From positions 1,484,657-1,548,656 of the forward strand of contig NZ_VCNI01000001.1 of assembly GCF_005937185.1 (NCBI RefSeq): a stretch of 64,000 nucleotides of DNA. Reading direction: 5' to 3'. The notes below the pieces were generated by a model. The model made no database searches and was not told the DNA's origin. It was given only the letters and a program-made list of their open reading frames with translations. Origin of the DNA: Flagellimonas algicola (GTDB lineage: Bacteria > Bacteroidota > Bacteroidia > Flavobacteriales > Flavobacteriaceae). The translations under genes were made by a program, and so were the position numbers. Shown in pieces: positions 1-64,000 of the stretch (position 1 is the stretch's first letter; each line of letters opens with the position of its first letter).

Positions 1-1
1 T

Positions 2-133
2 ACCTTATTCTCAACAGCGCTTTCAAACTTGGAAATAGTTAAAGAGCCCTTTTTCCTAGGTAAGGATTATTTGGATAAATTTACCGTCGGCGCAACCAGG
101 GACTTGATCCAAAACATGGAAATCCCTTCCTAA
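2..133 (+). CDS. C-terminal end of an unidentified protein (5' end outside window)
   Basis: An open frame runs from the window edge to a TAA at 131-133, giving 43 residues that end in NMEIPS. The next gene starts 2 bases after the stop, so it probably belongs to the same operon as the sialic acid genes. No motif identifies it. By context it could be another enzyme of nonulosonate or surface polysaccharide synthesis, but this is only inferred from position. Confidence 0.55.
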   Translation, partial: TLFSTALSNLEIVKEPFFLGKDYLDKFTVGATRDLIQNMEIPS

Positions 134-135
134 AA

Positions 136-1317
136 ATGCAAAGCATGCAAAAAAAGACCATAGGTTTTATCCCCTTACGAAAGAACTCCAAAGGCATCCC
201 TGGCAAAAACAAGAAAAAGTTGTTGGGTAGACCCTTGTTTTCTTGGGTGCTGAGCGAAGCCATTTTTTCCAACTTGGACGAGGTATATGTGTTCACTGAT
301 GATGAGGAAATCATAGCATACATTGATAAAAACTATGGTTGGACCCATAAGGTTAAGCCGCTTTTACGCTCGGCTGAAAATGCGTCGGACACCGCCTCGA
401 CAGAGTCGGCAATGTTGGAATTCTCCGAGCTTATCAACCACGATTATGATGTATTCTGCCTCCTGCAGGCCACCTCACCGCTAACACAAAGAACAGACAT
501 CAATAAAGGGTTAGAACTGGTTTTGAACGGAAATTATGATTCTGCCCTCAGCGTAGTTCGTACGCATCGGTTTATTTGGTCCGAGGATGGCAAAAGCCTT
601 AACTACGATTACACAAATCGGCCTAGAAGACAGGATTTTGATGGTTTGCTCATGGAAAATGGGGCCGTTTACACTTCTGGAAAGAAAGAATTGCTGGAAT
701 CAGGTAACAGACTTAGCGGCAAAATAGGATTGGTGGAAATGTCAGAGGACACTTTGGTGGAGATAGATTCTGAAACCGACTGGCAGGTCATTGAGCAACT
801 GCTAATTTCCAGTTTTAAAACCAAAAAAACACCACAGCGCATCTCTCATCTTATCCTTGATGTGGATGGCGTATTTACGGATGGCAGAGTGACCTATGGA
901 AATACCGGCGAACTATCCAAAACGTTTGACATGCGGGATGGTATGGGATTGGAGATTCTTAGGCAACACAACGTCAACGTAATGGTAATGACCTCGGAAG
1001 ATTCCGAAACAGTGGCACAACGGATGAAAAAACTACAAATAGAGGATGTTTTTCTTGGCGTAAAGGACAAGTATTCCTTCTTGGAAAACATCTTACAAGA
1101 ACGCCAGCTTACGGCTCAGGAAATTGCATACATCGGGGATGATGTCAATGATATGGCCAATATGCTCCGTGTTGGTTGGTCTTTCTGTCCGTCCAACGCC
1201 ACAAAACCTATAAAATATCAGGCAGATGTTGTTTTAAACAATGCTTCTGCCAATGGAGCCATCCGAGAGGCTTGCGAATTTATTATGAACTACAATCTAA
1301 GATTTAATGACCTATAA
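136..1317 (+). CDS. neuA: CMP-sialate synthetase fused to a KdsC-type HAD phosphatase
   Basis: 393 residues in two domains. Residues about 7-225 form a cytidylyltransferase of the CMP-NeuAc/CMP-KDO family: IPLRKNSKGIPGKNKK is the nucleotide-binding start and QATSPL (111-116) a family signature. Residues about 236-390 form a KdsC/YrbI-like HAD phosphatase with LDVDGVFTDG (Asp242 and Asp244 as nucleophile and acid) and a late GDDVND motif. Expected role: CTP-activation of a nine-carbon acidic sugar in the cytoplasm, plus removal of a phosphate from its 9-phosphate precursor. The same domain order is known in animal CMAS. ATG 136 or ATG 145 could be the start. It overlaps the next gene by 11 bases. 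The substrate (NeuAc, KDN or another nonulosonate) cannot be read from the sequence. Confidence 0.88.
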   Translation: MQSMQKKTIGFIPLRKNSKGIPGKNKKKLLGRPLFSWVLSEAIFSNLDEVYVFTDDEEIIAYIDKNYGWTHKVKPLLRSAENASDTASTESAMLEFSELINHDYDVFCLLQATSPLTQRTDINKGLELVLNGNYDSALSVVRTHRFIWSEDGKSLNYDYTNRPRRQDFDGLLMENGAVYTSGKKELLESGNRLSGKIGLVEMSEDTLVEIDSETDWQVIEQLLISSFKTKKTPQRISHLILDVDGVFTDGRVTYGNTGELSKTFDMRDGMGLEILRQHNVNVMVMTSEDSETVAQRMKKLQIEDVFLGVKDKYSFLENILQERQLTAQEIAYIGDDVNDMANMLRVGWSFCPSNATKPIKYQADVVLNNASANGAIREACEFIMNYNLRFNDL

Positions 1318-2176
1318 AGAACCCTATATTATTGCGGAAATTGGCTGTAACCATAAAGGTGACATGAAAATAGCGAAAGAGCTCATTTACATGGCCAAGA
1401 TTTTTGGCAACGCCAATGCGGTAAAATTTCAGAAACGGAATAACAAGGAATTGTTGACCGAGGAGCAGTACAACGAACCTCACCCCAATCCCGTCAATTC
1501 TTATGGAAGCACCTACGGGGAACATCGGGAGTTTTTAGAGTTTGATGTGGAGCAGCACAAGGAATTGATGGCCTATTGCAATGAAGTGGGTATTACCTAT
1601 TCTACTTCCGTTTGGGACACCACCTCAGCAAAGGAGATTGCCAGCCTCAATCCTGAATTCATCAAGATTCCATCAGCATGCAACAACCACTATGAAATGT
1701 TGGGATGGTTATGCGACAATTATAAAGGTGAACTGCACATTTCCACTGGAATGACCACAAAAGATGAGATTTCAACCTTGGTGGATTTTTTTGAAGAACG
1801 TGGTAGGGGAAAAGATTTGGTAGTCTACAATTGCACCTCTGGCTATCCGGTTCCTTTTGAGGATATCTGCCTGTTGGACATTCTGAAGCTCAAGGAAAAA
1901 TACGATAACCATGTAAAGAGCATCGGTTTTTCAGGCCATCATTTGGGAATTGCTGTTGATGTCGCCGCCTATACGCTGGGCGCCCATATCATTGAGCGTC
2001 ATTTTACATTGGATAGAACGTGGAAAGGAACAGACCATGCTGCTTCCTTGGAACCTATGGGACTTCGCAAACTCTGCCGGGATGTGAGGGCAACCCATCA
2101 GGCATTAACGTACAAGCAAAAAGATATTCTGGATATTGAGAGCGTACAGCGTGAAAAACTGAAATACAAAAAGTAA
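1307..2176 (+). CDS. neuB: N-acetylneuraminate/KDN synthase-type enzyme, catalytic barrel only
   Basis: 289 residues of the NeuB family, which condenses phosphoenolpyruvate with ManNAc, its 6-phosphate or mannose 6-phosphate. Family marks are IIAEIGCNHKGD at the start, STGMTTKDEI, and the late SGHHLGIAVDVAAY and IERHFTLDRTWKGTDH stretch. Members are usually about 340-360 residues with a C-terminal SAF (antifreeze-like) domain. Here the protein ends right after the barrel at KYKK, so SAF is missing. The start lies inside the upstream CMP-sialate synthetase gene and the stop abuts the next ATG, which points to translational coupling. The phosphatase fused to the upstream enzyme suggests that this synthase makes a 9-phosphate product (inference). 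Confidence 0.85.
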   Translation: MTYKEPYIIAEIGCNHKGDMKIAKELIYMAKIFGNANAVKFQKRNNKELLTEEQYNEPHPNPVNSYGSTYGEHREFLEFDVEQHKELMAYCNEVGITYSTSVWDTTSAKEIASLNPEFIKIPSACNNHYEMLGWLCDNYKGELHISTGMTTKDEISTLVDFFEERGRGKDLVVYNCTSGYPVPFEDICLLDILKLKEKYDNHVKSIGFSGHHLGIAVDVAAYTLGAHIIERHFTLDRTWKGTDHAASLEPMGLRKLCRDVRATHQALTYKQKDILDIESVQREKLKYKK

Positions 2177-2749
2177 ATGAAGCCTGATTTTGGTCCAGAA
2201 CTCGCCAAAGCAAAGGAAGCTTTGCAATCTGGCGGGCTCATTCTCTACCCTACGGATACCATTTGGGGTATTGGCTGCGACGCCACCAACCCCGAAGCTG
2301 TAAAAAAAGTATATCAGCTTAAACAGCGTGAAGACAGCAAAGCCCTGATTTGTTTGGTTTCCAGTCAGGCCATGTTGGAACGTCATGTCAAGCAAGTTCC
2401 AGATGTGGCTTATGATATTATGGATTGCGCAACGAAACCAACCACCATTGTCTTTGACGACCCCACTGGTGTTGCAAAAAATCTGATAGCCTCAGATAAC
2501 ACTTTGGCCATTAGGGTAGCATCTGATAAATTCTGTCAATATCTCATCAATAATTTTGGAAAACCCATCGTATCCACCTCCGCAAACATCTCTGGCTTTC
2601 CGTCTCCCAAACATTTTGGGGAGATTGCTTCAGAAATTTTAAAAGGAGTGGACTATGTGGTAAATTTGCCGGACGAAAACAAAGACCCTTCACCTTCTTC
2701 CATTATTAAGCTTAGCAACGATGGACAGGTCAAGGTAATCCGGGAGTAG
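2177..2749 (+). CDS. tsaC: Threonylcarbamoyl-AMP synthase (TsaC/Sua5/YrdC family)
   Basis: 190 residues. Makes L-threonylcarbamoyl-AMP from threonine, bicarbonate and ATP, the first step of the t6A37 modification of tRNAs that read ANN codons. Visible family features are GGLILYPTDTIWGIGCDA near the N terminus, the KQREDSKALICLV stretch (KxR...SK motif) and STSANISG near residue 140. The length is that of the single-domain TsaC form without the extra Sua5 domain. The ATG follows the previous stop directly and the stop is one base before the next ATG, so it is part of the operon. Being next to the CCA-adding enzyme gives a tRNA-maturation pair. Confidence 0.92.
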   Translation: MKPDFGPELAKAKEALQSGGLILYPTDTIWGIGCDATNPEAVKKVYQLKQREDSKALICLVSSQAMLERHVKQVPDVAYDIMDCATKPTTIVFDDPTGVAKNLIASDNTLAIRVASDKFCQYLINNFGKPIVSTSANISGFPSPKHFGEIASEILKGVDYVVNLPDENKDPSPSSIIKLSNDGQVKVIRE

Positions 2750-2750
2750 C

Positions 2751-4190
2751 ATGGCGCAGGAATTCCATAAAAAGGTACTAGAAAATCCAATTTTTAAGAT
2801 CATTGGTGAAGCTTCCAAAGAATTAGGCTTGGATTCCTATGTTATTGGTGGATTTGTCAGGGACTACCTGCTTCAAAGAGGGGCTCCAAAAGACATTGAT
2901 ATTGTTGCCGTGGGAAGCGGGATAAAATTGGCTGAAAAAGTAGCTTTGAAGCTACCGGGTAAACCTCAAATTTCAGTTTTCAAGAATTTTGGGACCGCCA
3001 TGATCAAACACCAAGATTTTGAGCTTGAATTTGTGGGAGCACGCAAGGAAAGCTATTATAGAAATAGCCGTAAACCAGTGGTGGAAAACGGGACTTTGGA
3101 AGATGACCAAAATAGGAGAGATTTTACCATAAATGCCATGGCATTGGACCTTAATCCTGAAAATTTTGGGCTTCTTTTGGATCCTTTTGATGGAAGAAAA
3201 GATTTGGAACAACAGATTATCAGAACTCCGCTTGAACCCGACACCACGTATTCCGATGACCCGCTTAGAATGATGCGCGCCATTCGGTTTGCGACCCAGT
3301 TGAATTTTACCATTGAACTACGCTCTCTTCAGGCTATTTCTGAAAACAAAGACCGCATCAAAATTATTTCGAAGGAACGCATTGTGGGTGAGCTGCATAA
3401 AATTCTTTCGAGTAATAAACCTTCAATCGGTCTTGGATTAATGCATCAAACCGGACTTCTTCCCTACATCTTACCTGAATTGACCGCACTTCAGGGCATT
3501 GAGGAAATTGAAGGGCAAAGACATAAAGACAATTTTTGGCATACCTTGGAAGTAGTGGACAATATTGCCCAAACCACAGATAATCTTTGGTTGCGATGGG
3601 CCGCTTTGTTGCACGATATTGGCAAAGCTCCTACCAAAAAATTTCACAAAAAAATTGGCTGGACATTCCACGGCCACGAATTTGTCGGTTCCAAAATGGT
3701 GTACAAACTCTTTAAACGCCTAAGGATGCCCCTGAACGAAAAAATGAAGTTCGTGCAGAAAATGGTGCTCATGAGTTCCAGACCCATTATTTTGTCTGAA
3801 GAACATGTAACGGATTCTGCAGTTAGGCGGTTGGTCTTTGACGCAGGAGAGCACGTAGAAGATCTAATGACCTTATGTGAGGCGGATATCACCACCAAAA
3901 ACCCCAAAAAACAGAAAAAGTACAAGAACAACTTTAAGATTGTACGACAAAAAATTGTGGAAGTAGAAGAGCGGGACCAAATCCGAAATTTTCAACCTCC
4001 TGTTTCTGGGGAAGAAATCATGAAAGTCTTCAATCTTAAACCATCCAAGGAGATTGGAATCCTAAAGGATGCCATCAAAGAGGCCATTTTGGAAGGGGAA
4101 ATCCCCAATGAATATGAAGCAGCCTATCAATTTATGTTGGAAAAAGGGAAACAAATGAATCTTGAACCCGCTGCGGATGAAAAAAAATAA
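2751..4190 (+). CDS. cca: CCA-adding tRNA nucleotidyltransferase with HD domain
   Basis: 479 residues. Class II nucleotidyltransferase that builds or repairs the 3' CCA end of tRNAs. The head has GGFVRDYLL and KDIDIV (metal-binding aspartates), then RRDFTINAMALDL, the nucleotide-choosing region. A central HD phosphohydrolase-type domain has HTLEVVDN and LLHDIGKAP. Length suits the Bacteroidota HD-bearing group, usually annotated as HD domain/CCA tRNA nucleotidyltransferase; a poly(A) polymerase activity is the main alternative. Starts 1 base after tsaC ends and overlaps ctaA by 14 bases. Confidence 0.92.
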   Translation: MAQEFHKKVLENPIFKIIGEASKELGLDSYVIGGFVRDYLLQRGAPKDIDIVAVGSGIKLAEKVALKLPGKPQISVFKNFGTAMIKHQDFELEFVGARKESYYRNSRKPVVENGTLEDDQNRRDFTINAMALDLNPENFGLLLDPFDGRKDLEQQIIRTPLEPDTTYSDDPLRMMRAIRFATQLNFTIELRSLQAISENKDRIKIISKERIVGELHKILSSNKPSIGLGLMHQTGLLPYILPELTALQGIEEIEGQRHKDNFWHTLEVVDNIAQTTDNLWLRWAALLHDIGKAPTKKFHKKIGWTFHGHEFVGSKMVYKLFKRLRMPLNEKMKFVQKMVLMSSRPIILSEEHVTDSAVRRLVFDAGEHVEDLMTLCEADITTKNPKKQKKYKNNFKIVRQKIVEVEERDQIRNFQPPVSGEEIMKVFNLKPSKEIGILKDAIKEAILEGEIPNEYEAAYQFMLEKGKQMNLEPAADEKK

Positions 4191-5190
4191 ATACGTTATC
4201 TATTGGCTTCTGACCGGATGTGTCCTTATTTTCATTATGGTTGTGGTGGGTGGAATCACCAGACTTACGCATTCCGGACTTTCCATATCGGACTATAAGC
4301 TGATCAGTGGAACCTTGCCTCCCATGAATCAACAAGAATGGGAAGAAGCCTTTGAACTCTATCAGCAGTATCCAGAGTATCAAAAGTTAAACTACCATTT
4401 TACCCTGGAGGATTTTAAAAGCATCTACTTCTGGGAATGGTTGCACAGGGTAATTGGCAGGTTCATAGGTGTAGTGTTTATTGTACCATTCCTGTTCTTT
4501 TTGGTTACCAAAAAACTAGATGGACCCACCATACGTAAATCGCTGGTTTTACTTTTTTTAGGAGGATTTCAGGGCTTTTTGGGCTGGTATATGGTCAAAA
4601 GTGGATTGGTGGATCGCCCCGATGTTTCCCATTATCGATTAGCGGCCCATCTAACTACGGCTTTCTTGACCTTTGCTTATAGCCTTTGGGTAGCACTTGA
4701 TCTTATATATCCCAACAAAAAGGAGGCTCAGAAATCCATCAGAAACCTAATTCGGGTTGCACTGATAATCTTGATCATGCAGATTATTTGGGGGGCTTTT
4801 GTAGCTGGATTGGACGCTGGGTTCATTCATAACCACTGGCCGCTGATGAGCGACGGAAAATTGATTCATGAAACTGTCTACATTGAGCAACAACCCTTTA
4901 TCAAAAATCTGTATGAGGGTAAAAGCGGTGTTCAATTCGTGCATCGCTATCTGGCCTATGTGGTAGTGGCTTTTGTTTTTGTCATTTGGCACAAAACAAA
5001 GAAAATAAAGATGACTTTAACACAGCAAAAAGGTGTACAATTGTTGATTATCCTTGTTTTTGTCCAGTTTCTTCTTGGCGTTTTAACCTTGATTCTGGCC
5101 ATACCCTTGTGGCTTGGGATTTTACATCAGGTTGGTGCATTTTTCCTTTTGGCGGCAATGACGTTTAGCTTGCATAGGTTCACCAAATAA
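4177..5190 (+). CDS. ctaA: Heme A synthase (COX15/CtaA)
   Basis: 337 residues, about eight membrane helices. Oxidises heme O to heme A for cytochrome oxidase. The first helix carries VVVGGITRLTHSGLSISDY, typical of COX15, followed by WEWLHRVIGRFIG with a heme-ligand-type His; a second such His is in QFVHRYLAYVV and another in LGILHQVGAFFLLAA. I chose ATG 4177 (MKKNKYVIYW) over the upstream TTG 4162 because it gives the usual short basic N terminus. It overlaps cca by 14 bases and looks like the last gene of the operon. Confidence 0.93.
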   Translation: MKKNKYVIYWLLTGCVLIFIMVVVGGITRLTHSGLSISDYKLISGTLPPMNQQEWEEAFELYQQYPEYQKLNYHFTLEDFKSIYFWEWLHRVIGRFIGVVFIVPFLFFLVTKKLDGPTIRKSLVLLFLGGFQGFLGWYMVKSGLVDRPDVSHYRLAAHLTTAFLTFAYSLWVALDLIYPNKKEAQKSIRNLIRVALIILIMQIIWGAFVAGLDAGFIHNHWPLMSDGKLIHETVYIEQQPFIKNLYEGKSGVQFVHRYLAYVVVAFVFVIWHKTKKIKMTLTQQKGVQLLIILVFVQFLLGVLTLILAIPLWLGILHQVGAFFLLAAMTFSLHRFTK

Positions 5191-5233
5191 CCCACTATTT
5201 ATTGTAACTTTGACCCACTATAATTTTTGCTGA

Positions 5234-5728
5234 ATGATATACAAAATCAGGATAATTCTTGATGCGGAAGAGGATATTTTTCGGGATTTGGAAATAGAGT
5301 CTTCCAATACCTTGGAAGAGTTTCACAATTCCATTACCCAAGCTTTTGGATTTGGGGGAAGTGAAATGGCCTCTTTTTATACATGTGACGAAGATTGGAA
5401 CCAAGATGAGGAAATCGCACTCTTTGATATGAGCGAAAATGGTTCTGATGTGCGTCTAATGAACGAAACCGTTCTGGATGACGTGCTTACCGAGCAAAGT
5501 CCCAAAATGATTTATGTCTATGATTTTTTGAGCATGTGGACATTTTTTGTGGAGTTGGCCGATATTGTGGAAAAGGAAAATGGCCGTTCATATCCCAATG
5601 TATTGTTCAGTTTTGGTGAACTTCCTGATGCCCCACCAGAGAAAAAATTCGAATCCAAACCTTCAATTGATTTTGACGATTCATTTGACAGTTACGATGA
5701 TTTGGATTTTGACGAAAATTGGAACTGA
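5234..5728 (+). CDS. PRiA4_ORF3-like (IS1096 TnpR-passenger family) protein
   Basis: 164 residues, acidic, ending in an Asp-rich tail (DDSFDSYDDLDFDENWN). The pattern near the start, YKIRIILDAEEDIFRDLEI, then FHNSITQAFGF, ASFYTCDEDWN and MIYVYDFLSMWTF, matches the plasmid pRiA4b ORF-3 family (PF07929), which is common as a lone chromosomal gene in Bacteroidota. The function is not established. Despite the family name I see no transposase, inverted repeats or target duplication. It is followed by a stretch of CAAGTTCAAG-type repeats. Confidence 0.7.
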   Translation: MIYKIRIILDAEEDIFRDLEIESSNTLEEFHNSITQAFGFGGSEMASFYTCDEDWNQDEEIALFDMSENGSDVRLMNETVLDDVLTEQSPKMIYVYDFLSMWTFFVELADIVEKENGRSYPNVLFSFGELPDAPPEKKFESKPSIDFDDSFDSYDDLDFDENWN

Positions 5729-5734
5729 AAAAGT

Positions 5735-5776
5735 ACAAACTCAAGCTCAAAATCAAGTTCAAGTTCAAGTTCAATA
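5735..5776 (+). repeat. Imperfect CAAGTTCAAG-type short tandem repeat
   Basis: Repeats of the 6-base unit TCAAGT/TCAAGC (CAAACTCAAGCTCAAAATCAAG, then further CAAGTT units) lie between the PRiA4-like gene and the nucleoid-associated protein gene. The same unit returns right after that gene at about 6884-6900, so the gene is flanked by related low-complexity DNA. No coding or terminator function is visible. Confidence 0.6.
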
Positions 5777-5817
5777 GACACCCGCAACCTTTTACCCATT
5801 AAACCCTTTACCCAAAA

Positions 5818-6876
5818 ATGCTAAACCTATACCCTGCCCAGATTGAAAGCGTGTCCCTTCATCGCGTTGGCAATAAAAGCAAGAACGAATCCATCTTTTT
5901 GTCCGCTCAGCCCTTCAACTTAAATGATGAGATGTCCGGTCTTTTAAAAGAATATTTCTTTAGACCTTTTCGAGAAAAAGAAGAGAATTATTTCCGATTC
6001 GACAACAAAGTGGATGTAGAGTTCAATGAAATTTATAAGCTTATCGGGGAGATTTTTGAGGACGTTTCCCAAATCCATTCGGTTTCAAAAAAAATAACCA
6101 CCCATCTTTTTGAGCAATCCAACCATCCTCACATAAAAAGTGGAGAGGTCTATGTGGTTCACTTTTCGGATATGGTATTGGACAACCAAAAGGTGGAGGC
6201 CGTTGGAGTTTTCAAAAGCGAGCTAAAACACGATTTTTTACAGTTCCAGGAAGAAGGTCAAAACTTGGAAATCCTTATCAAACAGGGAATCAACATTAAT
6301 AAATTGGATAAGGGGTGTATCATTTTCAATGTTGCCAAAGAAGATGGGTACAAGGTTTTATCTGTGGATAGCAATCGCTATGATGCTAAATATTGGTTGG
6401 AAAACTTTTTGGGCCTGTCCGCACTTACTGATGAGAACTTTTATACCAAGAATTATCTAAAGTTCTGTCAAAATTTTGCCAAAGATGTGGTTTTACCAGC
6501 AGAAGACAAACAACAAGAAGTGCTTTTTATGAATCGCGCGGTAAACCATTTTGCCAAGAACGATGCCTTTGAAGAAACTTCATTTTTGAATGAGGTCATG
6601 GAAAACCCTGAACTTATTCCAGAGTTTAAGCACTACAAGGTTGAAAAAGGTCCCAAATACAGCATTGAGGATGTTTCTAATTTTGACATTGCCAACAAGG
6701 CGGTTTCCGATGCAAGGAAAAAAATAAAGAATGTCATTAATCTGGACACTAACATTCAGATTAAAATGGATTTTATTAACCCGGAATCTGCAGAAAAATT
6801 TGTTGAAAAGGGCTGGGACGAAGAACGACAGATGTACTACTATCTGGTGTACTTTAACAAGGAGCAGAAAAGTTAA
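5818..6876 (+). CDS. Nucleoid-associated protein of the NdpA/YejK family
   Basis: 352 residues. N-terminal part AQIESVSLHRVGNKSKNE is the typical start of the 37-kDa nucleoid-associated family (PF04245), continuing with IHSVSKKITTHLFEQSNHPHI and GEVYVVHFSD. Length fits the family. Members bind DNA in the nucleoid; a precise role in Bacteroidota is not known. It stands alone, bordered by short tandem repeats on both sides, and ends convergently with the gene at 7045. Start ATG 5818 is the first in frame and gives a family-like N terminus. Confidence 0.82.
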   Translation: MLNLYPAQIESVSLHRVGNKSKNESIFLSAQPFNLNDEMSGLLKEYFFRPFREKEENYFRFDNKVDVEFNEIYKLIGEIFEDVSQIHSVSKKITTHLFEQSNHPHIKSGEVYVVHFSDMVLDNQKVEAVGVFKSELKHDFLQFQEEGQNLEILIKQGININKLDKGCIIFNVAKEDGYKVLSVDSNRYDAKYWLENFLGLSALTDENFYTKNYLKFCQNFAKDVVLPAEDKQQEVLFMNRAVNHFAKNDAFEETSFLNEVMENPELIPEFKHYKVEKGPKYSIEDVSNFDIANKAVSDARKKIKNVINLDTNIQIKMDFINPESAEKFVEKGWDEERQMYYYLVYFNKEQKS

Positions 6877-6900
6877 GTAAACGCAAGTTCAAGTTCAAAC

Positions 6901-6963
6901 TCAAGAGTCAAGAGTCAAGAGTCAAGAGTCAAGAGTCAAGAGTCAAGAGTCAAGAGTCAAGAG
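6901..6963. repeat. Nine perfect tandem copies of TCAAGAG
   Basis: Nine uninterrupted 7-base units fill 63 bases, followed by a decayed TTAAGTTAAA tail. On the 5' side the unit grades into CAAGTTCAAG-type 6-base units at 6884-6900. It lies between convergent genes (stops at 6876 and 7045), so length variation would not alter a protein. Likely formed by slipped-strand replication. Confidence 0.95.
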
Positions 6964-7006
6964 TTAAGTTAAAAATTCAAAAAAAAACCGGATAACTAAG
7001 TACTGA

Positions 7007-7043
<37 letters not shown>

Positions 7044-7044
7044 A

Positions 7045-8115
7045 CTAGTTATCAAAAATCTTGCTCATATTAACATCTTGGTAATTCCGCTTCACAAAAT
7101 CAAGAGCTAGAGCCAAAACCTCGCCCATGGTATTGCATTTTTTGAAATTGATGTCTTTGGCCAGTTCGTAGATTTCCATTTTCAAGCGAGTGATGTTATC
7201 CTCCAGGGAAATATCATCTATTACACATGCATCCAGCAATCTTTTGATTCTGTCTCCAGAACTTAGTATCCGCTTGGCCACAATGGAACGTTCCTCTATC
7301 TTGTATTGATCTACGGAATATTTCTGCAATTTGGTACGTACCAACTCCACCATCCGAAAATTCTCTTTGAAAAACTGGGGACGATACACTTTTAATTTCC
7401 CCTCAAAGCACTGCTGATCAAAGTCAATGGCCCTGATTTTGTATACCACATGGTCAAAATCATGCACAGGAACGATAACGTAGTTGTACGACCGCATATC
7501 CCCCAGCAGCCTGATCATACATCGCTCATTGAACTTTACAAATTCCTTGGCCAATTGGGCTTTTTCCGCCTCGGTACACTTGGGCAACATGTCCTCGATA
7601 AATACATCACCCGGAATCCCGGCAATGTGCTCCTCAATCAGGGTATCTCCAAATACCAAAAAGTTAAGGTTGTATGGCGAAAGCATATGTTCCAGCTCCA
7701 ATCCATATACCCTGGAAGCATCTGTTTTTTTGACATAGAAATAGGTGTAATTGTCGTTAAGGATATTCCGAATCTTTATCCGGAAGGGTTTTGAATTCCC
7801 AAAAGTGCAGTAATCCACGGCATCCACGTTGAGGTAATCCAAAATCCGGTCTCCCCCATCCGAGTGTAAAATGGAATACACCTTTTTCAAACTTAAGTCG
7901 ATTTCCTCGCGATCAAAATCGGAGTAATACACCCGTACCCAAAGCGTATCCTCCCCATCGGCATCATAAACCACTACAGAACCTGCAAAGCGCAAGAGAT
8001 CTTCGTAAAAAATGGGAATCTCTATTTTACGGCTGTACCGGTGTAGATATCCATCCAGTTTTTTGTTGACCGGATAAGCCGGTTTTTTCTTCGACATCAA
8101 TTTTTCTTCGGACAT
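7045..8115 (-). CDS. Unknown protein with protein-kinase-like motifs
   Basis: 356 residues from ATG 8115, preferred because AGGGAAAGA lies directly before it; a TTG at 8136 would add 7 residues and ATG 8097 would remove 6. I do not recognise a named family. Read in order, it has an N-terminal half of unclear fold, then YFYVKKTDASRVYGLELEHM (Lys129/130 and Glu140/142, like a beta3 lysine and alphaC glutamate), a TLIEEHIAGIPGD stretch (hinge-like), GDMRSYNY (Asp206 and Asn211, spaced as in HRDxxxxN) and AIDFDQ (231-233, DFG-like). This order fits a kinase-like fold, but no glycine-rich loop is clear. No signal peptide or membrane helix. It stands alone, divergent from an ABC transporter. The kinase reading is inference. 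Confidence 0.6.
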   Translation of the reverse strand: MSEEKLMSKKKPAYPVNKKLDGYLHRYSRKIEIPIFYEDLLRFAGSVVVYDADGEDTLWVRVYYSDFDREEIDLSLKKVYSILHSDGGDRILDYLNVDAVDYCTFGNSKPFRIKIRNILNDNYTYFYVKKTDASRVYGLELEHMLSPYNLNFLVFGDTLIEEHIAGIPGDVFIEDMLPKCTEAEKAQLAKEFVKFNERCMIRLLGDMRSYNYVIVPVHDFDHVVYKIRAIDFDQQCFEGKLKVYRPQFFKENFRMVELVRTKLQKYSVDQYKIEERSIVAKRILSSGDRIKRLLDACVIDDISLEDNITRLKMEIYELAKDINFKKCNTMGEVLALALDFVKRNYQDVNMSKIFDN

Positions 8116-8189
8116 TCTTTCCCTAATTTGTAACAAAATTGGCTATACCTCGTCAAGTTACTATAAACTAATCAAAAAACGATTCCGTC

Positions 8190-9086
8190 TTGGAAACAAT
8201 ACTGACCGTACAAAATCTGACCAAGAAATTTGGTTTTCTTACTGCTGTCAAAGACTTGTCTTTCACCATAGAAAAAGGCAACGTCTATGGCATTTTGGGG
8301 CCTAACGGTAGCGGTAAATCCACCACCTTGGGCATTATTCTAAATGTAGTTAACCGTACCGCTGGCGACTTTAGCTGGTTTAACGGTAACACCTCTACCC
8401 ACGAAGCTTTAAAAAAGGTGGGGGCCATTATTGAACGGCCCAACTTCTATCCGTATATGTCCGCGATTCAGAACTTGAAGCTGGTATGTAAGATTAAGGA
8501 AGTCTCAGAAACCAAGATTCAGGAAAAATTGGAACTGGTAGGCCTTTGGGAGCGAAAGGATAGTAAATTTAAAACCTATTCGTTGGGAATGAAACAGCGC
8601 TTGGCCATTGCCTCTGCCTTGTTAAACGACCCAGAAATTCTTATTCTGGATGAACCTACTAACGGATTGGACCCTCAGGGCATTCATCAAATCAGACAAA
8701 TCATCAAGAAAATTGCCGGTCAAGGAACCACGATCCTTTTAGCTTCGCACTTATTGGACGAGGTGGAAAAAGTATGTTCCCATGTGGTAATCCTAAGAAA
8801 GGGTGAAAAGTTGTATTCGGGACCTGTGGATGGCATGTTGGCCAGTCATGGGTTCTTTGAGCTTCGCACAACGGATATGGACAAGTTGGAGCAATTGCTG
8901 GACAAGAACGCCAGTTTTGGTAAAATCACCCGGGAAAATGGCACCCTTACCGCTTTTCTTAAAGAAGAAATGCAGGCAGAAGAACTGAACAAGATTCTGT
9001 ATGAGAAAGGCTTGGTTTTATCTCATCTGGTAAAACGGAAGGAAAGCCTTGAGGAGCAATTTTTGACCTTGACCAAAAACAACTAA
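8190..9086 (+). CDS. ABC transporter ATP-binding protein
   Basis: 298 residues. Walker A GPNGSGKST, signature YSLGMKQRLAIASALL, Walker B EILILDEPTNGLDP and a switch His in LLASHLLDEVEK. Single nucleotide-binding domain of the drug/lantibiotic-export (ABC-2) type with a roughly 80-residue C-terminal extension. The start is TTG at 8190: an in-frame TAA lies 7 codons upstream and no nearby ATG gives the usual N terminus (ETILTVQNLTKKFG). The permease gene begins 11 bases downstream, so the two should form one exporter. Substrate unknown. Confidence 0.9.
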   Translation: METILTVQNLTKKFGFLTAVKDLSFTIEKGNVYGILGPNGSGKSTTLGIILNVVNRTAGDFSWFNGNTSTHEALKKVGAIIERPNFYPYMSAIQNLKLVCKIKEVSETKIQEKLELVGLWERKDSKFKTYSLGMKQRLAIASALLNDPEILILDEPTNGLDPQGIHQIRQIIKKIAGQGTTILLASHLLDEVEKVCSHVVILRKGEKLYSGPVDGMLASHGFFELRTTDMDKLEQLLDKNASFGKITRENGTLTAFLKEEMQAEELNKILYEKGLVLSHLVKRKESLEEQFLTLTKNN

Positions 9087-9097
9087 TCAGAAAACGA

Positions 9098-9925
9098 ATG
9101 GTACGCTTACTACACATAGAATTCATCAAGCTTTGGAATAATAGAACAAGTAGAATACTCATCCTTACTTCCTTTATTTTCCCATTTTCCATATTAATTT
9201 TATCGTCAATTAAGATTCCTTTCTTTGGCTTTTTCACTCTCGACCTGGGTAAAACTGGAATTTTCAATGTTCCAATAATTTGGCATATCAGTACTTTTTT
9301 TATTGCGTTCTTTAAAATTTTCTTTGCAATTGTGGTCGTTTCAATGATTGGAAACGAATATAGCAATCGAACTATCAAGCAAAATTTAATTGATGGCTTA
9401 TCAAAAAAAGAATTCATTCTTTCTAAGTTTTATTTTATTCTTACCTATTCATTGATTTCTTCAATTGTTGTATTTCTTATAACTTTAATAATTGCCTTAT
9501 TTCATTCAAGTTACACTGAAATGAACCTCCTGTTTCGAGGAAGTGAGTTTGTACTTGCATATTTCTTTAAGCTAGTTGGTTTCTTCAGCTTGTGCTTCTT
9601 TTTGGGCGTACTGATTAAAAGATCCGCTTTTGCTCTTGGATTTTTGTTTATCTCCTTCATAGTGGAGATGATTTTGTATGCATTATTCAAATGGAAATGG
9701 TTCAATGATCAAATTGCTGATCAAATAATGCAGTTTTTTCCTTTTACATCACTTTGGTCCTTGATAAATCAACCTATTCAAAGAGTTGTTGCCATGTCAG
9801 TACCTGAAAAACAGGATTTGATATATGATTACTCCGTGCATTGGCATGAAGTACTAATTGTTGTCGGTTGGACAGGTCTATTCATCTATTTATCATACGT
9901 ATTGTTGAAAAAGCGGGATTTATAG
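9098..9925 (+). CDS. ABC-2 type permease
   Basis: 275 residues with about six hydrophobic segments (for example ILILTSFIFPFSILIL near the N terminus and LIVVGWTGLFIYLSYVLL near the C terminus), in the ABC-2/lantibiotic-permease layout, including the IGNEYSNRTIKQNLIDGLSKKEFILSK cytoplasmic stretch typical of such exporters. Partner of the ATPase just upstream. By eye this gene is more AT-rich than both neighbours, which may reflect its membrane-helix codons or separate ancestry. Confidence 0.85.
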   Translation: MVRLLHIEFIKLWNNRTSRILILTSFIFPFSILILSSIKIPFFGFFTLDLGKTGIFNVPIIWHISTFFIAFFKIFFAIVVVSMIGNEYSNRTIKQNLIDGLSKKEFILSKFYFILTYSLISSIVVFLITLIIALFHSSYTEMNLLFRGSEFVLAYFFKLVGFFSLCFFLGVLIKRSAFALGFLFISFIVEMILYALFKWKWFNDQIADQIMQFFPFTSLWSLINQPIQRVVAMSVPEKQDLIYDYSVHWHEVLIVVGWTGLFIYLSYVLLKKRDL

Positions 9926-9953
9926 TATCTTGTCAGGTACTGTTATCCGTTGA

Positions 9954-12668
9954 ATGCTATATAAATACGTTTGTTTTTTCCTGATGTTTTTCTCCGTCCA
10001 TGGCCTTTTTGGACAGGGAGAGACTTCCAATTGGTATTTTGGAAATGGGGCTGGAATTACCTTCAATAATGATGGTACCGTTACCCCGTTATCTGGTGGG
10101 CGCATTAACACCTTTGAAGGCTGCACCTCCATTTCGGATGGTATTGGCAATCTCTTGCTCTATACAGACGGTATTACCGTTTATGACCGCACCCATAATA
10201 TAATGCAAGGCGGGAGTGGGTTATATGGCGATCCTTCCAGTACTCAATCTGCAATTGTGGTACAAAAACCACAAGATCCCAATATTCTGTACATCTTTAC
10301 GGTAGATACCTCAACATTTGAGGAGGATCCGGATCGCGGACTAAGCTATTCTGTTGTGGACATGACTCTCAATGGAGGAAATGGAGTCGTAATTCAAAAA
10401 AATGTGAACCTCCTTCCCGATTGTTCGGAGAAAATTACCGCGGTAATCAAAGATTGTTCAGATGAATCTATTTGGGTGGTAACTCTAGGCTCCGAAGATG
10501 GTAGCCAAGGGCCTTTCAATACCTACCATGCTTTCGAAGTAAGCATGGCCGGTGTCAATACCACCGCTGTAAAATCCACCTTTCCCAGTCTGGAAATTCA
10601 GGATCCGCGTGGTTACCTAAAGTTTTCGGCGGATGGAAAGAAATTGGCCAGTGCCAATATGGCCTTTGGGCTTTATTTGTATGATTTTAATACGACTACT
10701 GGTATAGTGGACAATCAGGAAAGGGTTATCGTAACCGCTCCCAATAAGATTCCGTATGGTTTGGAGTTCTCCCCCAATCAACGTTTTTTGTACGTACATA
10801 CCTCCAACAACCTCCCAGCGCTTGAAGAGGAGGGCCATTCTTCTTCGCTATTGCAGTATGACCTTACCGCTACCAATGTGGCAGCATCCGAAATGGAAAT
10901 AGACCGAAGATCCATTTATCGCGGAGCGTTACAATTGGGTCAAAACGGAAAAATCTACAGAACTATTGCTGAAAATTATATCCGAGGCACTTCATTCTTG
11001 GGGGTTATTGAAAATCCCAATGAGCAGGGAAACGCGGCCAATTACAAACACAATGCTATAAACTTAGGGAGCGGAAGGGCTACGCAGGGGCTCCCACCCT
11101 TTATTCAGTCCTACTTTGACAGAGTTGCCCTAATTAAAAATAACGATGGATCGGAAAGCACCTCTGGTACTATTTGTGAAGGTGAAGATTTTTCTTTTGA
11201 GGCTGATGTTGTTCCCAATGCAACCTATAATTGGGAAAAGGACGGCACCGCCATATCCAATGCTGGAAATATATTGACGGTGACCAATGCCGACCCTTCT
11301 GATGCCGGTAGATATAGTCTATCGATAGTTCCTAACGACCCTAGTCAATGTCCTGTTATCGGGGAGGCTTTCATCTCGGTGAACCCGTTACCCATTGCAC
11401 CTCCTCTAACTTTGGCCCAATGCGACATAGTCCTGGATGGGAACGATGATGGTTTTACGGCATTCAATCTGGAAGAAGCCATTTTTGACACCGCGTACAG
11501 CTATTCTTTTTACGAAAGCTTGTCAGATTTGGGAACTGGCAACGAAATAAGTAGTCCCGTTGGCTATACCAATACCTCTGCATTCAACCAGTCCATTTAT
11601 TATCAAATCGTGGATGGCAACGGCTGTTCCAATTCCGGGGAACTCCAACTTGAGGTTAGGTCTATACTTTTAAATCCGGATGACGCAAAAACCTTTTATG
11701 AATGTGACATTGATACCGAAGATGATGCCCTGGAGGGTATCTTTAATTTGACTCAAATCCGGGCCTTGGAATATCCAAACTCCGATGTTTCATTTTATGC
11801 TTCGGTTGAAGATGCCACCCTTGAACTGAATCCCATTTCCGGAAATTACCTTTCGGAATCCACCACAATATATGCCCGTTTGGAAAGCAACAATGAATGT
11901 GAGGATATCGATGCCATAAATTTCGTGGTGAATCCTACGCCTTCCATTAAATTTCCCGAAGAAATCTCCTGGTGCACGGATGGACCACCGTTAGTGGTCA
12001 TGGCCCCTGACGGTTATGATAGCTACCAATGGTACAGGAGAAATGGAACCAGTCTCCAATTTGTAGGCGATTTACAGGATATTTCCATTGCAGCGGTTGG
12101 CGGATATACTCTGGAAGTTGGTTATCGGTATGTCAGGGACGAAGGAGTTTTTGAGTGTTTCAATACCGCGGATTTCGAGATTGTTCCCTCGAACAAAGCT
12201 CTGATTCAAGATGTGCTTATTGAGGACTTATCAGCTGATAACCTGGTGGAAATATTGGTTACTGGAGACGGGGACTACGAGTTTTCACTGGACGGATTCA
12301 ATTATCAAGATTCGCCGATTTTTGAAAATATTGATCCGGGTTTTATAACGGTAAGCGTTCAGGACAAAAATGGCTGTGGAATAAGCAAGCAAAAAATAGC
12401 GATAATTGGATATCCCAAGTTTTTCACGCCAAATGGAGACAATGTTAATGATACCTGGCAACTCATCGGTGTCGACGAGGTGTATCAGGCCAATAGTCTT
12501 ATTTCCATTTATAATCGCTATGGGGAACTCATGGCATTGCTTAGTCCCCAAACCAATGGATGGAACGGCACTTTCAACAATAATGAATTGCCCGCATCAG
12601 ATTATTGGTTCAAAGTGAATTTGGAAGATGGCAGGGTTTTCAAAGGGCATTTTAGTTTAAAACGTTAA
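9954..12668 (+). CDS. Secreted T9SS type B sorting domain protein with propeller-like N-terminal half
   Basis: 904 residues. Signal peptide YKYVCFFLMFFSVHGLFGQ. Residues about 24-390 resemble the beta-propeller part of many flavobacterial secreted proteins (NWYFGNGAGITFNNDG, LLLYTDGITVYD, LYIFTVDTS). An Ig-like segment follows at about 400-470 (TYNWEKDGTAISNAG, DAGRYSLSI), then further beta-rich modules. The end has YPKFFTPNGDNVNDTWQL, YNRYGELM and the terminal HFSLKR, the gliding-motility-associated C-terminal (type B sorting) domain. The protein should cross the outer membrane by the type IX system and stay at or leave the cell surface. The last ~230 residues are paralogous to those of the next gene. 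Confidence 0.88.
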   Translation: MLYKYVCFFLMFFSVHGLFGQGETSNWYFGNGAGITFNNDGTVTPLSGGRINTFEGCTSISDGIGNLLLYTDGITVYDRTHNIMQGGSGLYGDPSSTQSAIVVQKPQDPNILYIFTVDTSTFEEDPDRGLSYSVVDMTLNGGNGVVIQKNVNLLPDCSEKITAVIKDCSDESIWVVTLGSEDGSQGPFNTYHAFEVSMAGVNTTAVKSTFPSLEIQDPRGYLKFSADGKKLASANMAFGLYLYDFNTTTGIVDNQERVIVTAPNKIPYGLEFSPNQRFLYVHTSNNLPALEEEGHSSSLLQYDLTATNVAASEMEIDRRSIYRGALQLGQNGKIYRTIAENYIRGTSFLGVIENPNEQGNAANYKHNAINLGSGRATQGLPPFIQSYFDRVALIKNNDGSESTSGTICEGEDFSFEADVVPNATYNWEKDGTAISNAGNILTVTNADPSDAGRYSLSIVPNDPSQCPVIGEAFISVNPLPIAPPLTLAQCDIVLDGNDDGFTAFNLEEAIFDTAYSYSFYESLSDLGTGNEISSPVGYTNTSAFNQSIYYQIVDGNGCSNSGELQLEVRSILLNPDDAKTFYECDIDTEDDALEGIFNLTQIRALEYPNSDVSFYASVEDATLELNPISGNYLSESTTIYARLESNNECEDIDAINFVVNPTPSIKFPEEISWCTDGPPLVVMAPDGYDSYQWYRRNGTSLQFVGDLQDISIAAVGGYTLEVGYRYVRDEGVFECFNTADFEIVPSNKALIQDVLIEDLSADNLVEILVTGDGDYEFSLDGFNYQDSPIFENIDPGFITVSVQDKNGCGISKQKIAIIGYPKFFTPNGDNVNDTWQLIGVDEVYQANSLISIYNRYGELMALLSPQTNGWNGTFNNNELPASDYWFKVNLEDGRVFKGHFSLKR

Positions 12669-12719
12669 ACCTTGGTTGAATCATAAAAATGACTACCTTT
12701 TAGGTAGGATTGCTATTGA

Positions 12720-14456
12720 ATGTTAAAAAAACTGCTACATATCGTTGTACTTGGTATAACGGCGGTTGGGATGGCCCAGGAATGTCCCAATTTGCTTAGT
12801 CCGGTAAACGGTGCAACCAATGTTCCTGTGGATGCTACCATTACCTGGGCCGTTTCCGATGGTATTCCAGGCTACAGAATCCGACTGGGCACCACAGACG
12901 GTGGAGCAGAAATACTGGAACAATCCGTGGGAAGCGCAACCACCTATACACCCCCATTGGGATTACCTGAAAACACCCAAATTTACGTCACCATTATCCT
13001 GGATTTTTTGTTTCAAGGGAGTCAGGATATTATCTGTAGCAGCCAAACCTTCACCACTGAAGACGTGGTCACTGCGCCGGGATGCACTACCTTTAGGACA
13101 CCAGTGGACGGAGCCACAGATGTCAGCGTTTTTTCCAATCTTTCTTGGTTTTATGCGCCAACGGCAACGGGCTATAACGTTTCAATAGGAACTGCCCCCG
13201 GAACAGATGATGTAGTTCCCCTAACGGATGTTGGCAATGTAATATCCTTCAACCCACCCGGGCAACTACCCGCGAATACACAATTATACGCTACCGTTAC
13301 CCCATATAATGAAAATGGTAACGCCCCCAATTGCTCAGAAATTAGTTTTACCACCGCCACTTTGGCCCCATTACCTGGATGCACGTCCTTGGTTACACCT
13401 GCCAATGGGGAGATCAACGTACCGCTAACCCCGTTAATAGAATGGTTGCCGGTTCCGGGTGCCACAGGATATCGGGTTACCATTGGTTCCACTATTGACG
13501 GTACAGACATATTGAACAATACATCATTCTCTAGCAATTCCACCCTTGTCCTCAATTTTGAACCCAACCGAACTTTCTTTATCACCATTGTACCCTTCAA
13601 TGCCGCTGGAAGTGCCATTGGTTGTGTACAAGAAAGTTTTTCCACTTTATTGGGCTGTGGGCCATACTTGGATCCCAATACGGGAGAATTTATAACCTTT
13701 GGCCCTGAAATAGATTTTCCGGAAACCCTTTCCTTTTGTCAGAACGAAGCACCTTTGACCATTACCGCACCTGATTTCGCTGATGGCTACAGATGGTTTC
13801 AGATAGATGATTTTGACAACGAGGTGATGATCTCCAATTCCAATGAGGTTACAGTGAGTGAGAATGGACGCTACCGGTATATGGCGTTTAATGTGGTTTC
13901 CCAAGGGAGCGGTATTGTCGAATGCCCCACCTCGCAGGTGTTTGAGGTAGTTTCGTCCGAGACAGCTACCATTAATGGCCTATCTGCGGTGGATACAGCA
14001 CTGGGATTTGAGGTTACCATAAGTGCAACTGGTAATGGAGACTATGAATTTGCTGTTGATGACATCAATGGACCTTATCAAGATAGCAATGTCTTTTCCG
14101 GAGTTATCCCGGGCTCGCATACCTTCTATGTGAGGGATAAAAATGGATGTGGAACGGTTAGCGAAAAGTTTATTCAGGATTTATCCGTAGAAGGTTTTCC
14201 TAAATTCTTCACCCCAAATGGGGACAATGTCAATGATATCTGGCAATTTGTCCTACCCAAGGAGGGCAATGCTGTGATACCGAGGAATATTCGAATATTT
14301 GACAGGTATGGAAGGCTGCTATCCGTTATCACTGAAAACTCTTCGGGATGGGACGGCAACTATGGAGGCAGACCCCTTCCAGCGGGTGAATATTGGTTTT
14401 CTGCCACTGATGATCAAAATCGCGAAGTCCAAGGGCATTTTGCATTAAAAAGATAA
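12720..14456 (+). CDS. Secreted T9SS type B sorting domain protein with three FN3/Ig-like repeats
   Basis: 578 residues with signal peptide LLHIVVLGITAVGMAQ. Three repeats of about 95 residues begin with ECPNLLSPVNGATNVPVDA, GCTTFRTPVDGATDVSV and GCTSLVTPANGEINVPL, each followed by a W and a GYxVxIGT motif; they look like fibronectin-III or Ig-like modules. Then come an ETLSFCQNEAPLTITAPD module and the type B sorting domain (FPKFFTPNGDNVNDIWQF, FDRYGRLL, HFALKR). Starts 51 bases after the previous paralog. Likely surface adhesion or matrix protein; ligand unknown. Confidence 0.87.
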   Translation: MLKKLLHIVVLGITAVGMAQECPNLLSPVNGATNVPVDATITWAVSDGIPGYRIRLGTTDGGAEILEQSVGSATTYTPPLGLPENTQIYVTIILDFLFQGSQDIICSSQTFTTEDVVTAPGCTTFRTPVDGATDVSVFSNLSWFYAPTATGYNVSIGTAPGTDDVVPLTDVGNVISFNPPGQLPANTQLYATVTPYNENGNAPNCSEISFTTATLAPLPGCTSLVTPANGEINVPLTPLIEWLPVPGATGYRVTIGSTIDGTDILNNTSFSSNSTLVLNFEPNRTFFITIVPFNAAGSAIGCVQESFSTLLGCGPYLDPNTGEFITFGPEIDFPETLSFCQNEAPLTITAPDFADGYRWFQIDDFDNEVMISNSNEVTVSENGRYRYMAFNVVSQGSGIVECPTSQVFEVVSSETATINGLSAVDTALGFEVTISATGNGDYEFAVDDINGPYQDSNVFSGVIPGSHTFYVRDKNGCGTVSEKFIQDLSVEGFPKFFTPNGDNVNDIWQFVLPKEGNAVIPRNIRIFDRYGRLLSVITENSSGWDGNYGGRPLPAGEYWFSATDDQNREVQGHFALKR

Positions 14457-14501
14457 TGGTCCTTGCTTCCCTATGCCCTATCCCTTTAGTATTTTTATAG
14501 C

Positions 14502-16490
14502 ATGAAGTTTCAAGTCGTATCGGAGTTTGATCCTACCGGTGATCAACCGCAGGCCATTCAACAATTGGTTACAGGAATTGAAGAAGGTGAGCCCCATCAA
14601 ACCCTGTTGGGGGTAACGGGTTCCGGGAAAACCTTTACCGTAGCCAATGTGGTGGAACGTGTACAACGACCTACCTTGGTACTAGCCCATAATAAGACGT
14701 TGGCTGCCCAATTGTATTCCGAATTCAAGCAATTTTTCCCCAACAATGCGGTGGAGTACTTTGTGTCCTACTACGATTATTATCAACCTGAAGCCTATAT
14801 CCCTACCAGCGGTCTATATATTGAAAAGGACCTTAGCATCAATGAGGATATTGAAAAGCTGCGCTTAAGTGCTACTTCTTCGCTACTCTCCGGAAGAAGG
14901 GATGTTCTGGTTGTTGCTTCTGTTTCTTGTTTATATGGTATTGGAAACCCTATTGAATTTCAAAAGAATGTGATTTCCATTCACCGTGACCAGGTCATTT
15001 CCAGGACCAAATTCCTGAAACAACTGGTTCAGAGTCTATATTCCCGCACCACCGCTGATTTCAGAAATGGAAATTTCAGAGTAAAAGGAGATGTAGTCGA
15101 TGTTTTTCCGGGTTATGCGGACCATGCTTTCAGAATTCACTTTTTTGGAGATGAAATCGAGGAAATTGAGGCTTTGGATCCGTTCAATAATAAGGTCATT
15201 GAAATCTATGATTCGCTGAATATCTATCCGGCCAATATGTTTGTGACCTCTCCGGATATTTTGCATAACGCCATCCACATGATTCAGGATGACTTAGTGA
15301 AGCAAATTGACTATTTCAAAGAAATTGGACGACCCTTGGAGGCCAAACGCTTGGAAGAACGCACCAATTTTGATTTGGAAATGATCAGGGAATTGGGCTA
15401 TTGCTCCGGTATCGAAAATTACTCCAGATATCTGGATGGACGGGAACCGGGAACAAGACCTTTCTGCTTGTTGGATTATTTTCCAGATGATTATCTTATG
15501 TTGATTGACGAAAGCCATGTGACCATTCCTCAAGTGCACGCTATGTATGGCGGTGACCGTTCACGGAAAGAAAATTTAGTGGACTACGGTTTTCGACTTC
15601 CTGCCGCCTTGGATAATCGTCCACTAAAATTTGAGGAGTTTGAAACCCTTCAAAACCAGGTCATCTATGTGAGCGCCACTCCAGCTGATTATGAACTGCA
15701 ATTAAGCCAAGGGGTGTACGTTGAGCAGGTGATCAGGCCTACAGGCTTGTTGGATCCCATTATTGAGGTAAAACCCAGTATAAACCAGATTGATGATTTG
15801 GTGGAAGAAATTCAGCAACGGGTGGAACTGGATGAGCGTACCTTGGTTACCACTTTGACCAAGCGGATGGCAGAGGAATTGACCAAATACCTATCCAGAA
15901 TCGATGTTCGGTGCAGGTATATTCACAGTGATGTGGATACCTTGGAGCGGGTGGAAATCATGCAGGATTTGCGCAAAGGGCTTTTTGATGTATTAATAGG
16001 TGTTAACCTACTTCGGGAAGGCTTGGATTTGCCTGAGGTTTCCCTGGTTGCCATTTTGGATGCGGACAAAGAAGGATTTTTACGAAGTAACCGTTCCCTG
16101 ACCCAAACAGTGGGTAGGGCCGCCCGTAACCTTAATGGAAAAGCCATCATGTATGCAGATACCATTACGGAGAGCATGCAGAAAACGATAGACGAGACCA
16201 ACTATCGGAGAGAAAAACAAATCAACTACAACACAGAGAATAATATTACCCCCAAAGCCTTAAACAAGAACTTGGATAATGCTTTGGCCAAAAATTCGGT
16301 GTCCACCTACCATTTCCAAAAGGAGGAGCTACGAGCTGCCGAACCCGATTTGGAGTATTTGACACCCGATCAAAAGGAAAAATTGATTCGAGAAAAGCGA
16401 AAGGCCATGGAAAAAGCAGCCAAGGAACTCAACTTTATGGAAGCGGCTAAACTCCGGGATGAAATAAAAACACTTCAGGAACAGGAATAA
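14502..16490 (+). CDS. uvrB: Excinuclease ABC subunit B
   Basis: 662 residues, normal length. Helicase-like damage-verification subunit of nucleotide excision repair, working with UvrA and UvrC. Visible: FDPTGDQPQAI, Walker A GVTGSGKTFT, the damage-sensing hairpin region YYDYYQPEAYIP, DESHVTIPQ (Walker B), LLREGLDLPEVSLVAILDADKEGFLRS and QTVGRAARN helicase motifs, and the C-terminal UVR motif (AMEKAAKELNFMEAAKLRDEI) for UvrC contact. Start ATG 14502 gives the standard MKFQVVSEFDPTGDQ. No uvrA or uvrC is nearby. Confidence 0.98.
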   Translation: MKFQVVSEFDPTGDQPQAIQQLVTGIEEGEPHQTLLGVTGSGKTFTVANVVERVQRPTLVLAHNKTLAAQLYSEFKQFFPNNAVEYFVSYYDYYQPEAYIPTSGLYIEKDLSINEDIEKLRLSATSSLLSGRRDVLVVASVSCLYGIGNPIEFQKNVISIHRDQVISRTKFLKQLVQSLYSRTTADFRNGNFRVKGDVVDVFPGYADHAFRIHFFGDEIEEIEALDPFNNKVIEIYDSLNIYPANMFVTSPDILHNAIHMIQDDLVKQIDYFKEIGRPLEAKRLEERTNFDLEMIRELGYCSGIENYSRYLDGREPGTRPFCLLDYFPDDYLMLIDESHVTIPQVHAMYGGDRSRKENLVDYGFRLPAALDNRPLKFEEFETLQNQVIYVSATPADYELQLSQGVYVEQVIRPTGLLDPIIEVKPSINQIDDLVEEIQQRVELDERTLVTTLTKRMAEELTKYLSRIDVRCRYIHSDVDTLERVEIMQDLRKGLFDVLIGVNLLREGLDLPEVSLVAILDADKEGFLRSNRSLTQTVGRAARNLNGKAIMYADTITESMQKTIDETNYRREKQINYNTENNITPKALNKNLDNALAKNSVSTYHFQKEELRAAEPDLEYLTPDQKEKLIREKRKAMEKAAKELNFMEAAKLRDEIKTLQEQE

Positions 16491-16496
16491 AAAGAA

Positions 16497-16573
16497 AGCG
16501 CGTCCCTACGTAGAAGTGTAGAAACGCGCTCACAAACTAACCAACTAAACCAACCCTGCCGAGAATCGGCAGG
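16497..16573. terminator. Two hairpins between convergent uvrB and hsp20 genes
   Basis: AGCGCGT (16497-16503) pairs with ACGCGCT (16524-16530), with an inner CTAC/GTAG pairing. A second, perfect hairpin CCTGCCGA-GAA-TCGGCAGG covers 16555-16573. Read on the minus strand the first is followed by TTCTTTTTAT. They sit between two convergent stops (16490 and 16620), so a terminator role is likely for one or both, though neither has a long U run on the plus strand. Confidence 0.55.
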
Positions 16574-16619
16574 CCATCATGAAAAACACCTAAGTTGGTG
16601 TTCCCAATTTTTTATACTC

Positions 16620-17045
16620 TTAACCGATGGAAATTAAACGCTTTGGCGCAGGCAATGCTTCCTCCTTTTTAGGTAAGGTCAAGCGTAGAATACCGTCCTC
16701 ATATTTAGCGTCTATCTTGGAACCATCAACAGTTTCAGGTAAGGTAAACGCTCTTTGGAAGGATGAATATGCAAACTCCCTTCGGGTATAATTATCATTC
16801 TCTTTCTTACTTTCGGATTTTACCTCGTTGGAAATGGTAAGCACATCATTGTCCACTTCTACTTTAAAATCCTCTTTTTTACCTCCAGGAACCGCTAGTT
16901 CCAATTCAAAACCTTCTGTATTGTCTTTAATATTGACTGCAGGAAGGTTGCTATTCCAGTTTTCTGTTCCACCAAACCAATCAGGTCTAAGGAAGTCATT
17001 CATTAGGGATGGAAAAAACAGATTGTTTCTTTTTACTATACTCAT
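16620..17045 (-). CDS. Small heat shock protein (Hsp20/alpha-crystallin family)
   Basis: 141 residues. ATP-independent holdase chaperone that binds unfolding proteins in the cytoplasm. The alpha-crystallin domain covers about residues 33-130: NIKDNTEGFELELAVPGGKKEDFKVEVDNDVLTI and the closing GILRLTLPKKEE (the usual GVLxxxxPK). The N-terminal PSLMNDFLRPDWFGG is a typical Bacteroidota start. The 5' flank (17046-17161) carries two TGTCA/TGACA palindromes, one nearly identical to a site before grpE. Confidence 0.95.
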   Translation of the reverse strand: MSIVKRNNLFFPSLMNDFLRPDWFGGTENWNSNLPAVNIKDNTEGFELELAVPGGKKEDFKVEVDNDVLTISNEVKSESKKENDNYTRREFAYSSFQRAFTLPETVDGSKIDAKYEDGILRLTLPKKEEALPAPKRLISIG

Positions 17046-17116
17046 GGTGATTCAATTTTATTATATATGTGTAAATCACCTAGCTATAGTCAAATCCTAT
17101 ACCAATGCAAAAACCA

Positions 17117-17160
17117 TGTCATTTTGACATTTCTTTAACAGAAAATAATGACATTTTGTC
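17117..17160. promoter_or_regulatory. Paired TGTCA/TGACA palindromes upstream of hsp20
   Basis: TGTCA-TTT-TGACA lies at 17117-17129 and TGACA-TTT-TGTC at 17149-17160, both in the 5' flank of the minus-strand hsp20 gene. On the minus strand the first reads TGTCAAAATGACA, one base different from TGTCAAAATGTCA at 61285-61297 in the grpE promoter. A stress-regulator operator is possible; no regulator is identified. Confidence 0.35.
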
Positions 17161-17161
17161 T

Positions 17162-17563
17162 TTAGTTATAATGTGCTTTGAAGATATTGATGAGTACATC
17201 GACCGGAACGACCTTGTTGGGATATTGGTGCATTACCTCCAAAACCTGCCCAATTGCTGAAGGTGGCAACCCCATGGCGAGGCCAATGTTATGAAGTGTC
17301 CTAATTTCCTTTTGATGCTGTTCCTGATCAATGTTCATCAAAAGTAAGAGACGATGGAACTGCACTATACGTTCTGCTTGGGATTTTAAAACCACCTTCG
17401 GAGATTTTTCATTGAGAAGTCCATCAAAGGTTTCCTTGTTGATTCCCAAATGGGAGGCCACACTCAATAAAAATTGGTATTCGGAGTCCTTAAGGGAATG
17501 ATCCACCCTTGCAAAGGCAATCATTTCAGATAAGATGCTGAGTTTCTCCTTATGGGTCCCCAT
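17162..17563 (-). CDS. TerB-like helical protein, function unknown
   Basis: 133 residues, all-helical by pattern. KLSILSEMIAFARVDHSLKDSEYQFLLSVASHLGI resembles the start of TerB/DjlA-type domains (an acidic helix pair around DG/DH, then a second helical repeat), but metal-binding residues are few. No signal peptide. It lies upstream of the hsp20 gene on the same strand with 116 bases between. TerB-like is a fold-level guess. Confidence 0.5.
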   Translation of the reverse strand: MGTHKEKLSILSEMIAFARVDHSLKDSEYQFLLSVASHLGINKETFDGLLNEKSPKVVLKSQAERIVQFHRLLLLMNIDQEQHQKEIRTLHNIGLAMGLPPSAIGQVLEVMHQYPNKVVPVDVLINIFKAHYN

Positions 17564-17702
17564 GGTAGTGGTTTACGGTTTGGTTTCCAATAGATAACTC
17601 TTGAAAGAGCTGTTTTAGTGCCTAATTCGTTGAAATTAACTATGTTAAAATTTGTTTTAGGTATTTTGGAGGTAGTAGTTGAATCCTACGAAACAAAAAA
17701 AA

Positions 17703-17722
17703 GCATCACCCCATGGTGATGC
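17703..17722 (-). terminator. Rho-independent terminator of sucC
   Basis: GCATCACC-CCAT-GGTGATGC forms a perfect 8-base stem. On the minus strand it is followed at once by TTTTTTTTGTTT. It lies 27 bases past the sucC stop at 17749. Confidence 0.93.
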
Positions 17723-17748
17723 CTTTTCAGTTTATTTCGTGCAGGATA

Positions 17749-18942
17749 TTATCCCAATACCTCTTTTACCTTATCAGCAGCTTCCTGAAATTGAACAGCA
17801 GAATGTACCGCCAATCCAGAATTATCTATAATTTCCTTGGCCAGTTCCGCATTGGTTCCCTGTAGTCTTACTATAATTGGCACTTTGATAGCATCTCCCA
17901 TGTTTTTATAGGCATCCACAACACCTTGCGCCACTCTATCACAACGGACAATTCCGCCAAAAATATTGATCAATATTGCCTTTACATTCGGATCTTTTAA
18001 GATTATTCTAAAGGCCTCCTCAACTCTTTTGGCATCAGCCGTACCTCCTACATCCAAAAAGTTGGCTGGCTCACCACCTGCCATCTTGATCAAATCCATG
18101 GTGGCCATGGCTAAACCAGCTCCATTTACCATGCAACCTACATTGCCATCCAAATCCACGTAGTTCAAGCCAACTTCCCTGGCTTCAACCTCTATGGGGT
18201 TTTCTTCACGAAGGTCGCGCATTTCTGCATAGTTCTTTCTGCGATATAGCGCATTATCATCAATGGACACTTTTGCATCCACAGCCATGATCTTATCATC
18301 CGAGGTCTTAAGTACAGGGTTGATTTCAAACAAACTGGCATCACTTTCCTGATACGCTCTGTAAAGTGCAGATACAAACTTCACCATATCCTTAAAAGCA
18401 GCACCAGACAAGCCAAGATTAAAAGCTATTTTCCGAGCTTGGAATGGCATAAGTCCTACGGCAGGATCAATTTCCTCAGTAAAAATCAAATGTGGGGTCT
18501 TTTCAGCAACTTCCTCAATATCCATTCCCCCTTCCGTGGAGTACATGATCATATTTCTACCACTGCCTCTGTTCAACAGAACGGACATATAGAACTCACT
18601 GGTTTCACTGTCGCCTGGATAATAAACGTCTTCGGCAATTAAGACCTGGTGTACTTTTTTTCCCTCGGCAGACGTCTGTGGGGTTATCAAGTTCATTCCA
18701 ATGATATTGCCTGCCAACTCTTCAACTTCCTTCAAGTTTTTGGCCAGCTTTACACCCCCGCCTTTTCCTCTTCCTCCGGCATGGACCTGTGCCTTTATAA
18801 CGTGCCATCCCGTTCCTGTCTCTTGCGTAAGTTGTTTGGCAGCATCTACCGCTTGCTTTGCGTTCCTAGCTACGATTCCTCTTTGGATTCTGACACCGAA
18901 ACTGGCTAAAATTTCTTTCCCTTGATATTCGTGAAGATTCAT
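17749..18942 (-). CDS. sucC: Succinyl-CoA synthetase (ADP-forming) beta subunit
   Basis: 397 residues. Binds nucleotide and, with SucD, converts succinyl-CoA to succinate with ATP or GTP synthesis in the citric acid cycle. Starts MNLHEYQGKEILASFG, the family N terminus; the 14 extra residues upstream of 18942 are not expected. Visible: ATP-grasp part with HAGGRGKGGGVKLAKN, and the C-terminal CoA-ligase part with GGTADAKRVEEAF and INIFGGIVRCD. sucD is not next to it, as is usual in Flavobacteriaceae. It has its own terminator and a -7-like box in front. Confidence 0.97.
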   Translation of the reverse strand: MNLHEYQGKEILASFGVRIQRGIVARNAKQAVDAAKQLTQETGTGWHVIKAQVHAGGRGKGGGVKLAKNLKEVEELAGNIIGMNLITPQTSAEGKKVHQVLIAEDVYYPGDSETSEFYMSVLLNRGSGRNMIMYSTEGGMDIEEVAEKTPHLIFTEEIDPAVGLMPFQARKIAFNLGLSGAAFKDMVKFVSALYRAYQESDASLFEINPVLKTSDDKIMAVDAKVSIDDNALYRRKNYAEMRDLREENPIEVEAREVGLNYVDLDGNVGCMVNGAGLAMATMDLIKMAGGEPANFLDVGGTADAKRVEEAFRIILKDPNVKAILINIFGGIVRCDRVAQGVVDAYKNMGDAIKVPIIVRLQGTNAELAKEIIDNSGLAVHSAVQFQEAADKVKEVLG

Positions 18943-18967
18943 CTGTGAATTGACTTTTGTTTGCGGA

Positions 18968-18975
18968 CAAAAATA
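18968..18975 (-). promoter_or_regulatory. -7 box of sucC
   Basis: Minus-strand TATTTTTG matches the Bacteroidota -7 consensus TAnnTTTG, 25 bases before the sucC ATG. The nearest upstream TTG is only 14 bases away, shorter than the usual spacing. Confidence 0.5.
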
Positions 18976-18984
18976 GAAAACCAC

Positions 18985-19287
18985 ATTGACAAATTGAAGG
19001 GAAAACGTATTAATGCGGGTAATAATTGAAATGTGGGCAATTATTCAAGGATTGGCGCTCAATTTGAAGCAAAATCAATGGGAAATTCAAAATCGAAAAA
19101 GTTGTTGATCAGATGCCGGCGAGATCAGTGAACAGTTATCAATGAACCGTTAACAAGGAACAATGTTCAATTTTGGATTGTGAAGTCTTCATGTTGAGCT
19201 GAGATTGAATTCAGAATTTAAAATTTAGCATTCAACGCTTAGAACCAGAAAACTTTCTTGTCTTGGTTCTTGGTTCTAAAATGCATC
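18985..19287. other. Gene-free AT-rich interval with short repeats
   Basis: About 300 bases without a gene between the sucC start and the next minus-strand stop. It holds runs like ACAGTTATCAATGAACC and GTTAACAAGGAACAATG, degenerate copies of a TGAACAATGAAC-type intergenic repeat, the string AATTTAGCATTCAAC (19223-19237, also at 41189-41203), and an 8-base inverted repeat TAGAACCA/TGGTTCTA (19240-19247 and 19271-19278). No ORF or RNA gene is recognisable. Confidence 0.6.
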
Positions 19288-19926
19288 CTACGTCTTGAAA
19301 TTCTTGAAATCCAGTGGGTCAAAGTTTTTAAAGTGTCCGTTCAATTCAATCAACGTCTTGGTTCTATTAACTTCTTCTAGCACAGTAATGGTGGAATCCA
19401 AGTGCTGTTTAATAAATAATAAACGATTCGTTTCCTTGGAAATTTGAAGCAGTTCGTACTCTTGCTCAAAGGAAAGTCCCATCTTGTGCGCCAGCGAAAA
19501 ACTATTGAACTGCTTGGGTTGGGGCTGGCTGAAGGGTACATCCATTAGTTCGTACAATGTTTCCAATTTATCCAACACCTCTTGCCGCAAGCTTTCGTCC
19601 GCGCTATATTCAATATCCAAAAACTCCACCTCTCCCCCAGCGTATAACTTGTCCTCCAATTGCTGTTCAAAACTCAAAATCTGGAAAACTTGCCGTGCGA
19701 CGCAAACCACATCCATCTCTCCATTTTCGTAGGTGGTTACCACTTCAACCAATTGCACTTCGGTACCAAAAGCAATGGTATTATCAATAAAAACAGGGAT
19801 TCCAAAAGTCACAGCTTCCTGCCTGCAATCGTTGATCAATTGCTTATAGCGGTCCTCAAAAATGTGCAAGGGGACCGTTTCACCCGGAAAAAAGACCGAT
19901 TGCAAAGGAAAAAGGGGTAATTTCAT
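19288..19926 (-). CDS. Lon N-terminal (LON substrate-binding) domain protein
   Basis: 212 residues. Begins MKLPLFPLQSVFFPGETVPLHIFEDRYKQLI, the signature of the Lon substrate-binding domain (PF02190), here as a stand-alone protein without ATPase or protease parts. The C-terminal helical part (FSLAHKMGLSFEQEYELLQ) also resembles Lon. Such proteins are widespread; their role, perhaps substrate or ubiquitin-ligase-like adaptor binding, is not established. ATG 19926 is the natural start. Monocistronic. Confidence 0.85.
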   Translation of the reverse strand: MKLPLFPLQSVFFPGETVPLHIFEDRYKQLINDCRQEAVTFGIPVFIDNTIAFGTEVQLVEVVTTYENGEMDVVCVARQVFQILSFEQQLEDKLYAGGEVEFLDIEYSADESLRQEVLDKLETLYELMDVPFSQPQPKQFNSFSLAHKMGLSFEQEYELLQISKETNRLLFIKQHLDSTITVLEEVNRTKTLIELNGHFKNFDPLDFKNFKT

Positions 19927-20090
19927 GCTGCGAATTTGTATTAAAAGTACAATGCTAACCTTAAAGCCGCAAGTTCAATTTGCTTGCATTGTTATATTTT
20001 AAACAAATTGTTATATTAATATGATTTGATATTATATTCTTGCTTTGCTAACCTACAACACATAGATTTGTTTGAAAGACTAATTTGAAC

Positions 20091-21329
20091 ATGAACTCCC
20101 AGAATTTACTAAAGATTTCAAGGCAATTTGGCGCACCTGTATATGTGTACGATGCCGAAAAAATTGCATCCCAATACCAAAGATTGACCAATGCCTTTCA
20201 AGGTGTGGGCAGTCTTCGACTTAATTACGCAGCTAAAGCGCTTTCCAATATTTCCATTCTTCGCTTGATGAACCAGTTGGGCAGTGGCCTCGATACCGTT
20301 TCCATACAAGAGGTTAAATTGGGTTTAATGGCTGGGTTTAAGCCCGAGTCCATTATTTTCACCCCTAATGGTGTTTCCTTGGAAGAAATCGAAGAAGCAT
20401 CGGCTTTGGGCGTGCAAATCAATATTGATAACCTATCCGTACTTGAGCAATTTGGAAGTAAGCATCCGGACGTCCCTGTATGCATCCGAATCAATCCGCA
20501 TGTGATGGCCGGGGGTAACTCCAAAATTTCCGTAGGGCATATCGATTCCAAGTTTGGTATCAGCATCCATCAGATTCCGCATCTTTTGCGCATTGTTGAT
20601 CTCACCAAAATGAACATCAACGGTATCCATATGCATACGGGTAGCGATATTTTGGATATTGACGTATTCCTATACGCCTCGGAGATTCTTTTTGAAACAG
20701 CCAAGAACTTCAAAAATCTTGAATTTATCGATTTTGGTAGTGGTTTTAAGGTTCCCTATAAAAAAGGCGACATTGAAACCAATATTGAAGAATTGGGCAA
20801 AAAACTCACCACAAGGTTCAACCAGTTTTGTGAAGATTACGGAAAAGAATTGACCTTGGCGTTTGAACCAGGGAAATTCTTGGTGAGCGAGGCAGGATAT
20901 TTCTTAGCCAAAGTCAATGTGGTGAAACAGACAACCTCTACCGTGTTTGCCAGCGTGGATTCTGGATTCAATCACCTGATCAGACCTATGCTATATGGAT
21001 CTTCCCATGAGATCAGCAACATTTCAAATCCAAAAGGCAGGGAACGTTATTATTCCGTAGTTGGTTATATTTGTGAGACAGACACTTTTGGCAGTAACCG
21101 CAGGATCAACGAAATCTCCGAAGGAGATATTCTGTGTTTTAAGAATGCCGGAGCCTATTGCTTTACTATGTCAAGTAATTACAATTCACGTTTTAGACCC
21201 GCCGAGGTGCTTTGGCATCAAGGTAAAGCCCATTTGATTAGGGAGCGTGAAACTTTTGACGACATCCTGAGAAACCAAGTGGATGTAAAAAACTTGTTTG
21301 AAACCCCAAAAGCAGAAGTCATTAAATAG
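20091..21329 (+). CDS. lysA: Diaminopimelate decarboxylase
   Basis: 412 residues. PLP enzyme of fold type III that makes lysine from meso-diaminopimelate. Visible: FGAPVYVYDAEKI at the start, NYAAKALSN (PLP lysine), HMHTGSDI, the FGSGFKVPY stretch, FEPGKFLVSEAGYF and CETDTFGS (substrate-binding Cys/Glu region). I chose ATG 20091 over the in-frame TTG at 20085. The next gene begins one base after the stop, so they are likely co-transcribed. Confidence 0.95.
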   Translation: MNSQNLLKISRQFGAPVYVYDAEKIASQYQRLTNAFQGVGSLRLNYAAKALSNISILRLMNQLGSGLDTVSIQEVKLGLMAGFKPESIIFTPNGVSLEEIEEASALGVQINIDNLSVLEQFGSKHPDVPVCIRINPHVMAGGNSKISVGHIDSKFGISIHQIPHLLRIVDLTKMNINGIHMHTGSDILDIDVFLYASEILFETAKNFKNLEFIDFGSGFKVPYKKGDIETNIEELGKKLTTRFNQFCEDYGKELTLAFEPGKFLVSEAGYFLAKVNVVKQTTSTVFASVDSGFNHLIRPMLYGSSHEISNISNPKGRERYYSVVGYICETDTFGSNRRINEISEGDILCFKNAGAYCFTMSSNYNSRFRPAEVLWHQGKAHLIRERETFDDILRNQVDVKNLFETPKAEVIK

Positions 21330-21330
21330 T

Positions 21331-21744
21331 ATGGATGTATTGGCCATAATGTTGTCCGTTGTTCTTATTTTCTTAGCGGTACTACATTTTTATTGGTCAA
21401 TTTTTGGAATCAAAGATCCTGCTGCGGTTCTTCCAACACATATTGAGAGCAAAACAGTAAAAACCCCAGGCAAGATTATGGCAGCATTAGTGGGTGTAAT
21501 TTTGCTGGGCTTTGCTTTTGTTTTTATCAACAAGGTAATCGGCTATATAAGTCATCCATGGTTACGATATATTTCAATAGGTATCGCTCTCGTATTTATT
21601 ATTAGGGCGTTTGGTGACTTTAAGTATGTCGGGTTTTTCAAAACGGCCAAGAACAGTAAGTTTTCAATCCTAGATACCAAGTATTATTCTCCTTTATGTC
21701 TTCTCATGGGATTACTTATCCTCATTTTGGAGCTTTTAGCCTAG
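21331..21744 (+). CDS. DUF3995-type four-helix membrane protein
   Basis: 137 residues with four hydrophobic segments. The stretch LHFYWSIFGIKDPAAVLPT after the first helix and RAFGDFKYVGFFKT between helices three and four are typical of the DUF3995 family (PF13160), which has no known function. ATG 21331 lies one base after the lysA stop, and the longer frame from 21298 would overlap lysA, so the short form is preferred. Confidence 0.78.
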   Translation: MDVLAIMLSVVLIFLAVLHFYWSIFGIKDPAAVLPTHIESKTVKTPGKIMAALVGVILLGFAFVFINKVIGYISHPWLRYISIGIALVFIIRAFGDFKYVGFFKTAKNSKFSILDTKYYSPLCLLMGLLILILELLA

Positions 21745-21814
21745 GCACTATTTTGGCATAATTTTCGTTAGTTTTGTATTGGTCAGTGGACTAAACCCAA
21801 TAAAACAAGGAACG

Positions 21815-22339
21815 ATGCGCGCAGTTTTTACCTACTTTACCCGGATTTTTATACTTCTTTTTCTTTTGGTCGGATTTCAAGCCGAGGCCCAAAACGTACA
21901 ATGGATAAGTTGGGAAGATGCAGTTCAATTATCCCAAACCGATGCCCAACCCAAGAAAATTTTCATAGATGTTTACACGGATTGGTGCGGTTGGTGTAAA
22001 AAAATGGACAAAGACACCTTTCAAAATCCTGAAGTTGCAGCCTATATGGCCAATAACTTTTATATGGTGAAGTTGGATGCTGAAGGAAAAGAACCGATAG
22101 AGTTCCAGGGTAAAACCTTCAAATTTGTTCCATCTGGTAGACGGGGATACCATGAATTTGCAGCTGCCTTGCTTCAAGGTAAAATGAGCTACCCCACGGT
22201 GGTCTTTTTGGATGAAAAGCTTAATATGCTCTCCCCTGTTCCCGGCTACCAAAAGGCAAAACCTTTTCTGCAGATAGCCCGCTACTTTGGAGATGATATT
22301 TACAAAGACAAGGACTGGCAGGCCTATGCCGGTAAATAA
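21815..22339 (+). CDS. Secreted thioredoxin-fold protein
   Basis: 174 residues. Signal peptide (YFTRIFILLFLLVGFQAEAQ) and then a thioredoxin fold with the active site TDWCGWCKKMDKDTF near residue 51 and a cis-Pro in MSYPTVVFLDE. It belongs to the thioredoxin_7/DUF255-like group that works in the periplasm, reducing or isomerising disulfides. ATG 21815 is preceded by AAGGAACG, a good ribosome binding site; the longer TTG-started frame lacks one. Its partner is unknown. Confidence 0.88.
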   Translation: MRAVFTYFTRIFILLFLLVGFQAEAQNVQWISWEDAVQLSQTDAQPKKIFIDVYTDWCGWCKKMDKDTFQNPEVAAYMANNFYMVKLDAEGKEPIEFQGKTFKFVPSGRRGYHEFAAALLQGKMSYPTVVFLDEKLNMLSPVPGYQKAKPFLQIARYFGDDIYKDKDWQAYAGK

Positions 22340-22343
22340 GTGG

Positions 22344-24020
22344 CTATGGTGCTAAACTGCAACTACCATCGATTATGCCCTGATTGGTAGGGTTGTAGGC
22401 GTTCTCGAATATGCTTAGAGTTCCGGTAAAACCGTTGGACAATAACAATTGTAGGTCACAAAAGTCCAGTAAATTTTCATTTCTACTAATTACTATATCG
22501 CCATCAACTTGTTCTAGATTTTCAAATGCTTTAAGGTTTGTCAAACCATTGGCAACTGGTATTCCGTTAATTATATTGGATGAATTGGCATCATTGATGA
22601 CCAATCCTCCACCGATACGTGTTAGCCCCCAGCTACTATCCAAGTTAAATTCATTACTCCCACCTGATATGGTCAGGGACCCCATTATTGTTTGCAGGTT
22701 TTCCAATACTACGGTGGACAATCCATAATTTTCATGAAATTCTAAATATCCTTCAACATGAACAAGGTTAGAAAGGAAATCAACATTTGTGTAGCTTGTA
22801 CTTCTCAAGCTAAGATTCCCGTTCACTTGTGATACATTCTGAAATGCTTGTAAATTAACTAGATTATGATATCCAGAATGATAAAAATCCCCATCAATTG
22901 AATTTAGACTCTCAAAACCAATAAATTCAGCCAATAAACCTCCTCCACTAAGATATACCCCTCCCAAATAATCTAAGTTTGAAAAACCTTGCACCTTCTC
23001 CAAGTTTGTGTTACTCATTAAATACAAAGTTCCTTGGATTGACCTTAGACCGTCAAAGCCGATTATTTCTGTTAGCCCGTTCATCTGTGCGATAAAAAAA
23101 TCCCCACCTATAGATTCCAAATTATTTAGTCCAGAAATATCCTGTATCTCTGTCCGCCACAATTGCAAAATGCCTTTTATCACTTTTAAGTTCTCAAGAG
23201 CATCTAGATCTTTAAGGGTTTCATTTTCGTATATCTCCAAATCGCCATTTATCTCATGAAGGTGTGAAACTCCAGAGATACTTGCTAGAGAATTGTTATT
23301 TCTTAAATAGATACCACTTCCAAAGAAAATCACATTTGATAATCCATCAATATTTTCCAAATCAGTATTATCCTTAATTATCAAATTTTCACCGATTTCC
23401 CTAAGGCCATTTAAACCATCCAAATTCTTTAACCTGTCGTTATAACCAATTAGCAGGTCACCCCCAATTACTTCCAGATCAGATAAAAAACTTAGGTTAC
23501 TGATATTAGAACAGCAAGAGATATTTGAACCAATTGTCAAAGTTCCCGTTACTTCTTTGTAATTATCGTTGCCAAAACTTTCTACTTCCTCTTGCGACAT
23601 TAGATAAACATCACCATTAAAAATTTTAGGGGCATCATCGGAAGTATTAAAAGTGACTTCATTACCGTAAATAGTCCTTTTGGAATTTGTCGCATAAGCT
23701 CTTAGAAAATATTTGGTATTTCCCACAAGATTGGATATTGTGGCGCTAAATGCTCCCTCTCCTGTACCATTGGTGGTTTTGTTGTCATCTAATGTCGGAG
23801 CCGAACTTGTGTCCCAAAGAAACCCTCTTGCTGTTACTTGCCCTCCTCCATCATTGGTAACTGTTCCAGTAATTTCAACAGAATTAGCCGTAATGTTTGT
23901 AGCACCGCCCGTATTCACAGATGGAAAATCAATCTCAGCAATTTCATTAGGGCTATCAGAATCTGAGGTACAACTTAAAAGGATTAGAAAAAAAAAGATG
24001 GTAAATGCATGCCTAAACAT
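22344..24020 (-). CDS. Surface-type lipoprotein with FN3-like and receptor-L-like repeats
   Basis: 558 residues. Lipobox FFLILLSC at residues 10-17, followed by an acidic TSDSDSP, which could serve as the Bacteroidota surface export signal. Residues about 35-130 form an FN3-like domain (NITANSVEITGTVTNDGG ... YFLRAYATNS). From about 165 to 550 there are more than a dozen leucine-rich units of about 22-25 residues of the form L..IGGDLxIxxNxxLxxLDGL, as in receptor L domains. Likely extracellular binding protein; ligand unknown. By eye it is more AT-rich than guaB next to it, so it may be a later acquisition. Confidence 0.78.
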   Translation of the reverse strand: MFRHAFTIFFFLILLSCTSDSDSPNEIAEIDFPSVNTGGATNITANSVEITGTVTNDGGGQVTARGFLWDTSSAPTLDDNKTTNGTGEGAFSATISNLVGNTKYFLRAYATNSKRTIYGNEVTFNTSDDAPKIFNGDVYLMSQEEVESFGNDNYKEVTGTLTIGSNISCCSNISNLSFLSDLEVIGGDLLIGYNDRLKNLDGLNGLREIGENLIIKDNTDLENIDGLSNVIFFGSGIYLRNNNSLASISGVSHLHEINGDLEIYENETLKDLDALENLKVIKGILQLWRTEIQDISGLNNLESIGGDFFIAQMNGLTEIIGFDGLRSIQGTLYLMSNTNLEKVQGFSNLDYLGGVYLSGGGLLAEFIGFESLNSIDGDFYHSGYHNLVNLQAFQNVSQVNGNLSLRSTSYTNVDFLSNLVHVEGYLEFHENYGLSTVVLENLQTIMGSLTISGGSNEFNLDSSWGLTRIGGGLVINDANSSNIINGIPVANGLTNLKAFENLEQVDGDIVISRNENLLDFCDLQLLLSNGFTGTLSIFENAYNPTNQGIIDGSCSLAP

Positions 24021-24117
24021 AAATGATAAAATTGGTAATACAAGGATACTATATATCTTCCAAGCTCAAAAAATTATTAGATAAAATGGAGAGTTATTCT
24101 CTAAATGAAATTAGCGA

Positions 24118-25590
24118 TTACCTACTGTAATTCGGACTTTCTTTGGTGATAGTAACATCATGGGGGTGACTTTCGTTAATCCCACTGAAGGTAATCTTTA
24201 CAAAACGTCCGTTCTCCTTTAAGGTTTCAATATCCTTGGCACCGCAATAGCCCATACCGGCTCTGAGTCCACCGATGAACTGGTGCATGCTCTCATAAAG
24301 ATCGCCTTTATACGGTACTCGACCTACAATACCTTCGGGAACCAACTTCTTGATATCATCCTCAACATCTTGGAAGTAACGGTCCTTGCTTCCTTCCTTC
24401 ATGGCTTCAACGGATCCCATTCCTCTATAGGATTTGAATTTTCGACCCTCGTAGATAATGGTTTCACCCGGAGATTCCATGGTACCGGCCAATAAGGATC
24501 CCAACATTACAGTATCCGCACCAGCGGCAATGGCTTTGGGAATATCACCGGTATACCTGATTCCTCCATCAGCAATAACCGGAACTCCACTACCTTTGAT
24601 CGCGGAAGCAACCTCAAGAACTGCAGAAAATTGTGGGAATCCTACCCCTGCAACCACTCGGGTGGTACATATGGAACCAGGGCCAATACCAACTTTAACG
24701 GCATCTGCGCCAGATTCTACCAAATATTTGGCAGCTTCTCCTGTGGCAATGTTCCCAACAATTACATCCAATTGAGGAAAGGCTTTTTTTACAGCTTTCA
24801 GCACCCCTACAACACCTTTGGTGTGTCCATGCGCTGTGTCAATTACAATGGCATCCACTCCCGCGTTGACCAAGGCTCCTGCCCTGTCCACTGCGTCTGG
24901 AGTTACCCCAATGGCTGCGGCCACCCTCAAACGCCCATATTCATCTTTATTGGCCATGGGCTTCTGGGTCAGTTTTGTAATGTCCCTAAAGGTGATCAAC
25001 CCAACCAGTTCGTTGCTACCATTCACGACAGGGAGTTTCTCAATTTTGTTTTCCTGAAGAATCACTTCGGCTTCCGTTAAAGAAGTCCCCTCACCTACGG
25101 TCACTAAATTTTCAGAAGTCATGACCTCGGTAATGGAGCGATCATCGTTTTTCTCAAAACGCAAATCCCGGTTGGTCACAATACCCAATAGCTTTTTGTC
25201 ATCCCCAACAATGGGAATACCTCCAATGCTGTGTTCCTTCATATTGGCCTTGGCATCCCTTACGGTAGAATTTAGAGGAAGGGTAACCGGATCCATGATC
25301 ATTCCACTTTCCGCCCTTTTCACCTTTCGGACTTTGATAGCCTGCTGCTCTATGGTCATGTTCTTATGGAGCACTCCAATACCCCCTTCCTGTGCCATGG
25401 CTATAGCCATTTGGGATTCCGTCACAGTATCCATTGCTGCTGAAACAATAGGAACATTAATAGTGATGTTACGCGTGAATTTGGTTTGGATGTTGACTTC
25501 CCTTGGTAGAACTTCGGAGTATCCAGGCACTAAAAGGACATCGTCATAAGTCAGTCCTTCGCCTACAATTTTGTTAAGGTGGGCTTCCAT
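24118..25590 (-). CDS. guaB: Inosine-5'-monophosphate dehydrogenase
   Basis: 490 residues, normal length. Oxidises IMP to XMP with NAD, the committed step to GTP. Visible: [21 protein letters not shown] at the start, two CBS motifs between about 95 and 215 ([45 protein letters not shown]), the catalytic Cys loop [26 protein letters not shown], and the flap end [10 protein letters not shown]. Transcribed alone from a promoter with a TATATTTG -7 box. Confidence 0.98.
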
Positions 25591-25613
25591 TGCAATTACG
25601 GATTAATTGCGTG

Positions 25614-25621
25614 CAAATATA
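25614..25621 (-). promoter_or_regulatory. -7 box of guaB
   Basis: TATATTTG on the minus strand, 23 bases before the guaB ATG, matches TAnnTTTG. The -33 TTG is not at the usual distance. Confidence 0.55.
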
Positions 25622-25680
25622 CCATATTTTAATTCAATTGCTCCTCCTCCTCAAATCGTTAACAATTTTGTGTTTTTATT

Positions 25681-25702
25681 ATTTAGATTCATTTTAAATA
25701 AG
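25681..25702 (+). promoter_or_regulatory. AT-rich operator site 1
   Basis: ATTTAGATT followed by CATTT and TAAATAAG, a member of a four-site family in this window (others at 27159, 28412 and 28477). It ends 2 bases before the TATATTTG -7 box of the gene at 25732, so a bound repressor would block the promoter. Confidence 0.6.
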
Positions 25703-25704
25703 TG

Positions 25705-25712
25705 TATATTTG
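25705..25712 (+). promoter_or_regulatory. -7 box of the gene at 25732
   Basis: TATATTTG, an exact match to TAnnTTTG, 19 bases before ATG 25732 and directly downstream of operator site 1. No TTG at a suitable -33 distance. Confidence 0.6.
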
Positions 25713-25731
25713 ATGTGCTAAATCTGTCATT

Positions 25732-26082
25732 ATGTGCCCCTCTATCAAGATATTGAACCAGAGTAAAAACGGGATTCTTACGTTCTGCAACCAAAGCAAA
25801 CTTTTTCAATTGGTGTACAACAATTTGTGTTTTGAGTTTTACGAATGGGAACTGGAAGCATTTGGCGAACACTTAAAGTCTCTTGATCTAAATTATTGGG
25901 AAAAAGCGATGCCCTTTGCACCTACCTCAAGAAAAATTCCCATTTCGGTAGGGAACAAATGTTTTGTGATTTTGGTGGATAAAAATGAGATTCTGGAACT
26001 AAAACGATTATTGAAAATCACCCATAACTCCGTAGAGTTCCTATCGGCCAAGGATATCAACTATAGGTTTATTGAAAATTAA
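25732..26082 (+). CDS. Small conserved protein, possibly DUF6686 family
   Basis: 116 residues, no signal peptide or membrane helix. The pattern MCPSIKILNQSKNGILTFCNQSKLFQLVYNNLCFEF, with Cys at 2 and 19, recalls a small flavobacterial family I know as DUF6686; I am not certain. The two Cys plus a third at 32 could bind metal. Its promoter overlaps an AT-rich operator shared with the porin and FMN-binding genes downstream, so it may belong to the same regulon. Confidence 0.6.
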   Translation: MCPSIKILNQSKNGILTFCNQSKLFQLVYNNLCFEFYEWELEAFGEHLKSLDLNYWEKAMPFAPTSRKIPISVGNKCFVILVDKNEILELKRLLKITHNSVEFLSAKDINYRFIEN

Positions 26083-26118
26083 TGCGGAAGACGGTCAATA
26101 TTTCCGCTTTAACCCGGT

Positions 26119-26613
26119 TTAGCTTCTTGCTAGCTTAAGGGCTTGTAGCAATACCAAACCTGCGGAAAAGCTAAAGGTCAGTGTCATCAAAATCCCCGAA
26201 AATATGACCAGATACTTCATCCAAGAGATGCCCATCCACATGAAATAAATACCACCAAATGTAAGCAGAGCGGAGAAGAAGGGTTCAATGGTTAAAAAGA
26301 GTTTCCAGTTTTTTGGAAATCGGGTTATCCAGACCAATCCGCCCAACAGCAGAAAGATGAACGACATGGAAAGAATGTGCGTATGCACTATGGTCAACAT
26401 TTCCCGCTCTCCTTTTTTAAATTTCATGACCTCGGCACTTTCATCCTCTTCATTACCCAGATAATTCTCTTCTACCCCTGCCGGAGTGGTGGATTCGGTC
26501 TGTTTTACGAATAGAATTCCAGTAAAAAAACCTATGGAAAGTACTACGACAAAAGCCGCAATAAAAAGTCGTATTTCTCTTGGAAATGTACCTAGAAGGC
26601 CGTTGTAACCCAT
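26119..26613 (-). CDS. Four-helix membrane protein coupled to the FMN-binding protein
   Basis: 164 residues with about four membrane helices (near 15-33, 75-95, 105-125 and 135-160). The second helix begins TIVHTHILSMSF, with two His that could face a heme or metal, but no named family is recognised. The loop after helix one is acidic (NYLGNEEDESAE). Its ATG overlaps the stop of the FMN-binding gene by one base, so the two are translationally coupled; a joint redox role at the inner membrane is inferred from this. Confidence 0.65.
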   Translation of the reverse strand: MGYNGLLGTFPREIRLFIAAFVVVLSIGFFTGILFVKQTESTTPAGVEENYLGNEEDESAEVMKFKKGEREMLTIVHTHILSMSFIFLLLGGLVWITRFPKNWKLFLTIEPFFSALLTFGGIYFMWMGISWMKYLVIFSGILMTLTFSFSAGLVLLQALKLARS

Positions 26614-27143
26614 TATAAATTCCCTTTTTTCTGAAGAATCCCAATGGTTTGCAATAGGTTGTCCATGGATTTGGTCATCGAACGTACCGAAATGGTAGCA
26701 CCTGCAATTGCATCTATGTTAGTCTCGCTGCTTACACGATCGTTTCCGGTTTTTCCCAAAAATTGCTTCAACCACCTTTTACTGCCTATCTCACCCCCGT
26801 ACTCTTCCCGATACACCAACACTTTGGAATTTACCACTATGAGTTCAGTATCAAAAACTACTAAATAATCAAATTTGGCAGTTTTGCTGGGTGCTTGGTC
26901 AACAAATGCATAACCCAGGGGCTTGTTTTGAACGGTAACTTGGTAAAGATTTTCTCCAGTAATCTTTGCCGGAAGATCTTGATTGACTTCTTCGGAAACC
27001 GAAATTGGACTAAATGAAACCCCCTCCACGTCAAACGTCTTTTCAACTTCCTTGACCACTTTTTTGTGTACAGCTTTGGGAACACCAAATGCGAAGAGCA
27101 TCAGGGCAAAGGAAATCAACGCGCATGAACTGATCGGTTTCAT
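26613..27143 (-). CDS. Exported FMN-binding domain protein
   Basis: 176 residues. N-terminal signal/anchor (SSCALISFALMLFAFGVPKA), then a domain ending in NIDAIAGATISVRSMTKSMDNLL, the motif of FMN_bind proteins (NqrC/RnfG-type, S/AGATxS/T with FMN held through Thr). Likely a periplasmic flavoprotein passing electrons, possibly to ferric iron or a membrane partner. It has its own -7 box at 27148-27155 and an operator just upstream, and runs into the four-helix membrane protein gene. Confidence 0.8.
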   Translation of the reverse strand: MKPISSCALISFALMLFAFGVPKAVHKKVVKEVEKTFDVEGVSFSPISVSEEVNQDLPAKITGENLYQVTVQNKPLGYAFVDQAPSKTAKFDYLVVFDTELIVVNSKVLVYREEYGGEIGSKRWLKQFLGKTGNDRVSSETNIDAIAGATISVRSMTKSMDNLLQTIGILQKKGNL

Positions 27144-27147
27144 ATCG

Positions 27148-27155
27148 CAAATATA
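27148..27155 (-). promoter_or_regulatory. -7 box of the FMN-binding protein gene
   Basis: Minus-strand TATATTTG, 4 bases upstream of the ATG, so the transcript would be leaderless or nearly so. Operator site 2 begins 3 bases further upstream. Confidence 0.5.
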
Positions 27156-27158
27156 TTA

Positions 27159-27180
27159 ATTTAGACTTATTATGAATAAA
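27159..27180 (-). promoter_or_regulatory. AT-rich operator site 2
   Basis: On the plus strand it reads ATTTAGACTTATT followed by ATGAATAAA, 17 of 22 positions or better shared with the sites at 25681 and 28477. It sits right upstream of the -7 box of the FMN-binding gene, the same arrangement as site 1. Confidence 0.6.
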
Positions 27181-27208
27181 AGCAAGGGCAAGAAAATGAA
27201 TAAAAAAA

Positions 27209-27228
27209 GGTGTGGTTAAAACCACACC
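27209..27228 (-). terminator. Rho-independent terminator overlapping the porin stop codon
   Basis: GGTGTGGTT-AA-AACCACACC is a perfect 9-base stem. On the minus strand it is followed by TTTTTTTATTC. The porin stop (27216-27218) lies inside the stem, so the porin is a single-gene unit and the FMN-binding operon needs its own promoter. Confidence 0.93.
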
Positions 27229-28394
27229 CCTATTCCAAAGTTTAAACGGTCTGTAACGTCTCCGTCGTCCAAAGCATTGCTTCTAAATTGATAGTCTCCT
27301 TTGACCACTACCCCTGGCGCAATGTGATAGGTAAGACCCGTAGTTACATCCGTTCTATCGTAGGCTTCATTGGCGGTTAACGTTCCATCGGTATCGGCAT
27401 GGGTATTGAACGCCTCATAACGGGCAAAAGCAAATAGTTTTTGTCTCTGTCCCGTAGGCAACAAGTTGTACGCTCCTTCCACATACCATCCTTGCAAAGC
27501 ACTACCCAAATCCCTTCCGGTTAAATTGTTGTAAGCCTCGGTATCAGATAGGGAAGCATAGATAAATTGACCTCTTGCGGTAAAACGGTTATAAGCATAT
27601 CTAGCATCCAGCCCCAACATGGAAATCCCGATATCCGATCCATCAAAAGTCTCAACATCATCCTCTGCTTGTGTACGGCCAAAATAGGTGGAGAAACCCA
27701 AACGAAGTCCTCGAATACCGTAGTAGTCCAATTTAGTGGATAGGTTGGGCTGATCTATGGTAGACTGAATTCCTTTTTGTCTTCCGCTTCTTAAACCGTT
27801 AGAACCTCTTAAGATCCCGGTGACACCACCTTCACCATCGGCTTCGGCTGATTTAAATCCGTTGAACAAATATGCCTGATATCCCAAGGAAATGGAATTG
27901 AACCTACCGGTCACCCCTACTCCCAGTTCTCTCCAGGTGGTTGGGACAATCACATTATCAATGGCTGGCCTTTCCGTGCCATTGAAAGTAGTGGGTTCGT
28001 GGAATTCGTTCACAATTCCCATAGGCACCAACATTAATCCACCACGTATGTTAAAATTTGGAGCGGCGTTGTAGTTAACAAAGGCCTGCTCCACAAAAAC
28101 TTCCTCTACGTGTTCAAACTCAATTTCCGTAACAAATTGGGTACGATCATCAAAACGATATCCCAATAACACCACCAAACGTTGTACGTCTATTTCCCCA
28201 TTTTGTCCTTCTGGTTGATTATAAAGCATCTCCCCATAAGCTCCCAAAGTAACCGCCGAAGCATAGTTTCCAGAAAGGATACGTTGGGCTGCATTCAATT
28301 GTTTTTGGGGATCAAACTGAATCGAATCCGTGCGGGTCTGTGCAAAAAATGTGGTTGAAAATAATAAGGCTGATAAGAGAAATAGTTGTCTCAT
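27216..28394 (-). CDS. Outer membrane porin (phosphate-selective porin O/P-like)
   Basis: 392 residues. Signal peptide LFLLSALLFSTTFFAQ, then an N-terminal segment with DPQKQLNAAQRILSGNY and a beta-barrel with alternating strands, ending in LNFGIGVWF with the terminal Phe typical of outer membrane proteins. Features such as FVTEIEFEHVEEVFVEQAFVNY and GGLMLVPMGIVNEFHEPTTF fit the OprO/OprP-like group. Substrate is not readable. Its promoter is flanked by two copies of the AT-rich operator, so strong conditional control, perhaps by iron, is likely. Confidence 0.83.
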   Translation of the reverse strand: MRQLFLLSALLFSTTFFAQTRTDSIQFDPQKQLNAAQRILSGNYASAVTLGAYGEMLYNQPEGQNGEIDVQRLVVLLGYRFDDRTQFVTEIEFEHVEEVFVEQAFVNYNAAPNFNIRGGLMLVPMGIVNEFHEPTTFNGTERPAIDNVIVPTTWRELGVGVTGRFNSISLGYQAYLFNGFKSAEADGEGGVTGILRGSNGLRSGRQKGIQSTIDQPNLSTKLDYYGIRGLRLGFSTYFGRTQAEDDVETFDGSDIGISMLGLDARYAYNRFTARGQFIYASLSDTEAYNNLTGRDLGSALQGWYVEGAYNLLPTGQRQKLFAFARYEAFNTHADTDGTLTANEAYDRTDVTTGLTYHIAPGVVVKGDYQFRSNALDDGDVTDRLNFGIGVWF

Positions 28395-28411
28395 TGTAGG
28401 TGTTTGTTTTT

Positions 28412-28433
28412 ATTTAGATTGAATACAAATAAA
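28412..28433 (-). promoter_or_regulatory. AT-rich operator site 3 (porin, start-site side)
   Basis: Plus-strand ATTTAGATTGAAT followed by ACAAATAAA. It lies downstream of the porin -7 box, over the expected transcription start. Confidence 0.5.
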
Positions 28434-28441
28434 TTGCGGCG

Positions 28442-28472
28442 CAAATATATTTCCAGCTTTTAAACCAGCCAA
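28442..28472 (-). promoter_or_regulatory. Porin promoter
   Basis: Minus strand: TTG (28472-28470), 20-base spacer, TATATTTG (28449-28442). This is a full match to the Bacteroidota consensus TTG-N17-23-TAnnTTTG. Operators 3 and 4 lie on its two sides. Confidence 0.75.
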
Positions 28473-28476
28473 ATTT

Positions 28477-28498
28477 ATTTAGACTTATTTTAAATAAA
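28477..28498 (-). promoter_or_regulatory. AT-rich operator site 4 (porin, upstream side)
   Basis: Plus-strand ATTTAGACTTATTT followed by TAAATAAA, within the near-perfect inverted repeat TTATTTA-N9-TAAATAA. It starts 4 bases upstream of the porin -33 element. Confidence 0.6.
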
Positions 28499-28545
28499 AT
28501 TTAAGATTTAACAGAAAGGAATCGCAAGTGCTGCTGGAAAAGTTA

Positions 28546-29409
28546 TTAATGGTATGCCGTGAAAAGTTCCGTGGCCTTGTTATAAGCTGCTTCAAAGACC
28601 ATCCAATTCACACCCGTATCTGCCTTTTGTTCTGTAAAATAGGATAGCATTTTCTCCGTAGGCATGTTGCCCGTCAATTCATCTTTGGCCATGGGACAGC
28701 CACCAAAACCTTGTACAGCTCCATCAAAACGTCTACATCCTGCCATATAGGCCGCCTCCACTTTTTCGTGCCATTTGGTCGGGGTGGTATGCAAATGTGC
28801 TCCAAACTCGATATGCGGATATTTGGGAATCAAGTTGGAAAAAAGATAGTCAATAACCTCCGGGGTAGAACTTCCAATGGTATCTGACAACGACAAAATA
28901 GAGGTTCCCATAGCTGCCAGTTTTTCGGTCCACTCCCCCACAATCTCCACATTCCAGGGATCACCATAGGGATTTCCAAAACCCATGGACACATAGGTGA
29001 CCACCTCTTTGTTGTGGGCATGGGCAACATCCAAAATCTCCTTGAGCGTCTCCACAGATTGGGCAATAGTCTTATGGGTATTCCGCATTTGAAAGTTCTC
29101 GGAAATGGAAAAGGGATATCCCAAATAATGTATCTCTTTATGCTGGCAGGCATTGTTGGCACCTCTGGTATTGGCCACAATGGCCAAGAGTTTGCTTTGG
29201 GTCTTGGTTAAATCCAATTGGGCAAGTACCTCAGCCGTATCAACCATCTGGGGAATGGCTTTGGGAGAGACAAAACTGCCAAAATCCAAGGTATCAAAAC
29301 CACAACCCAATAGGGATTGGATATATTTTACCTTCTCTTGGGTGGGAATGAAAGTCTTAATGCCTTGCATGGCATCCCTAGGACATTCTATGAGTTTCAC
29401 ATTGGACAT
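28546..29409 (-). CDS. Hydroxymethylglutaryl-CoA lyase
   Basis: 287 residues. Cleaves HMG-CoA to acetyl-CoA and acetoacetate, last step of leucine breakdown. Family marks are ECPRDAMQGIKTFIPTQEKV at the N terminus (metal and substrate site), GAHLHTTPTKWHEKVEAA (His ligands) and GFGGCPMAKDELTGNMPTE with the catalytic Cys. The usual ExGPRDGLQ motif reads ECPRDAMQ here, a common variant in Bacteroidota. Bacterial genes of this family are called mvaB or yngG. It stands alone with no other leucine-degradation gene in view. Confidence 0.92.
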   Translation of the reverse strand: MSNVKLIECPRDAMQGIKTFIPTQEKVKYIQSLLGCGFDTLDFGSFVSPKAIPQMVDTAEVLAQLDLTKTQSKLLAIVANTRGANNACQHKEIHYLGYPFSISENFQMRNTHKTIAQSVETLKEILDVAHAHNKEVVTYVSMGFGNPYGDPWNVEIVGEWTEKLAAMGTSILSLSDTIGSSTPEVIDYLFSNLIPKYPHIEFGAHLHTTPTKWHEKVEAAYMAGCRRFDGAVQGFGGCPMAKDELTGNMPTEKMLSYFTEQKADTGVNWMVFEAAYNKATELFTAYH

Positions 29410-29528
29410 AGGCTGCGCATAAAATTACCACTTATTATCCGATACCAGATGAAAACATAGGTGGGGAAAAACGAAAAAATGTCTAACATTTTCCCGTTAC
29501 CCTAGACTGCCCCGAATGGCAATACCTC

Positions 29529-30569
29529 CTAGGATTTTTGATTTAGGATGGCCTTGTTGATTTTTTTGACCAAGGTTGGGCCTTTGTAAACAAAACCAGT
29601 GTACAGCTGGATCAAATCCGCGCCGGCCTCCAATTTTTCCAAGGCATCTTCCGCAGAATGTATTCCTCCAACTCCAATGATCGGGAAGGCTTTTCCGCTT
29701 TTTTCTGCCAAAAATCGGATGACCTCTGTGCTTCTTTTGGTCAAAGGTTTTCCACTAAGACCACCTTTTTCCTCAGACTGAATCAAATGGGATTTAAGCC
29801 CCTTTCTGGAGATTGTTGTATTGGTGGCTATGATTCCGCTGATATCTGTCACTTTTACAATATCCACAATATCCAATAACTGTTCATTGCTAAGGTCCGG
29901 CGCAATCTTAAGCAGGATGGGCTTTTCTTTGGATCCCATTTTTTTCGCAAACTTGGCGTTTTGCTTGCGGAGTTTCTTAAGTAAGTTGGTCAAGGGTTCC
30001 TTGTCCTGTAATTCCCTAAGTCCCGGGGTATTTGGCGAACTAACGTTTACCACAAAGTAGTCCACGTGCTCAAAGAGGGCCTCAAAACAAATTAAATAGT
30101 CCTTAACCGCATCGTCATTGTCGGTAACTTTATTCTTGCCGATATTACCCCCAATCAAGACTTTATGCTTCTTTTTTAGTTGCTCCGCTGCCTCAAAAAC
30201 CCCTTTGTTGTTAAAACCCATTCGGTTGATGATGGCCTCGTCTTCCAACAATCGAAACAATCGTTTTTTGGGATTTCCTTCCTGTGGTTTGGGAGTCAAG
30301 GTTCCAATTTCCACAAATCCAAAACCAAAATTGGAAAGCTCGTTGTAAAGGATAGCATCTTTGTCAAATCCGGCAGCAAGGCCTACAGGATTCTTAAACT
30401 TCAGTCCAAAAACTTTCCGTTCCAGTCTAGGGTCATTGATGAGATACAATTTTCTGAAAAGCGGCCCAAATCCCAATTTGGAAAGAATTCGTATCGCCTT
30501 AAAAGAAAAATGGTGGGCAGTTTCTGCATCGAGCAAAAAAAGAAGGGGGCGAACGAGGAACTTGTACAT
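29529..30569 (-). CDS. pyrD: Quinone-dependent dihydroorotate dehydrogenase (class 2)
   Basis: 346 residues. FMN enzyme that oxidises dihydroorotate to orotate and passes electrons to quinone at the inner membrane. The amphipathic N-terminal extension ([23 protein letters not shown]) is the class 2 membrane-binding part. Visible: [55 protein letters not shown] (catalytic Ser of class 2), IATNTT and IGVGGI near the C terminus. Single gene with a TATTTTTG -7 box in front. Confidence 0.97.
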
Positions 30570-30584
30570 TCAGAAAATTTTGGA

Positions 30585-30592
30585 CAAAAATA
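30585..30592 (-). promoter_or_regulatory. -7 box of pyrD
   Basis: Minus-strand TATTTTTG, 15 bases before the ATG; a TTG lies 23 bases further upstream (30618-30616). This fits TTG-N17-23-TAnnTTTG and implies a very short leader. Confidence 0.55.
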
Positions 30593-30623
30593 AAAACTCT
30601 CCCATCACAATCTTACAAAACCG

Positions 30624-31043
30624 TTATTTTTCGTTGACTGACCTATCTATATAGATAGGACGTAAGGTGAGTTGGTTACAGAGATCCAAATAGAGATTGT
30701 ATTGCCTGTCATTGAAAATGGACAACAAACGCTTGTCCAACATGCGAACGTTCTGTTTCATGCTATCTAAAAGGTCTCTGTATTTGTAGGATACGGCCAT
30801 TAGATCTTCCGGAGAACTCTGGGCGTGCTTTTTCAACAGGTATTTGGCTTGGTCCTTTAGGTACCCATTTCTAACCCTAAGCTCCGCCGACCAATTTTTA
30901 AACTGCTCCAATTGGAATTCATTCAATTGAAAAACGTCGGTGATGGCTTCATCATGGTCCCCCCCTATGCCCAAAGAACAATCTTGCTGGGTATAGGCGA
31001 AAAAACTGGAACACAGGAGTATTAGAAGTAATAATGTTCTCAA
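30624..31043 (-). CDS. Exported helical protein, distantly Spy/CpxP-like
   Basis: 139 residues. Signal peptide TLLLLILLCSSFFAYTQQ, mature part almost all helix: FQLNEFQLEQFKNWSAELRV, then DQAKYLLKKHAQSSPEDLM and a later RLLSIFNDRQYNLYLDLC. The LNEFQLEQF and LSIFNDRQY segments recall the LTxxQ pairs of periplasmic Spy-like chaperones, but the match is loose. An 18-base perfect palindrome CCTATCTATATAGATAGG (30642-30659) lies inside its last codons. Confidence 0.6.
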   Translation of the reverse strand: MRTLLLLILLCSSFFAYTQQDCSLGIGGDHDEAITDVFQLNEFQLEQFKNWSAELRVRNGYLKDQAKYLLKKHAQSSPEDLMAVSYKYRDLLDSMKQNVRMLDKRLLSIFNDRQYNLYLDLCNQLTLRPIYIDRSVNEK

Positions 31044-31117
31044 TAGTTGGATTTTAGCGAAGGGAAAAGATAGGATTTAAGGCACTTTTTTTACCAAAAT
31101 CACGATTGAATAAACGT

Positions 31118-31125
31118 TATTTTTG
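31118..31125 (+). promoter_or_regulatory. -7 box of pepT
   Basis: TATTTTTG, 14 bases before ATG 31140. No TTG at the consensus -33 distance. Confidence 0.4.
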
Positions 31126-31139
31126 ATGAAACGCACTTT

Positions 31140-32393
31140 ATGGACAAATTACTAGCCCGTTTTCTGGAATATGTTTCCATTGACACCCAAAGCGACCCCT
31201 ACTCAAAAAGCACCCCAAGTACGGAAAAACAATGGAATTTGGCCAAGAAGCTGGTCTTGGAACTGCATCAGATAGGAATGCAAGAAGTTTCCATAGACGA
31301 AAACGCCTATATCATGGCAACGCTTCCCAGCAATATGGAAAAAGACGTGCCCACTATCGGCTTTATTTCCCATATGGACACTTCACCAGATTTTAGTGGA
31401 TCTAGGGTAAAACCCCAGGTGGTGGAAAATTATAATGGGGAAGATATTGTCCTGAACAAGGCAAAGAACATTGTTTTATCACCCAGCTATTTTGAGGACT
31501 TGGAGCAGTATAAAGGTCAGACCTTGATCACCACCGATGGCACTACCCTGTTGGGCGCCGATGATAAAGCGGGGATTACAGAAATTATTACTGCCATGGA
31601 ATATTTGGTACAACATCCCGAAATCAAACACGGAACCATCCGAATTGCCTTTACCCCTGATGAGGAAATTGGAAGAGGCGCCCACAAATTCGATGTGGAA
31701 AAATTTGGAGCTGATTGGGCCTATACCATGGACGGAAGTCAAATTGGGGAATTGGAATACGAGAATTTCAATGCGGCCAGTGTCAAAATCAAGATTGAGG
31801 GAAAAAGTGTGCATCCAGGTTATGCCAAGGGAAAGATGGTAAGTGCGATTGGTATTGCAAACGAATTTTTAGGGTTGTTACCCTCTCGTGAAGTTCCGGA
31901 ACACACAACAGGACGAGAAGGTTTTTTTCATGTACACAAGCTCAAGGGAGAAATAGAACTTGCGGAGATTGAACTCATCATCAGGGACCATGATAGTGGC
32001 CACTTTGAAGCACGGAAAGAGCTCTTAAAAGATATTGCCAGTAAGCTGAACAAGAAGCACGGAGATTGCATTCATCTAAAAATAGAGGAGCAGTATCAGA
32101 ATATGAAGGAAAAAGTGGAACCCGTGTTCCATATTGTTGAAATTGCTGAAGAAGCTATGCTTTCCTTGGGTATAGAACCCATAATAAAGCCCATTCGAGG
32201 AGGCACTGACGGTTCCCAACTCAGTTTTATGGGCCTTCCCTGTCCCAATATTTTTGCAGGTGGACATAATTTTCACGGAAAATATGAATATATTCCATTG
32301 GAAAGTATGCAAAAAGCCGTTCAAGTCATTGTGAAAATCTGTGAGTTGACCGCTGTTCAAATTCAATCCAATGGAAAGAGAAAAAAATCTTGA
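31140..32393 (+). CDS. pepT: Peptidase T (tripeptide aminopeptidase)
   Basis: 417 residues, family length. Di-zinc M20 aminopeptidase that removes the N-terminal residue of tripeptides in the cytoplasm. Visible: FLEYVSIDTQSDP, GFISHMDTSPDF (first His ligand), LGADDKAGITEI (bridging Asp), FTPDEEIGRGAHKF (catalytic Glu pair), MDGSQIGELEYENFNA and GGTDGSQLSFMGLPCPN near the C terminus. The last 23 bases overlap the next gene. Confidence 0.97.
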   Translation: MDKLLARFLEYVSIDTQSDPYSKSTPSTEKQWNLAKKLVLELHQIGMQEVSIDENAYIMATLPSNMEKDVPTIGFISHMDTSPDFSGSRVKPQVVENYNGEDIVLNKAKNIVLSPSYFEDLEQYKGQTLITTDGTTLLGADDKAGITEIITAMEYLVQHPEIKHGTIRIAFTPDEEIGRGAHKFDVEKFGADWAYTMDGSQIGELEYENFNAASVKIKIEGKSVHPGYAKGKMVSAIGIANEFLGLLPSREVPEHTTGREGFFHVHKLKGEIELAEIELIIRDHDSGHFEARKELLKDIASKLNKKHGDCIHLKIEEQYQNMKEKVEPVFHIVEIAEEAMLSLGIEPIIKPIRGGTDGSQLSFMGLPCPNIFAGGHNFHGKYEYIPLESMQKAVQVIVKICELTAVQIQSNGKRKKS

Positions 32394-32964
32394 GGCCTAT
32401 TACGAAAGGGAACATCCCTTCAAGGAGGGTATTTTGCTACTGCGTTCGCTAGCCCTTCAAACGGATAGCGAAGAAACCTTTAAATGGAGCATTCCAGTCT
32501 ATACCGCAAATGGGAAAAATGTGTTCGGAATCTGTAGGTTCAAAAGTCATTTTGGGGTTTGGTTCTTTAACGGTTCTTTTCTGAGCGACCCTAAAAAAGT
32601 ACTGCGAAATGCCCAAGAGGGAAAGACAAAAGGCATGCGGCATTGGAACTTTGACACTTTGGATAAAGTTGACCAAAGTGCGGTGATAGCCTATATGAAC
32701 GAGGCCATAGCCAACGAAAAAAAGGGTTTGAAAATAGCTCCAGAAAAGAAGAGCGGAACCACAGAAGTTCCCGCTTTGCTTCAATCCAAATTGGCCAGCA
32801 GTTCCAGCTTAAAAGAAGCATTCGAATCCTTTACCGCCTATAAACAACGAGAGTTCTGTGAATACATCTCCGAAGCCAAACAGGAAAAGACCAAGTTGAG
32901 ACGTTTGGAAAAAATCCTTCCCATGATCCAAAAAGGAACGGGTTTAAATGATGCCTATCGGTAA
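32371..32964 (+). CDS. DUF1801/YdeI-like protein
   Basis: 197 residues. The N-terminal 110 residues (FKEGILLLRSLALQTD ... ETFKWSIPVYTANGKNVFGICRFKSHFGVWFFNG) follow the DUF1801 (YdhG-like) pattern. The C-terminal part (ALLQSKLASSSSLKEAFESFTAYKQREFCEYISEAKQEKTKLRRLEKIL) is the bacteriocin-protection YdeI/OmpD-associated helical region. Cytoplasmic, function unknown. It starts inside pepT and is likely co-translated. Confidence 0.8.
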   Translation: MEREKNLEAYYEREHPFKEGILLLRSLALQTDSEETFKWSIPVYTANGKNVFGICRFKSHFGVWFFNGSFLSDPKKVLRNAQEGKTKGMRHWNFDTLDKVDQSAVIAYMNEAIANEKKGLKIAPEKKSGTTEVPALLQSKLASSSSLKEAFESFTAYKQREFCEYISEAKQEKTKLRRLEKILPMIQKGTGLNDAYR

Positions 32965-32974
32965 ACAAATGGAA

Positions 32975-34321
32975 TTAACCGGTTGGTAATTTCCACCCAT
33001 TGTGATATGCTTTAGCCAAGTGGTTGTTTGCTTCTTCACTGCCAAACTTGGCCGCTTCCGTATTCCAGAACAAACGTTTGCCTGTTTTGAATGCAATATT
33101 GCCCATATGGCAAACCCTTGCCGTATCATACCCTACTTGAATTGGAGCGGTCAAAATTGCCGTATTTCTGCTTTTTACTGCTTCCAAAAAATTCGCGGTA
33201 TGTAAATCCAGGCCATTGGCTTCCACTTTTTGAAGAGGAACAGCTTCTATCTTAGGGCCATTGTTTTGGTTCCAATTAGGTCTGTCCTTTTCAGGAATCA
33301 CCTCCCAACCTCCCCGGTTCAAAACCAAGGTTCCGTTGTTTCCGATAAAAGCAATCCCATGATCACGACCGTAGTTGCCCCCATCAATTCCGGTGGCATG
33401 TTCCCACAGTAATGAGAAACCGTCAAATTCGTAGACCGTTTGAAGTGTATCTGGCGTCTCTTCGGCATCATCTGGATAGGCAAATTTCCCGCCAATGGCC
33501 ATAACCGATTTTGGATTTGCAGCTTTCATTCCATATAGCGCATAATCTATCAGGTGTACTCCCCAATCCGTCATCAATCCCCCGGCATAGTCCCAAAACC
33601 ATCTAAAATTGAAGTGAAATCTGTTTTTATTAAATGGGCGTTCCGGCGCAGGGCCCAACCACATTTTGTAATCCACACCATCTGGCACGGGTGCATCAGG
33701 TACCACTGGGATGGATTGCATCCAACCTTGATAGGCCCAGGCCTTTGCCAAACGAATTTGACCCAACTTCCCTGAATGCACATAGTTAATGGCATCCACA
33801 AAGTGGGGTTGGCTTCGTTGCCATTGGCCAATTTGAACCATACGATCACTTGAGTTGACCTTATTGAGCATAGCGTCACATTCTGTTATGGAATTGGCAA
33901 TGGGTTTTTCGCAGTACACATCCTTTCCGGCATCTACAGCATCTACCAATTGCAAGCAATGCCAATGGTCTGGTGTCCCTATAATCACGATATCCACATC
34001 CCTGTCTTCTAGCATTTTCCGGTAATCCCCGTACCATTTGGGTTTCTTAATCCCAGCTTTTTCTAGAGCTTCAGTTTTGGCAGCTAGGACATTCTTATCC
34101 ACATCACAAAGGGCCACAACCTCCACTTCGCTATTCTTTAAGATGGACAGCAGATTGGCAAAGCCCATGCCGTTGCAACCTATCAATCCTACTTGAATTC
34201 TATCGTTTGGGCTGGTCTTTTTTCGAATAGTAGCCAATAGTTCTGGTGGAAATAGTAAAGACGCCCCCATTCCAGCGGTTAGTAGGGAGCCTTGTTTGAT
34301 AAATTGTCTGCGATTGCCCAT
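32975..34321 (-). CDS. Tat-exported Gfo/Idh/MocA family oxidoreductase
   Basis: 448 residues. Twin-arginine signal NRRQFIKQGSLLTAGMGASL at the N terminus predicts folded export. Then a Rossmann domain with GLIGCNGMGFANL (dinucleotide binding), VALCDVDKN, IIGTPDHWH and CEKPIANS (the EKP motif), and a C-terminal sugar-binding-like beta-sheet domain with DWGVHLIDYALYG. Family members act on sugars or glycosides with NAD(P). The Bacteroidota Tat-exported group has few characterised members, some with glycoside-hydrolase activity through NAD. No carbohydrate cluster is nearby, so the substrate is unknown. Confidence 0.9.
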   Translation of the reverse strand: MGNRRQFIKQGSLLTAGMGASLLFPPELLATIRKKTSPNDRIQVGLIGCNGMGFANLLSILKNSEVEVVALCDVDKNVLAAKTEALEKAGIKKPKWYGDYRKMLEDRDVDIVIIGTPDHWHCLQLVDAVDAGKDVYCEKPIANSITECDAMLNKVNSSDRMVQIGQWQRSQPHFVDAINYVHSGKLGQIRLAKAWAYQGWMQSIPVVPDAPVPDGVDYKMWLGPAPERPFNKNRFHFNFRWFWDYAGGLMTDWGVHLIDYALYGMKAANPKSVMAIGGKFAYPDDAEETPDTLQTVYEFDGFSLLWEHATGIDGGNYGRDHGIAFIGNNGTLVLNRGGWEVIPEKDRPNWNQNNGPKIEAVPLQKVEANGLDLHTANFLEAVKSRNTAILTAPIQVGYDTARVCHMGNIAFKTGKRLFWNTEAAKFGSEEANNHLAKAYHNGWKLPTG

Positions 34322-34349
34322 GATGGTTGATTTTGACCTTAAAATACAA

Positions 34350-34381
34350 AAAGCCCCTTGAAAATTAATCCAAGGGGCTTT
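34350..34381. terminator. Terminator after yajC
   Basis: AAAGCCCCTTG pairs perfectly with CAAGGGGCTTT across a 10-base loop (11-base stem). On the minus strand it runs into TTGTATTTT, ending the nusB-DUF1573-yajC unit. The promoter of the downstream oxidoreductase gene should lie within 34322-34350. Confidence 0.92.
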
Positions 34382-34401
34382 CTATTTTGTAATTACCGGA
34401 A

Positions 34402-34689
34402 TTACTTCTTAGCTGGAGCGGCTAATTTTTTGCTCATTTCCATGGAGATAGCAGAGCGATCAAACTTAAGCCTACCAGCCATGGTTTCAATCACACAAGA
34501 ATAATCCTTGTCGTTTAACTCCACAACTTTTCCATGAAGTCCACTTTTGGTAATAATGCGGTCTCCTTTTTTCAATTCCGATGCAAATTTCTTCTCATCC
34601 TTTTGACGCTTCATTTGGGGGCGAATCATAAAAAAATAAGCCACCACAAAGATGAGCATCAAAGGTAAAAACTGTCCGAGGTTTTCCAT
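34402..34689 (-). CDS. yajC: Preprotein translocase subunit YajC
   Basis: 95 residues. One membrane helix near the N terminus (LPLMLIFVVAYFFMIRPQMKRQKDEKKF, where FMIRPQ-K is the family signature) and a small cytoplasmic domain (LKKGDRIITKSGLHGKVVELND). Accessory component of the SecDF-YajC complex that helps protein export. Third gene of a nusB-DUF1573-yajC run that is typical for Flavobacteriaceae; secDF is not in the window. Confidence 0.96.
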   Translation of the reverse strand: MENLGQFLPLMLIFVVAYFFMIRPQMKRQKDEKKFASELKKGDRIITKSGLHGKVVELNDKDYSCVIETMAGRLKFDRSAISMEMSKKLAAPAKK

Positions 34690-34704
34690 TGTTAGTTTTT
34701 GGTT

Positions 34705-35184
34705 CTAGTTTACAGGCCCGGCTTGTGCGGCGCTCTTTGGATTTACAAAGGCCTTGATGCGCAACAACTCTGTACCCTTTTCAGTATTGGCCGTTACGGT
34801 AACGGTCTTTGTTACCTGATTTTGACCTGATCCATTGAACTTCACCAAAAGTTCTCCAGTTTCACCGGGGCCAATAGGTGTATTTTTTGGGTATTCAGGA
34901 ACGGTACATCCACAGCTACTCTTAGCATCGGTGATGATCAAAGGGGCGTTCCCAGTATTGGTAAATGCAAAGGTTGTTTGTTGCGCTGTGCCTTGGGTAA
35001 TGGAGCCAAAATCATGCTCCTGCTTATCAAAACTCATCACAGGAAGTTGCTTCTGTGCCTCATCCCTACTGGATGCGTCCTCCACATTATCAGCAACTAT
35101 TTTGTTGGATGCCTTGTCCTTGCAAGAAACACTTACAAGTCCAACAGCCAAAATCAAGCTTAAAATTGTTGTTACTTTTTTCAT
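34705..35184 (-). CDS. DUF1573 lipoprotein
   Basis: 159 residues. Lipoprotein signal with LVSVSCKDK at residues 15-23. The core MSFDKQEHDFGSITQGTAQQTTFAFTNTGNAPLIITDAKSSCGCTVPEYP is the DUF1573 Ig-like fold (PF07610) with its SSCGCT motif. Found widely in Bacteroidota periplasms; function unknown. It sits 16 bases before yajC and 38 bases after nusB and is likely in one transcript with both. Confidence 0.9.
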   Translation of the reverse strand: MKKVTTILSLILAVGLVSVSCKDKASNKIVADNVEDASSRDEAQKQLPVMSFDKQEHDFGSITQGTAQQTTFAFTNTGNAPLIITDAKSSCGCTVPEYPKNTPIGPGETGELLVKFNGSGQNQVTKTVTVTANTEKGTELLRIKAFVNPKSAAQAGPVN

Positions 35185-35222
35185 GTTAAAAATTTATTTG
35201 TCCAAAATTAATCAAATATTGT

Positions 35223-36170
35223 TTACTGAAGTCCACGACCCATTTTTTGCAATTGTCCCGTGGATTTATACTCCTTGGCCAGCTTGTCCAGCACCCCGTT
35301 TATAAAAATGCTGCTCTTGGGCGTGGAGTATTCCTTGGCCACCTCCAAATATTCATTTAAGGTTACTTTTTCCGGTATCGACGAAAAATTAAGCAGTTCA
35401 CAAATGGCCATTTTCAGAATAATGGAATCTATTTCCGCAATTCTATCATTGTCCCAATTTGGGGTTTTGCCTTCAATCTCCTTTTCCCATTTGGCATCGT
35501 TCAATAAGGTCTTGGTCAAAAGATCATTGGCATATATCATATCCTGTTGGTCCTTGAGCAAAGAGGGTAAAAAGAAGCGCTCATTGGAATTGGCAGAGGC
35601 CTTTTTCAGTTTTTTTACCAGATATGTATTCACTATAGGAATGTCATCTACCCAGGTGAGTTTGTCATCCTCAAAATACTCATAGATTTTCTCGTTTGGT
35701 GCGATGATTTCCTTGAACAACTGAATAATGACTTCCTTATCCTGTTCATATCCATTGGCAGTATCCGCCATATAGGTTTTGTAAATATCACTGCCCAAAA
35801 TTTCCTTATGGATGATTTTTACATACTCCTCATTGAGGTACCAATTATTCAATTTTCTATTTGATAGTTCTTGCTGAAGCTGTTTGTTGGAAGCAATCTG
35901 GACCAACAACTGATTCTTGATAAACTTCTCCGGATTTGGATATCCGTCCTCCTCAGAAGCCAGGTACTTCTTGGATGCGTGTTGCACATGTTTCTCGGCC
36001 AAGCGGTGCAGTTCTACCAACAGACTCAATACCAATAAATAGAGCACATACATGTTCTCTATACTTATTTTTAAAAATTTTTGCTGCTTCTCCAAGGAGT
36101 CATCCTTGGACTGGATCAATGCGTATATGCACTGCATTACCTTAACTCTGATGTGCCTTCTGGTCAGCAT
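35223..36170 (-). CDS. nusB: Transcription antitermination factor NusB, long Bacteroidota form
   Basis: 315 residues, about twice the length of E. coli NusB. It starts LTRRHIRVKVMQCIYAL, the family N terminus, then a helical insertion of about 150 residues, and ends with the core NusB helices (WDNDRIAEIDSIILKMAICELL, PEKVTLNEYLEVAKEYSTPKSSIFINGVLDKLAKE). NusB with NusE/S10 binds BoxA and aids rRNA antitermination. The long form is normal in this phylum. Its promoter has a TACTTTTG -7 box. Confidence 0.95.
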   Translation of the reverse strand: MLTRRHIRVKVMQCIYALIQSKDDSLEKQQKFLKISIENMYVLYLLVLSLLVELHRLAEKHVQHASKKYLASEEDGYPNPEKFIKNQLLVQIASNKQLQQELSNRKLNNWYLNEEYVKIIHKEILGSDIYKTYMADTANGYEQDKEVIIQLFKEIIAPNEKIYEYFEDDKLTWVDDIPIVNTYLVKKLKKASANSNERFFLPSLLKDQQDMIYANDLLTKTLLNDAKWEKEIEGKTPNWDNDRIAEIDSIILKMAICELLNFSSIPEKVTLNEYLEVAKEYSTPKSSIFINGVLDKLAKEYKSTGQLQKMGRGLQ

Positions 36171-36210
36171 TTTTAAAGAACTTTATAGTGTTTTGTTGGC
36201 ATTCACTGCG

Positions 36211-36218
36211 CAAAAGTA
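36211..36218 (-). promoter_or_regulatory. -7 box of the nusB operon
   Basis: Minus-strand TACTTTTG, 40 bases before the nusB ATG; a TTG lies 24 bases further upstream. Good match to the Bacteroidota consensus. Confidence 0.55.
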
Positions 36219-36293
36219 ATCTTATATTTTCATCCAGCCTACCAAAGTTGTTTTCTTATCAGTTTTATAACATTTACTTTGTGGCTTATCGGC

Positions 36294-36301
36294 TATATTT
36301 G
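36294..36301 (+). promoter_or_regulatory. -7 box of the MsbA-like exporter gene
   Basis: TATATTTG, 37 bases before ATG 36339. The spacing to an upstream TTG (36279) is only 12 bases. Confidence 0.45.
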
Positions 36302-36338
36302 CTGAATTGTCATTAAATAAACCACCGCAATCCCTCCT

Positions 36339-38090
36339 ATGAAGGAACTCAAACACCTTAATAAATACTTCAAAAAATATTGGTTTAAGCTACTCATTGG
36401 GATTATCATCACCATAATAGCCCGGGTGTTTTCACTGATAATGCCGTCTTATGTGAACAAGTCCATACAGGCCGTTGAAGCGTTTGTGGGGAATACCCTT
36501 TCCAAAGGGGAGGCCAAAGAAATTCTTTTTGGGTACATCCTCATCATTATTGGGGCCGCCCTGCTATCGGGATTGTTTACGTTCTTAATGCGGCAGACCA
36601 TCATTAATGTCTCACGTTATATCGAATACGATTTAAAAAACGAAGTTTTTGACCACTACCAACTGCTCAGTTTAAGTTTTTACAAAAGAAATAGGATTGG
36701 GGACCTCATGAACCGTATCAGTGAGGATATCAACCAGGTTCGTATGTATGTAGGTCCGGCCATTATGTACGGAATGAACACCCTAACCATGTTTGTGTGC
36801 ATTATTCCCCTCATGTTTATCAAAGCGCCCACCCTTGCGGCCTACACCTTGATACCACTGCCCATTTTGTCCGTATTGATTTATCAAATCAGTAAAATCA
36901 TTCACAAACGGAGCACCAAGGTGCAGGAATTTTTGAGCACGCTATCCACTTTTACCCAGGAATCTTTTTCAGGCGTTGCAGTGATCAAAGCGTATGGCTT
37001 GGAGCCTAAAATTAATACTGAATTAGAGGCACTTGCTTTGGAAGGAAAAAATACCAGTATGGACCTTGCCAAGGTCAATGCTTGGTTCTTTCCTTTAATG
37101 ATTTTGCTTATTGGTATCAGCAATGTTTTTGTAATCTACATTGGCGGGAAGCAATATATAGATGGCGAAATTGCCTCAATAGGTATTATTGCGGAGTTCA
37201 TTCTCTATGTAAACATGCTTACTTGGCCTGTGGCCATTGTGGGATGGCTTACCTCCATCATTCAAAGAGCTGAAGCCTCTCAAAAAAGGATCAATGAATT
37301 TTTGTTGGAAGAACCCTCCATCAAGAATGAAGTTACGGAACCTACCCCCGTTACCGGAGGTATCGAATTCAAAAACGTAACCTTTACCTATGAGGACACC
37401 AACATTACGGCCCTCAATAACATTTCGTTTACCATCAAACCAGGCGAGACCGTAGCCTTCTTGGGAAAAACGGGTTCGGGCAAATCCACCATTTTGGATT
37501 TAGTTGCTCGATTATATGATACAAGTTCCGGTCAGATATTGGTAGACGGAAAGCCTGTGAAGGAATTCAATCTGGACAGCCTAAGAAGTAGCATAGGAGC
37601 TGTGCCACAAGATGCTTTCCTATTCTCGGACACCATAGAAAACAATATCCGGTTCGGAGATGAACATGCCTCCTTTGACGAAATTGTAAACGTTGCCAAA
37701 AAAGCCGTGGTGCATGACAACATTGAAGGCTTTACCAAAAAATACGATACAATTCTTGGGGAACGCGGTATCACCTTGAGCGGGGGACAAAAACAACGGG
37801 TTTCCATAGCAAGGGCCCTATTGAAAGACCCTCAAATTTACCTTTTTGACGATTGCTTATCTGCTGTTGACACCGAAACCGAAGAGGAAATATTGAACAA
37901 CTTGAAACAGGTCTCGCAAAATAAAACCACCTTAATTGTGAGCCACAGAGTATCCTCTGCCAAGAATGCGGATAAGATCATTGTATTGGAAAATGGTTCC
38001 ATAATTCAAGAAGGTACTCATGCCCAATTGAACAATATTGAGGGTTACTATAAAGAACTGTATCTGAACCAACTCTCTGAGAAAGAATAG
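36339..38090 (+). CDS. ABC exporter with fused membrane and ATPase domains (MsbA/LmrA-like)
   Basis: 583 residues. N-terminal six-helix exporter domain (about 1-320), then the ATPase: Walker A LGKTGSGKST, Q-loop VPQDAFLF, signature LSGGQKQRVSIARALL, Walker B IYLFDDCLSAVD, H-loop IVSHRVSS. Walker B ends FDDCL rather than the common LDEPTS, with Asp in place of the catalytic Glu, as often seen in one half of heterodimeric exporters. It stands alone, so homodimer or a distant partner is possible. Substrate could be lipid or drug. Confidence 0.92.
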   Translation: MKELKHLNKYFKKYWFKLLIGIIITIIARVFSLIMPSYVNKSIQAVEAFVGNTLSKGEAKEILFGYILIIIGAALLSGLFTFLMRQTIINVSRYIEYDLKNEVFDHYQLLSLSFYKRNRIGDLMNRISEDINQVRMYVGPAIMYGMNTLTMFVCIIPLMFIKAPTLAAYTLIPLPILSVLIYQISKIIHKRSTKVQEFLSTLSTFTQESFSGVAVIKAYGLEPKINTELEALALEGKNTSMDLAKVNAWFFPLMILLIGISNVFVIYIGGKQYIDGEIASIGIIAEFILYVNMLTWPVAIVGWLTSIIQRAEASQKRINEFLLEEPSIKNEVTEPTPVTGGIEFKNVTFTYEDTNITALNNISFTIKPGETVAFLGKTGSGKSTILDLVARLYDTSSGQILVDGKPVKEFNLDSLRSSIGAVPQDAFLFSDTIENNIRFGDEHASFDEIVNVAKKAVVHDNIEGFTKKYDTILGERGITLSGGQKQRVSIARALLKDPQIYLFDDCLSAVDTETEEEILNNLKQVSQNKTTLIVSHRVSSAKNADKIIVLENGSIIQEGTHAQLNNIEGYYKELYLNQLSEKE

Positions 38091-38168
38091 GAAAAAAGTT
38101 GCTGGATTAGCTTTTTTTTTACATTTTTGGTAGAATTATTCACTATTGCACTAAACACATTTGACCAC

Positions 38169-38540
38169 ATGAGGGATAAAGATATTATGGATCAGGAAGA
38201 GATATATTCCAAAGTCCTAAGAGCCGGCAGAAGAACTTATTTCTTTGACGTACGAAGCACCAAGGCCGGGGATTATTATCTAACCATTACAGAAAGCAAA
38301 AAGTTTACGCATGATGATGGTTCTTTCCATTACAAAAAGCACAAAATTTATCTGTATAAGGAAGATTTTACCGCATTCAGGGAAATTATGGAAGAAATGA
38401 TGGATTACATCATTGACGAAAAAGGACTAGAAGTTATTTCGGAACGACATCAAAAAGATTTTAAGAAGGAAGAGGAAAACGGGGTCAGTGAAAATGGAGC
38501 AGCAGAAAACTTTACAGATGTCGACTTTGATGACATCTAA
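38169..38540 (+). CDS. PUR domain (DUF3276) nucleic-acid-binding protein
   Basis: 123 residues from ATG 38169. IYSKVLRAGRRTYFFDVRSTKAGDYYLTITESKK is the PUR-alpha repeat fold known from DUF3276 proteins of Bacteroidota and Borrelia, followed by FREIMEEMMDYI helix and an acidic tail (ENFTDVDFDDI). Such proteins bind single-stranded DNA or RNA as dimers. I prefer ATG 38169 to the TTG-started extension at 38127, which would add an unrelated hydrophobic stretch. It lies 78 bases after the exporter gene. Confidence 0.87.
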   Translation: MRDKDIMDQEEIYSKVLRAGRRTYFFDVRSTKAGDYYLTITESKKFTHDDGSFHYKKHKIYLYKEDFTAFREIMEEMMDYIIDEKGLEVISERHQKDFKKEEENGVSENGAAENFTDVDFDDI

Positions 38541-38562
38541 CCTTTTCTTTTAAAAAAAGCTT

Positions 38563-38591
38563 AAAACGGTCTGCACAATGCAGGCCGTTTT
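38563..38591 (+). terminator. Terminator of the PUR-domain gene
   Basis: AAAACGG-T-CTGCA pairs with TGCAG-G-CCGTTTT around a CAA loop, followed by TTATTTTTA. It begins 23 bases after the stop. Confidence 0.9.
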
Positions 38592-38626
38592 TTATTTTTA
38601 GCATCGACTAATTCAAATACGTTCCT

Positions 38627-41146
38627 ATGAAACATTTCAACTTCCTGCTTTTGATATTGTTGGGCCTTAACCTTACCGCACAAAATGTAACCCTGGACTA
38701 CTACTTGCCAGATAACCTAAATTACGATCCCAGCATCCCAAAACCGGCCGATGTGATTGGCCACGAAGTTGGCGAATGGCATGTGACCCATGATAAATTA
38801 GTGTTCTACATGCAGCAACTGGCAGCAGCCAGTGACAGAATTACGTTGGAAGATCGTGGGAAGACCTTTGAAGGCCGTCCCATATTGCTACTTACCGTTA
38901 CGTCTCCTAAAAACCATCAGAATATTGAATCCATAAGAGAGCAACACCTTGAGTTGTCCAATGGTATCGGCAATACAAATAATTCAGAAATGCCCGTGGT
39001 GGTCTACCAAGGATTTTCCATCCATGGCAACGAGCCTAGTGGTTCCAATGCTGCGTTGGCCTATGCTTACTATTTGGCTGCTGCTCAAGGACCGGAATTT
39101 GAAGCCATGTTGAATGATATGGTTATTTTATTGGATCCCAGTTTTAACCCAGATGGGTTGCAGCGTTTTGCTTACTGGGCCAATACCAACAAGAGCATCA
39201 ATCTAAACCCTGATACCAACGAAAGGGAGTACCATGAAGTTTGGCCTGGAGGGCGCACCAACCACTATTGGTTTGATATGAACCGGGACTGGCTTCCGGT
39301 CCAACTTCCAGAAAGTAGGGCGAGGATTGCATCATTTCATCAATGGCTTCCCAACATCCTTACGGACCACCACGAAATGGGCACCAATTCCACCTTCTTT
39401 TTTCAGCCCGGAGAACCTTCTAGGGTTAACCCATTGACTCCGCATATCAATCAGGATTTGACACGCGAAATAGGAACATACCATGCCAAGGCCTTGGATA
39501 AAATTGGTTCGCTGTATTATTCCGAAGAAAACTATGACGATTATTATTATGGTAAAGGTTCAACCTTCCCAGATGTGAACGGAAGTATAGGCATCTTGTT
39601 TGAACAGGGAAGTTCTCGAGGACATATCCAAGAGAGTGAAAATGGAATTTTAACCTTCCCCTTTACCATTCGAAACCAGTTTACCACCGCTTTGTCCACC
39701 ATAGAAGCGGCCAAAAACATGCGCACCAAACTGTTGGATTACCAGCAAAAGTTTTATGCGGATATGAAAACCGAAGTAGGACGGAGCAGAACCAAGGCCA
39801 TTGTATTTGGGGACAGTAAAGATGCAGCCAAAACGCATCATTTGGCGGAGATTTTGAACAGACATCAAATCAAATTCCATGAATTGGCCAATGATGTGAC
39901 CATCTCTGGAAAGCAATATAAAAAGGGAGCGAGTTATGTGGTTCCGATGAACCAAAAGAACCCAAAATTGATTCAGGCCATGTTTGAAAAACGAACCACA
40001 TTTAAGGATAGCTTGTTCTACGATGTGTCGGCTTGGACCTTTCCCTTGGCATTCAACGTGGATTATGCTAATCTAAGCACCCTGTCCAATGCAGGCGCTG
40101 AGGTTACCGATTTTCAGGCTCCAAAAGGAGGTGTAAATCAGAAAAGCAATTACGCCTATCTATTTGAATGGCATGAATACTATACCCCCAAGGCATTGAA
40201 TCAGATTACGAGCAAGGGATTACGAGCTAAAGTGGCCAAATCACCATTCACTTTGGAAGGCAAAACCTATGATTATGGTACCATCATGGTTCCGGTTCAA
40301 AACCAGAAGTTGGATGCGGACCAGCTGTACAATTTCTTAAACAAAGTTGCTCAAGAAAGTCAAATACAGCTAACTGCGGTTTCAACTGGGCTTACCCGGG
40401 GTATCGATTTGGGCAGCAATGATTTTGACCCGATTAAAAAACAGAAAGTCGCCATTTTGGTGGGTGATGGGGTGCGCTCTTACGATGCCGGCGAGGTTTG
40501 GCACCTGTTCGATACCCGCTATGAGATGAAAATCACCAAATTGGATACCCGTGATTTTGACGACGTAGACTTGGACCGATATACCGACCTTATCCTGCCT
40601 AGCGGTTGGAGCAGCAATCTCCTTAACAAAGAAGGAGCCGATAAAATCAAGGCCTGGGTAAAAAGTGGAGGAACCGTCATAGGATATCGAACTGCTGTGG
40701 ACTGGTTTAAAAAGAATGAATTTATCAAGGTAGATGCTAAAAAGGACACTTTGGTGGCCACGAACGTCCCCTTTGACCAAAAAAACGATTTTACCGGTGC
40801 CCAGGTAACGGGCGGAGCCATTTTTGAGGCCAAACAGGACCGCTCCCATCCCATCAATTACGGATATAAGAACGACCGTTTGGCTCTGTTCCGTAATACC
40901 AATATCTATCTAAAGCCTGAAAAAAACAGTTATGACAACCCCATTCAGTACACCAATGATCCTTTGTTGAGCGGCTATATTTCGGAAGAAAATGCGGAGT
41001 TGATAAAGAACAGTGTGCCCTTTAAAGTAAAAAGACTGGGCAAGGGTCGAGTAATCTTGTTTACAGACAATACTAACTTTAGGGCTTTTTGGTACGGCAC
41101 CAACAAACTGTTGATGAATGCCATTTTCTTTGGGCAGATGATGTAA
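38627..41146 (+). CDS. Secreted M14-family zinc carboxypeptidase
   Basis: 839 residues with signal peptide FNFLLLILLGLNLTAQ. The M14 domain (about 45-390) shows GFSIHGNEPSGSN (HxxE zinc site), LDPSFNPDGLQRF, FDMNRDWLP, DHHEMGTNSTFFF with the third zinc His, and ILFEQGSSRG with the catalytic Glu. The C-terminal part has a glutamine-amidotransferase-like domain from about residue 605 (KVAILVGDGVRSYDAGEVWHLFD, YTDLILPSGWSSNLL). This two-domain architecture is common in marine Bacteroidota. It probably degrades peptides in the periplasm or outside; no T9SS C-terminal signal is evident. Confidence 0.92.
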   Translation: MKHFNFLLLILLGLNLTAQNVTLDYYLPDNLNYDPSIPKPADVIGHEVGEWHVTHDKLVFYMQQLAAASDRITLEDRGKTFEGRPILLLTVTSPKNHQNIESIREQHLELSNGIGNTNNSEMPVVVYQGFSIHGNEPSGSNAALAYAYYLAAAQGPEFEAMLNDMVILLDPSFNPDGLQRFAYWANTNKSINLNPDTNEREYHEVWPGGRTNHYWFDMNRDWLPVQLPESRARIASFHQWLPNILTDHHEMGTNSTFFFQPGEPSRVNPLTPHINQDLTREIGTYHAKALDKIGSLYYSEENYDDYYYGKGSTFPDVNGSIGILFEQGSSRGHIQESENGILTFPFTIRNQFTTALSTIEAAKNMRTKLLDYQQKFYADMKTEVGRSRTKAIVFGDSKDAAKTHHLAEILNRHQIKFHELANDVTISGKQYKKGASYVVPMNQKNPKLIQAMFEKRTTFKDSLFYDVSAWTFPLAFNVDYANLSTLSNAGAEVTDFQAPKGGVNQKSNYAYLFEWHEYYTPKALNQITSKGLRAKVAKSPFTLEGKTYDYGTIMVPVQNQKLDADQLYNFLNKVAQESQIQLTAVSTGLTRGIDLGSNDFDPIKKQKVAILVGDGVRSYDAGEVWHLFDTRYEMKITKLDTRDFDDVDLDRYTDLILPSGWSSNLLNKEGADKIKAWVKSGGTVIGYRTAVDWFKKNEFIKVDAKKDTLVATNVPFDQKNDFTGAQVTGGAIFEAKQDRSHPINYGYKNDRLALFRNTNIYLKPEKNSYDNPIQYTNDPLLSGYISEENAELIKNSVPFKVKRLGKGRVILFTDNTNFRAFWYGTNKLLMNAIFFGQMM

Positions 41147-41167
41147 GTTCGAATATGAGTTTTAAAG

Positions 41168-41203
41168 GTTGAATGTTGGGTTTGCACCAATTTAGCATTC
41201 AAC
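41168..41203 (+). terminator. Inverted repeat after the M14 peptidase gene
   Basis: GTTGAATG (41168-41175) and CATTCAAC (41196-41203) form an 8-base stem, 22 bases past the stop, followed by ATTAATTAAT. It may act as a weak terminator. The 3' part AATTTAGCATTCAAC also occurs at 19223-19237. Confidence 0.45.
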
Positions 41204-41402
41204 ATTAATTAATGAGCCAGAGAAAAGGTACATATTTTGAACTCCTTAAAAAAAGCCTGCATAGACGCCCGTCACAAAATTGACCGGTATGCCAATATCG
41301 AATCCGAACTTGATTAGCTATCTGAGTAACCACAACAGTTAAAGCATGTGGCAAAGTAGATTAAGGAGATTGGTACGCTTTGATTCAAAATATTTCAGTA
41401 AA

Positions 41403-41431
41403 TTGAACCAATATTATTAATTTTGGTTCAA
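41403..41431. promoter_or_regulatory. Operator of the parDE module
   Basis: TTGAACCAA (41403-41411) and TTGGTTCAA (41423-41431) form a perfect 9-base inverted repeat with an 11-base AT-only spacer, ending one base before the antitoxin ATG. Ribbon-helix-helix antitoxins such as ParD bind repeats of this kind to repress their own operon. A TACGCTTTG, a -7 box with one extra base, lies at 41374-41382. Confidence 0.75.
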
Positions 41432-41432
41432 A

Positions 41433-41681
41433 ATGGCGGTAATTAGAAAATCGATCACCTTTACCCAACAACAGGATGCGTATATCAAAAGCCTTATAGA
41501 ACAAGGGTTTTATACCAATGATAGTGAGTACATTAGGGACATCATTAGAAAAGATCAAGAGCATAGAAGGCAAATCATTGATTTAAATGATATGCTGGTC
41601 GAAGGGATGGAGAGCGGTCCCACCGATGCAACCATAGAAAGTATTTGGGATGAGGCAATAAAGGAGCATAATGCCAAGTGA
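41433..41681 (+). CDS. parD: ParD-type antitoxin
   Basis: 82 residues. Ribbon-helix-helix N terminus: RKSITFTQQQDAYIKSLIEQGFYTNDSEYIRDIIRKDQ, where KSITFT is the DNA-binding strand and YTNDSEYIRD the conserved helix start. The C-terminal part (about 50-82) would wrap the toxin. Binds and neutralises ParE and represses the operon through the inverted repeat just upstream. It overlaps the toxin gene by 11 bases. Confidence 0.93.
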   Translation: MAVIRKSITFTQQQDAYIKSLIEQGFYTNDSEYIRDIIRKDQEHRRQIIDLNDMLVEGMESGPTDATIESIWDEAIKEHNAK

Positions 41682-41973
41682 CAAGTATGTAATTAGCTTA
41701 AAGGCAAAAGCAGATCTCAAAATAATTGCCAAGTTCACCATTGAAAAATTTGGCAGGAGTCAATCCCTGAAATACGCACAGGGACTAAAGCGCATGCTCC
41801 AAGATTTAAGCAATAATCCAGATTTAGGCAAAAGATATGTTCCCGTAAAAAATCAGATGTTGCTGCGTTACCGATACAAAGCCCATGTAATATTCTATCA
41901 TCCAATTTCAGAGGGTATTTTCATTGTCAGGGTATTAGGTGGGAGGATGGATTTTTTGAGACACCTGATGTAA
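41671..41973 (+). CDS. parE: ParE-type toxin (RelE/ParE fold)
   Basis: 100 residues. VISLKAKADLKIIAKFTIEKFGRSQSLKYAQGLKRMLQDLSNNPDLGKRY is the typical two-helix start of ParE toxins, and LLRYRYKAHVIFYHPISEGIFIVRVLGGRMDFLRHL the closing sheet with the ARG/HRxMD-like end. ParE toxins target DNA gyrase; whether this one does is not shown. Full length, with no sign of decay. Confidence 0.93.
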   Translation: MPSDKYVISLKAKADLKIIAKFTIEKFGRSQSLKYAQGLKRMLQDLSNNPDLGKRYVPVKNQMLLRYRYKAHVIFYHPISEGIFIVRVLGGRMDFLRHLM

Positions 41974-42069
41974 AAGCTGATTTGGAATAATATCCATCAA
42001 ATAGGAGCCAAAAATTGACAAGAATAATTATTTTAAATTGTTATTTCACACTTCATTTCAACTAACAAA

Positions 42070-42615
42070 ATGAAAAACAAAAACAGCGTATTTATTGGTG
42101 CCAGTCTTGATGGCTATATAGCCGATAAAAATGGCGGATTGGAATGGCTGGATATGATTCCAAATCCCGATAACGAAAGTTTGGGGTATTTTGAATTTAC
42201 CGAAAACATTGATGCCCTGGTTATGGGGCGTACCACCTTTGAAACTGTTCTTGGATTTGATGTGGATTGGCCCTACACTAAACCTGTTTTTGTATTGAGC
42301 AATTCCTTAAACACCATTCCAAAGAGTCACGAAGGCAAGGCATTTTTGGTAAAAGGCACCTTGACCGAAGTACTGGAACACATCCATCAAAAAGGGTATC
42401 ATCGCCTTTATATTGATGGAGGAACAACCATCCAAAATTTCTTAAAAGAAGATCTAATAGATGAGATGATCATTACCACCATTCCCATTTTACTGGGTGG
42501 TGGATATCCCTTGTTTGCGGAACTTCCCAAAGTGTTGGAATTTGAGCTGGCGGGGTCCAAAGTTTATCTGAATCAGTTGACTAGTCGGCATTATGTACGC
42601 AAACGGATTGATTGA
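42070..42615 (+). CDS. Dihydrofolate reductase-fold (RibD C-terminal) protein
   Basis: 181 residues. FIGASLDGYIADKNGGLEWL at the start, ALVMGRTTFETVLGF and a C-terminal YIDGGTTIQNFLKEDLIDEMIITTIPILLGGGYPLF follow the RibD C-terminal domain family (PF01872), NADPH-dependent reductases related to dihydrofolate reductase. Usually annotated as dihydrofolate reductase family protein; the true substrate is not known. Monocistronic, ATG 42070 after TAACAAA. Confidence 0.9.
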   Translation: MKNKNSVFIGASLDGYIADKNGGLEWLDMIPNPDNESLGYFEFTENIDALVMGRTTFETVLGFDVDWPYTKPVFVLSNSLNTIPKSHEGKAFLVKGTLTEVLEHIHQKGYHRLYIDGGTTIQNFLKEDLIDEMIITTIPILLGGGYPLFAELPKVLEFELAGSKVYLNQLTSRHYVRKRID

Positions 42616-42758
42616 AACCCAACTTAGTAAAGAGGTAATTAAAATCACAAAGTTTAAACCAACGCTGTAATTTTGGCAACATTCCCTGTTGTTGTTTCAC
42701 TATCTTTAACTATCCCCCGCAATTTAAAAGATTTGAAAACCTCTTAGCAATTAGTGAA

Positions 42759-43772
42759 ATGCGGATTAAAACAACAAAATCAGTTCTTGTACTAATGGTT
42801 CTGACCATTGGCCTAACATCATCATTTGTTTCAAGCCATAAAAACTCTACCTTGACCCCTGGTCAAAATCAGGAATCCCTTTCTTTTAATACCGATGGTT
42901 TGTTCAATGCGGAACTCTTTGATTACATTTTTAGAGGTGAATTTGAAAGCGTGAAAATCACGCGCACTGACACCCAGTTTCTAATGATTTTTGAGCAGTA
43001 CCTTCGAACTTTTGGTAAACAATGCCCTAGTTCTTTGCCAACCAACAAAGTAGAAATCATGAATTGGGTCTGTGCTACGGAACAGGTGACCACCAACGGG
43101 TATGGGATTGAAACAGATAGGACATGTATTGAATGGACCACAGTTGGCTCTGGAATCTTCGCAAGGCCTGATCTGTACAAAGCCAAACTAAGCTTGGAGA
43201 GTCTGATGAGCAAAGATGTGTTTCGCAATGCAATAGCCATGGCAGCCGACCCCAACGCAATTGGCAATTCTGTAGATATGATTCACAAAGCCAATGGATT
43301 GCGCAACGACATGGCACAGCTATTCAGCTTAAACCGGTGCAATAACCCTGGAGTAAGGCGGTTTGAGGAAAACCTGAAAAGATTTGCCTCCAACCAGGAA
43401 TCCATCAGAATGAAAGGTACAAGTAAGTACACCGCTATGAAAGTATCTGGTGGCCCAACAGGACCACAGAATTTGTCAAGGCTGGTAGATGATCTCGTTG
43501 CAAACCATTCACAAACTTGGGCTTTCAATAGGTATGTACCCGGAAGCATTTCTGGTTTAGAAGTGTATTCCAAAGACAATCAAGGAAGACCCAAGGATTT
43601 AAAGGCCAACTATCGGTATAAAGGATTTGCAGGAAGCAGTGCAGGGTGGGTGCAGGTAACCTTTGAAAACGGATTGCCCAAGTGCATCTATTTCTTTGAC
43701 TTTCCACAAAACTGCAAAAGCCCAAACAGTAGTATTGTGGCATCTTATGCCCAAGGCAAGTACAAAAATTGA
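42759..43772 (+). CDS. Unrecognised exported protein with conserved-looking Cys residues
   Basis: 337 residues. N-terminal signal (SVLVLMVLTIGLTSSFVSS) and then a soluble protein with seven Cys, in KQCPSS, WVCATE, RTCIEW, NRCNNP and the pair PKCIYFFDFPQNCKSP, which could form disulfides outside the cytoplasm. The last ~60 residues (YRYKGFAGSSAGWVQVTFENGLPKC) look like a small separate beta domain. No family recognised, no T9SS end signal, no operon partner. Confidence 0.65.
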   Translation: MRIKTTKSVLVLMVLTIGLTSSFVSSHKNSTLTPGQNQESLSFNTDGLFNAELFDYIFRGEFESVKITRTDTQFLMIFEQYLRTFGKQCPSSLPTNKVEIMNWVCATEQVTTNGYGIETDRTCIEWTTVGSGIFARPDLYKAKLSLESLMSKDVFRNAIAMAADPNAIGNSVDMIHKANGLRNDMAQLFSLNRCNNPGVRRFEENLKRFASNQESIRMKGTSKYTAMKVSGGPTGPQNLSRLVDDLVANHSQTWAFNRYVPGSISGLEVYSKDNQGRPKDLKANYRYKGFAGSSAGWVQVTFENGLPKCIYFFDFPQNCKSPNSSIVASYAQGKYKN

Positions 43773-43843
43773 ATGGTTTCTGAAGTACCGTGCATCCCAA
43801 ATCGGACGATTTAGGATTTCCAATTGATCAAACCTCATTTTTT

Positions 43844-44869
43844 TTACTGAGAGGATGCAATTCCCATTTTAACGAGTACTACATTAAATACCGAATGCGA
43901 TAGAACGGCCATAAATGCCATATCGGTATCGTAAACAGTCCAAAGTACCATGAATAACCCAGCATAAAATAAGGAGTACGTAAATAGTACAAACCCCAAT
44001 CGAAAGGTTGCCATAAACTCGGGTTCCGGTACCTTGGGCTTCAACCCGATTCGCCATAAAAAGACCAAAGGTAGGTTCCATAAAAGAAATAGCAATCTCA
44101 AAATTTTGGGGACCAAGTTCCCTTTCTTGGGCATCATTTGGTGAGAAACCCCTTGAGAAATCGTTGCATTGGTTTCCTTTGGACGGAGATAATGTTCACC
44201 TTCCTCACCCATTTTCTGGATGATTTCATCATACTCCGCTTCCGGGATATGGGTGGTCAACTTTGTAAGATTTTCAAAAACCTTTTGCTTTAAATCCAAA
44301 GAACCCTTGCACTCCCGTACAGAAATAGGCTCCCCAAAACGGAGTGTGGCCGAATCCCCAACTTGAGTTGGATATGCATAGTTTTGACCAATGGGCACCA
44401 ATTGTAAATCCAAATCAGGGTCTTTTTCCAAGGCATTAGCAATGATTCGCGTAAAACCTTTGCTCAATGGCCTCACCCTACGTTGAAGGCTGTGATTGGC
44501 CTCTGGGAACAATACGATTGCAGCATTGGATTGAAGTAATTCCCCACATTGGTGAAAAATCGCCATGTTCTTATGCAGATTGGACTTTCCATCTCTAAAT
44601 CGATAAATGGGAATCATTTGTAAAAACTGAAAAAGGGATTTTAAGACCTTTCCCCTAAAGACATCGGCACGAGTAATAAACCAAGGACTTTTTTTTACGC
44701 TGGTTGCAATCAACAGCACATCCATCAGGGCATTTTGATGGTTGGAAAGAAACAAAACTGGTTTGTCTTTGGGAATATTCTCCATCCCCGCCACCTTGAT
44801 TTTCTTATAGTAGCAAAATAATGCCAGTTTAATCCAGAGTTTTAAGAAATAATAGCCCAATTGCTTCAA
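43844..44869 (-). CDS. Lysophospholipid (1-acylglycerol-3-phosphate) acyltransferase-like protein
   Basis: 341 residues from TTG 44869. PlsC motifs: LFLSNHQNALMDVL (NHxxxxD, the catalytic pair), IPIYRFRDGKSN, VLFPEANHSLQRRVRPLSKG (FPEG-like) and VPIGQNY. Three hydrophobic segments follow near the C terminus (LLFLLWNLPLVFLW, FVLFTYSLFYAGLF, FMAVLSHSVFNVVLV). Acts on glycerophospholipids at the membrane. The long ATG-started frame from 44950 would overlap the symporter gene by 85 bases; TTG 44869 instead has AGAGGAG at good spacing and shares TTGA with the symporter stop, a coupled overlap. Confidence 0.83.
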   Translation of the reverse strand: MKQLGYYFLKLWIKLALFCYYKKIKVAGMENIPKDKPVLFLSNHQNALMDVLLIATSVKKSPWFITRADVFRGKVLKSLFQFLQMIPIYRFRDGKSNLHKNMAIFHQCGELLQSNAAIVLFPEANHSLQRRVRPLSKGFTRIIANALEKDPDLDLQLVPIGQNYAYPTQVGDSATLRFGEPISVRECKGSLDLKQKVFENLTKLTTHIPEAEYDEIIQKMGEEGEHYLRPKETNATISQGVSHQMMPKKGNLVPKILRLLFLLWNLPLVFLWRIGLKPKVPEPEFMATFRLGFVLFTYSLFYAGLFMVLWTVYDTDMAFMAVLSHSVFNVVLVKMGIASSQ

Positions 44870-45783
44870 ACCAACTCCTCTTTTTCTACAGGTCTCCCGC
44901 CCCATAAGAGGCCAATGGCCAGACCCGAAACCAAATGCCAAATGCCCCAAAAAGCAGTTAATAATGCCATACCTCCCAAGCCATCAAAAAAAGTAAAAAT
45001 CAACAATAAGCCCAATCCCGAATTCTGGATACCCGTTTCTATGGTGAGACATCTAACATTTTCTGGGGAGAACCGCATCAGCTTGGCCACTGAAAATCCA
45101 GTGAGCAAGGCCACTAGATTATGGATTAACACAAGCCAAAAAACATAGAACACGTATTCCATAAAAATATCCCTGTTATTGTACAGTGCGACAAAGACGA
45201 GAAATACAAAGAAGAGCAGTGATCCAATCTTAAATCCTTTGGCTAATTTTTGAGCGATCTTGGGTCGATAATGGTGTAGCAACATTCCCAAAATCAATGG
45301 TATACCCAACAAGAGAGCCACAAGTTTAACCATTTCCAATGGAGATATGGAAACCTGCTGTAATATGGATGCTGTTGGAGCATACAGGCCTCCCCAAAAA
45401 CTGAGATTAAATGGGGTCATAAATATGGCCAACAGGGTTGCAATGGCCGTTAAGGTAACAGATAGGGCCGCATTCCCCTTGGATAAATGAGTAAAGAAAT
45501 TGGAAACATTGCCCCCGGGGCAAGCCGCAACCATGAACATGCCCAATGCGATACTGGGTAAAGGCTCCGTAATCCAAATCAAAACAAAAGTTATGATCGG
45601 AAGCAATAAAAATTGGCTCGCAACTCCTGTCAAAACCAACTTAGGAGTTTTTAAAAGTCGTCTGAAGTCATTTATGGAAATTTCCAGTGCTATGCCAAAC
45701 ATGACCAAGGCAAGGGCCACATTAAGTGTCCAAAGGGCTTCTTTATCAAAATTGATGTGAACGTTATCTATAAGCTGCTCCAA
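44866..45783 (-). CDS. Bile acid:sodium symporter family protein
   Basis: 305 residues, about nine or ten helices. LALVMFGIALEISINDFRRLLKTPKLVLTG near the N terminus, AACPGGNVSNFFTHLSKGNAALSVTLTAIATLLA (the GGNxSN sodium-site motif) and ETGIQNSGLGLLL (E..iQN motif) are typical of the BASS/SBF family. Bacterial members carry diverse organic anions with sodium; the substrate is not known. First gene of a two-gene unit with the acyltransferase. Confidence 0.93.
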   Translation of the reverse strand: MEQLIDNVHINFDKEALWTLNVALALVMFGIALEISINDFRRLLKTPKLVLTGVASQFLLLPIITFVLIWITEPLPSIALGMFMVAACPGGNVSNFFTHLSKGNAALSVTLTAIATLLAIFMTPFNLSFWGGLYAPTASILQQVSISPLEMVKLVALLLGIPLILGMLLHHYRPKIAQKLAKGFKIGSLLFFVFLVFVALYNNRDIFMEYVFYVFWLVLIHNLVALLTGFSVAKLMRFSPENVRCLTIETGIQNSGLGLLLIFTFFDGLGGMALLTAFWGIWHLVSGLAIGLLWGGRPVEKEELV

Positions 45784-45870
45784 GAACCTTAGTGTTTGCC
45801 ATACAATATACAGGATTCTTTCAATTGTGGATAAAGTCCACTAAATTCATGGTTTAAAACAAAGTATACC

Positions 45871-46437
45871 ATGGCAAGAACCCCTAGTAATATGTTAGCC
45901 TTGGGAACCAAGGCCCCCGATTTTAATTTGATGGATACGGTAACGGATACCCAAAAGTCTTTGAACGAAGTTAATGGTGAAAAGGGTACGGTAATCATGT
46001 TTATTTGCAATCACTGCCCTTTTGTGGTACACGTGAATCCCGAAATTTCCAAGTTAGGTAAGGAATACCAATCCAAAGGAATTGGGTTTGTTGCCATTTC
46101 CAGCAATGATGTAATCAATTATCCCGACGATGCCCCACACTTGATGAAACAAAAAGCAGACGAAGAAGGGTATACCTTCCCCTACCTATATGATGAAACC
46201 CAGGAAGTGGCCAAAGCTTATGATGCAGCATGTACCCCTGATTTTTATCTTTTTGATGGGAGTCTAGATCTTGTTTACCGAGGACAGCTGGATGATTCAA
46301 GGCCTGGAAACGGATTGCCCTTAACCGGAGCTGATTTACGTGGAGCGATGGATGCTTTACTGGAAGGTAAGGCTATCAGCAATGAACAAAAACCTAGTAT
46401 TGGTTGTAATATTAAGTGGATCAATAATCGGCATTAA
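45871..46437 (+). CDS. Thioredoxin-family redoxin (AhpC/TSA-like)
   Basis: 188 residues, cytoplasmic. LGTKAPDFNLMDTVTDTQKSL then MFICNHCPFVVHVNPEISKL, with the CxxC site as CNHC, and CTPDFYLFDGSLDLVYRGQLDD, a resolving-type Cys near cis-Pro. This is the widespread thioredoxin family group of about 185-190 residues found in many bacteria. Its partner is unknown. A cupin gene follows 9 bases later, so they are likely one transcript. Confidence 0.9.
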   Translation: MARTPSNMLALGTKAPDFNLMDTVTDTQKSLNEVNGEKGTVIMFICNHCPFVVHVNPEISKLGKEYQSKGIGFVAISSNDVINYPDDAPHLMKQKADEEGYTFPYLYDETQEVAKAYDAACTPDFYLFDGSLDLVYRGQLDDSRPGNGLPLTGADLRGAMDALLEGKAISNEQKPSIGCNIKWINNRH

Positions 46438-46446
46438 TTAGTTGAT

Positions 46447-46761
46447 ATGCGAATTACAACCAAAACAGCACTGGATGAATTGACCAAGCATGATGGGCCT
46501 TTCAAGACCTTATTCAATCATGGAACCTTGGAGGTTGAAATCTACAAGCCTGAAAAAGTAGATCTGCAACAACCCCATACCAGGGATGAAGTATATGTGG
46601 TGATTTCCGGCACCGGGGAATTTCTGAATGGTGAGGTACGTACAACTTTTGGCCCAGGAGATTTTCTTTTTGTTCCTGCAGGGGTAGTACATAGATTTGA
46701 GAATTTTACCGACGATTTCTCAACCTGGGTGCTGTTTTACGGACCTGAAGGCGGTGAGTAA
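46447..46761 (+). CDS. Small cupin domain protein
   Basis: 104 residues forming one cupin barrel. HTRDEVYVVISGTGEFLNGEVRTTFGPGDFLFVPAGVVHRFENF contains both cupin motifs with the His/Glu/His metal ligands. Function within the cupin superfamily cannot be narrowed. Sits between a redoxin and a GNAT gene with very short gaps. Confidence 0.9.
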   Translation: MRITTKTALDELTKHDGPFKTLFNHGTLEVEIYKPEKVDLQQPHTRDEVYVVISGTGEFLNGEVRTTFGPGDFLFVPAGVVHRFENFTDDFSTWVLFYGPEGGE

Positions 46762-46774
46762 CCATAAGCCAAAT

Positions 46775-47296
46775 ATGACAGTCCATTTAGAACCCCTGAC
46801 CCGAGAAACGCTTGCCGAATATATTAGCATTGGCAAGCAGTCCTATCATGAACACTATTTGCACCTATGGGAGAACAGCAACCCAGCACCCTATATCAGT
46901 AGAAGTTTCACGGAGGAAGTTGTATCAGTAGATTTCAAAAATCCCAATCTAAAGCACTTCTTGGTCAAATTTGAAGCTAAAACTGCTGGTATTGTAAAAT
47001 TGGTGGTGGACAGTCCATTGGATGAACATACACCCGATGTATCCTTATTAGCCCAAAAAATCTATTTACTGCAAGCCTATTCAGGGAAAGGATTGGGCAA
47101 AAAAGTGCTGGTGCTTATTGAACAATATGCCAAAAAGCTTGGTAAAAAAATTCTGTGGTTGGACACCATGCAAAAAGGCGGACCCATCAAGTTTTATTTG
47201 AAGCAAGGATTCCAGATTAAAAAAGAGAGCGAGCTTACAATTCCAGGGGCCATTCCTTCAGAAAAACCCATGTGGGTACTTACCAAACAACTCTGA
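46775..47296 (+). CDS. GNAT family N-acetyltransferase
   Basis: 173 residues. The acetyl-CoA motif is KIYLLQAYSGKGLGKKVLVLIEQYAKKLGKK, followed by ILWLDTMQKGGPIKFYLKQGF, the usual GNAT C-terminal strand-helix. I chose ATG 46775, 13 bases after the cupin stop; the TTG-like frame from 46697 would overlap the cupin gene. Substrate unknown. Convergent with the YfiT-like gene, whose stop abuts this one. Confidence 0.87.
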   Translation: MTVHLEPLTRETLAEYISIGKQSYHEHYLHLWENSNPAPYISRSFTEEVVSVDFKNPNLKHFLVKFEAKTAGIVKLVVDSPLDEHTPDVSLLAQKIYLLQAYSGKGLGKKVLVLIEQYAKKLGKKILWLDTMQKGGPIKFYLKQGFQIKKESELTIPGAIPSEKPMWVLTKQL

Positions 47297-47839
47297 TTAC
47301 CAACCCTCCCTTTTGATCAAGTTTTCAATATGGGCAAAATGGTGGCTTCCATGCCAAGCATACCGCCCAATATTTTCATCCAGGGTGGTTTCCTCATTCC
47401 CATCCGGATGGGTAAACTTTCGCTGCAACTGTTCCTTGGAAAGACCTTTGAGCAAATACACCAACTTGGCATGCACCGCCTTTAAATGATCTAAGGACAT
47501 TTGAATCGGGGCTGTCTGGGCATCAAAAAGTTTGGACCACTCCTTTTCAAAATAGGGCTTAATTACTGGGTTATCCTCCGTTAATGCCCATTTAAAGCGG
47601 ATATAACTGTGGTGATGACTGTCGGAAATATGGTGAACCAGTTGTCTTACCGTCCAACCTTCCGGTCTATACGGTGTTTCCAATTGTTCTTCCGAAAGGG
47701 GAGTCACCATGTCCTCCAATCTTTTGGGTAGATGCTCCAAAATGGAAAGCCATTCCTCCCGTTGCTCCTGGCTAATCGTTTCCGGAATATGATAAGTTCC
47801 GATAGGGTAACGCAGTTGTTCAAGTGTTTCTTTTTCCAT
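47297..47839 (-). CDS. YfiT/BstA-like DinB-fold metalloprotein
   Basis: 180 residues. LRYPIGTYHIPETISQEQREEWLSILEHLPKRLEDMV is the start typical of YfiT family putative metal-dependent hydrolases or bacillithiol transferases. Metal-binding His are in VHHISDSHHHSY and WHGSHHFAHIENL (HxxxH). Some Bacteroidota make bacillithiol, so a thiol-transferase role is plausible, but it is not shown here. Confidence 0.88.
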   Translation of the reverse strand: MEKETLEQLRYPIGTYHIPETISQEQREEWLSILEHLPKRLEDMVTPLSEEQLETPYRPEGWTVRQLVHHISDSHHHSYIRFKWALTEDNPVIKPYFEKEWSKLFDAQTAPIQMSLDHLKAVHAKLVYLLKGLSKEQLQRKFTHPDGNEETTLDENIGRYAWHGSHHFAHIENLIKREGW

Positions 47840-48003
47840 AGCTTAAAAATAGCAACTTTGAGATGGAGTCCATCAAAAAAAACAGCCCAAAATTAGATTG
47901 AAACCCAAAACTTTAATACACTTTTAACTTGGATAGGAAGCTAGGGAAAAACTATGCCTTAACTTTATGGTTCACCAATTTTCAATCAATAAAAACAAAA
48001 TAC

Positions 48004-48642
48004 ATGGCAACTTTACGTTTGGGCGATACCGCCCCAGATTTTACAGCTGAAACTTCTCAGGGAACACTCAATTTTTATGAATACCTAGGAGATGGCTGGG
48101 GAATTCTATTTTCGCATCCAGCAGACTTTACACCAGTGTGCACTACGGAATTGGGCACTGCAGCCAAATTTAAACAGGAATTTGAAAAACGCAATGTAAA
48201 AATGATGGCATTGAGTGTTGATGGAGCGGCATCCCACGCCGAATGGATCAAGGATATCAATGAGACCCAAAATACGGTGGTGAACTTTCCCATTGTAGCA
48301 GATGAGGACCGAAAGGTATCTGATTTATATGATATGATCCATCCCAATGCGGATGACACCTTAACCGTACGTTCTGTATTTATCATCGGTCCTGATAAAA
48401 AAGTGAAGTTAACCTTGACGTATCCCGCTTCCACCGGACGAAACTTTTATGAACTGTTACGTGTAGTTGACTCCTTACAGTTAACCGCCTACCACAAAGT
48501 AGCGACACCTGCCAATTGGGAAAGTGGGGAGAAAGTAGTTGTAAGTCCAGCGATTCCAACAGGGGAGGCCCGTGAAATTTTCACCAAAGGCGTTGAGGAG
48601 GTAAAACCTTACCTAAGATTGACGCCTGATCCGACCGTTTGA
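48004..48642 (+). CDS. Peroxiredoxin of the 1-Cys (Prx6) type
   Basis: 212 residues from ATG 48004 (preceded by AAAACAAAATAC). LGDTAPDFTAETSQGTLNFYEYLGD, then SHPADFTPVCTTELG with the peroxidatic Cys in the PVCTTE motif of Prx6, and the C-terminal dimer domain (VATPANWESGEKVVVSPAI). Reduces hydrogen and organic peroxides. The upstream TTG-started extension to 47929 lacks a family N terminus and is left out. Confidence 0.94.
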   Translation: MATLRLGDTAPDFTAETSQGTLNFYEYLGDGWGILFSHPADFTPVCTTELGTAAKFKQEFEKRNVKMMALSVDGAASHAEWIKDINETQNTVVNFPIVADEDRKVSDLYDMIHPNADDTLTVRSVFIIGPDKKVKLTLTYPASTGRNFYELLRVVDSLQLTAYHKVATPANWESGEKVVVSPAIPTGEAREIFTKGVEEVKPYLRLTPDPTV

Positions 48643-48733
48643 CATCAACTTTAGGAAAAAACATAAAAAAACCTTAAATCCGAATAAATTAAAGTGTACC
48701 TTCGCAGCTCATTTAATTTTTTAACATTTAGTA

Positions 48734-48928
48734 ATGAGTAAAGGAACAGTAAAATTCTTCAACGATTCAAAAGGCTACGGCTTTATCACTGAAGATGGTT
48801 CAAACACAGATCACTTTGTACACGTTTCAGGTTTAATCGATGAAATTAGAGAAGGTGACGCAGTAGAATTCGAACTACAGCAAGGTAAAAAAGGATTGAA
48901 CGCCGTAAATGTACAAGTTATAGATTAA
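48734..48928 (+). CDS. Cold shock domain protein (CspA family)
   Basis: 64 residues. Begins MSKGTVKFFNDSKGYGFI (RNP-1 KGYGFI), then DHFVHVSGL (RNP-2-like) and the closing GLNAVNVQVID. Binds single-stranded nucleic acid and melts RNA structure. It has its own terminator; two tiny membrane ORFs follow. The 5' flank has TACCTTCG about 30 bases before the ATG, a near match to TAnnTTTG. Confidence 0.96.
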   Translation: MSKGTVKFFNDSKGYGFITEDGSNTDHFVHVSGLIDEIREGDAVEFELQQGKKGLNAVNVQVID

Positions 48929-48954
48929 GGTAACAGCACACTTTTTTATAAAGC

Positions 48955-48980
48955 AAACCCGAGCTATATGGCTCGGGTTT
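48955..48980 (+). terminator. Rho-independent terminator of the cold shock gene
   Basis: AAACCCGAGC-TATATG-GCTCGGGTTT, a 10-base stem followed by TTTTG, 26 bases after the stop. Confidence 0.95.
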
Positions 48981-49082
48981 TTTTGTTTACATTTTTCTTT
49001 TACAGTTACGCAACCTCTCCAACTTTTTTTATCTAAAGACTAAACACCTATTGTTCCCCATAACCATTAAACAAAAAATTAC

Positions 49083-49169
49083 ATGAATACCTTCTTTGCC
49101 ATTCTCTCGGTTTTGTTGGCCATCAACTTGCTTTTATTGCTCATTAGTGTTAATAGTTCAAAAAAGTAG
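49083..49169 (+). CDS. Tiny single-helix membrane peptide A (28 residues)
   Basis: ATG 49083 to TAG 49169. The peptide starts MNTFF, has a hydrophobic core of about 18 residues with a central Asn in LLAIN, and ends SVNSSKK, i.e. a short N terminus, one membrane helix and a basic tail that would stay in the cytoplasm. It is paralogous to peptide B just downstream: both share TFF, LLA, N, LLL, SVN and SK at the same positions. A-rich sequence (AAACAAAAAATTAC) precedes the ATG, as usual in this phylum. Function unknown. The conserved pattern between the two copies is the main evidence that it is translated. Confidence 0.62.
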   Translation: MNTFFAILSVLLAINLLLLLISVNSSKK

Positions 49170-49250
49170 TACAATATAGTAGGGTATTTCTTCGTTCAAT
49201 TGTTACTCAACTGAAACAAAACACGAACTGAATAGCTAAATCCATTGACT

Positions 49251-49334
49251 ATGGGCACCTTTTTTACCGTACTGCTTTTATTACTTGCGCTCAACTTCTG
49301 CTTATTGCTGGTGAGCGTGAACAGATCAAAATAA
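49251..49334 (+). CDS. Tiny single-helix membrane peptide B (27 residues)
   Basis: ATG 49251 to TAA 49334. Starts MGTFF, core LLALN then CLLLV, ends SVNRSK. Against peptide A it is identical or similar at most positions with one residue difference in length, so the two arose by tandem duplication. Its DNA differs from copy A mostly in ways that keep the protein pattern (for example GTTAATAGT versus GTGAACAGA for VN-S/R), which suggests selection on the peptide. A bidirectional terminator follows 2 bases after the stop. Confidence 0.62.
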   Translation: MGTFFTVLLLLLALNFCLLLVSVNRSK

Positions 49335-49336
49335 AA

Positions 49337-49360
49337 AAAAGCTTCCTTTTGGAAGCTTTT
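49337..49360. terminator. Bidirectional terminator
   Basis: AAAAGCTTCC-TTTT-GGAAGCTTTT, a perfect 10-base stem with A-rich and T-rich flanks on both sides, between the tiny ORF B stop and the convergent immunophilin gene stop at 49387. Confidence 0.92.
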
Positions 49361-49386
49361 CTTCTACATGCTATTTCGAAGTTGGA

Positions 49387-50319
49387 TTACTTCACATTCA
49401 TCAATTCCACATCAAAAATCAAGGTTGCATCTGGAGGAATAACCCCACCGGCACCGGCACTTCCGTAGGCCAAGTTGGAAGGAATCACAAAACGTGCCTT
49501 ATCTCCCACTTTTAATAGCCCTATGCCTTCGTCCCAACCAGGAATTACCTGTCCTACGCCCAATGTAAAATCTATGGGTTGATTTCTGCTGTAGGATGAG
49601 TCAAAAACCTGTCCGTTGGTCAGACTTCCTTCGTAATGTACCGAAACTGTTTTCCCTTTTTCTGCCTTGGCTCCACTTCCTTCTTGAATCATTTTGAAAC
49701 GCAGCCCACTATCTGTTTTGTCAAATCCGGCAGCAAGTTTTTCCATTTCAGCTTCTGCTTTAGCTTTGGCTTCTGCAACTCGCTTTTCACGAGCTCCCTC
49801 AAAAGTTCTGAAAGCTTCAATAGCGTTCCAGGATTCAGCTTCAGCGCCTACCCTAACAATTTCCAAACTTCCTATTGAATCGCCTTGGGCAATGGCATCA
49901 ACCACTTCCTGTCCGTGCTCCACGTTTCCAAAAACTGTATGCTTATTATCCAACCATGGTGTGGCCACATGGGTGATAAAAAATTGACTTCCGTTGGTTC
50001 CAGGGCCGGCATTGGCCATAGAAAGCACTCCAGGGCCTTCATGCGTAAGTTCTGGATGGAACTCATCATCAAATTTGTATCCAGGGTCCCCTGTTCCGGT
50101 TCCTTGCGGACAGCCCCCTTGAATCATAAAGTCGGCAATTACCCTATGAAACTTTAATCCATCATAGTAAGGATTTCCTTGGGGTTTGGCACTGTTTTCC
50201 ATATTTCCTTCGGCCAGGGCCACAAAGTTCCCTACGGTTCCCGGGGTTTTATCATGGGTTAGTTTTACCAAAACCTCTCCTTTGGTGGTATTGAATTTTG
50301 CGTAGATTCCGTCTTGCAT
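49387..50319 (-). CDS. Peptidylprolyl isomerase: cyclophilin-FKBP fusion
   Basis: 310 residues with two isomerase domains. Residues about 1-165 form a cyclophilin: [72 protein letters not shown] (FFIT and LD-KHTVFG motifs). An Ala/Glu/Lys helix linker (about 180-200) leads to an FKBP domain: [49 protein letters not shown] and [22 protein letters not shown]. Such dual-family immunophilins are known from Flavobacterium. No signal peptide, so cytoplasmic. Single gene. Confidence 0.95.
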
Positions 50320-50370
50320 TGCTTTGGATATTAGATTATTCGATTGCTCGATTCTTCAAAATTAAGGCTG

Positions 50371-50378
50371 CAAAGGTA
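50371..50378 (-). promoter_or_regulatory. -7 box of the immunophilin gene
   Basis: Minus-strand TACCTTTG, an exact TAnnTTTG match 51 bases before the ATG. No clear -33 TTG. Confidence 0.5.
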
Positions 50379-50456
50379 GAGGTTTTTTATGGGTTGGCGG
50401 TTTGAAATAATTTAGGAATTTTGCTATTGAAAAGCCAATGACCCATAAACACAGCA

Positions 50457-50885
50457 ATGCAAATCGATATTCTCAAAAAAGAAGACCTCACACCAGAAAT
50501 CCAACTGCGGGTGAATCAATTGTTTAAACAATTGGCTCCACATCTAAAGCCTTTGAACTTGAAACAAGTGTTGCGGGATGGAAACCAGGTTACCATAGCA
50601 CTTTGTAAGGAGGAAGATGAAATATTGGGTATGGCCTCACTATGCGAGTATCAGGCGATTTCTGGAAAGAAAGGCTGGATTGAGGACGTGGTGGTGGATG
50701 AAAATGCCAGGGGAAAGGGTATTGGCCGCAAACTCATGGAAAAACTCCTAGAAATATCTAAGGAAAAAGAACTTGCTGAACTACTGCTATTTACCGGGCA
50801 TCACCGTTTACCAGCCATGGCCCTGTACGAAAGTTTAGGATTTAAACTACGAAAATCAGGACTGTATTTCATAAAGAATCCTTAG
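50457..50885 (+). CDS. GNAT family N-acetyltransferase
   Basis: 142 residues. EDVVVDENARGKGIGRKLMEKLLEISKEKELAELLLFTG is the acetyl-CoA-binding motif (V-V-----RGKGIG), followed by PAMALYESLGFKLRKSGLY, the usual C-terminal strand and helix. Start sequence MQIDILKKEDLTPE is family-like. Substrate unknown. Confidence 0.92.
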   Translation: MQIDILKKEDLTPEIQLRVNQLFKQLAPHLKPLNLKQVLRDGNQVTIALCKEEDEILGMASLCEYQAISGKKGWIEDVVVDENARGKGIGRKLMEKLLEISKEKELAELLLFTGHHRLPAMALYESLGFKLRKSGLYFIKNP

Positions 50886-50934
50886 TCCTTATTAACAAAA
50901 CCTCAGATTAGACAAACAGTGTCCTTGAAGTTAT

Positions 50935-52332
50935 TTATCCTTTAATCTTTGTATTGGGTATAGTCCCGTACTTATCAATCAAATACACCAAGCTGGCCAT
51001 GGTAGCAGCTCCAAGCTGCAACTCTCTTTGGTTTACGTGCTCAAAAGTATCGTTTTCAGCATGGTGGTGGTCAAAATAACGTTGGGAGTCGGGTCTTAGC
51101 CCGGCCAAGACCAAATCTTGATCCATAAGCGGCCGAATATCAGCACCACTATAGCCTTTTACAAACATGTGGATGAGATAGGGCTCAAAAAGTCCTTTCC
51201 ATTGCTGAATGTGCTTTAAATTTTCATCGGAACAATTGAAGGAAAACCCTCTGGGTGTAAAGCCACCGGAATCGCTTTCCAACGCAAACACATGCTTTTC
51301 ATTTTTGTTTCGGGCCACCTCAGCGTATTTGTTTCCACCCCTAAGTCCATTTTCCTCATTCATAAATAGCACAACGCGAAGCGTCCGCTTGGGCTTATAG
51401 CCTGTTTCCTTTAGCAGCCGAAGCACCTCCATACTCTGTACACATCCTGCTCCATCGTCATGGGAACCATCGCCTAAATCCCAGGAATCCAAATGTCCAC
51501 CCACAACCATAATTTCATTGGGATGGGTGGTTCCTCTAATCTCCCCAATAACATTATACGATTGCACGTCATCAAACTGCTTGCAGTTCTGCTTAAAATA
51601 AAACTTGATATCAGGATTCAACTTTAAAGTAGCACTTAGTAGTTCCGCACCATTGGTGCTTATGGCTGCGGCCGGAATACGATTGGCAACGGCAACATCT
51701 CCATAACTCATAGATCCCGTATGGGGGTAATCGTCCAATCTAAGGGTCATGGAACGCACAATGACGCCAGCAGCACCAAATTTACCAGCCTCCGCCGCCC
51801 CAGCATAACGTTGGTCCACACATCCAGAATAGGACTCAAAGGTGCTAATTAGGGTAGGTTCCATGGGCCTGTTGTAAAAAACAATCTTTCCCTCAATCTG
51901 TTCACGGCCTAATTTTTCCAAGTCCTCAATGCCCTTAACCTCCACAATGTTCGCCTTGATGCCACCATCCGGGGTAGCAACCGAACCTCCCAGGGCACAA
52001 ATAGGTACGTTGGTAGTGAGTCCAGGTTTGGTTTCGATAAAAGCAAATTCAGGGGTTCCCCTCACCCATTTGGGCACCATTACCGGTTGTAGCCATACTC
52101 TATCCAATCCAAGGGAATCCAGTTGGGCCTTGGTATAATCTACGGCAAGTTCAGCCTGCACGGAACCCGAAAGTCGTCCCCCTATTTGATTGGACAAATG
52201 ATTGAGCCAATCATAACCCTGACCCTCGGTGAGGGCCAAATCATAGATGGACTTAAGTTGTTTCTCGTCTTCGGATTGGGCAAAAACTATGGTACTAGCA
52301 CAAAATAAAAGTAGGAGTAGGGATGTTCTCAT
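50935..52332 (-). CDS. Secreted M28 family zinc aminopeptidase
   Basis: 465 residues. Signal peptide SLLLLLFCASTIVFAQ. A PA-domain-like insert (about 115-230, LGREQIEGKIVFYNRPMEP) precedes the peptidase domain: VVGGHLDSWDLGDGSHDDGAGC (zinc His and bridging Asp), LFMNEENGLRG (catalytic Glu-Glu), ESDSGGF and FDHHHAENDTFEHV (last His ligand). Removes N-terminal residues from peptides in the periplasm or outside. Its ATG overlaps the PPK2 stop (ATGA), so the two genes are coupled. Confidence 0.94.
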   Translation of the reverse strand: MRTSLLLLLFCASTIVFAQSEDEKQLKSIYDLALTEGQGYDWLNHLSNQIGGRLSGSVQAELAVDYTKAQLDSLGLDRVWLQPVMVPKWVRGTPEFAFIETKPGLTTNVPICALGGSVATPDGGIKANIVEVKGIEDLEKLGREQIEGKIVFYNRPMEPTLISTFESYSGCVDQRYAGAAEAGKFGAAGVIVRSMTLRLDDYPHTGSMSYGDVAVANRIPAAAISTNGAELLSATLKLNPDIKFYFKQNCKQFDDVQSYNVIGEIRGTTHPNEIMVVGGHLDSWDLGDGSHDDGAGCVQSMEVLRLLKETGYKPKRTLRVVLFMNEENGLRGGNKYAEVARNKNEKHVFALESDSGGFTPRGFSFNCSDENLKHIQQWKGLFEPYLIHMFVKGYSGADIRPLMDQDLVLAGLRPDSQRYFDHHHAENDTFEHVNQRELQLGAATMASLVYLIDKYGTIPNTKIKG

Positions 52333-53213
52333 TCGTTTTCTTTTTCCAATTCTTGTTTGAAGGTTTCTAAATTAGCTTTTATTTCGGCATCCAACTCAGG
52401 TTCTTGGATATCTTTATATTTTTTTAACGCTTCCAATAAAATCGAAGCCACAATAACCCTTGCGGCTCGTTTATTATCAGCTGGAATGATATACCAAGGT
52501 GCTTGCTCCTTAGAGGTTTTGTTGATAGCTTCCTCATAACATATCTGATAGGCATCCCACAACTTGCGTTCTTTAAGATCGCCCGGGGAAAACTTCCAGT
52601 TTTTCTCCCGGAGTCGGATCCTACGCAGTAAACGTTGTCTTTGCTCTTCTTTTGATAGATGTAGGAAAAATTTAAAAATCAAGGTGCCGTTTTCAGCAAT
52701 ATGTCGTTCAAAATCATTGATTTGGCGGTATCTATTCTCCCAAAAAGCTTGGTCAATGTCCTCTACAGCGTCAATTCCGGGGATATTTTCCCCTAAAATA
52801 TACCCTGGATGTACCTTGGTCACCAATACATTTTCATAATGGGTACGATTAAAAACACTGAATTTACCCCTTGCTGGGAGCGCAATATAATGACGCCATA
52901 GATAATCATGTTTCAATTCCAAATCCGTGGGAACCTTAAAACTATGTACTTCAACGCCCCGAACATTGAAATCTTTGAACACTTCTCGGATCAAACTATC
53001 CTTGCCAGCGGTATCCATGCCCTGTAAACAAACCAAAACACCATATTTCCCATGAGCGTACAGTTTATCCTGAAATTTCCCAAGTTCTTTGCGAATTTCC
53101 TCCAATTCTCTTTTGAGAGCCTTATCTGAGCTATCAAAAGTTTCCAATGTTGCTTTTTGGACTAGTTTAACAGGCCCTTGCACCCTATACTGGTCTAAAT
53201 CCTTGTTTTCCAT
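52329..53213 (-). CDS. Polyphosphate kinase 2 family protein
   Basis: 294 residues. Walker A LQGMDTAGKDSLIREVF, lid region DFNVRGVEVHSFKVPTDLELKHDYLWRHY, Walker B SVFNRTHYENVLV and IIPADNKRAARVIVASIL near the C terminus. PPK2 enzymes phosphorylate nucleotides from polyphosphate. The canonical FDRSWYNR reads FNRTHYENV here, as in many short PPK2 proteins. It precedes the M28 peptidase gene with a 4-base overlap; the functional link is not obvious. Confidence 0.92.
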   Translation of the reverse strand: MENKDLDQYRVQGPVKLVQKATLETFDSSDKALKRELEEIRKELGKFQDKLYAHGKYGVLVCLQGMDTAGKDSLIREVFKDFNVRGVEVHSFKVPTDLELKHDYLWRHYIALPARGKFSVFNRTHYENVLVTKVHPGYILGENIPGIDAVEDIDQAFWENRYRQINDFERHIAENGTLIFKFFLHLSKEEQRQRLLRRIRLREKNWKFSPGDLKERKLWDAYQICYEEAINKTSKEQAPWYIIPADNKRAARVIVASILLEALKKYKDIQEPELDAEIKANLETFKQELEKENE

Positions 53214-53391
53214 GGGAATGAATATAGTTTTTTTTGATCAGTCCTTCAACCATCGCCTAAAATGCGCAACTTACCGATCCAAACTACATCTTATAGTAGA
53301 AGTTCGTGTTTTATCGATTTTTTTTACCGATGGCGGATTCTTCATCTAAATTCGTAGGAAACATAAGACGCACCGTCCCAAATCGAGCGTT

Positions 53392-54105
53392 ATGAAAACA
53401 AGAAAGATTATCCTACTTATAGTCTTTATCTTAGGCGTTATCAGCCTTTTGATATTGTCTTCCTTTATCTCACGTAACGCGTGCGAATACGCCAACTCAA
53501 ATTTGGATTACATTAAGGACAAAACGGAGGCCGCCATTATTGCGGACAACTTTGAGCAATCCAAATATTTGGCTTACAAAGCGCTTAACAGTATTGAAAA
53601 AACACGCTCCAATTTTGTTGAATGTGGTTGCGATGGCGCCATTGAAAGTTTGGAAGCAGCGCTTTTTTACCTGAAAGACGCTACCAAAGCCTCTTCCTTC
53701 ACTGCTTCTAAAAAATTGCTGCACACTGCTCTGGAGAATATGGAGATTGGAAGTAAGGTCTTAAAGGTTTTCGAGGAAGAATCTATTAGCACCTATGGCA
53801 ATGATGTGTTGTTCTTAAATACTACCGAAGCCCTAAAACAGCAAGGTGGTGTGGTTTTGAGCGATGCAAATCCGATAAAAAAACAGGTACACAACTGTTT
53901 GTTGGGCTTTGAATCCTCACTGGATAAGGTGGTTACCGGGGTAGAATGCGATGAAGCTTACCAGTTTATATCCAAAATTCATGAGGAAGCCAATGAAACC
54001 CTGCTAAACACAGAGCTCTCAGAACACAAAAAACAATACCATCATCGTGTTAAGGTTATCACCCAGGACGCCCTAGTGCGTTTGGAAGAATGCTCTAAAG
54101 AGTAA
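53392..54105 (+). CDS. Membrane-anchored helical protein, unknown
   Basis: 237 residues. One N-terminal membrane helix (IILLIVFILGVISLLILSSFIS) and then a helical, cytoplasm- or periplasm-exposed part: helices around 30-60, 70-110 (GCDGAIESLEAALFYLKDATKA) and 170-235, with Cys at 68, 70, 169, 186 and 234. No family recognised. It is convergent with the sigma-54 activator gene, with only 5 bases between the two stops. Confidence 0.65.
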   Translation: MKTRKIILLIVFILGVISLLILSSFISRNACEYANSNLDYIKDKTEAAIIADNFEQSKYLAYKALNSIEKTRSNFVECGCDGAIESLEAALFYLKDATKASSFTASKKLLHTALENMEIGSKVLKVFEEESISTYGNDVLFLNTTEALKQQGGVVLSDANPIKKQVHNCLLGFESSLDKVVTGVECDEAYQFISKIHEEANETLLNTELSEHKKQYHHRVKVITQDALVRLEECSKE

Positions 54106-54110
54106 TTTCC

Positions 54111-55274
54111 CTATTTACTGGCAAACAGCTTTACATCTTCCTCAGAAATTTCCTTTCCTCCTAGGATAATCAAGCGCTCCACCACATTACGCAATTCTCT
54201 CACATTTCCAGTCCAGTCGTAACTCTTTAACAGCTCCATGGCTTTTTTTGAAAAATCCTTGGCACCAGTACCTTGTTCTGAAGCAATTTTTTGGGCAAAA
54301 TGTTCCACCAAAATCGGAATGTCATCCCTTCTATCGTTCAAAGCGGGTACCTTGATCAAAATCACGGCCAATCTATGGTACAAGTCTTCACGAAATTTCC
54401 CATCTGCTATTTCCTTTTTAAGGTCTTTGTTGGTTGCTGCCAAAACGCGTACATCCACTTTAATATCCTTATCCGTACCCACACGTGAAATCTTGTTTTC
54501 TTGAAGTGCCCTAAGCACTTTGGCCTGGGCAGAAAGGCTCATATCCCCAATCTCATCAAGGAAAATGGTCCCCTTGTTTGCCGCCTCGAATTTTCCGGCC
54601 CTATCCTTAACCGCAGAGGTAAAAGCACCTTTAACGTGTCCAAAAAGCTCACTTTCTATCAATTCTGATGGAATCGCAGCACAATTCACTTCAATAAATG
54701 GTGATGAGGACCTTGGACTTTTCTGGTGTAGCCAATGGGCCACCAATTCCTTTCCCGTTCCGTTGGGCCCGGTAATAAGTACCCGGGCATCGGTAGGGGC
54801 CACTTTTTCGATCATGTCCTTGATTACCCCTATTTCCTTGCTTTCTCCAATCATTTCGTAATTCTTGGAGACTTTTTTCTTTAAGATTTTGTTTTCAACC
54901 ACCAATTCTTTGCGGTCCAAGGCATTTCGTACCGTGGTAAGCAAGCGATTCAAATCCGGGGGTTTGGAGATGTAGTCAAACGCCCCCATGCGCATGGTGT
55001 TTACCGCAGTGTCCAAATCGCCATGACCTGAAATCATGATAAAGGGGATTTCCGGTTTTATTTTTCGTGCTGCCTCCAATACTTCCACTCCATCCATTTT
55101 TGGCATTTTGATATCGCAAAGGGCCAGGTCAAAATCTTCTTTTTTGATGGCTTCCATTCCTTTCAGTCCATCCTCGGCCTCGTGAACCACGTAGGAATCG
55201 CTTTCTTCACTCAATATCTTTACCAACACCCTTCGGATGGCAGCTTCATCTTCAATTACCAATATTTTAGACAT
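54111..55274 (-). CDS. Sigma-54-type response regulator without DNA-binding domain
   Basis: 387 residues. Receiver domain (1-120) with phosphorylation site Asp54 in LALCDIKMPKMDG and ISGHGDLDTA. AAA+ domain: Walker A GPNGTGKE (169-176), GHVKGAFTSAVKDRAGKFE where GAFTSA (216-221) stands in place of GAFTGA, Walker B TIFLDEIGD (236-244), and the sensor-2 end GNVRELRNVVERL. The protein stops at KLFASK after the AAA+ domain, so no Fis-type helix-turn-helix is present. It probably activates RpoN promoters from solution. Its histidine kinase is not in the window. The next gene on the strand is a DUF6268 protein. Confidence 0.93.
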   Translation of the reverse strand: MSKILVIEDEAAIRRVLVKILSEESDSYVVHEAEDGLKGMEAIKKEDFDLALCDIKMPKMDGVEVLEAARKIKPEIPFIMISGHGDLDTAVNTMRMGAFDYISKPPDLNRLLTTVRNALDRKELVVENKILKKKVSKNYEMIGESKEIGVIKDMIEKVAPTDARVLITGPNGTGKELVAHWLHQKSPRSSSPFIEVNCAAIPSELIESELFGHVKGAFTSAVKDRAGKFEAANKGTIFLDEIGDMSLSAQAKVLRALQENKISRVGTDKDIKVDVRVLAATNKDLKKEIADGKFREDLYHRLAVILIKVPALNDRRDDIPILVEHFAQKIASEQGTGAKDFSKKAMELLKSYDWTGNVRELRNVVERLIILGGKEISEEDVKLFASK

Positions 55275-55284
55275 ACATTTCTAT

Positions 55285-56145
55285 TTAAAAGATTCCAATC
55301 TTGAAACCAGTCCGAATATAAAAATTTGCTTCATCATTCAACAAAAAAACATCGCCCCTATCATCGTTCCTTAGCTTGCCTTCCTGTTCTATTGAGCGAC
55401 CTGCCAAGGTATAAAATCGCATATGTTTGGTCAATCGAAATTCGTAGCCCAAGGCAAACACTAAAGAGGTAAGCGATATTTTAGATGCAATCTGATTGTC
55501 TGGCAAAACAATATTGTCCTGGATATTTATAAAGTAGCCATCCAAAAACAATGCCGTTTCCAAGGTGTGCTTCTTCCCCAAGTAATGTTTGAAGCCAGAT
55601 TTGGGGATTCCCAGGGTAAAAGACCATTTGGGATGAAATTTTCGGTAGTAGCTGACCAAGGGTAAAGGTATGGGCAATCCTGTAGTACTATTGTACGAAA
55701 GTCCCAATACAATTCTATAAGGCTTCGGCGCCTTGGAATTTTCCTTCCAAAACGTGGCCGTAGCATTCATAAAAAAGTCATCTGTCAAGGTTCCATTGGT
55801 AAAATTGGATGCAATTCTAGGGGTAAGTATGGTCACCAAGTTCCAGTTTTCATTCCATTTGGTGATGTAACCCAGATTAAGGTCAATCACATGGAAACGA
55901 TTTAAGTCACTCTTATCAAATCCAAAGTCTTGGGAATAGCCAATATCCAACTTGTTGTACTCCAAACCAGTGATCAAATAGTCCTTTTTAGGGTTGATTT
56001 TGATGGGCACGTTGAATAGGAACTTATAGCGCTGGGTCTTAATTCCGGTATCATTTTCCGGAATATTGAGATATTCTATCCGGAGTACATCGGAGCTCTG
56101 GCCAAAGACAAGGTTGGGCAATAGCAATCCCAGACCAAAAATCAA
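55285..56145 (-). CDS. DUF6268-like outer membrane protein (start uncertain)
   Basis: 286 residues as drawn from a TTG. The mature part is a beta-barrel pattern with alternating hydrophobic strands and ends FYIRTGFKIGIF with a terminal Phe; it resembles flavobacterial DUF6268 proteins. The signal peptide IFGLGLLLPNLVFGQ lacks a charged n-region if TTG 56145 is used. Reading on upstream in frame gives a better one (K, R, then this core) beginning at an ATA, at 56184, that overlaps the mscS stop (ATAA). The real start may be that ATA or another non-ATG codon. Follows mscS tightly. Confidence 0.7.
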   Translation of the reverse strand: MIFGLGLLLPNLVFGQSSDVLRIEYLNIPENDTGIKTQRYKFLFNVPIKINPKKDYLITGLEYNKLDIGYSQDFGFDKSDLNRFHVIDLNLGYITKWNENWNLVTILTPRIASNFTNGTLTDDFFMNATATFWKENSKAPKPYRIVLGLSYNSTTGLPIPLPLVSYYRKFHPKWSFTLGIPKSGFKHYLGKKHTLETALFLDGYFINIQDNIVLPDNQIASKISLTSLVFALGYEFRLTKHMRFYTLAGRSIEQEGKLRNDDRGDVFLLNDEANFYIRTGFKIGIF

Positions 56146-56180
56146 AGTCCAGATGTTATTTCGATATGTTGTACTTTTTG

Positions 56181-57077
56181 TTATTCTTGAGGTTTTTGCT
56201 GCGGTACAATATGTACATCTCGTTGCGGGAACGGAATAGTAACGTTGTTTTCCTTGAATTTGGTATTGATGTTAAACCGAATTGCACTTTTTATTCTTGG
56301 GCCGGCGAAACTATCATTGGTAAAAAAGTTTAGCGAGAACAACAGTGCTGAGTCTCCAAAGTCATCAAATAGGACAAAAGGTTTGGGATTCTTAAGTACC
56401 ATTTTCTGTTCTGCTGCTACCTGCTCCAAGATTTGGGTTACCAATTCCACATTGCTGCCATAGGCCACCCCAACCTTTATTTTCTCCATGGTGGTTCTAT
56501 GGTTCTGGGTGTAATTAAAGACAATGTCGCTAATGAATTTGTGATTGGGAATTACCACAACTTTGTCATCCCTTGTAATGGCTCTAGTGGTTCTCAATTT
56601 TATTTCAAAGACCTTACCCACCTTACCATCTACCTCAACAATATCACCTACTTGAAGGGATTTGTCCACGATGATCAATATGCCACCAAGAATGTCCTGA
56701 AATAGTTCTTGAAGCGCAAGTCCCAAGCCAACAAAAAGCGCGGCAGAAGCGGTAATGAGCAAGGTAATGTCAATTCCAGCAGCGCTAAGGGTGATCAATA
56801 CCACCACCAAATAAATAAAGTAGTTGGTAAATTTGAAGACACTGGTAAACTTTTGTTTGTCCTCGGTCTCCATTTTACGGGTCAGTAGGTATCTAATCCA
56901 TCGTAAAAGAAATTTTGTGACCACAAAGGCAACGCACAACATTAACAAAAGACCAATGGTCAGATGAATGGATTTATCCCCCTCTCCCAAATGAATTCCC
57001 ATGTTAAGGAACTCTTTAATAGATCCCCAGATATCTTCCTTAATGATTTCCTTTATCTCGTTGGTCTCTTCCTGCAT
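56181..57077 (-). CDS. Small mechanosensitive channel (MscS family)
   Basis: 298 residues. Three helices: LLLMLCVAFVVTKFLLRWIR, a second near 85-105, and the pore helix ITASAALFVGLGLALQELFQDILGGILI with the glycine/alanine packing typical of TM3. The beta domain follows (LQVGDIVEVDGKVGKVFEIKLRTTRAITRDDKVVVIPN) and the C-terminal sheet (FFTNDSFAGPRIKSAIRFNINTKFKENNVTIPFPQRDV). Opens on membrane tension to release solutes. Lies between the exporter permease and the outer membrane protein on the same strand. Confidence 0.95.
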   Translation of the reverse strand: MQEETNEIKEIIKEDIWGSIKEFLNMGIHLGEGDKSIHLTIGLLLMLCVAFVVTKFLLRWIRYLLTRKMETEDKQKFTSVFKFTNYFIYLVVVLITLSAAGIDITLLITASAALFVGLGLALQELFQDILGGILIIVDKSLQVGDIVEVDGKVGKVFEIKLRTTRAITRDDKVVVIPNHKFISDIVFNYTQNHRTTMEKIKVGVAYGSNVELVTQILEQVAAEQKMVLKNPKPFVLFDDFGDSALLFSLNFFTNDSFAGPRIKSAIRFNINTKFKENNVTIPFPQRDVHIVPQQKPQE

Positions 57078-57083
57078 TTCAAA

Positions 57084-58427
57084 TTAATAACGTAACCATT
57101 TTACCAATTCCTTATAGGTCGGCCTTTTACCATACATCAAAATCCCTACCCGATAAATTTTGGCCGCCAAGGAAACAATGGCCAAAAAAGCACCTATTAA
57201 AAGCGCTATGGATAGTAAAAGTTGCCACAAAGGTACACCTCCTTCTCCAATCCCCGCTGGAAGTCGCATTAACATCACAATGGGAGAGGTCAAAGGAAAC
57301 AGGGAGAAACCAACGGCAATAGGGCCATGAGGGTTGCTGAAAACGGAAAAGAAGCCTACATATATGGCCAACATAAGGGGTAAAATCACAGGGAAAACAA
57401 ACTGCTGTGTATCAGTTTCATTGTCCACTGCTGCTCCTATGGCCGCGTAAATGGAACTGTAAATAAGATACCCCAAAACAAAGTACAATAGAAATGAAGT
57501 GATCAAAAGCACCCATGGAATGTTGAGGATTTCCCTGGCATATAATATGGTGTCATTGCTTAAGGGCGTGGAAAATTGCGACATTCCGCCCATGGCACCA
57601 GGCGTATTTTGTACCTCGGCCATTAAGGCTGTCATATCTATTCCCGAAATCAATACCACCATAAAAAGCAGAATTCCCGCCGAAATCAGCCAGATCACAA
57701 ATTGGGTGATTCCAGCCAAGGAAGTGCCAATAATCTTGCCCAACATCAATTGGAACGGTTTTACGGAGGATATGATTACCTCTATGATCCTGCTGGTTTT
57801 TTCTTCAATCACACTCCGCATAACAAATGTCCCATATATAATGATGAACATCATGATGGCATAACCAAATCCACCGCCAATGAACGCTTTGATCTCGGTA
57901 ATTCCCTTTACACTTTTCTCACCTTCAAAAGTGGCAAGATTTAATTCAAACGGTTTTTCTATTGTTGAAAACTGCTCCGCAGAAACCCCAAGGTGCCCCA
58001 AGCGGTTTTGACGTAGTTTTTTCTGGAAAATCCCTTCCAACTGTTGCGTTATGTGTGTATTGGGATTATCCTTGGTGTACAGATGAGCTTGCTTGGAAGC
58101 TTGTTCCAAATTTTCACCTTTGGGAAGATGTAACAGTCCATAAAGCCCCATGTTATTGGTGGAATCCTTTGCCTTTTCTAAGGATATATCATGAAATTGC
58201 ACAAAGGACATGTTTTCCGAAGTCGCAAATTCCCTGTGAAGAAAGTCACTTTCATTCAACACGGCCACAATCCGCTTCTCGCTATCGTTTACTTCTGTGA
58301 GATAGGCGATCAACACTATCATGCCCACAATTAAAATTGGGCTCAAAATGGTCATCACAATAAAAGACTTGTTCCTCACCTTTGCCAAGTACTCCCTCTT
58401 AATGATCAACTGTAGTTTACTTGCCAT
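57084..58427 (-). CDS. ABC transporter permease (NatB/ABC-2 type)
   Basis: 447 residues. First helix FIVMTILSPILIVGMIVLIAYLT, then a large extracytoplasmic part of about 130 residues, then five or six helices (for example FGYAIMMFIIIYGTFVM and LFPLTSPIVMLMRLPAG, which is a family motif). Matches the NatB-like, sodium or drug export permeases. It overlaps the ATPase gene by 11 bases, so they form one exporter. Confidence 0.92.
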   Translation of the reverse strand: MASKLQLIIKREYLAKVRNKSFIVMTILSPILIVGMIVLIAYLTEVNDSEKRIVAVLNESDFLHREFATSENMSFVQFHDISLEKAKDSTNNMGLYGLLHLPKGENLEQASKQAHLYTKDNPNTHITQQLEGIFQKKLRQNRLGHLGVSAEQFSTIEKPFELNLATFEGEKSVKGITEIKAFIGGGFGYAIMMFIIIYGTFVMRSVIEEKTSRIIEVIISSVKPFQLMLGKIIGTSLAGITQFVIWLISAGILLFMVVLISGIDMTALMAEVQNTPGAMGGMSQFSTPLSNDTILYAREILNIPWVLLITSFLLYFVLGYLIYSSIYAAIGAAVDNETDTQQFVFPVILPLMLAIYVGFFSVFSNPHGPIAVGFSLFPLTSPIVMLMRLPAGIGEGGVPLWQLLLSIALLIGAFLAIVSLAAKIYRVGILMYGKRPTYKELVKWLRY

Positions 58428-59355
58428 TATCCCTCTTGTTTACAGTCTGAATAAATATATCGTTGGCAGATGGTACGGTTTCCTCAAAACGGTTCACCTT
58501 GGCCTGTTGTGACAATTGGGACAAAATCCCAGTGGTATTATTGGATGGTAACTGTATGGTGAAATCCAACTGTTTTTCCATTGGGTCATATTGGGAATCC
58601 AAAACTTGGAATTGATCTCTTATCATTTTGAGGAAATCATCAGCATTCCGGTCAAGCTCAAGACCTATGTTAAAAATGTTGTTCTTATACGATTTTTTGA
58701 TATCCGATAATTTTCCATCCAGTATTTTTTCTGATTTATGGATCAAAGCGATGTATTCGCAAAGTTCTTCCACGGATTCCATCCGGTGTGTTGAAAAGAT
58801 GATAGAGGTACCCTTTTCCTTAAGTTGAAGGATCTCATCTTTTATAATATTGGCGTTTATGGGATCAAAACCGCTGAAGGGTTCATCAAAAATCAATAGT
58901 TTGGGCTCATGCAAAATGGTAACTATAAATTGTATTTTCTGGGCCATCCCCTTGGAGAGCTCCTGAATTTTCTTGCCCCACCAATCGCCAATATCCAGAC
59001 GATCAAACCAATACTTAAGTCTTTTTTTGGCTTCGTTTCGGGATAATCCCTTTAGTTGGGCCAAGTACAGGGCCTGGTCTCCCACCTTCATACTTTTATA
59101 CAATCCTCTTTCCTCGGGCAAATAACCTATCTGGGCAATGTGTTCGGGCGCCAGTGGCTTTCCCTTAAACAAAACCGAACCAGTATCTTGGTAGGTAATC
59201 TGATTAACAATTCGAATAAAAGTGGTTTTTCCGGCACCGTTTGGCCCCAACAGACCATAAATACAATTTTCCGGAATTTTCAATGAAATGTTGCTCAAGG
59301 CTGGGTGTTCCCCATAAGACTTGGAGACGTCTTTGGCAACAAGGATGTGGTCCAT
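58417..59355 (-). CDS. ABC transporter ATP-binding protein (NatA-like)
   Basis: 312 residues. Walker A GPNGAGKTTFIR, signature LSKGMAQKIQFIV, Walker B LLIFDEPFSGFDP and switch His in STHRMESVEE. The C-terminal extension of about 80 residues after residue 225 fits NatA. First gene of the exporter unit. Its leader region contains a terminator-like hairpin (59419-59446) behind a possible promoter at 59500. Confidence 0.93.
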   Translation of the reverse strand: MDHILVAKDVSKSYGEHPALSNISLKIPENCIYGLLGPNGAGKTTFIRIVNQITYQDTGSVLFKGKPLAPEHIAQIGYLPEERGLYKSMKVGDQALYLAQLKGLSRNEAKKRLKYWFDRLDIGDWWGKKIQELSKGMAQKIQFIVTILHEPKLLIFDEPFSGFDPINANIIKDEILQLKEKGTSIIFSTHRMESVEELCEYIALIHKSEKILDGKLSDIKKSYKNNIFNIGLELDRNADDFLKMIRDQFQVLDSQYDPMEKQLDFTIQLPSNNTTGILSQLSQQAKVNRFEETVPSANDIFIQTVNKRDNGK

Positions 59356-59418
59356 TTATACTATTTTTTCAAAGATATATAATTGGTCAAAAAGACCGGA
59401 TTGCCCCTAAAAACAAAA

Positions 59419-59446
59419 CCCACCCTTAAAAAAATCTAAGGATGGG
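59419..59446 (-). terminator. Terminator between dnaJ and the NatA-like gene
   Basis: Stem CCCAYCCTTA/TAAGGRTGGG of 10 pairs. On the minus strand it is complete (one U-G pair) and followed by TTTTGTTTTT. On the plus strand the same position would be an A-C mismatch, so it acts on minus-strand transcripts. It may end dnaJ or a short RNA from the -7 box at 59500. Confidence 0.85.
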
Positions 59447-59493
59447 AAAAAAATTGCTATGAAAAAGAAAATTAGATGTCGGTTTCCCAACAT
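59447..59493 (-). ncRNA. Candidate short RNA or leader with a GAAA-loop hairpin
   Basis: Directly downstream of a minus-strand TATATTTG (59507-59500) lies GATGTTGG-GAAA-CCGACATC (59492-59473), an 8-pair stem with a GNRA tetraloop, followed by a U-rich stretch and the terminator at 59446-59419. Promoter box, hairpin and terminator within about 90 bases look like a small RNA or an attenuator for the NatA-like gene. There is no -33 TTG, so this is tentative. Confidence 0.3.
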
Positions 59494-59544
59494 CAGTTCC
59501 AAATATACGTTTTTTATTTAAACAGAAAACTTTTATTCTGTTCT

Positions 59545-60660
59545 TTAAGAGAACATATCCTTAACTTTTTCAAAGAACGACTTGTCCGATTTCTCTGGTT
59601 TAGGGGTGAAATTTTCATCACTTTGCATGCGCTCAAAGAACTCTTTTTGTTCTTTGTTCAGCTCTTTGGGGGTCCAAACATTCACGTGAACCAACAAATC
59701 TCCACTGCCATAACCGTTAAGACTGGAGATTCCCTTTCCTCTTAATCTCAGTATTTTTCCCGATTGGATGCCCGGCTCCAATTTAATGCGCACCTTGCCA
59801 CCAACGGCATCAATTTCCTTGGAGCTTCCCAATACCGCTTCTGAAAAACTGATGTATAAATCGTAATGAAGGTTATCCCCTTCCCTTTTTAAGGTATCAT
59901 GTTCCGCTGTCTCAATGGCCACCAATAAATCTCCGGGCATTCCATTGCCGGGAGCTTCATTCCCCTTGCCACTGACTTTTAGCTGCATACCATCTTCCAC
60001 ACCCGGTGGAATCTTGATAGAAACAGTTTCCTCGGCAACTTCCAATCCTTGTGCATCTGCTCCACTTGGACGTTTGTCTATGGACTGTCCTGCGCCACCA
60101 CAGGTAGTACATGTGGTCGCTGTCTGCATTCGGCCTAAAATGGTGTTCGCGATTTTGGTCACCTGCCCAGTTCCGTTACAGGTAGCACAGGTTTTGTAGG
60201 TTACCCCTTCAGCTTGGACCTTTCTTCGTACTTTAACTTTTTTCTCTACGCCGTTGGCCACCTCTTCCAAGGTTAATTTTACACGAATACGAAGATTGCT
60301 GCCTTTGGCCCTGCGTTGTCCGCCGCCAAATCCACCAAACCCACTAAATCCACCACCGAAGGCACTTCCGAAGATATCCCCAAACTGACTGAAGATATCG
60401 TCCATGTTCATACCGCCTCCGCCAAATCCAGCTCCTCCTTCAAATGCAGCATGTCCAAACTGGTCGTACTTTGCTTTTTTATCCGGGTCACTAAGCACCT
60501 CGTAGGCTTCGGCTGCTTTTTTGAACATCTCCTCAGCCTTGGTATCCCCGGGATTCTTATCTGGATGGAATTCGATGGCCTTTTTTCTATAAGCCTTTTT
60601 GATTTCCGCCGCAGAAGCGCCCTTGGAAACACCTAATATGTCGTAAAAGTCCTCCTTCAT
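59545..60660 (-). CDS. dnaJ: Chaperone DnaJ with a reduced zinc domain
   Basis: 371 residues. J domain (1-70) with FHPDKNPGD, Gly/Phe region (about 72-115), then a zinc region with only two CxxCxGxG motifs, CATCNGTG and CTTCGGAG, where the common type has four. The substrate-binding C-terminal domains follow ([32 protein letters not shown]). Stimulates DnaK and presents unfolded proteins. The two-motif form can hold one zinc ion. It lies 6 bases after grpE and is its operon partner. Confidence 0.96.
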
Positions 60661-60666
60661 ACCTTA

Positions 60667-61227
60667 TTAGTTACCTACAACCACTTTGGGGTGCCTGATG
60701 ATGCGCTCTCCAAGTTTGAAACCTTTTTCAACGACATCGATTATTTTTCCTTTCAGTTTTTTATTTGGTGCAGGAATCTGGGTAATGGCATCATGCACTT
60801 CCGCATCAAACACATCTCCTTCTCCCACTTCAATTTGTTCCAGCCCTTTTGCTTTAAGGGTTTCCCTAAATTTATTGTTGATGAGCTCCACGCCTTTGAA
60901 CATTTCCTTATCCTCAGATTTGGAAAGTTCTTTCAAGGCCCGGTCAAAATCATCCAAAATGGGCAACATGGAGACTATGACTTCCTGACCAGCGGTCTTA
61001 AAAAGATCCATACGTTCCTTGGAAGTACGCTTCTTGAAGTTTTCAAACTCAGCAAACAACCGCAAAAACTTATCCTTCTCCTTGGTCAGTTCCTCACGCA
61101 ATTGATCCTCCACGGACTGTTCCTCTTCAAGAGTTGCCTTGGTTTCATCGTTCAGTTCAGGATTTTCTGCAATTTGGGATTCGTTCAATTCCCCTTCCAT
61201 TTCCTCAACCTTACTTTTCTTGCTCAT
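60667..61227 (-). CDS. grpE: Nucleotide exchange factor GrpE
   Basis: 186 residues from ATG 61227 (MSKKSKVEEMEGE); the TTG-type extension to 61323 crosses the promoter and is dropped. An acidic tail, then the long coiled coil (about 55-95, LREELTKEKDKFLRLFAEFENFKKRTSKER) and the beta domain (GLEQIEVGEGDVFDAEVHDAITQIPAP ... KGFKLGERIIRHPKVVVG). Releases ADP from DnaK. First gene of grpE-dnaJ. Confidence 0.97.
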   Translation of the reverse strand: MSKKSKVEEMEGELNESQIAENPELNDETKATLEEEQSVEDQLREELTKEKDKFLRLFAEFENFKKRTSKERMDLFKTAGQEVIVSMLPILDDFDRALKELSKSEDKEMFKGVELINNKFRETLKAKGLEQIEVGEGDVFDAEVHDAITQIPAPNKKLKGKIIDVVEKGFKLGERIIRHPKVVVGN

Positions 61228-61258
61228 ATATGGTTTGTTTTTTTCTTTTTTGAAGTGG

Positions 61259-61290
61259 CAAAAGTACTGCCATTTGTCCAAAAATGTCAA
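61259..61290 (-). promoter_or_regulatory. Promoter of grpE-dnaJ
   Basis: Minus strand: TTG (61290-61288), 21-base spacer, TACTTTTG (61266-61259), a full match to the Bacteroidota consensus, 31 bases before the grpE ATG. The palindromic-type TGTCAAAATGTCA (61285-61297) overlaps the -33 element; a one-base variant lies before hsp20. Confidence 0.75.
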
Positions 61291-61315
61291 AATGTCACAA
61301 GAAAACACTAAAAAA

Positions 61316-61330
61316 TCCGCCAAAGGCGGA
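61316..61330 (-). terminator. Terminator of the TIGR01777 gene
   Basis: TCCGCC-AAA-GGCGGA; on the minus strand followed by TTTTTTAG. It lies 47 bases past the stop at 61378, just upstream of the grpE promoter. Confidence 0.85.
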
Positions 61331-61377
61331 TATCAATTTACATAGTGGCCATGGTATAGCCAATTTCAATGGCTCGT

Positions 61378-62316
61378 TTACTCAACTATATAAGACTCTT
61401 TCTTCTCCTGACCATAAAGATTCATTAGGGCAGGTTCCAGATTAGGGTACTGGAAAACAAAGCCTTTCTTTTCAATTCTTTTGCTACTCACGCGCTGACT
61501 GGCGAACAACAGATAAGACATTTCCCCCAAAAGCCCCTGCATGGCAAACTTAGGTATATTGGGCAACCAAATGGGCTTGTTAAGTACCCTGCCCAGAATT
61601 TTGGTCATTTTGGATTGAGTAACGGGATTGGGTGCCACCGCGTTGAATGTCCCCTTTAATCCGTTTTCCACAATGTAGACAAACAGCTGCGCCAAATCCT
61701 CTATATGTATCCAGGATTGCCACTGCTCGCCGGAGCCAAAGGCTGCGCCTAAATATAACTGCACTGGACGAGCCATTTTAGGTAAGGCCCCTCCTGATTT
61801 CGAAAGAACCACCCCAATTCTAATCTTGGCCACCTTCAAGCCCAAATCCTTAAACTCATTGGCGGCATTTTCCCACTGTTGAACCACACTTCCCAAAAAG
61901 CTATCATCCACTTCTTTTTCGCTTTCATCATAAAATTTGGAAAGGGAATTGGGATAAATCCCTATCGCGGAAGCGGAAATAATCGATTGTATTCCGGAAA
62001 TGTCGCTGCCGTCCAAAGCTTTTTTTAGGGTTTTTAAACTCTCCACCCTACTCTCCATAATTTTTCTTTTGAAGGATTTGGTCCATCTGTTGGCTATGGT
62101 AGCACCGGCAAGGTTGATTATGGTCTGGACCCCCTCCAAGCTTTTGGGATCCAGCTCCCCCTTTGAGGGATTCCAGTAAAACCCTTTATAGTTTGAATCC
62201 GAATGAATTTTCCTTGTACTACGGGTCAGGTAATGGACAGTGACGTTTTTATCGTGTAGAACCCTAACAATCTCCTTTCCAACTAAACCCGTTGCACCTG
62301 TTATCAGCACCTTCAT
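61378..62316 (-). CDS. TIGR01777/SDR39U1-type NAD-dependent epimerase-like protein
   Basis: 312 residues. Rossmann start MKVLITGATGLVGKEIVRVL, TIINLAGATIANRWTKSFKRKIMESRVESLKTL, SASAIGIYPNSLSKFYDESE and the family-specific C-terminal DUF1731 part (LPNIPKFAMQGLLGEMSYLLFASQRVSSKRIEKKGF). Extended SDR fold, cytoplasmic; no defined reaction for the family, where plant and animal members act near plastids or division. Single gene. Confidence 0.92.
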   Translation of the reverse strand: MKVLITGATGLVGKEIVRVLHDKNVTVHYLTRSTRKIHSDSNYKGFYWNPSKGELDPKSLEGVQTIINLAGATIANRWTKSFKRKIMESRVESLKTLKKALDGSDISGIQSIISASAIGIYPNSLSKFYDESEKEVDDSFLGSVVQQWENAANEFKDLGLKVAKIRIGVVLSKSGGALPKMARPVQLYLGAAFGSGEQWQSWIHIEDLAQLFVYIVENGLKGTFNAVAPNPVTQSKMTKILGRVLNKPIWLPNIPKFAMQGLLGEMSYLLFASQRVSSKRIEKKGFVFQYPNLEPALMNLYGQEKKESYIVE

Positions 62317-62426
62317 ACTTTCATTTTAATGCAAAATTAGTCGTTTCAATCCCGGAAATTTCAGGCATTAGTTTAGCTTTAACACAATTCTTGAAGGAAT
62401 TTCACTTTTAAGGCTACTTCAAAGAT

Positions 62427-63092
62427 TCACAACGTTTTAGTGGCCCTGAGCATTTCCCGTTTTCCTGGTGGCCCTGGAAGTCGTTCCACAGTAAGTCCTA
62501 CAGCCTGCATTGCCCTTCGCACACTGCCTTTGGCCGCATATGTCACCAATACTCCCCCTTTTTTGAGCGCTTTAAACATTTTGGCAAAAATGGCCTCTGT
62601 CCATAATTCCGGTTGCACCCTTGCTCCAAATGCATCAAAATAAATAAGATTATACATGTTACCATCCTCAATTTGCATAAAACCCTTTTGCTGTTTTAGT
62701 AAACAGAAATTCTTTGCTATGGCAATCTCCGCTTCCCATGGCGAACGGTGCATATTTTCAAAAACTCCCTGATGTCCATCAACTTGCAATTGGGAACAAT
62801 AGTCCAAAGCTGCCACTTCATCCATTGAAACGGGATAGGCCTCAACCCCTACATAATTGATTTGAAGTCCATTTTTCTCCGCTTCTAACAGGGTTATCAA
62901 GGCATTCAAACCTGTACCAAAGCCAATCTCCAAGATTCTTATATCCGACAAAACCATATGCCTTAAACCATGTTCTATAAAAACATGATAAGCCTCTTGG
63001 ATGGCTCCGTGTTTGGAGTGATATTGCTCGTTCCAATCCTCAAGATGGATGGTTTTAGAGCCGTCGGCCGTTGTTATAATCTTCCGCTTCAA
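62427..63092 (-). CDS. mnmD: tRNA 5-aminomethyl-2-thiouridine methyltransferase (MnmD)
   Basis: 221 residues. SAM motif ILEIGFGTGLNALITLLEA, FDAFGARVQPELWTEAIF and GGVLVTYAAKGSVRRAMQAVGLTVERLPGPPGKREMLRA match the methyltransferase half of E. coli MnmC, here as a stand-alone MnmD. Finishes mnm5s2U34 in the wobble position of some tRNAs. The ATG has no strong ribosome binding site. It is divergent from the branched-chain aminotransferase gene. Confidence 0.93.
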   Translation of the reverse strand: MKRKIITTADGSKTIHLEDWNEQYHSKHGAIQEAYHVFIEHGLRHMVLSDIRILEIGFGTGLNALITLLEAEKNGLQINYVGVEAYPVSMDEVAALDYCSQLQVDGHQGVFENMHRSPWEAEIAIAKNFCLLKQQKGFMQIEDGNMYNLIYFDAFGARVQPELWTEAIFAKMFKALKKGGVLVTYAAKGSVRRAMQAVGLTVERLPGPPGKREMLRATKTL

Positions 63093-63285
63093 TGTATTGG
63101 ATGGAATTACTACTGAAAATCAACAAATTAATCTTGGATTCCATTGCATAAGTTGCATCAAAAATGTTAAATACATAGTTGATTTTGAAAATCTTGAGAT
63201 TTCGGGAACAAACTGCGTAAATTTAATTGAAAAGTAAGCAATACAAGGGTTTATTGTCTAATTTTATAGGTTCAAATTATTTGAA

Positions 63286-64000
63286 ATGGAAACAATGACT
63301 AAAAATGTAACGGTAGAGAAGTCCAAAACTTCAAAAATCCATGATGTGGATTTTGACAACCTTTCCTTCGGAAGCGTCTATACGGATCATATGCTAGTCT
63401 GCGATTATGTGGATGGAGCATGGCAAACGCCTAAGGTAATTCCTTATCAGCCTATTAGCCTGGATCCTTCTGCCAAGATTTTCCATTACGGTCAGTCCAT
63501 TTTTGAGGGCATGAAAGCTTATAAGGATGAAAATGGCAAAGCCTGGTTGTTTAGACCTTTGGAGAACTTTAAGCGGTTCAACAAGTCGGCCAAAAGATTG
63601 GCTATTCCTGAATTACCAGAATCCCATTTTATGGATGGCTTGACCACCCTTTTACAAGTTGAAAAAGATTGGATTCCGCAAAATCCCGGAAGCTCCCTAT
63701 ATGTTAGACCGTTTATCCTAGCTTCTGGAAATGGGTTCCATGCGTCCCCTGCGGATGAATACAAATTTATCATAGCCTGTGCCCCTTCCGGTGCCTATTT
63801 TTCTGGAAAGGTAAAAGTCTTGATAGAAGAAAAATACTCGCGTGCAGCCAATGGTGGTGTTGGGTATGCCAAGGCTGGAGGTAACTATGCCGGACAGTTC
63901 TATCCTACCCAACTGGCGGTTGAAAAAGGGTACCAGCAGGTGATATGGACAGATGACAACACCCATGAATATATTGAGGAAGCAGGTGCCATGAACATTT
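63286..64000 (+). CDS. ilvE: Branched-chain amino acid aminotransferase (3' end outside window)
   Basis: 238 codons are present, still open at the window edge. PLP fold type IV: LDPSAKIFHYGQSIFEGMKAYKDENGKAWLFRPLENFKRFN, NPGSSLYVRPFILASGNGFH, and YAKAGGNYAGQFYPTQLAVEKGYQQVIWTDD, where the Lys in YAKAGGNYAG binds PLP. IEEAGAMNI follows at the cut. This is the larger, eukaryote-like BCAT type (about 355 residues) typical of Bacteroidota. Makes or degrades Leu, Ile and Val. ATG 63286 or ATG 63295 may be the start. Confidence 0.95.
   Translation, partial: METMTKNVTVEKSKTSKIHDVDFDNLSFGSVYTDHMLVCDYVDGAWQTPKVIPYQPISLDPSAKIFHYGQSIFEGMKAYKDENGKAWLFRPLENFKRFNKSAKRLAIPELPESHFMDGLTTLLQVEKDWIPQNPGSSLYVRPFILASGNGFHASPADEYKFIIACAPSGAYFSGKVKVLIEEKYSRAANGGVGYAKAGGNYAGQFYPTQLAVEKGYQQVIWTDDNTHEYIEEAGAMNI

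Follow-up and report, generated by a model that had tools for sequence, protein, structure and literature searches.

Two small membrane peptides with putative ECF-type promoters and a tailed paralog in Flagellimonas and other Flavobacteriaceae

The region between csp and a peptidyl-prolyl isomerase (PPIase) gene in this Flagellimonas genome encodes two short peptides, A and B, which comparative analysis identifies as real, strongly conserved paralogous genes. The explanation that we favor, with moderate confidence, is that they are sigma-driven, tail-less helices modulating an inner-membrane complex under envelope stress.

Gene layout

The window, the whole stretch of 64,000 nucleotides that was analyzed, belongs to a 4.54 Mb genome of the Flagellimonas/Allomuricauda (Muricauda) group of Flavobacteriaceae; the nearest PPIase relatives, at ~89-93% identity, come almost without exception from organisms with these genus names. 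The features of the locus, in window positions, are:

48734 to 48928, plus strand: csp, cold-shock protein gene (ORF), the upstream neighbor, outside the peptide unit
48955 to 48980, plus strand: intrinsic terminator of csp (terminator scan; stem kept in relatives)
49008 to 49036, plus strand: putative ECF-type promoter of A, ACGCAACC-N16-TCTAA (-35 box 49008-49015, -10 box 49032-49036)
49083 to 49169, plus strand: gene for peptide A, 28 aa (ORF, tblastn homologs, dN/dS 0.08)
49179 to 49205, plus strand: putative ECF-type promoter of B, GTAGGG-N16-TGTTA (alignment of 41 loci; the element recurs at an ECF sigma/anti-sigma locus)
49251 to 49334, plus strand: gene for peptide B, 27 aa, paralog of A (ORF, tblastn homologs, dN/dS 0.18)
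49333 to 49364, no strand assigned: terminator stem common to B and the convergent PPIase gene (scan; conserved stem in relatives)
49387 to 50319, minus strand: cyclophilin-FKBP type PPIase gene (ORF), the convergent neighbor that marks the syntenic site; domain type judged from sequence

Both ATG-started ORFs of an earlier note on this DNA are present as described there, with 28 and 27 residues and 81 bp between them. A translates as MNTFFAILSVLLAINLLLLLISVNSSKK and B as MGTFFTVLLLLLALNFCLLLVSVNRSK; B could also be read in a longer form that begins with a TTG at 49245, but the ATG at 49251 is the conserved start. The same note held that the DNA has diverged while the residue pattern is kept, and the two ORFs in the window indeed share 17 of 27 residues and just 52 of 81 nucleotides. 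The csp gene, found upstream of the peptide site in most peptide-bearing genomes (tblastn), has its own terminator, again as claimed. The stem after B was flagged by the scan on the minus strand alone, but the stem and its T-run are retained in most relatives, so that the proposed bidirectional terminator, shared with the PPIase gene, is reasonable. Neither csp nor the PPIase gene is co-transcribed with A or B.

Distribution, selection and a conserved helix face

With the 28-aa A query, tblastn gave one match or more in each of the 37 genus genomes searched, which puts the peptide pair far beyond chance. The usual number per genome is three: A, B and an ORF of ~60 aa, the 59-aa paralog described below. 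The site 3' of the PPIase gene also carries the peptide, singly or in a pair, in other Flavobacteriaceae genera, including Cellulophaga, Maribacter, Arenibacter, Zobellia, Ulvibacterium, Croceitalea, Croceivirga, Eudoraea, Pricia and Zeaxanthinibacter, some genera having kept just one of the two. No peptide was found at the PPIase site in Flavobacterium, Psychroserpens, Dokdonia and similar loci examined. A profile search of 396 genomes of the order gave strong matches within Flavobacteriaceae only; the weak matches outside the family were dismissed as chance, those checked lacking the syntenic genes. The peptides match no family in Pfam or NCBIfam, and an Rfam search of the window gave no match.

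The absence of homologous ORFs from related genomes had been set beforehand as grounds for refutation, as had a dN/dS near 1. Homologs were found, and dN/dS, for pairs with unsaturated synonymous sites, is far below 1, at 0.08 for A (29 sequence pairs) and 0.18 for B (22 pairs). The third position is the most variable in the codons of the peptides. The peptides constitute an undescribed and strongly selected family.

Residues M1, L11, N15 and S22 are invariant in 50 family sequences, and F4, L8 and L18 are conserved on the same helix face as L11, N15 and S22. Over positions 4-23 the conservation moment peaks at 100 degrees, defining the face 4-8-11-15-18-22, and none of 5000 permutations gave a periodicity as strong. 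Such a pattern is that of a packed transmembrane helix, and the one-sidedness of the conservation makes the membrane-partner role suggested earlier probable. A is predicted to be a single transmembrane helix, oriented N-out/C-in on the basis of its C-terminal lysines.

Promoters of A and B

The motif GTAGGG-N16-TGTT precedes B in every one of the 41 aligned loci and GCAACC-N16-TCTAA precedes A in 32, most of the others being one -10 base off, where the 41 loci include duplicates because several species are present from two collections. The A element is also upstream of the peptide in other genera, and those with a single peptide have one element or the other in front of it. A fixed 16-bp spacing and a conserved -35 are typical of ECF sigma promoters. 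Since the two conserved elements are distinct and both hold this spacing, A and B appear to be two transcripts, each with its own ECF-type promoter and of two different types. The separate transcript that had been proposed is therefore separate from csp, but two transcripts rather than one. A generic sigma-70 scan gave no promoter at A or B, as expected for Bacteroidota and ECF promoters.

In the alignments inspected, intergenic conservation is confined to the two promoters, both in sense orientation, and the terminator. A single bicistronic A-B transcript was rejected because each ORF has its own conserved promoter, and a structured RNA between the ORFs because the conserved block there is a promoter. 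At a Croceivirga locus (L096, about 3573-3700), a single peptide has both A-type and B-type elements upstream, as if peptide A had been lost and its promoter retained.

Exact A-type sites elsewhere in the host genome are few, and the only recurrent one noticed beyond peptide A is upstream of trhO. The genome site search found no sigma operon carrying the A element. The trhO site lies in the recA-trhO intergenic region of the host (G000 C7:793652, L266) and of a second genome (G026, L267), and several further genomes of the genus have a site that matches it closely. It is followed by a terminator-ended stretch before trhO, which is possibly a second small RNA.

The ECF sigma locus and probable regulon of B

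Exact matches to GTAGGGT-N-T-N12-TTGTT number 4, 5 and 6 in three genomes, and they recur before a FecR-type anti-sigma gene, a divergent lipoprotein gene, a non-coding stretch, and B. An ECF sigma gene (165 aa) lies between the anti-sigma and lipoprotein genes. Two loci with these targets are outside the window:

G000 C1:1909318-1910020 (L200, L218): ECF sigma/FecR anti-sigma unit and divergent lipoprotein gene, with the sigma gene at ~1909.4-1910 kb
G000 C1:21453-21600 (L191, L281): small RNA of about 110 nt, with a B-type ECF promoter and its own terminator

Pfam identifies sigma-70 regions 2 and 4 in the sigma protein and FecR/FecR_C in the anti-sigma. Both flanks of the sigma/FecR unit carry the GTAGGG-N16-TGTT element, conserved across the subclade. 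The host's copy before the anti-sigma gene departs from the search pattern at one base; other GTAGGG-like sites with 1-2 mismatches were mostly inside coding sequence and were excluded. About 24 loci of related genera have the element ahead of these two genes, and nearly all readable loci have it ahead of both. Its position is similar across genera: the distance to the ATG is 20-24 nt for most anti-sigma genes and about 30-39 nt for most lipoprotein genes. Jejuia, Dokdonia, Aquaticitalea and Mesoflavibacter, which are peptide-less, have no B element at the best lipoprotein match. At least one genome, that of Leptobacterium, has the sigma locus and the element but no peptide at its PPIase site, so the regulon can do without the peptides. 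The element that B shares with the anti-sigma and lipoprotein genes makes B a very probable member of the regulon of this sigma, transcribed by the 165-aa FecR-linked protein.

A small RNA of conserved sequence likewise has the B element in front of it, in 24 of 24 loci examined, from several genera. The core of this RNA, TCATRTGTTTAGGTTGGTTTT (also given as ATGTGTTTAGGTTGGTTTT), hardly varies from genus to genus, and its 3' end is a terminator stem in which three pairs show compensatory changes. There was no Rfam match at threshold. This appears to be a previously unrecognized small RNA that would be controlled by the ECF sigma of B.

A B-type element was also seen upstream of a 55-aa membrane ORF (MDVVKEII...) in the two genomes checked, at G000 C1:589187 (L194) and in G026 (L192). 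This ORF is unrelated in sequence to A and B.

A 59-aa paralog with a tail

The third family member in the host genome lies just outside the window:

G000 C1:1549767 (L113), about window position 65111: 59-aa tailed paralog, 16 kb downstream

It has the same transmembrane core as A and B, plus a tail ending in KKAV. Its neighbors in nearly all loci examined are a 62-aa membrane ORF (mp62) on one side and crcB on the other, with a PII gene beyond. In the alignments, A and B share the core F4-x3-L-x2-L-x3-N-x6-S of this crcB-linked family, and a profile of the 59-aa family recovers the short forms. The conserved and presumably cytoplasmic tail of the family, ending in KKA(V/I), is missing from A and B, whose last residue lies 5-6 positions beyond S22.

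A sigma-A -7 box, TAnnTTTG, precedes the 59-aa paralog in 30 of 34 loci, and neither A-type nor B-type ECF elements were found before it in any of the 34. The tailed copy therefore looks constitutive, and the two without a tail look sigma-controlled. Across the promoter of the 59-aa paralog runs a conserved block, CGTATA...ACGTACTTTTGCGTT, which may be an operator. This paralog with its housekeeping promoter, the two ECF-type promoters and the sigma regulon of B had all been missed by the earlier note.

Proposed function and alternatives

A and B would be small paralogous proteins that cross the inner membrane once and are produced on demand. A would be transcribed from the ECF-type promoter described above, and B by its specific, autoregulated ECF sigma, so that two sigma pathways would each give rise to a version of one helix. 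This helix would pack against a membrane partner through the F4, L8, L11, N15, L18, S22 face. The 59-aa protein, with the same helix and a cytoplasmic tail, would be made from its sigma-A promoter just upstream of crcB. In the simplest mechanism, A and B would compete with or join the 59-aa protein at its partner, or at itself, and the outcome would be an inner-membrane complex adjusted under envelope stress. It is the shared core residues that suggest competition. The fuller scheme, in which each of two independent ECF pathways makes its own tail-less version of the helix and the constitutive tailed paralog faces competition from both, is put forward only tentatively.

The main rival is that A and B act like YohP and TisB, stress-induced peptides that insert into the membrane, lower its potential and slow metabolism, with no dedicated partner. 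E. coli YohP has 27 aa, is induced by SDS+EDTA, is mainly N-out/C-in and lowers the proton motive force (PMC12719787). A and B resemble it in length, single transmembrane helix, C-terminal lysines and stress-type promoter, and presumably in stress-linked expression; no sequence relation is claimed. However, YohP dimerizes through a glycine motif, whereas the A/B family has an invariant Asn/Ser face, with no conserved glycine in the short forms, and A and B have two ECF-type promoters and a tailed paralog. One conserved face with invariant Asn and Ser suggests specific packing, although self-association could also give this, and a paralog that carries this core under a housekeeping promoter speaks against an intrinsically damaging helix. 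On balance, a YohP/TisB-like action seems unlikely. The conserved face and the vertical retention would also suit constitutive accessory subunits, similar to CydX or KdpF, of a complex encoded elsewhere, with the ECF elements just adding a stress boost. Such subunits are improbable here: unlike the 59-aa paralog with its conserved sigma-A -7 box, A and B have no such box noticed before them, and genera freely lose one copy.

The earlier note also raised type I toxins, which would be silenced by antisense RNA. The peptides are indeed short, hydrophobic and in a tandem repeat pair, but no conserved antisense promoter is seen in the alignments around or between the ORFs. Both conserved elements are sense promoters, one of them being the ECF element of the sigma locus, and a conserved antisense RNA at A/B was rejected since only the sense promoter blocks and the terminator are conserved. 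The vertical, syntenic, low-copy maintenance, the strong purifying selection on both genes and the lack of Pfam, NCBIfam and Rfam matches likewise make toxin function highly improbable, and modulation of an inner-membrane complex remains the preferred explanation.

Relation to known systems and significance

The E. coli sigma-E regulon includes the small RNAs RybB, MicA and MicL. The regulon of B is similar in that an ECF sigma/anti-sigma unit shares its promoter element with a small RNA, and here with a small membrane protein as well, but it differs in its FecR-type anti-sigma, its promoter sequence and its unrelated small RNA. The locus is also like FecI/FecR signaling: its ECF sigma is paired with an anti-sigma containing FecR and FecR_C, and a CarboxypepD_reg-like protein comes next. 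Unlike FecI/FecR, it has a divergent lipoprotein, a small RNA and a peptide as targets, and no iron transporter was seen at the locus.

In F. psychrophilum, the ECF promoter motif SM6 precedes YceA/TrhO (PMC9723704). The A element resembles SM6 in being ECF-type, in occurring in Flavobacteriaceae and in lying upstream of trhO in the host genome, but SM6 is defined by a CGT box and the A element mostly has (T/A)ATCTA. SM6 may thus point to the sigma class of A, as a lead only.

In Flavobacteriaceae, both small membrane proteins and ECF regulons are still poorly mapped. The analysis gives a precise putative promoter element for one ECF sigma, with four linked targets: the anti-sigma, the lipoprotein, the small RNA and peptide B. 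It also suggests that genes of 27 residues can be found and assigned to a regulon by comparative sequence alone. If the proposed competition is true, two envelope signals would be integrated at one intramembrane helix-helix interface, alongside a small RNA from one of the same sigmas.
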